NCBI GenBank assembly: GCA_013375405.1
Contig: JABXJU010000088.1
Span: forward strand, 1 to 16,715
Direction: 5' to 3'
Origin: Candidatus Helarchaeota archaeon
Lineage (GTDB): Archaea > Asgardarchaeota > Lokiarchaeia > Helarchaeales > HEL-GB-A
Length of the DNA stretch: 16,715 nucleotides
Position 1 is the first letter of the stretch. Each line of letters opens with the position of its first letter. Below are positions 1 to 16,715 of the stretch, one piece after another. The position numbers were made by a program, and so were the translations under genes. Below the pieces are notes generated by a model. It searched no databases. It was not told where the DNA came from and saw only the letters and a list, made by a program, of their open reading frames with translations.

Positions 1-1
1 G

Positions 2-1051
2 CCCCTGTTGTACGGCTTCTCTTCTACTTCAAATGAAGCAATAGGAGAGGGATTTAAAATTGCAGAAGAAGTGGGAGGAGTGCTTGATCAAACTGCCTCT
101 GTATGTCACGGACCTAGTGTAATAGCTATTCAAGATGTGGGGCGCAGTGCGGCAACACTCGGAGAGATAAAAGCAAGAGCAAATGTCATTATATATTGGG
201 GTTGTAATCCTTCTGCGGCGCATCCGAGGCATATGAGTCGTTATTCGATGTTTGTTCGTGGATTTTTTAGAGAAAAAGGGGCAAAAGAGCGAACTCTCAT
301 TGTTGTCGATCCTAGAAATACAGATGCAGCAAAATTGGCTGATATTTATGTTCAAGTGGAACAGGGGAAAGATTTTGAGTTAGTTAGTGCGATGCGCGCT
401 GCTTTGAGGGGCGTTGAAATTCCAGAAGTCGTTGCGGGTGTTTCAAAAGAAAAGATTCTAGAACTACTTGAAATCCTGAAAACAGCTTATTTTGGGGTTC
501 TCTTTTTCGGGATGGGGCTGACTCAGACCTTTGGTCGCCATCGTAATATTGATAACGCAATAAATCTCGTTCGAGAACTAAATTCGTACACTAAATGGAT
601 AATTTCACCTATGCGAGGCCATTATAACGTAACGGGAGCGGGAACAGTTTGGACTTGGCAAACGGGTTATCCATTCGCAATAGATTTCGCTAGAGGTTAC
701 CCACGCTACAATCCAGGTGAATTCTGTGCAAATGATGTTTTAATAACTGGTGAAGCGGATGCTGCATTAATTAATGCGTCTGATCCGGGAGCGCACTTTC
801 CGGCAGTTTCTGTAGCACACCTCGCGAAAATTCCGCTCATCGCTATTGAACCACATTTCACCCCCACAACTGAAATCGCGGATCTTATACTCCCCCCAGC
901 CATTGTCGGGGTTGAAACTGAAGGAACTGCATATCGAATGGACCATGTTCCTATTAAATTACGAAAAGTGGTAGACCCCCCTGGGGAATGTCTTTCCGAT
1001 GTAGAAATCTTTGAGCGACTTCTTAAAAAAATCAAAGGATTGAAAAAATAG
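2..1051 (+). CDS. fwdB: Formylmethanofuran dehydrogenase subunit B, 5'-truncated by window edge
   Basis: This is the catalytic subunit of formylmethanofuran dehydrogenase, which interconverts CO2 and formylmethanofuran at a molybdopterin Mo/W centre in the first step of the H4MPT C1 pathway. The reading frame is open to the window edge; the TTG at 8 is an internal leucine, because Pro-Leu precede it in frame. The frame begins at the family's STSNEA segment and then shows VCHGPS. The cysteine there (TGT at 104-106) is the metal ligand position, so this is the Cys form and not the selenocysteine (TGA) form. About 347 residues are present; the N-terminal iron-sulfur region of this roughly 430-residue family lies outside. 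The late ADLILPP...VETEGTAYRMD segment is typical of molybdopterin oxidoreductases. It converges on mtd. FmdB (Mo) versus FwdB (W) cannot be decided here. Confidence 0.93.
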   Translation, partial: PLLYGFSSTSNEAIGEGFKIAEEVGGVLDQTASVCHGPSVIAIQDVGRSAATLGEIKARANVIIYWGCNPSAAHPRHMSRYSMFVRGFFREKGAKERTLIVVDPRNTDAAKLADIYVQVEQGKDFELVSAMRAALRGVEIPEVVAGVSKEKILELLEILKTAYFGVLFFGMGLTQTFGRHRNIDNAINLVRELNSYTKWIISPMRGHYNVTGAGTVWTWQTGYPFAIDFARGYPRYNPGEFCANDVLITGEADAALINASDPGAHFPAVSVAHLAKIPLIAIEPHFTPTTEIADLILPPAIVGVETEGTAYRMDHVPIKLRKVVDPPGECLSDVEIFERLLKKIKGLKK

Positions 1052-1074
1052 ATTTAGGATATTTGTTCTCTTCA

Positions 1075-1092
1075 TTTTTTTAATTTAAAAAA
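1075..1092. terminator. Bidirectional A/T palindrome terminator between fwdB and mtd
   Basis: The 57-nt gap between the convergent stop codons holds a perfect palindrome, TTTTTTAATTTAAAAAA at 1076-1092. It gives a T-run on each strand just past each gene. Archaeal termination at T-runs makes it a natural shared terminator. Confidence 0.5.
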
Positions 1093-1108
1093 GAAAAAGG
1101 TTTTAAAA

Positions 1109-1939
1109 TTAGACAGGTTTTTCGGCGAAATCGCGCTTCGATAAGACTTTACCATCAGGTGCGTGAGGGCGCCGAATTACAGTATTTCCTTTTTTCTCGA
1201 TTTCACGGGCTTGATCTGCTAAAATCATAGCTTCTCTCATCATTTCATGTGCAGAGCCTACTATAGGCATGTAATTTTCGCGACCTTTTGTTTTAAAACA
1301 TCCTTTGACATTTACATCAGCAACTCTTCTGCAAATTTCAAATGCAGCCATTGCTTTTACTTTTGCATACGGATTTGAAAAATTAGCAGCAGCTATTGCT
1401 TTATCTTGATTTACGACTATTTTTGGAAGGTCAGGCTTATCGCCTTTATCAATTTGCTCAATTACTTTGTCGATTTCTAAATAGACTGCCGGTAAAACTC
1501 CAGTAATGGCCAAAACCGCAAGAATATTTGAATTAAATAATGCCATTTCTACTGGATCGAGAAAGGGGCGACGAGCTCCAATCATTGAATCTGCCGTAAG
1601 AATGAAATAACCTTGTCCTTTTGCTTCAATATCTTCAACCGCCTTTTTTCCAGGAGCATCAGATATAATGATTGTTGGGACATCTGAGTCAGCCAAAATT
1701 TCACGAGCTTTACCAGGGCCAGGCAATCCTGCATTTGGCGAGAGAAAAATAACTAAGTCTGGGTTGAAATCGAGAATTTTCTTTGCAACTTCTTCGCATT
1801 GTTTGGGATTTAATTTAGCACCAGTTCCAACGACTCTGACATCAATGTTCTCTCGATCAGCCCTTTCATCGAGTAATAATTCAATTACAGGGCTAATTCC
1901 AATGTTCCCAGCTTTTACCACACCAATTTTAACAACCAT
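1109..1939 (-). CDS. mtd: F420-dependent methylenetetrahydromethanopterin dehydrogenase
   Basis: This enzyme reversibly oxidises methylene-H4MPT to methenyl-H4MPT with coenzyme F420 in the cytoplasm. The 276-residue length equals the usual family length, and the protein is alignable from end to end by eye: the N-terminal VKIGVVKAGNIG, the NAGLPGPGKAREIL and SDAPGKK segments, TADSMIGARRPFLDPVEMA, and the C-terminal PIVGSAHEMMREA and RRPHAPDG stretches. The ATG at 1939 is preceded by GAGATGAT, a reasonable Shine-Dalgarno match. It is transcribed towards fwdB, so the two C1 genes do not share a promoter. Its presence implies that the organism uses F420. Confidence 0.96.
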   Translation of the reverse strand: MVVKIGVVKAGNIGISPVIELLLDERADRENIDVRVVGTGAKLNPKQCEEVAKKILDFNPDLVIFLSPNAGLPGPGKAREILADSDVPTIIISDAPGKKAVEDIEAKGQGYFILTADSMIGARRPFLDPVEMALFNSNILAVLAITGVLPAVYLEIDKVIEQIDKGDKPDLPKIVVNQDKAIAAANFSNPYAKVKAMAAFEICRRVADVNVKGCFKTKGRENYMPIVGSAHEMMREAMILADQAREIEKKGNTVIRRPHAPDGKVLSKRDFAEKPV

Positions 1940-1958
1940 ACTATCATCTCAATTTAGA

Positions 1959-1966
1959 ATAATAAA
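1959..1966 (-). promoter_or_regulatory. Candidate TATA box for mtd
   Basis: On the minus strand this reads TTTATTAT, with its centre about 23 nt before the mtd ATG. That spacing would place transcription start almost at the start codon, giving a leaderless or very short-leader mRNA. A possible Shine-Dalgarno sequence in between argues that a promoter further upstream may also exist. Confidence 0.3.
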
Positions 1967-2064
1967 TCTCTAAATTTCAACAATACGATAACGACATTTT
2001 AGTGTTTCGCACCTTATGTGGAAATAGAATAAGTGATACTGAAAATGTAAGAAGGAAAAAGTAG

Positions 2065-2493
2065 CTATTCACGGATTTTATATAATGCTCGAATTTCTTT
2101 CAGAATGGGTTCCAGTACTTTATTAGCTTCATCAAAATCTTTTTTGGAAATCGCTTCCAACATATTTTCGATTCCAACGCCCAGTTTCTCAGTTGTGGCA
2201 ATTATTTTTTGTTGGAGATTTTTGGGTAGAAAATCTAACTCGATTTTAACAGTTGTTTGTAACATCTGGCACCATTCTTGGACGTTAAGTATATATTGTT
2301 CTGCTAGATCCCAATCCCCTTGTCTAGATATATGTCCAAAAAAAGCATCGAGTATTTTAGATTCAATAAATTCTATGGTATTTTCAAAATTCATGCCAAA
2401 TTTAAAAATATTAGCAATATTTGTGTCTGAATCACTTTGAATGTTTATACTATTTTTAGCTGCTTTCTTTTTAGCTATTTTCCCTTTTACCAT
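2065..2493 (-). CDS. Small helical protein with basic N-terminal tail, function unknown
   Basis: I do not recognise a family for this 142-residue protein. Residues 2-13 form a lysine-rich tail (GKIAKKKAAK). The rest looks all-helical and amphipathic, with no signal peptide, membrane segment, metal-binding motif or catalytic signature. The single cysteine (in QEWCQML) is not part of a motif. It is a single-gene unit with a good TATA box upstream and a divergent acetyltransferase on the other side. The codon pattern and the clear promoter support a real gene. The polybasic tail recalls the lysine-rich C-terminal tails of the GTPase and coiled-coil proteins at 4919-6980, but there is no evidence of a functional link. 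Confidence 0.7.
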   Translation of the reverse strand: MVKGKIAKKKAAKNSINIQSDSDTNIANIFKFGMNFENTIEFIESKILDAFFGHISRQGDWDLAEQYILNVQEWCQMLQTTVKIELDFLPKNLQQKIIATTEKLGVGIENMLEAISKKDFDEANKVLEPILKEIRALYKIRE

Positions 2494-2536
2494 AATAATC
2501 TACTCACGTAAAATATTACTAATTACTCTACTTTTC

Positions 2537-2546
2537 TTTATATATC
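2537..2546 (-). promoter_or_regulatory. TATA box of the 2065-2493 gene
   Basis: On the minus strand this reads GATATATAAA, a strong archaeal TATA element. It lies about 45-50 nt before the ATG at 2493, predicting a 5' leader of roughly 20-25 nt. Confidence 0.5.
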
Positions 2547-2624
2547 TTTAGAGAACAACATTAATAAACATTTTAACGAACCGTAGCAATAAGAGATTTG
2601 AGATCAAGTTTGAGAGTATGAAGA

Positions 2625-3080
2625 ATGGCAGATACTTCGATAGTAATCCGAGCATCCACCTTAGAAGACCTCGATGAGTTGGAGCGATTAATGAAATCGT
2701 TAACTGGAATGTTCCATCAAATGTTTTTTAAGGACCAGTGGCGGATGGATATGAAGTACAAATATGATGTTGGGGGGATTTTTGTTGCAGAAGATACGAC
2801 TACGAGTGAAAATAAAATCGTGGGTATGGTGTTAGTTGATGTGGGACGAGATCTGCGTTCAGGTAAGATGGTAGGGAAGATCATCAATTTTATTGTTGAA
2901 CCTGAACAGCGAGGGAAAGGGATAGGATCACGTCTCCTCGAAAAAGCTCTAGATTTCTCAGCAGAACGAAAAGCTATCAGCGTAAAAATAAATGCCCGAC
3001 GCGAATTAGGAAATATTGTGCAACTATTTAAAAAATTCGGATTTGAAGAAGTTTATATGGTTATGGAGCGAGAAATCTAG
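2625..3080 (+). CDS. GNAT family N-acetyltransferase
   Basis: This 151-residue cytoplasmic protein is predicted to transfer an acyl group from acyl-CoA to an amine. It begins with the typical IRASTLEDLDELERL helix region. Motif A, the acetyl-CoA pyrophosphate loop, is QRGKGIG at residues 95-101, after the strand INFIVEP. The C-terminal NIVQLFKKFGFEEV segment is the family's usual N...YxxxGF element. The length is normal for a single-domain GNAT. The acceptor substrate cannot be told: it could be a protein N-terminus, a metabolite or an antibiotic. It is a stand-alone gene divergent from the 2065-2493 gene. The ATG at 2625 fits the domain start; another ATG at 2616 is in a different frame. Confidence 0.85.
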   Translation: MADTSIVIRASTLEDLDELERLMKSLTGMFHQMFFKDQWRMDMKYKYDVGGIFVAEDTTTSENKIVGMVLVDVGRDLRSGKMVGKIINFIVEPEQRGKGIGSRLLEKALDFSAERKAISVKINARRELGNIVQLFKKFGFEEVYMVMEREI

Positions 3081-3232
3081 TAATTTAAAAATTTTGATTT
3101 GTTTTTACCTTTGGAAATTTTTATTTAGATATATCCTCACATTTTCAAAGAGAGATAATTGTAATTTTTTCCTTTACATAAAATAAAAGGAAAGATTAGT
3201 AGTTAAGAAATGGACCAGTATGAGGGTTAAGT

Positions 3233-4243
3233 ATGTCATACAAAATGCCTAAATTGACGGATAAGAGAAAGTTATGTCCAAGATGCGGGTCACCAATGAT
3301 GATTAAGGGCGAAGCGACGAGATATTGCCCTGTATGCCATTTTTCAGCATCAGCTGCGACGACTGTTATCAAAATTAAAATGGAGGAAGATGAAGCTGCT
3401 GAAGCTGCCCCCAAAATTGAACTATTACGAATAACTAAAAGCGGCACAACTAAAGAAACAAATCTTGAATCTGATTATTCTTATGTTATTGTGGATCGAA
3501 AATCAAATACTTTATGGATTTGGAAAGGATCCGCTAGCAGTCCAGGAGATGCGTATAAAGCGGGTGTAGAAACAACAAGATTAAAATCCTCATTAAAAAT
3601 GTATAGTGCTCAAATCAAACGAGTAGAAGAAGGGGAAGAACCAGATGCCTTTCCTGCATTAGAAGCAGAAGTGAAAGTAGCTGAAGAAGAAAAACGGAAG
3701 ATTGCTGAAGAGATGGAGGAAAAGCGTGTAGAAGAAGAACGAAGACGACTCGAGGAAGAAGAACGGAGACAGAAAGAGGAGGAAGACCGAAGACGACTCG
3801 AGGAGGAAGAAGAACAAAAACATAAAGAAGAATTACAGCGTATGAAGGAAGAAGAGCTAAAACGTATTGGAGAAATAAAACTAGAACTTGAGAAGGAAGA
3901 ATCCAAGGACCTTGACGTTTGGACAAAAGTCGTCGAAGGTACTAAACCAGCTGCCGAAGTAATAGAAGAAAAACCAAGTGTTGCCATAGCGGGACCAATC
4001 AGAGAACCCGAAGTAGTAGAAAGTGCTATTGATGAGAAAGAATTAAATGAAGCAATTTCATCGCTTACATTAGTTCGAGGTATAAATGAAGAAATCGCCA
4101 CGGCACTTTTTAAAGCACATATTACGACAATTATGGAGCTTTCATTAGGGGATCCAGAAGAATTAGCTGAAAAAAGTGGATTGGAATTATCCGTTGTAAA
4201 TGAAATTGTTGGAAACGCAAAGGATTTATTAGGATTTGATTAA
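3233..4243 (+). CDS. Zinc-ribbon / gelsolin-like / coiled-coil / HhH multidomain protein
   Basis: This 336-residue protein has four parts. Residues 15-35 form a zinc ribbon with two CxxC pairs (C15/C18, C32/C35). Residues about 60-140 resemble a single gelsolin/villin repeat: a YVIVD strand, then LWIWKGS, an alanine-rich helix, and EEGEEPDAF matching the repeat's EGxEPxxF end. Residues about 144-226 are an unbroken, extremely charged Glu/Lys/Arg segment, probably a long single helix or coiled coil. Residues about 271-336 look like a Rad51-N/HhH-type helical domain (LVRGINEEIATALF...EELAEKSGLE). Gelsolin-like proteins that bind actin are known from Asgard archaea, but I know of none with this arrangement. 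There is no signal peptide or membrane segment. A role in linking filaments to nucleic acid or another partner is inference. It precedes the longin/GTPase operon by 135 nt. Confidence 0.8.
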   Translation: MSYKMPKLTDKRKLCPRCGSPMMIKGEATRYCPVCHFSASAATTVIKIKMEEDEAAEAAPKIELLRITKSGTTKETNLESDYSYVIVDRKSNTLWIWKGSASSPGDAYKAGVETTRLKSSLKMYSAQIKRVEEGEEPDAFPALEAEVKVAEEEKRKIAEEMEEKRVEEERRRLEEEERRQKEEEDRRRLEEEEEQKHKEELQRMKEEELKRIGEIKLELEKEESKDLDVWTKVVEGTKPAAEVIEEKPSVAIAGPIREPEVVESAIDEKELNEAISSLTLVRGINEEIATALFKAHITTIMELSLGDPEELAEKSGLELSVVNEIVGNAKDLLGFD

Positions 4244-4251
4244 TTAAACCG

Positions 4252-4286
4252 CGTATTTTTTTACTTCCCAATTATTTCTTTTTTTT
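4252..4286 (+). terminator. T-rich terminator after the gelsolin-like gene
   Basis: Repeated T-runs directly follow the stop codon, ending in eight Ts at 4279-4286. A new promoter follows at once, so the gelsolin-like gene and the next operon are probably transcribed separately. Confidence 0.45.
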
Positions 4287-4296
4287 CGATTATAAA

Positions 4297-4309
4297 CTTT
4301 ATAAATTAC
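4297..4309 (+). promoter_or_regulatory. TATA box of the longin/GTPase operon
   Basis: CTTTATAAATTAC is a good archaeal TATA element. It lies about 75 nt before the ATG at 4379 and predicts a leader of about 50 nt that carries the GAGGA ribosome-binding site. Confidence 0.5.
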
Positions 4310-4378
4310 GATAGACAGTATATGTGTGAGTACTTTACCTTAAATCCATGGATTGATGAGTTTTAGAGGAAAATCTCG

Positions 4379-4861
4379 ATGCTAAATAATCTGTATATTT
4401 TCCATTCGACAGGTAAATTACTTTTTTCTAGAAAATGGACAGGGACGGGGACGGTTAAGGAAGATCCTGTTCTGATTTCCGGATTCCTATCTGCTATCTG
4501 GATGTTTGCTCAGAAAATAGGGGGAGGGTCAGGGGGAGGAGTTCGAGTAATACAGACTGAAGAAAATATAATGGTCGGAATTTCCTCGCCTACCTATGAT
4601 TTGCTTTTTGTTCTTGTAGCAGACCCCAAGGCCGATATAGCGTCATGCAAACATCTCTTGAGTCGAATGCGTCGGAGTTTTACTCAGAAATACAAAAAGC
4701 TACTTAAACAGGAAACTGACTTTTCTACAGATGTATTTGATGATTGGATTCAGAATCTCGATGAGATCTTGAAAGATATGGATGTTTCACCAGTTCAATC
4801 TGTTATGAAAAAATTTTTGAAAAATATTGTTGATGAAACAACAGAAGAACCCGAAGATTGA
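4379..4861 (+). CDS. Longin-like domain protein
   Basis: Residues 1 to about 105 have the pattern of a longin fold: the opening strand LYIFHSTGKLLFSRKW, then DPVLISGFLSAIWMFAQ as the first helix, two strands (GVRVIQTEENIMVGI and YDLLFVLVADP), and a closing helix. The remaining 55 residues are acidic and helical. Longin and related roadblock folds commonly pair with small GTPases, in eukaryotic trafficking and in Asgard archaea, and the next gene encodes a GTPase with its own N-terminal longin-like domain. A GGGSGGG linker (about residues 48-54) replaces the usual short hairpin between the helix and the next strand. There is no membrane segment. The GAGGA site 9 nt upstream supports the ATG. 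It is the first gene of a three-gene unit. Its role as GTPase regulator or platform is inferred. Confidence 0.75.
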   Translation: MLNNLYIFHSTGKLLFSRKWTGTGTVKEDPVLISGFLSAIWMFAQKIGGGSGGGVRVIQTEENIMVGISSPTYDLLFVLVADPKADIASCKHLLSRMRRSFTQKYKKLLKQETDFSTDVFDDWIQNLDEILKDMDVSPVQSVMKKFLKNIVDETTEEPED

Positions 4862-4918
4862 CGAAAAATAAACCAAGAAGCCTTATTGAGTTTTTAAAAT
4901 TTTGAAGAAGGGCTAGCC

Positions 4919-6055
4919 ATGGTCAAAGACTTTATTAAAGGCATTATCTACTCGCAATTCGACGAGAAAGCCGGACCAAGGGCACTTATTTGGATTCCCC
5001 CGGATTTGCCTGAAAAAGTACAAGATTTGATCAGTTTAAAAACGATAAACATTTTAGCAGGAGAAAATGGAGTGATTCCAGAATCGCTAGCTGTGGTTCC
5101 CTTTCCATCAATTAAGTTAAAGGGTTTAGTAAAATACATGGAAATTAAAGATCCAATACGTCGCGGAAAAGCCATTGATAGCTCCATTACATTACTGTTT
5201 GATGAGGTTGATGATCTCATTTTCTATAAGTATATTAAAAATTTTGAAGATCTTTGTTCGAAAACTGTGAAGGAAATTGTTAAGTTAGAGGAAAAAAAGG
5301 CACATCGTAAACAGGTCCAAGACGAAATAAACAAATTCCAATTAAATGTACAAAGTATTTTAAATGAATTGCAGGAGGAAGAAGTTTCAGTTCAAGAATC
5401 TGCTGCATTTGCCGAAGTATCTGGTGAAGGCGCCGATTTAGCGGATTATGAGTATAAATTGATTGTTTGTGGAGATCCTCATGTAGGAAAAACATCAACA
5501 ATTCTAAGATTTACCGATAACGCTTTTCGAAGAACATACATTCCAACTTTAGGTGTTAATTTAAGCAAGAAACAAATTCGATACAAAGATCTCAATGTTA
5601 AGTTTGTTCTCTGGGATATAGCAGGGCAGAGCAAATTTCAAACCATGCGGCGTCCCTTTTATAAAGGAGCCGACGGACAACTCTTGGTTTTCGACTTAAC
5701 CGATCTGGAATCTTTTGAGAATATTACTAATTGGTACAAAGATATAAAGACTAACTTAAAAGGCGAACTTCGAGGACTTATCATAGGAAATAAGAATGAT
5801 TTGGTTGATCAGAGAAAAGTAGAGGAGGAAAATATTAAAAAACTGTCACAAAAATTAGATCTCGAATTCTTTGAAATATCAGCTTTGACTGGTGAAAACA
5901 TCAATGAAGTGTTTTATAAACTTGCTGAGTTGATTTACGAAAGAAAAAATGAAAAACCCAGTAAGAAGAAGGTAGAAACAAAATCGGCAAAAAAGATGAA
6001 GAAATCAGTAAAAAAAACAGCACCTAAAAAAAAGGAATCAACTACAAGAAATTAA
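4919..6055 (+). CDS. Longin-like domain fused to a Rab-like small GTPase
   Basis: This 378-residue protein joins an N-terminal longin-like domain (about 1-125, starting FIKGIIYSQFDEKAGP) to a Ras-superfamily G domain (about 177-342) through a short coiled linker. All G motifs are intact: P-loop GDPHVGKTS at 185-193, switch I threonine T210 in YIPTLG, WDIAGQ at 232-237 with the catalytic glutamine, NKND at 291-294, and SAL at 321-323. The switch I and WDxAGQ pattern is closest to Rab/Ras GTPases. The last 35 residues are lysine-rich and lack a prenylation CaaX motif, so any membrane binding would be electrostatic. A regulatory domain fused in cis suggests self-regulation or dimerisation with the preceding longin protein; this is inferred. 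It lies 57 nt after the longin gene and 22 nt before the coiled-coil gene. Confidence 0.92.
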   Translation: MVKDFIKGIIYSQFDEKAGPRALIWIPPDLPEKVQDLISLKTINILAGENGVIPESLAVVPFPSIKLKGLVKYMEIKDPIRRGKAIDSSITLLFDEVDDLIFYKYIKNFEDLCSKTVKEIVKLEEKKAHRKQVQDEINKFQLNVQSILNELQEEEVSVQESAAFAEVSGEGADLADYEYKLIVCGDPHVGKTSTILRFTDNAFRRTYIPTLGVNLSKKQIRYKDLNVKFVLWDIAGQSKFQTMRRPFYKGADGQLLVFDLTDLESFENITNWYKDIKTNLKGELRGLIIGNKNDLVDQRKVEEENIKKLSQKLDLEFFEISALTGENINEVFYKLAELIYERKNEKPSKKKVETKSAKKMKKSVKKTAPKKKESTTRN

Positions 6056-6077
6056 ATTAAAAGTAGGAGATTTATCG

Positions 6078-6980
6078 TTGGAACGGATTAATGAATTAAT
6101 TAAGAATTTTGAGAAAGCTCTTAAAAAGAAAATTGAATTAAATTCATTATTAACCTTTAATGAAAATTTAAAGCCATTCTTAACTTTAATTAATCAAATT
6201 TCAGAAAAAAAAGATAAAGAGGGTGCTGTAGTTAAAGGTGAGGATCTTATATCGGATACTGAGAAAGATTTAGCCAATTTTAATAAGCAAATTGCTGAAA
6301 AATTTACAAATTTAATTAATTTAACTAAGGATATTTATGAAGATAAGGAGAGCGATATATCGCCTCATGATGTCGTTATAATGATAATAAATGAGTTTAT
6401 TCAAGAGGCCGCAAATGAAAATGATTGGGGAATAAGTATTTACAATGAGATTTTAGATGATTTAAGAATAAAAATGGAAACAAGATTAACTGATAAAATA
6501 GTGCATGAATTACTTAATATAAAAGGTGATATTGAAGAAATTCAAAAGATCCCACACCTAATACACCAACAATTAATCGAGATTCAAGACGCTATCTCAG
6601 ATATAGGAAAGAATTACCCCAATTTAGGTAGTACAGGAACACAAAAGGGACTTGATGATGAATTTGTTTCTGAAATAGGCAATCTTTGTGAAGCTCTAAC
6701 TCAAACTGGCAACAAAATTCCAATTGAGATCAACGATAAGCTAACAACGCGTTATCAATATCTGGTACAATTTTTGAAGGTCCTCCACAAAGAGATCCAA
6801 TTGCTCGATGCAGAATTCGAAGTAAGAATTATGGAATTATCAGAAAAATTAGAAGCAAGTAGGATTACTAAAACAGAAAAACCAGTCGAGCCCAGAAAGA
6901 AGAAAGCAGCGAAGAAAAGAAAGGCAACTAAAAAAAAGAAAGCAAGAAAAAAATCAACATCTAAGAAAAAGAAAAAATAA
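6078..6980 (+). CDS. Coiled-coil protein with lysine-rich C-terminal tail
   Basis: I do not recognise a family for this 300-residue protein. Residues 1 to about 260 are helical with heptad-like stretches, especially residues 1-110 and 215-260. The last 35 residues are almost purely Lys/Arg/Ala/Ser/Thr, like a histone H1 tail, and could bind nucleic acid or acidic membranes. It starts with TTG, supported by AGGAGA seven nt upstream. The 22-nt gap to the GTPase gene makes co-transcription near certain, and both proteins end in similar lysine tails. Such a coiled coil could be an effector or scaffold for the GTPase, which is inference from position only. No transmembrane segment or signal peptide is visible. 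Confidence 0.8.
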   Translation: MERINELIKNFEKALKKKIELNSLLTFNENLKPFLTLINQISEKKDKEGAVVKGEDLISDTEKDLANFNKQIAEKFTNLINLTKDIYEDKESDISPHDVVIMIINEFIQEAANENDWGISIYNEILDDLRIKMETRLTDKIVHELLNIKGDIEEIQKIPHLIHQQLIEIQDAISDIGKNYPNLGSTGTQKGLDDEFVSEIGNLCEALTQTGNKIPIEINDKLTTRYQYLVQFLKVLHKEIQLLDAEFEVRIMELSEKLEASRITKTEKPVEPRKKKAAKKRKATKKKKARKKSTSKKKKK

Positions 6981-6991
6981 CTAATAATATT

Positions 6992-8620
6992 TCAATCACT
7001 TTTGGATCGTAATTGTTTAAGAGCGTCCGCTACTTCTTCGGCATGCATCAAAGAAGGCCCACCACCCATGAAGATAGTAACACCTAACGCTTCTGCAATT
7101 TCTTCATCTGTGGCTCCGGCCTCTAAAGCTTCCACTAAATGCCATTTCATGCAGGACTTGCATCCAATCGTAACAGCGATTCCTAAGGCTATCAAACCTT
7201 TCGTTTTTGAGGAAAGTGCACCATCTTGTAATGCATCCCGATGCATTCGGACAAAATCTGTAATTAATTGTGGATTATGGTGACCGATGAGATCCATTTG
7301 GGCGGGAATATGCCCTAAAATGCCTTCTCCTCGTTTCTTAAGCATCTCAACGAACTTTACCGCTGCCTTATCTGAAACTGGCTTTGCTGTTGTAGGTGTG
7401 GTTGGCACCACCACTGCCTTTTTCACCTGATCTGGAGCGATATTGAAAAGCGGATACGGGTTTTCCAGGAGCGCTTTCATTTCCGCTAGAAAGTTTGCTG
7501 CATCTACGCCATCCATTACACGATGATCATGAGTTAAGCTCAAAATCATCATCGGGCTAATACGAATACGACCATCTTTAACAGTTGGTTTCTGGATCAT
7601 TTTCCCGATTCCTAGTATGGCTGCTTCTGGAGGATTAATAATGGGTGTGAATACCTCAATTCCAAACATCCCTAAATTAGATACGGTAAAAGTTCCCCCA
7701 GTGACTTCATCCAAAGAAAGTGTTCTATCTCTAGCTTTTTCAGCTAAACTTCTAACGATTTTCGAGATTTCCTTCAGGGATTTACTCTCAGCATCATGAA
7801 TTACGGGAACTATAAGCCCTCGATCAGTAGCAACGGCTACTCCTAAATTAAGAGTTTCTTTTAACACGATGGTATTCTCCATCATTGAAGAATTAAAGAT
7901 TGGGTATTTCTTAATGACTTCTATTACAATTTTTACAATAATATCTGTCATGGTAATCTTGAAATCTTTGTCCTTATAGAGTTCTAAGAAATGTTTCCTT
8001 AAATTGATGGATTCAGTCATATCCACTTCGGACGTATATGTTAATTGAGGGATCTCGCTCAAACTCATACTCATTTTTTTAGCGATAATTTTTCGGATAC
8101 CTTCAAGCGCAATCGATTTCCCCTCTATTTTAACAGGGGGGCCTTGAGCCAAGAAATTGATAATATCTTTCTCGATAATCCGACTATCAGGGCCGGTTCC
8201 TTGAATCTGTGTATAATCTATACCTTTTTCCCTTGCGAGTTTCCGCGCTCGAGGAGAAATTAAGATATGAGATCCGACTCCTCTCTTTGCTTCGATAGGT
8301 TTTGAGATTGAAGGAGTAGCTAGAGTAGCGGGAACTGCTGCTGCTTCTTCAATAAATGATTCAATGTCACTGACTTCTTCGCCCGGGTCCGTAATTAGGG
8401 CAATAATTCTTCCAACGGGAATGACTTGTTTTTCGGTGGCTATTATCTTATAGAGAATGCCCGATGCAGGTGCTTCTAATTTCATAGTCACCTTATCGGT
8501 TTCAATTTCGACGATCTCTTCGCCTCGTTTGATTTTATCGCCTTCTTGCTTTAACCACTTAATTATTGTGCCTTCTTCCATCGTCATACCCAATTTAGGC
8601 ATGACAAACCGGGTAACCAT
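6992..8620 (-). CDS. Dihydrolipoamide acyltransferase (E2) fused to an AhpD-like CxxC domain
   Basis: This 542-residue protein carries a complete E2 followed by an extra domain. Residues 1-78 are a lipoyl domain with the lipoylated lysine K43 in ETDKVT. Residues about 119-157 are the peripheral-subunit-binding domain (ISPRARKLA...). Residues about 165-395 are the acyltransferase core with DHRVMDG, giving catalytic H366 and D370. After a Pro/Thr linker, residues about 417-540 form a carboxymuconolactone decarboxylase/AhpD domain with C487-K-S-C490 and H494, matching the AhpD active-site spacing CxxCxxxH. The conserved glutamate 12 residues before the first cysteine is glycine (G475). No E1 or E3 gene lies in the window. 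In mycobacteria, lipoylated E2 reduces AhpD to feed a peroxiredoxin, so the fusion suggests a redox role; acyl transfer remains possible. GAGGGATGAT precedes the ATG. Confidence 0.93.
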   Translation of the reverse strand: MVTRFVMPKLGMTMEEGTIIKWLKQEGDKIKRGEEIVEIETDKVTMKLEAPASGILYKIIATEKQVIPVGRIIALITDPGEEVSDIESFIEEAAAVPATLATPSISKPIEAKRGVGSHILISPRARKLAREKGIDYTQIQGTGPDSRIIEKDIINFLAQGPPVKIEGKSIALEGIRKIIAKKMSMSLSEIPQLTYTSEVDMTESINLRKHFLELYKDKDFKITMTDIIVKIVIEVIKKYPIFNSSMMENTIVLKETLNLGVAVATDRGLIVPVIHDAESKSLKEISKIVRSLAEKARDRTLSLDEVTGGTFTVSNLGMFGIEVFTPIINPPEAAILGIGKMIQKPTVKDGRIRISPMMILSLTHDHRVMDGVDAANFLAEMKALLENPYPLFNIAPDQVKKAVVVPTTPTTAKPVSDKAAVKFVEMLKKRGEGILGHIPAQMDLIGHHNPQLITDFVRMHRDALQDGALSSKTKGLIALGIAVTIGCKSCMKWHLVEALEAGATDEEIAEALGVTIFMGGGPSLMHAEEVADALKQLRSKSD

Positions 8621-8669
8621 TTTTTATCATCCCTCTATTCATTGTTTGCAAAATCCTAGTTATAAATCG

Positions 8670-9110
8670 TTAAACCGATAAAACTACCGAAACCTCGGCG
8701 AAAGTGGTAGGATTCTGAACTAGGTTTACTATGAATTTTTTATACAACTCTTTTTTAGCCTTACAAACACGAGCGAAATCGTCTGGCCATAAGGCAATGA
8801 TTTCATAACTATCTTTCTTGATTTCAGTAAAAAGAAACCCAAATTGAAGATCATCGCTAGCCGCTGAAGCTAGGATGACACCCACAGTATTGGTAGCTGG
8901 TTTATCCCCTGTTGAAGATTCAATGCTTTTTATATTGCGTATAGCTTTGTAATGGGGGTGTTTCTCAATATTCCATCTTAAATCATCTATAAACCTTTTG
9001 TTTAATGGGGCTTTCCCGATAATTTCCTTTGAATCTATAAATGTGAGATTAATATCGTCACTTGATCCTAGATCTTCTCCTTCCATCGTTACATTCCATG
9101 TTTTTGCCAT
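8670..9110 (-). CDS. Uncharacterised 146-residue protein, paralogous to the C-terminus of the 10395-11399 protein
   Basis: The family is unknown to me. The whole protein aligns by eye with residues 166-310 of the protein at 10395-11399. Shared features are the opening KTW, the motif HYxxIRNxxSxxSSxGD (residues 53-69), LxFGxL (88-93), IxxLWPxxFA (104-113) and VxNPxxFAxxxVL near the end. The pattern suggests one compact alpha/beta domain. No metal site, membrane segment or signal peptide is visible. GGAAGGA just upstream supports the ATG at 9110. It lies 49 nt upstream of the E2-AhpD gene on the same strand, so the two may be co-transcribed. The conserved polar HY..RN..S..SS.GD block is the likely functional site, which is inference. 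Confidence 0.75.
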   Translation of the reverse strand: MAKTWNVTMEGEDLGSSDDINLTFIDSKEIIGKAPLNKRFIDDLRWNIEKHPHYKAIRNIKSIESSTGDKPATNTVGVILASAASDDLQFGFLFTEIKKDSYEIIALWPDDFARVCKAKKELYKKFIVNLVQNPTTFAEVSVVLSV

Positions 9111-9183
9111 TTAATCCTTCCTATTTTCAACTAATTCAGATAATGGTTATTTCTTTACAACTATATCACAATAATTTTCCGAA

Positions 9184-9192
9184 GTATATAAA
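9184..9192 (-). promoter_or_regulatory. TATA box of the 8670-9110 gene
   Basis: On the minus strand this reads TTTATATAC. It lies about 75 nt before the ATG at 9110 and predicts a 5' leader of about 50 nt. An inverted repeat sits 11 nt upstream of it. Confidence 0.5.
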
Positions 9193-9203
9193 CGTTAACG
9201 AGT

Positions 9204-9223
9204 GTTCCTGTAATTATGGGAAC
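9204..9223. promoter_or_regulatory. Operator-like inverted repeat GTTCC-N10-GGAAC
   Basis: A perfect 5-bp inverted repeat with a 10-nt A/T-rich spacer lies next to the TATA box at 9184-9192, where a regulator could act on the gene at 8670-9110. A closely similar element occurs at 13198-13220. Confidence 0.35.
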
Positions 9224-9251
9224 AAAAGATACGCATCTTTTAGATACGCAT
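9224..9251. repeat. Hairpin and 10-nt direct repeat AGATACGCAT
   Basis: AGATACGCAT occurs at 9227-9236 and again at 9242-9251, a 15-nt period. The first copy is also inside a hairpin with arms AAAAGAT and ATCTTTT around ACGC (9224-9241). It follows the small relic frame ending at 9240 and could serve as a terminator or be slippage-generated. Confidence 0.4.
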
Positions 9252-9365
9252 TATCTTCTCTACTTCAGAAAATGGTAATACGACTTCATCCTTCTCTTGT
9301 TGCTTCAGGAAATTCTTTAATGGTGCATATTTACTGACTTTTACCCCTTTCTCTTTTGATAATTC
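9240..9365 (-). pseudogene. Possible relic of a small DUF7662-like gene
   Basis: One minus-strand frame encodes SKYAPLKNFLKQQEKDEVV followed by LPFSEVEKIMRI and a stop. This resembles the start of a widespread small-protein family with the pattern YxPLxxxLxxQ...LxFxEIExI. The family's following LPxSA and WW segments are missing, and the frame ends exactly at the AGATACGCAT repeat. No standard start codon lies in frame; the frame runs back into the end of the gene at 9341. It is probably a truncated remnant. The family assignment is from memory of the pattern and is tentative. Confidence 0.3.
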
Positions 9366-9973
9366 CCTTTGGGTTTTTCTTGTAACTCTTTTCTAATCTT
9401 ATTGTAATATGTTAAAACTGCATTTTTTGCGACTTGTTGATATGCCCTCTTAATATTTAATCCTTCCCTCGTGAAAGTCTCATAAATAGGAGTTGGAACT
9501 ACTTTTTTAAAAATCAAATCAGTACTCATTTCCAATCCTCGTTGAGCTATAAATGTCAACATCTGTTGTCTGTTTAAATCGTCTGATAGTCCTTTTAAAT
9601 TAATTAAAAAACTAATAGGGACTCGATTCGAACTTAAGAAACGTTGTATTTCGTCTAAATACAACCCATTTTCAAATCCTTGATTTAACGCGTTACTCAA
9701 AACAATGAGAATCCCATCTATATCCTTTAATTGCGCCTTCGGAATCGCCTTAAAATGATGTTCTTGAACCATTTCGACTCTAATCCTTACATTACTGATC
9801 CCTGAAACACCTAGGTCCATGGTGTAAAGACGGTCATCCTGAAGTCTAATGGACTTTATTTCAATATTTTCGTTGGAAGCGAGCCATTCAAATACATCCT
9901 TTTTACCACTATTCGGTGATCCCCAAATAATTATTCTAAAAATTAACTTCCCATCAGGATCTCGAATAGGTAT
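9341..9973 (-). CDS. Degenerate small-GTPase-like protein with unclear or disrupted start
   Basis: The frame from 9973 encodes about 210 residues. It has an N-terminal beta-strand and P-loop, LIFRIIIWGSPNSGKKD, in which the usual Ser/Thr after GK is Lys. DxxG is not recognisable, and NLKG (in ISFLINLKG) stands where NKxD should be. The fold order and lengths still match MglA/Arf-like GTPases, so this is a probable pseudo-GTPase. The first ATG (9820) would lose the whole P-loop, and the frame upstream has no ATG, GTG or TTG. A GTG at 9984 lies in another frame; one extra A in the A-run at 9973-9978 would join it to give MSKKIPIRDPDGK. So a sequencing indel, frameshifting, an ATA start (AAGGTGA 7 nt upstream) or early gene decay are all possible. 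Confidence 0.6.
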   Translation of the reverse strand: MPIRDPDGKLIFRIIIWGSPNSGKKDVFEWLASNENIEIKSIRLQDDRLYTMDLGVSGISNVRIRVEMVQEHHFKAIPKAQLKDIDGILIVLSNALNQGFENGLYLDEIQRFLSSNRVPISFLINLKGLSDDLNRQQMLTFIAQRGLEMSTDLIFKKVVPTPIYETFTREGLNIKRAYQQVAKNAVLTYYNKIRKELQEKPKGNYQKRKG

Positions 9974-10048
9974 TTTTTACTCACCTTTTATCTAATTTCT
10001 CCCTTGAAAAAGCAGTATCCGGATGTTGTAGTAATAAAGAATTAGTCA

Positions 10049-10079
10049 TAATTAAAAATATAGTATTTAAAAATTATAA
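10049..10079. promoter_or_regulatory. A/T-rich candidate bidirectional promoter
   Basis: The gene-free stretch 9985-10197 contains this A/T block with TATA-like elements on both strands (AGTATTTAAAAATTAT on plus). It could drive the pseudo-GTPase leftwards and the lipA relic/TPR gene rightwards. Nothing else is recognisable in that stretch. Confidence 0.3.
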
Positions 10080-10197
10080 CCGATTGTATAAACAAGAAAT
10101 TCTGGTTGGAGTTTAAAACGATGAATCCATTACATAACACACTAGTTAAAAGTCATATGGCAAAGAATCGAGATAAGTTGAGTAGAATCTTAGAAAG

Positions 10198-10356
10198 TTG
10201 GAAGCCCAATTACCGGTTCAGAAATATTATAGTCCCGAAGAATTCCAGACCTTTAAAGAATTTGGAAAAAAACTCGGATTTATCTACGTTGCTGCAGCGC
10301 CATTGGTCCGAAGTTCCTTTAATGCAATTGAATTTTCAAATAAATTTATTCGTTAA
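10198..10356 (+). pseudogene. lipA: Relic of lipoyl synthase (LipA) C-terminus
   Basis: This frame encodes about 52 residues: LEAQLPVQKYYSPEEF, then QTFKEFGKKLGFIYVA, then AAPLVRSSFNAIEF and a stop. It matches the LipA C-terminus, whose PVxRYVxPEEF segment is followed by GFxxVxSGPLVRSSYxA. The RSSY serine is known to ligate the auxiliary iron-sulfur cluster, and RSS is kept here. The frame is closed by TAG nine nt upstream, and none of the radical-SAM core (CxxxCxxC) or the CxxxxCxxxxxC motif is found in any frame nearby. A different frame at 10121-10200 contains LVKSHMAKNRDKL, which might be a decayed remnant of the preceding LipA segment; that is weak. LipA makes lipoyl groups, and an E2 with a lipoyl domain lies 1.6 kb away. 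Confidence 0.7.
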
Positions 10357-10394
10357 ACAATCTTTTTAAAGACAGTAAATAATAGGAGGAGTAT

Positions 10395-11399
10395 ATGACC
10401 CTTGATGAGTGCAAAAGAATCGCAAAAGAGGCAGCACAAGAAACAGATTTGATAAAACAGGGTGTGGCATTTAATAAAGCCAGCCAATGTTATAAAAAAA
10501 ATGATGATGCTGATCAATATCAAGCGATGAAAAAGAAAGCCATTCAAATTTTTCAAAAAAAGGCAGAAAAATTCGATGATCCATATGAAAAGAGTCTATT
10601 CCATTCATATGAAGCACTGTGTTGGATATGTCTTGGGGAGTTAAAGAAAGCTGAAGAACTTGTCGATGAATTATTCAAATTGAATGATACGGAATCAGGA
10701 TCCAAAATATCCCCTATAGTTAATTTTACAAAACATCTGGCCATCAAAGAGGTGGAGAAGGCACAAGAGTTGTGGAAAAATATCCATCAATTTTTTTCCC
10801 AAGGAATCATCGAATTGTTGGAAGAAGCCTTTATTGCTATTAATCCTTCCTCAGAGCCGCCGGTTGTCGAAAAATTACCAAAATTTTATAAAACTTGGAC
10901 GGTGTTATTAGCGGGAAAAGATTCAACTGACCTTCAGAAAGATTGGACTCTTGTCTTTTATGATGCCCACGACCTCTTTGAGGAGCAAGTGGTTCTAAAA
11001 AAGAACTATTTAGAGGATTTACTCGCCCAGGTAAAACAACTCCAACACTATCACTTCATCCGCAACATGCGAAGTGTGACTTCATCCAGTGGAGATGATC
11101 TATCTAAGAAAGCGTTATTCATAATCCTTGGCACCAGCGCTGAGAAAAAATTAAAATTTGGTATGCTCTTAGGATCTCTCACAGAAGGCGGCGTTCATAT
11201 CTTTGGACTCTGGCCTGAAGCTTTTGCCCATGCTGTATATACCGATGAAAGTATAATTGGAGCATTTATAACCCGAAGCGTGAAAAATCCTGACTGGTTT
11301 GCCGATTTGAATGTACTGGCATTTTTAGCCCCTGAGGGGGAGCCACAGAAAGATGAATTACCTGAAAGTGAGGAAACGCTTCCTGGGTATTTCACTTAA
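10395..11399 (+). CDS. TPR-like protein with C-terminal uncharacterised domain shared with the 8670-9110 gene
   Basis: This 334-residue protein has an N-terminal all-helical region (1 to about 150) resembling TPR or alpha-SNAP-like helical pairs (AFNKASQCYKK, LFHSYEALCWICLGELKKAEELV). A proline-containing linker follows, then a domain at 166-310 homologous to the whole 146-residue protein at 8670-9110, with KTW, HYxxIRN, SSxGDD, KFGMLLG, FGLWPEAFA and VKNPDWFA. The tail after 310 is acidic and probably disordered. AGGAGGA just upstream makes the ATG certain. There is no signal peptide or membrane segment. TPR-like helices usually bind proteins, so it may recruit a partner to the shared domain; that is inference. 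It is convergent with the CPBP gene, with 16 nt between stops. Confidence 0.8.
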   Translation: MTLDECKRIAKEAAQETDLIKQGVAFNKASQCYKKNDDADQYQAMKKKAIQIFQKKAEKFDDPYEKSLFHSYEALCWICLGELKKAEELVDELFKLNDTESGSKISPIVNFTKHLAIKEVEKAQELWKNIHQFFSQGIIELLEEAFIAINPSSEPPVVEKLPKFYKTWTVLLAGKDSTDLQKDWTLVFYDAHDLFEEQVVLKKNYLEDLLAQVKQLQHYHFIRNMRSVTSSSGDDLSKKALFIILGTSAEKKLKFGMLLGSLTEGGVHIFGLWPEAFAHAVYTDESIIGAFITRSVKNPDWFADLNVLAFLAPEGEPQKDELPESEETLPGYFT

Positions 11400-11415
11400 T
11401 TTTATCTTGTTTTCA

Positions 11416-12168
11416 TTATAGTAGGGGGGCAATATTCCCAACTATCCCAATTAAATAATGAAAAATCAGGACAGGCCATATGAAAGATCTCCCCTTGAGT
11501 GTGAGCCACCCAAATAATGGTCCTATCGCAGCGGCTGCAATGATTTCCGTTAACGGTTTTCCGATATGAAAGAGCGTGGTTATAATAGTTGAAATACTAA
11601 TTATCACGATTATGGCTTTTTTACTGAGATCTTCTTTCTTCTCCAATCCAAATTGCAGATAGGCACGATAAATAAATTCATACCCAATATAATAGACGAA
11701 ATAGGTTAAGTTGAAAATAATAAACAACCATAATTTATCAGGTTCGGCAACTATTTTTGTTAATGGATATTCTATGGCGAGCTCCGGGTCAGTTAAGAAA
11801 AAAAAAGCTGGAAGAAGCGCGATTCCTATTAAAGTCCATACTAGATTAAATTTCTTGTGCCCCCATCGAAAACCATATTCCTTTTGCTCTTCTTTGAAAT
11901 AGTATTTGATTATTAACATCGGCACAATCAAAAAGAGCAGAAAAGCCATAAAAAATTGCCAAATATATTGCCAAAAATCTATCCAATAGGGATCTATTAT
12001 TGAACCAAACAACCAATGAAAAAATACAAGATCTTTACTAACGCTATCCGGAGGATCTCGAATATAATATAAAGATGTAAAATAATAGATAATGGTTAAA
12101 AATAATACGGACCCTAGTACAAAAATTCGTTTTCGCGTAATAGTTTCTGACATCAATTCACTATTCAC
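11416..12168 (-). CDS. CPBP-type (CAAX protease 2-like) integral membrane protein
   Basis: This protein of about 250 residues has roughly seven hydrophobic segments. The C-terminal half matches the CPBP/Abi family. The first motif, usually EExxxR, is YEFIYR, keeping the second Glu and the Arg. The second is TTLFHIGKPLTE, a variant HxGKPxxE seen in one subfamily. The third is FHYLIG. Family members include prenyl-protein endoproteases (Rce1) and bacteriocin immunity proteins; substrates here are unknown. Loss of the first Glu makes protease activity uncertain. The frame starts at GTG (12168), but the ATG at 12153 is equally possible; neither has a strong Shine-Dalgarno site. It lies 19 nt downstream of the aldo/keto reductase gene and is probably co-transcribed. 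Confidence 0.75.
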   Translation of the reverse strand: MNSELMSETITRKRIFVLGSVLFLTIIYYFTSLYYIRDPPDSVSKDLVFFHWLFGSIIDPYWIDFWQYIWQFFMAFLLFLIVPMLIIKYYFKEEQKEYGFRWGHKKFNLVWTLIGIALLPAFFFLTDPELAIEYPLTKIVAEPDKLWLFIIFNLTYFVYYIGYEFIYRAYLQFGLEKKEDLSKKAIIVIISISTIITTLFHIGKPLTEIIAAAAIGPLFGWLTLKGRSFIWPVLIFHYLIGIVGNIAPLL

Positions 12169-12187
12169 TATTAATTAGTGCATTTAC

Positions 12188-13174
12188 TTAATCCAGTTTA
12201 TTGTATTCTCTTGTTATCTCATCGAGTCTGTTCATTTCATCCTTGGATAATTCAAAATACATGGCACCAACATTTTGTTCAACATGATGAACTTTTGAGG
12301 CACCAGGAATTACCAATACCGTGTCTCCATGGAAATTAATAAGCCAATTAAGTGCTATTTGAGTCGGTGTAACTTCATGGGCTTGAGCAATTTCTTCGAT
12401 AACTTCCATTATTGCTTTACTCTTTTTCGCTTGTTTGTTAATATTAGGTTTGATTCTTCTTCGAATGAAAGTTACATTCTTAGCGAGGCTTGGATCTTTA
12501 TGGTATTTACCTGTGAGTACTCCTTGCTCAAGAGGCATCCATGCAATGATCTTCATCCCAAGTTCTTTAGCTGCATCTAATACACCGTTCTTTTCTACAT
12601 TACGATGAAGCAAGCTATAATGAACCTGGTTTGAAATCAAGGGTAATCCACGATCTTTTAATGCATCGTATGCTTTAATCATCTTTTTCTTAGAAAAATT
12701 ACTAACTCCAACGGAACGAATCTTACCGCTTTCAACTAGATCAGCCATAACATTCATTTGGGCTTTTTTCGTGGAAAACGAATACGGTTGATGAATTTGA
12801 TGAAGATCAATAGAATAACCATCCAAAGCTTCAAGACGTTTATCAATAGTTCTCCGTATGCTCCCTGCAAATTTCATTATAGGCATCCATTTATCTGCAA
12901 TGATAACTTCTTCATCCTTTTTTCCCGCTGCTTTAAGTGCGTTTGCTAAATTTCTCTCAGATCGCCCGCCGCCATATGCTTCTGCCGTATCAAACCAGTT
13001 TATTCCTCCGTCTAATGCTGCTTTTACAATACCATTCATTGTTTCTTCTTCGATACTTTTCCAAATGTATTTATTAAATCCATGACCCCCGGCAAATTGC
13101 CAGACACCTAATCCAATGGGTGTAACCTCAATATCGGTATCCGCAAGCCGAATTTTCTTAACTTTTTTCTCCAT
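12188..13174 (-). CDS. Aldo/keto reductase
   Basis: This 328-residue cytoplasmic NAD(P)H-dependent oxidoreductase has the full catalytic tetrad: D62 and Y67 in FDTAEAYGGGRSE, K95 in IIADKW, and H128 in LHQIHQP. The C-terminal cofactor-binding segment VIPGASKVHHVEQN is typical. The TIM-barrel length is normal. The gene is close to the bacterial YajO/YhdN-type branch of the AKR superfamily. The substrate, an aldehyde or ketone, cannot be deduced. GAGGA upstream supports the ATG at 13174. It leads a likely two-gene unit with the CPBP gene. An inverted repeat 23-47 nt before the start codon may be a regulatory site. Confidence 0.92.
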   Translation of the reverse strand: MEKKVKKIRLADTDIEVTPIGLGVWQFAGGHGFNKYIWKSIEEETMNGIVKAALDGGINWFDTAEAYGGGRSERNLANALKAAGKKDEEVIIADKWMPIMKFAGSIRRTIDKRLEALDGYSIDLHQIHQPYSFSTKKAQMNVMADLVESGKIRSVGVSNFSKKKMIKAYDALKDRGLPLISNQVHYSLLHRNVEKNGVLDAAKELGMKIIAWMPLEQGVLTGKYHKDPSLAKNVTFIRRRIKPNINKQAKKSKAIMEVIEEIAQAHEVTPTQIALNWLINFHGDTVLVIPGASKVHHVEQNVGAMYFELSKDEMNRLDEITREYNKLD

Positions 13175-13196
13175 TTTAAATCCTCATTTTAATAAT

Positions 13197-13221
13197 AAGT
13201 TCCTAAGATTATTGGGAACTT
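13197..13221. promoter_or_regulatory. Operator-like inverted repeat AAGTTCC-N11-GGAACTT
   Basis: Perfect 7-bp arms flank an 11-nt A/T-rich spacer in the divergent gap between the aldo/keto reductase and the DUF3303-like gene. It lies near the expected transcription start of the reductase, a repressor-like position. The core resembles the element at 9204-9223. Confidence 0.4.
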
Positions 13222-13257
13222 TTTAACTTTTTTAACTAATGATGGTATTTCAAATTT

Positions 13258-13280
13258 AAATTTAATAATTTTTAAATATC
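13258..13280 (+). promoter_or_regulatory. Promoter of first DUF3303-like gene
   Basis: A 23-nt block containing AATTTTTAAATATC (BRE/TATA-like) lies 85 nt before the ATG at 13365. The same block, with one mismatch, precedes the paralogue at the same 85-nt distance, which supports its function as a promoter. Confidence 0.6.
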
Positions 13281-13364
13281 GGATTTCAAATTAATTGAAG
13301 ATGGGATTGTTTGAGGGATGAATCTTTGAACAACACCTTTAAAATTAAATTAAGGAGGAATGAA

Positions 13365-13679
13365 ATGGTAACCTATATATCTTATTGGGAGCTAAATCCA
13401 GACTTAGATCCTTCTGAAATAGCCGATGTCGCACAGAAAATCATTTCGAGAGGTCTTTACCCAGCTGAAGGAGTAAAAGAACTTGCTTGGTACGTTTCTA
13501 CGGATTATTGGGGCGTATCCATTTCGGAAGCTGAAAGTGAGGAAGCTATAATGAACGAAGTTAATATGTGGAGAATTGCTAAGCCAGGCATGATACGGGT
13601 CTTTAAAAGTGCGATAGCAATGAAATCTGCTGATGCAATACCGCTGATGGTTAAATTGGCTAAGAAGGTTAAAGGATAA
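13365..13679 (+). CDS. Small DUF3303-like protein, copy 1
   Basis: This is a protein of 104 residues, starting at the ATG at 13365 because AAGGAGG lies at 13352-13358; an open frame exists upstream to 13311 but lacks support. It begins with MVTYISYWELNPDLDP and has a central TDYWGVSISEAESEEA and a conserved W-R-AKPG segment. The beta-alpha-beta layout suggests a ferredoxin-like dimeric alpha/beta-barrel domain, similar to DUF3303 proteins. No enzymatic residues are established. It is followed by a paralogue sharing 48 of 96 aligned residues. The function is unknown. Its promoter and leader are also duplicated. Confidence 0.75.
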   Translation: MVTYISYWELNPDLDPSEIADVAQKIISRGLYPAEGVKELAWYVSTDYWGVSISEAESEEAIMNEVNMWRIAKPGMIRVFKSAIAMKSADAIPLMVKLAKKVKG

Positions 13680-13718
13680 AATGGATAATTGAAAATACCA
13701 TAAAATAAAACTTTAATA

Positions 13719-13753
13719 TTTTCCCTTTTTTTTCTTTTTAATTTTTCATTTTT
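13719..13753 (+). terminator. T-rich terminator after DUF3303-like copy 1
   Basis: Several T-runs follow the gene, including eight Ts at 13726-13733. This separates copy 1 from the promoter of copy 2. Confidence 0.4.
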
Positions 13754-13801
13754 ATTTCAGAATTCATAGGAATTTTTTATATCTTATTTCAATTCAAAAT
13801 T

Positions 13802-13824
13802 AAATTTAACAATTTTTAAATATC
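13802..13824 (+). promoter_or_regulatory. Promoter of second DUF3303-like gene
   Basis: This block matches the promoter block at 13258-13280 in 22 of 23 positions and also ends 85 nt before its start codon. The leader between them is recognisably similar, including TTTGAACAA and AAAATTAAAT before the ribosome-binding site. Confidence 0.6.
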
Positions 13825-13908
13825 AAAGGTCAGATACCTTGAAATTGATATTGTTTAAAGACTATTTTTTGAACAATATAACAAAATTAAATAAAGGAGG
13901 TAATAAGC

Positions 13909-14220
13909 GTGTTGTTTATCACATACTACGAGCTAAATCCTGACTTTGATCCTGCGGAATTAACTGAGGTTGCAATGAATATCATTAAAAAAGGCATGCT
14001 CAATCCAGAAGGGACAAAAGACCTTGGCAATTATCTTAGCCCAGATTATTGGGGAATAGCAATAGCAGAAATTGACAATGAAGAAGCTGCTATAATTTCC
14101 GCAAATACGTGGAGACTTGCTAAGCCAGGTATCTTCAAAGTCTTAAAAAGCGCGGTAGCAAAGAAAATGGAAGAAATACTGCCCATTATTGTTTCCCTGA
14201 AAAAGAAATTCAAAGGATAA
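13909..14220 (+). CDS. Small DUF3303-like protein, copy 2
   Basis: This is a 103-residue paralogue of the preceding gene, aligning without gaps from ELNP to the C-terminal KG. The identical core elements are ELNPD.DP, SxDYWG, EEA, N.WR.AKPG and KSA.A. It starts with GTG, fixed by AAAGGAGGT 7 nt upstream. The duplicate has diverged to about half identity, yet promoter spacing and leader length are kept, which suggests both copies are expressed and selected. The acidic and aromatic surface residues differ, so the two could form a heterodimer or serve different ligands; that is inference. There is no sign of decay. Confidence 0.75.
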   Translation: MLFITYYELNPDFDPAELTEVAMNIIKKGMLNPEGTKDLGNYLSPDYWGIAIAEIDNEEAAIISANTWRLAKPGIFKVLKSAVAKKMEEILPIIVSLKKKFKG

Positions 14221-14271
14221 GAAAATTTGAGTGCAGTATTATGTAACTTCATTTGTACATCTTGATAGAAC

Positions 14272-14352
14272 TATTTCCGACGAAATAAGAAAGTAAATCT
14301 GTTAATAACTTAGGTGAAGTTCAATCTTTCCTCTCTTTTTTTTCTTTATTTT
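14272..14352 (+). terminator. Hairpin and T-run after DUF3303-like copy 2
   Basis: A small perfect hairpin (TATTTC-CGAC-GAAATA, 14272-14287) lies about 50 nt past the stop codon, and a T-run follows at 14331-14343. Either could end transcription. The rest of 14221-14470 shows no clear gene. Confidence 0.35.
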
Positions 14353-14470
14353 AGTTCATAAAATTTATTATACAGTGGAAGTTAGCCCAGGCCCTAATCT
14401 AAAAAGACAATACACTGAATGGAAGGAAAGAAGTAAAGCCATGTAGAATTAACGGCGACAAACCTTTTTT

Positions 14471-15472
14471 TCATTTTCTTTCTTTTTCTTCTTTATACCA
14501 AGCATAGGTCCTTTTGAAGCCCTCTTCAATGCCGATTTTCGCCTGATATCCCAATTCCCTAACGATTTTTTCATTAGTATATCCGAGATCTGTTGCGCCT
14601 ACTTTAACAATATATCTACTTATTAAAGGGCGAGATGTTTTACGAATTAATTTACAGAATGCTCCGTAGATTGTAGCTCCTGTAATAGCAAGCGAATAGG
14701 GAATACTCGTTATTTTTGGCTCTTTTCCACAACCAGCAAATACATGCTCAAAATATTCTCGATTTGAAATAATTGGCCCATCTGAGATAATATATGTTTG
14801 GCCTGCCGCTTTGGGGTGCGTGGCTACAAGTATTAATCCATCAGCTAAATTTTCCACATAACTATAGCAGAGTAACGGTTTTCCCTTCTTTACAACTGGG
14901 AGCGATTTCCCCTTTTTAATTCTTCCATAAAAAATAAAGCTATCGAGACGATCATGAGGACCAAAGATGGCGAATCCCGGTCTAACTATAACAATTTCTA
15001 TTTTGCCTTGGTCAAAGGCATCATTTAGTAAAACTTCAACTGCCACTTTTGAGCGGGCGTAGGCATTATAAGGATCATAGGGGGTCTGCTCGTCAGCATT
15101 TTGGAACCCTTTAAAGCCATGGACGGCTAAAGAGGACATAAAAATAAACCGTTTCACACCCGCGTTTATTGCCGCAGTAAGCACATTTTTTGAGCCCTCC
15201 ACGTTAATTTTCTGGAAGAGTTTTTCAGGTCCCCAGTCGCTTGCACGGGCGGCTAAATGTACTACAACATCGATCCCTTCAAAATAGGACTGAATTGAAT
15301 CAGGGATGGTAATATCCCCATAAACTTTTTCGATTTTCTCGGCGATTTCTTCTATATCGGATTCATCTGTCCCTTCTAAAATAAGCCCTCTGACCTCATG
15401 GTTGGTTTCGACAAGGTTTTTCGCTAAATTACTCCCGATAAAACCATTGACGCCAGTTATAAAAAATTTCAA
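14471..15472 (-). CDS. Extended short-chain dehydrogenase/reductase (NAD-dependent epimerase/dehydratase, 3-beta-HSD-like)
   Basis: This 333-residue protein has the N-terminal Rossmann motif GVNGFIG at residues 7-13, the conserved D52 in YGDITIP, VVHLAA at 70-75, catalytic serines in FMSSLAV (S113/S114), and YARSK with Y138 and K142. The sequence is nearest to the 3-beta-hydroxysteroid dehydrogenase/NSDHL-like branch of extended SDRs, which also includes sugar-nucleotide epimerases. The substrate could therefore be a lipid alcohol or a sugar nucleotide. It starts with TTG: an in-frame TGA lies three codons upstream, so no longer start is possible. It is 14 nt downstream of the zinc alcohol dehydrogenase gene and surely in the same transcript. 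Confidence 0.88.
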   Translation of the reverse strand: MKFFITGVNGFIGSNLAKNLVETNHEVRGLILEGTDESDIEEIAEKIEKVYGDITIPDSIQSYFEGIDVVVHLAARASDWGPEKLFQKINVEGSKNVLTAAINAGVKRFIFMSSLAVHGFKGFQNADEQTPYDPYNAYARSKVAVEVLLNDAFDQGKIEIVIVRPGFAIFGPHDRLDSFIFYGRIKKGKSLPVVKKGKPLLCYSYVENLADGLILVATHPKAAGQTYIISDGPIISNREYFEHVFAGCGKEPKITSIPYSLAITGATIYGAFCKLIRKTSRPLISRYIVKVGATDLGYTNEKIVRELGYQAKIGIEEGFKRTYAWYKEEKERK

Positions 15473-15486
15473 GGAAATTCAACCCA

Positions 15487-16715
15487 TTAATCAAAAGAGA
15501 AGGCGAGTTTTATCAACTTATGTTTGTTTTTTCTGCGCATCATTTTAATGGCCTTTTTATACGCTTCGAGTTTAAGTTTGTGTGTTAATAGGGGGCTTAA
15601 TTCAAGCTGTCCTTCTGCCAACCAATTTAATGCAAGTTGAAAGGTTGGTATTGTTTCCTCCTTATAGATTTCTGAACTAGATGTATTAGTCCCAAAGATG
15701 GTCAATTCTTTAAACCAGGAGAATGTCCAATCTACTTTTGAAGTTTTTCCAACGATTCCGATGATCACCAGTTTTCCGCCAGATTTAGTAAAACGGAGAG
15801 CATCATTCATAGTCATATCAGTCCCTACACACTCATAGACAACGTCTGCGCCTCCATCTACCACAACTCGCTTTCCAAGGGCAGGTTTTTTTAATTCTAC
15901 TTTTAAGGATTTGGCTAGGTTGTCATAATAATCGCCTTCTTTCAGGTAGATGATTTCGTCCGCGCCATATTTTTCACACCACTCCCCCTGAAACCTGTAT
16001 TTTGCCAAAACAATGATGCGGGCTTTGCTACCTAACGTTCGAAGTGCAGCAATTACCGCAATACCAATCGTCCCAGCACCAATTATTAAAACTGTATCGG
16101 TATCTTTTGGATAACAACGCATCACGGCGTGAAGTGATGAGCAAAATGGCTCCACCATCACAGCGTCCTCATCTGAGACTGCGTCGGGAACATGATATAA
16201 TTGAAATTGGTGGGCGAGATAATAGGGACTCCAGCCAGCACCTGTATCTCGACACACGATATTATCAAATGCCGGGGCAAGATTACCTTTCGTAAAATTT
16301 AAGCAAGAGGAAAAAATACCTTGTTCGCATAATTCACAAACTTTCTCGATGCCTCTCACTCTACAAGGGAGCATCGGATTAGTGACTATCCGATCCCCTA
16401 CTTCAAATCCTTTCACCATCTTCCCCTTTTCAGCGATGATGCCATAGTTCTCATGACCTAAGATGAAAGGAGAGCTCGTCCAGGGAGTGAGAGACGGTGA
16501 GTCATAGAGATAAATCGTGTTCAGCTCGCTCCCACAAAATCCCGAAAGTTTCGTCTGAATTTTCACCCATTCTTCGGTCGGGGCATTTGATAATTGTGGT
16601 TCTGGAATATCGACATATTTCAGCATGGAAAATGGGCCATAATAGACGGATTTCGAAATTTTTCCAAAAAGCTTGCAAAATATATATCTTGGAACGCTAA
16701 TCTTAAACCTAACTG
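15487..16715 (-). CDS. Zinc-dependent alcohol dehydrogenase (MDR family), 5' end beyond the window
   Basis: This is a medium-chain dehydrogenase with catalytic zinc ligands in GFCGSE and GHEN, a structural zinc lobe of four cysteines (spacing C-9-C-2-C-7-C around CELCEQG), and the NAD-binding motif IIGAGTIG. An ATG at 16626 would give 379 residues, but the frame continues upstream to the window edge, and VPRYIF...GKISKSVYYGPFS is a typical family N-terminus. The true start is therefore outside. The closest known types are threonine dehydrogenase-like and uncharacterised alcohol dehydrogenases with an RGIE segment before the zinc lobe. It is 14 nt upstream of the SDR gene; the two oxidoreductases may act in sequence on one alcohol, which is inference. 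Confidence 0.9.
   Translation of the reverse strand, partial: VRFKISVPRYIFCKLFGKISKSVYYGPFSMLKYVDIPEPQLSNAPTEEWVKIQTKLSGFCGSELNTIYLYDSPSLTPWTSSPFILGHENYGIIAEKGKMVKGFEVGDRIVTNPMLPCRVRGIEKVCELCEQGIFSSCLNFTKGNLAPAFDNIVCRDTGAGWSPYYLAHQFQLYHVPDAVSDEDAVMVEPFCSSLHAVMRCYPKDTDTVLIIGAGTIGIAVIAALRTLGSKARIIVLAKYRFQGEWCEKYGADEIIYLKEGDYYDNLAKSLKVELKKPALGKRVVVDGGADVVYECVGTDMTMNDALRFTKSGGKLVIIGIVGKTSKVDWTFSWFKELTIFGTNTSSSEIYKEETIPTFQLALNWLAEGQLELSPLLTHKLKLEAYKKAIKMMRRKNKHKLIKLAFSFD

Follow-up and report, generated by a model that had tools for sequence, protein, structure and literature searches.

Lipoyl-linked redox relays and the AhpD family

The closest described counterpart of the gene considered here is the peroxide relay of Mycobacterium tuberculosis, for which the available part of PMC12028322 gives the electron order NADH, Lpd, DlaT, AhpD, AhpC and peroxide. 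In Corynebacterium, AhpD is reduced by a lipoamide-containing E2, and an AhpD-supported OsmC is described (PMC8945050, in excerpt). AhpD itself employs a proton relay of Glu118, Cys130, His132, Cys133 and His137, of which the two cysteines and the last histidine are the most essential (PMC3141380, in excerpt). Selenocysteine (CxxU) forms of CMD/AhpD-like proteins also exist and agree with redox work of this family (excerpts of PMC13188914). Lipoylation in archaea has been tied to aerobic life (PMC3904984, in excerpt), and Asgard archaea carry LipS1/S2 more often than LipA (PMC10332631, in excerpt).

The window, i.e. the whole stretch of 16,715 nucleotides analysed here from a Candidatus Helarchaeota archaeon (contig JABXJU010000088.1), encodes an E2 acyltransferase with a CMD/AhpD-like domain at its C-terminus. 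Like the M. tuberculosis Lpd-DlaT(E2)-AhpD-AhpC system, the fusion presumably combines a lipoylated E2 with a CxxC partner of the AhpD family, with an E3 in the genome; the mycobacterial relay consists of separate proteins, whereas the Helarchaeal form is a single chain. The kind of relay is thus already known, while for the single-chain form and for the related Asgard gene cluster described below no earlier description was found: the titles and abstracts searched, a literature with subscription papers mostly outside it, report neither an E2-AhpD fusion nor an Asgard E2-LplA-CMD cluster.

Anatomy and conservation of the E2-CMD fusion

The fusion gene (6992..8620, minus strand, stop included) was delimited from its reading frame, domains and homologues; it begins with ATG at 8620 and runs uninterrupted for 542 codons. 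The initial annotation of one frame with four domains is borne out, since Biotin_lipoyl, E3_binding, 2-oxoacid_dh and CMD follow one another in that order, each above its Pfam cut-off. The lipoyl domain (residues 5-76, 8393..8608; PF00364, 65.8 bits against a cut-off of 22.1) carries the predicted lipoyl-lysine K43 (8492-8494), and is followed by a peripheral subunit (E3)-binding domain (residues 119-153, 8162..8266; PF02817, 52.2 bits, cut-off 23.7) and the acyltransferase core (residues 168-391, 7448..8119; PF00198, 284.1 bits, cut-off 23), in which the core motif reads DHRVMDG (H366, D370). A linker (residues 392-417, 7370..7447), with pLDDT below 50 at residues 402-414, leads into the CMD/AhpD-like domain (residues 418-542, of which Pfam covers 452-532; 6995..7369), with its redox motif C487-x-x-C490-x-x-x-H494 at 7139..7162; all these features lie on the minus strand. 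Judged by its lipoyl-lysine site and DHRxxDG core, the window protein is a 2-oxoacid dehydrogenase E2. The AF2 model of the whole fusion is mediocre (mean pLDDT 69.2, pTM 0.46) and therefore no placement of the domains is claimed.

With the last 143 residues as query, 16 proteins were matched, comprising the window's own, 14 further full-length fusions of 540-561 residues and one 333-residue piece with core and CMD; the named hosts are Candidatus Helarchaeota (six) and Promethearchaeota (one), and three of the proteins (P0003-P0005) are near-identical to one another. Alignment of the 15 full-length fusions shows Lys43, Ser314, His366, Asp370, Gly371, Cys487, Cys490 and His494 to be constant throughout, among them the lysine and the two cysteines singled out initially for lipoylation and electron transfer, while the linker after the core varies from 26 to 43 residues. 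Among the matches listed for 227 genomes of the phylum, full-length fusions occur only in G001 (Hel_GB_A, locus L001) and G002 (Hel_GB_B, locus L002), so that the absence from all relatives that had been named as grounds for refutation does not apply. The other such ground, two genes joined by an assembly error, is ruled out by the 14 other full-length copies on separate contigs. The E2-CMD fusion is real and conserved.

Several other genes of the window may be recorded here. Two related proteins without a Pfam match are encoded near the fusion, at 8670-9110 and 10395-11399; the former ends 49 bases before the fusion start on the same strand, and in L001 a relative is found next to lipoyl synthase. 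The reading frame at 2-1051, which we take to be a molybdopterin formylmethanofuran-type dehydrogenase subunit, has relatives no more than a few kb from E1 alpha in five other Asgard loci (L121, L122, L123, L125 and L132), and is followed at 1109-1939 by a gene for an F420-dependent methylene-H4MPT dehydrogenase. The gene at 4919-6055 encodes a Ras-family GTPase domain (residues 180-340) behind some 175 N-terminal residues without a Pfam match, and 13311-13679 and 13909-14220 encode a tandem pair of related small proteins, the former without a match in Pfam or NCBIfam.

The CMD domain and its active site

Membership of the C-terminal domain in the CMD/AhpD-like superfamily is indicated by family score, fold and the CxxCxxxH motif, which is found in all 38 aligned CMDs; both PF02627 and the AhpD core domain model TIGR00778 score above cut-off, and TIGR00777, the model of AhpD proper, is absent from the 19 families that match the fusion at E 0.001. 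Short CMD-family proteins, lpg0406 (5dik) and TM1620 (1p8c, 1vke), have the same fold, the former with 37-38% identity to the fusion CMD, but these are free-standing whereas the fusion CMD is tethered to an E2. For the long AhpD proteins VIA-align listed no strong match, and this was not counted as evidence. NCBIfam models of arsenic-linked CMDs match weakly, with 51.9 and 41.1 bits below cut-offs of 120 and 510.

The five-residue relay of AhpD is retained only in part. When its positions are mapped by spacing and by alignment among the CMDs, the window protein has Gly475, Cys487, Ser489, Cys490 and His494, i.e. three of the five. Gly475 (7196..7198, minus strand; position C487 minus 12) takes the place of the proton-relay glutamate, mycobacterial Glu118. 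This glutamate is missing in 11 of the 15 fusions (ten Ala, one Gly) and kept in four; in alignment A2 it is present in 34 of 38 CMDs, and three of the four exceptions are fusions. Serine at position 489 replaces AhpD His132 in all 15. By its residues, then, the fusion CMD keeps the dithiol and the histidine without the residues that are tied to peroxidase chemistry. Loss of the relay glutamate makes direct peroxidase activity doubtful, and a thiol-disulfide relay appears favoured over direct reduction of peroxide by this domain.

E2, lipoate-protein ligase and CMD genes in other Asgard archaea

For a survey of the phylum, 67 E2 rows scoring 200 bits or more, from 61 genomes, were taken from the phylum listing and compared with the listed CMD rows; the two fusions were excluded, as were partial rows from G084, G189 and G209. 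At least 32 of these 67 E2 places are followed within 12 kb by a CMD in the same orientation (median distance 1.8 kb), a lower bound in that it counts the matches listed and some contigs are short; one missed case is L114 of G179, where the E2 and the following CMD lie about 110-120 bases apart. At the other 35 of the 67 no CMD is nearby among the matches listed, which counts against a relay.

Forty Asgard E2 loci of 5.6-20 kb were then considered, half of them selected chiefly on E2 rank, with a few included for their interest, and the other 20 because the contig carried a CMD; the CMD genes were located by six-frame search, and some overlap antisense reading frames. A CMD lies downstream of E2 in 30 of the 40, with a lipoate-protein ligase between the two in 29, a gap of at most 120 bases between ligase and CMD in 27, and an E1 also present in 27. 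The resulting E1a-E1b-E2-LplA-CMD cluster resembles the fusion in having a related E2 and a CMD placed beside E2 and a lipoylation gene, but its CMD, about 115 residues long, is encoded on its own and keeps the relay glutamate (18 of 18 cluster rows in A2). In many of these clusters the CMD is followed, on the opposite strand, by genes for zinc-type alcohol dehydrogenases.

A recognised E3 is found in none of the 30 loci with CMD versus four of the ten without, in a sample of which 20 of 40 loci were picked for their CMD; the other 20 loci alone give none of ten versus four of ten. This alternation of CMD and E3 across Asgard loci is suggestive but not proven. Two of the four E3-holding loci encode E2-E3 fusions, at L126 6769-9519 (916 residues) and L131 8731-11052 (773 residues, with masked stretches), which like the E2-CMD fusion carry a dihydrolipoyl-oxidising partner on the C-terminus of E2, but with a flavoprotein E3 as that partner in place of a CMD. 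Matches to PF02852 (Pyr_redox_dim), not all of which need be E3, occur in all nine genomes searched, including the cluster genomes G179, G177, G185 and G186. Beyond the Asgard sample, the genome scan gave 78 more E2 loci (L003-L080; 77 labelled bacterial, L011 looking like a contig of G162), none with a CMD in the stretch read, and the E2-CMD link is therefore not general.

The rest of the complex in the fusion genomes

Partner genes were read in the two related genomes with the fusion, G001 and G002. Genes for E1 alpha and E1 beta are adjacent in both, split over two contig ends in G001, and the E1 family models were run on the G002 pair; a separate dihydrolipoyl dehydrogenase is present in G001 (TIGR01350, 493.9 bits, cut-off 408.8) and, by PF02852 and similarity, in G002. 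E1 and E3 partners for the E2 are thus found in both genomes, on contigs apart from the fusion, a separation that counts against a relay. A fusion without a dehydrogenase complex, considered because no E1 lies near L001 or L002, was dropped on account of the E1 genes on other contigs.

Lipoylation genes are found closer at hand. In L002 the fusion is followed after 15 bases by a lipoyl synthase gene (TIGR00510, 336 bits, cut-off 310.25), and in L001 another, with 303 bits to the L002 protein, lies about 2.5 kb from the fusion on the other strand; none was seen in the window. A PF03099 ligase is present in G001, and the lack of a match in G002 speaks against a relay. Next to E1, both G001 and G002 have genes for zinc-type alcohol dehydrogenases; with such neighbours an acetoin- or butanediol-linked substrate would fit as well as pyruvate.

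Any final electron acceptor must be a separate protein, OsmC being matched in both genomes (four times in G001, three times in G002) and AhpC/TSA in G001 only (twice). A search of eight genomes gave no AhpC/TSA match in two of them, G002 and G179, and no peroxidase gene was recognised among the ten window proteins scanned; both results weigh against a relay. The search for partner genes proposed with the initial annotation thus succeeds for E3 in both genomes and for AhpC/TSA in G001, but fails for AhpC/TSA in G002, and the description of the relay as self-contained has to be given up, as E1 alpha and beta, E3 and OsmC are separate genes in G001 and G002. Elsewhere in G001 (L158, 1811-7112), an AhpC/TSA-type gene lies within about 5 kb of what we take to be a GcvH-like lipoyl carrier gene and two short, presumably thioredoxin-like, reading frames, these names being assigned by eye; this is perhaps another lipoyl-linked redox group.

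A second fusion lineage and the origins of the fusion

On plasmid pHY1 of Methylovirgula sp. HY1 the genes for E1 alpha, E1 beta, E2 and CMD stand in a row, with E2 and CMD overlapping by 4 bases, and no E3 is annotated in the 17.5-kb stretch. With the neighbouring Methylovirgula E2 and CMD genes joined as probe, three further E2-CMD fusions were matched (P0017-P0019), which have the same four-domain order; P0018 shows 31% identity to the window protein over nearly the whole length. The cores of these three read DHRV(I/V)YG, without the usual Asp, and the CMDs of P0017-P0020 keep the relay glutamate. P0020 (296 residues, from a 2-kb contig) has lipoyl and CMD domains and no Pfam E2 core; it might be a mini-form that occurs in nature, or else the result of a deletion or of assembly. 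For the class to which G228 belongs, 385 genomes were scanned with at most three candidates scored per genome; none of the matches listed aligns past about residue 408 of P0018, and more bacterial fusions were thus not found there.

An E2 tree built from 72 rows, including 17 taken from the 77 non-Asgard loci, unites all 16 fusion rows in a single clade (100/100); the E2s of G082 and G162 stand next to it (97/88), the G162 row on a long branch. In the CMD tree the fusions (92/77) and the cluster CMDs (96/96) each group, apart from one another; few columns enter this tree, and a union of the two is not rejected (p-AU 0.184). The tree does not establish a shared origin of fusion and cluster CMDs, and Helarchaea may either have joined an inherited neighbour to E2 or have taken up another CMD. 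A wider CMD tree places P0017-P0020 with the unfused Methylovirgula CMD (85/97) and the 16 Helarchaeal CMDs in another group (100/99). A single clade of Helarchaeal and Methylovirgula-like fused CMDs is rejected at a p-AU of 0.0087, a value that rests on one model, few columns and long branches; E2 and CMD have therefore most likely been joined at least twice. The proposed E2 and AhpD-family pairing and its mycobacterial parallel hold up, strengthened by these neighbourhoods and a second, separate fusion.

Proposed function and alternatives

The protein probably, by somewhat better than even chances, serves as the E2 core in a 2-oxoacid dehydrogenase complex of Helarchaea, one of pyruvate or acetoin type, and carries a tethered lipoyl-dependent thiol oxidoreductase, its CMD domain apparently taking electrons from the lipoyl arm much as in the mycobacterial Lpd-E2-AhpD relay. 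Such a built-in lipoyl-to-dithiol branch is suggested by the mycobacterial electron order, the AhpD-supported OsmC and what is described of archaeal lipoylation (PMC12028322, PMC8945050, PMC3904984 and PMC10332631, each in excerpt). Lys43 would be lipoylated, and its arm would be reduced by E1, or by E3 running from NADH; the arm would then visit the C-terminal CMD and reduce the C487-C490 disulfide, and the dithiol would hand its electrons on to a separate protein, the likeliest candidate being a thiol peroxidase of the OsmC or AhpC type. Fusion would give the partners a one-to-one ratio and hold them within reach of each other; in many other Asgard archaea it is only the genes that stay together.

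An alternative, rather doubtful but suggested by the alternation of CMD and E3, is that the CMD substitutes for E3, so that dihydrolipoyl groups formed in catalysis would be reoxidised via the CMD with electrons going to a thiol acceptor instead of NAD. The two E2-E3 fusions that mirror the E2-CMD fusion and the Methylovirgula stretch with no annotated E3 are in keeping with such a role, but good E3 genes elsewhere in G001 and G002, the PF02852 matches in every genome searched and the strong E3-binding domain kept in the fusion are not; the alternation itself comes from related loci, several of them short and half selected for CMD, and the other half alone gives none of ten versus four of ten. 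In an extended form, which we consider unlikely, the CMD would have replaced E3 as the working partner in a large Asgard group, with a non-NAD acceptor, and Helarchaea would have fixed the swap by fusion to E2.

The CMD might instead be a protective or structural appendage that arranges the E2 trimers through its rings or protects lipoyl thiols against oxidation or arsenicals, and that hands no electrons to a client. AhpD-like proteins do form three-fold-symmetric rings (PMC3141380, in excerpt), and the loss of the relay glutamate in most fusions and the weak arsenic-linked matches below cut-off point the same way, but both cysteines and the histidine are invariant across the aligned rows and the recurring identified neighbours are dehydrogenase and lipoylation genes, which leaves such an appendage quite improbable. 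An accidental fusion that brought in carboxymuconolactone decarboxylase, or some other CMD activity without a redox role, has the shared Pfam family in its favour; PcaC identity is ruled out by score (TIGR02425, 19.3 bits against a cut-off of 155.7), gamma-CMD enzymes are given in the available part of PMC3141380 as lacking the CxxC motif, and two separate fusions and a gene cluster speak against accident, so that this is the least credible explanation by far.

Significance

The mycobacterial relay couples central metabolism to peroxide defence, and the Helarchaeal fusion is a ready construct for measuring electron transfer from a lipoyl arm to a CxxC site. The CMD/E3 alternation raises the question of how Asgard archaea dispose of 2-oxoacid electrons; if a CMD did take the part of E3, the output of a 2-oxoacid dehydrogenase complex would be a thiol, either replacing NADH or alongside it. 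A natural single-chain form, a conserved Asgard gene cluster and a second, separately arisen fusion together indicate that coupling of E2 to CMD has been selected more than once.
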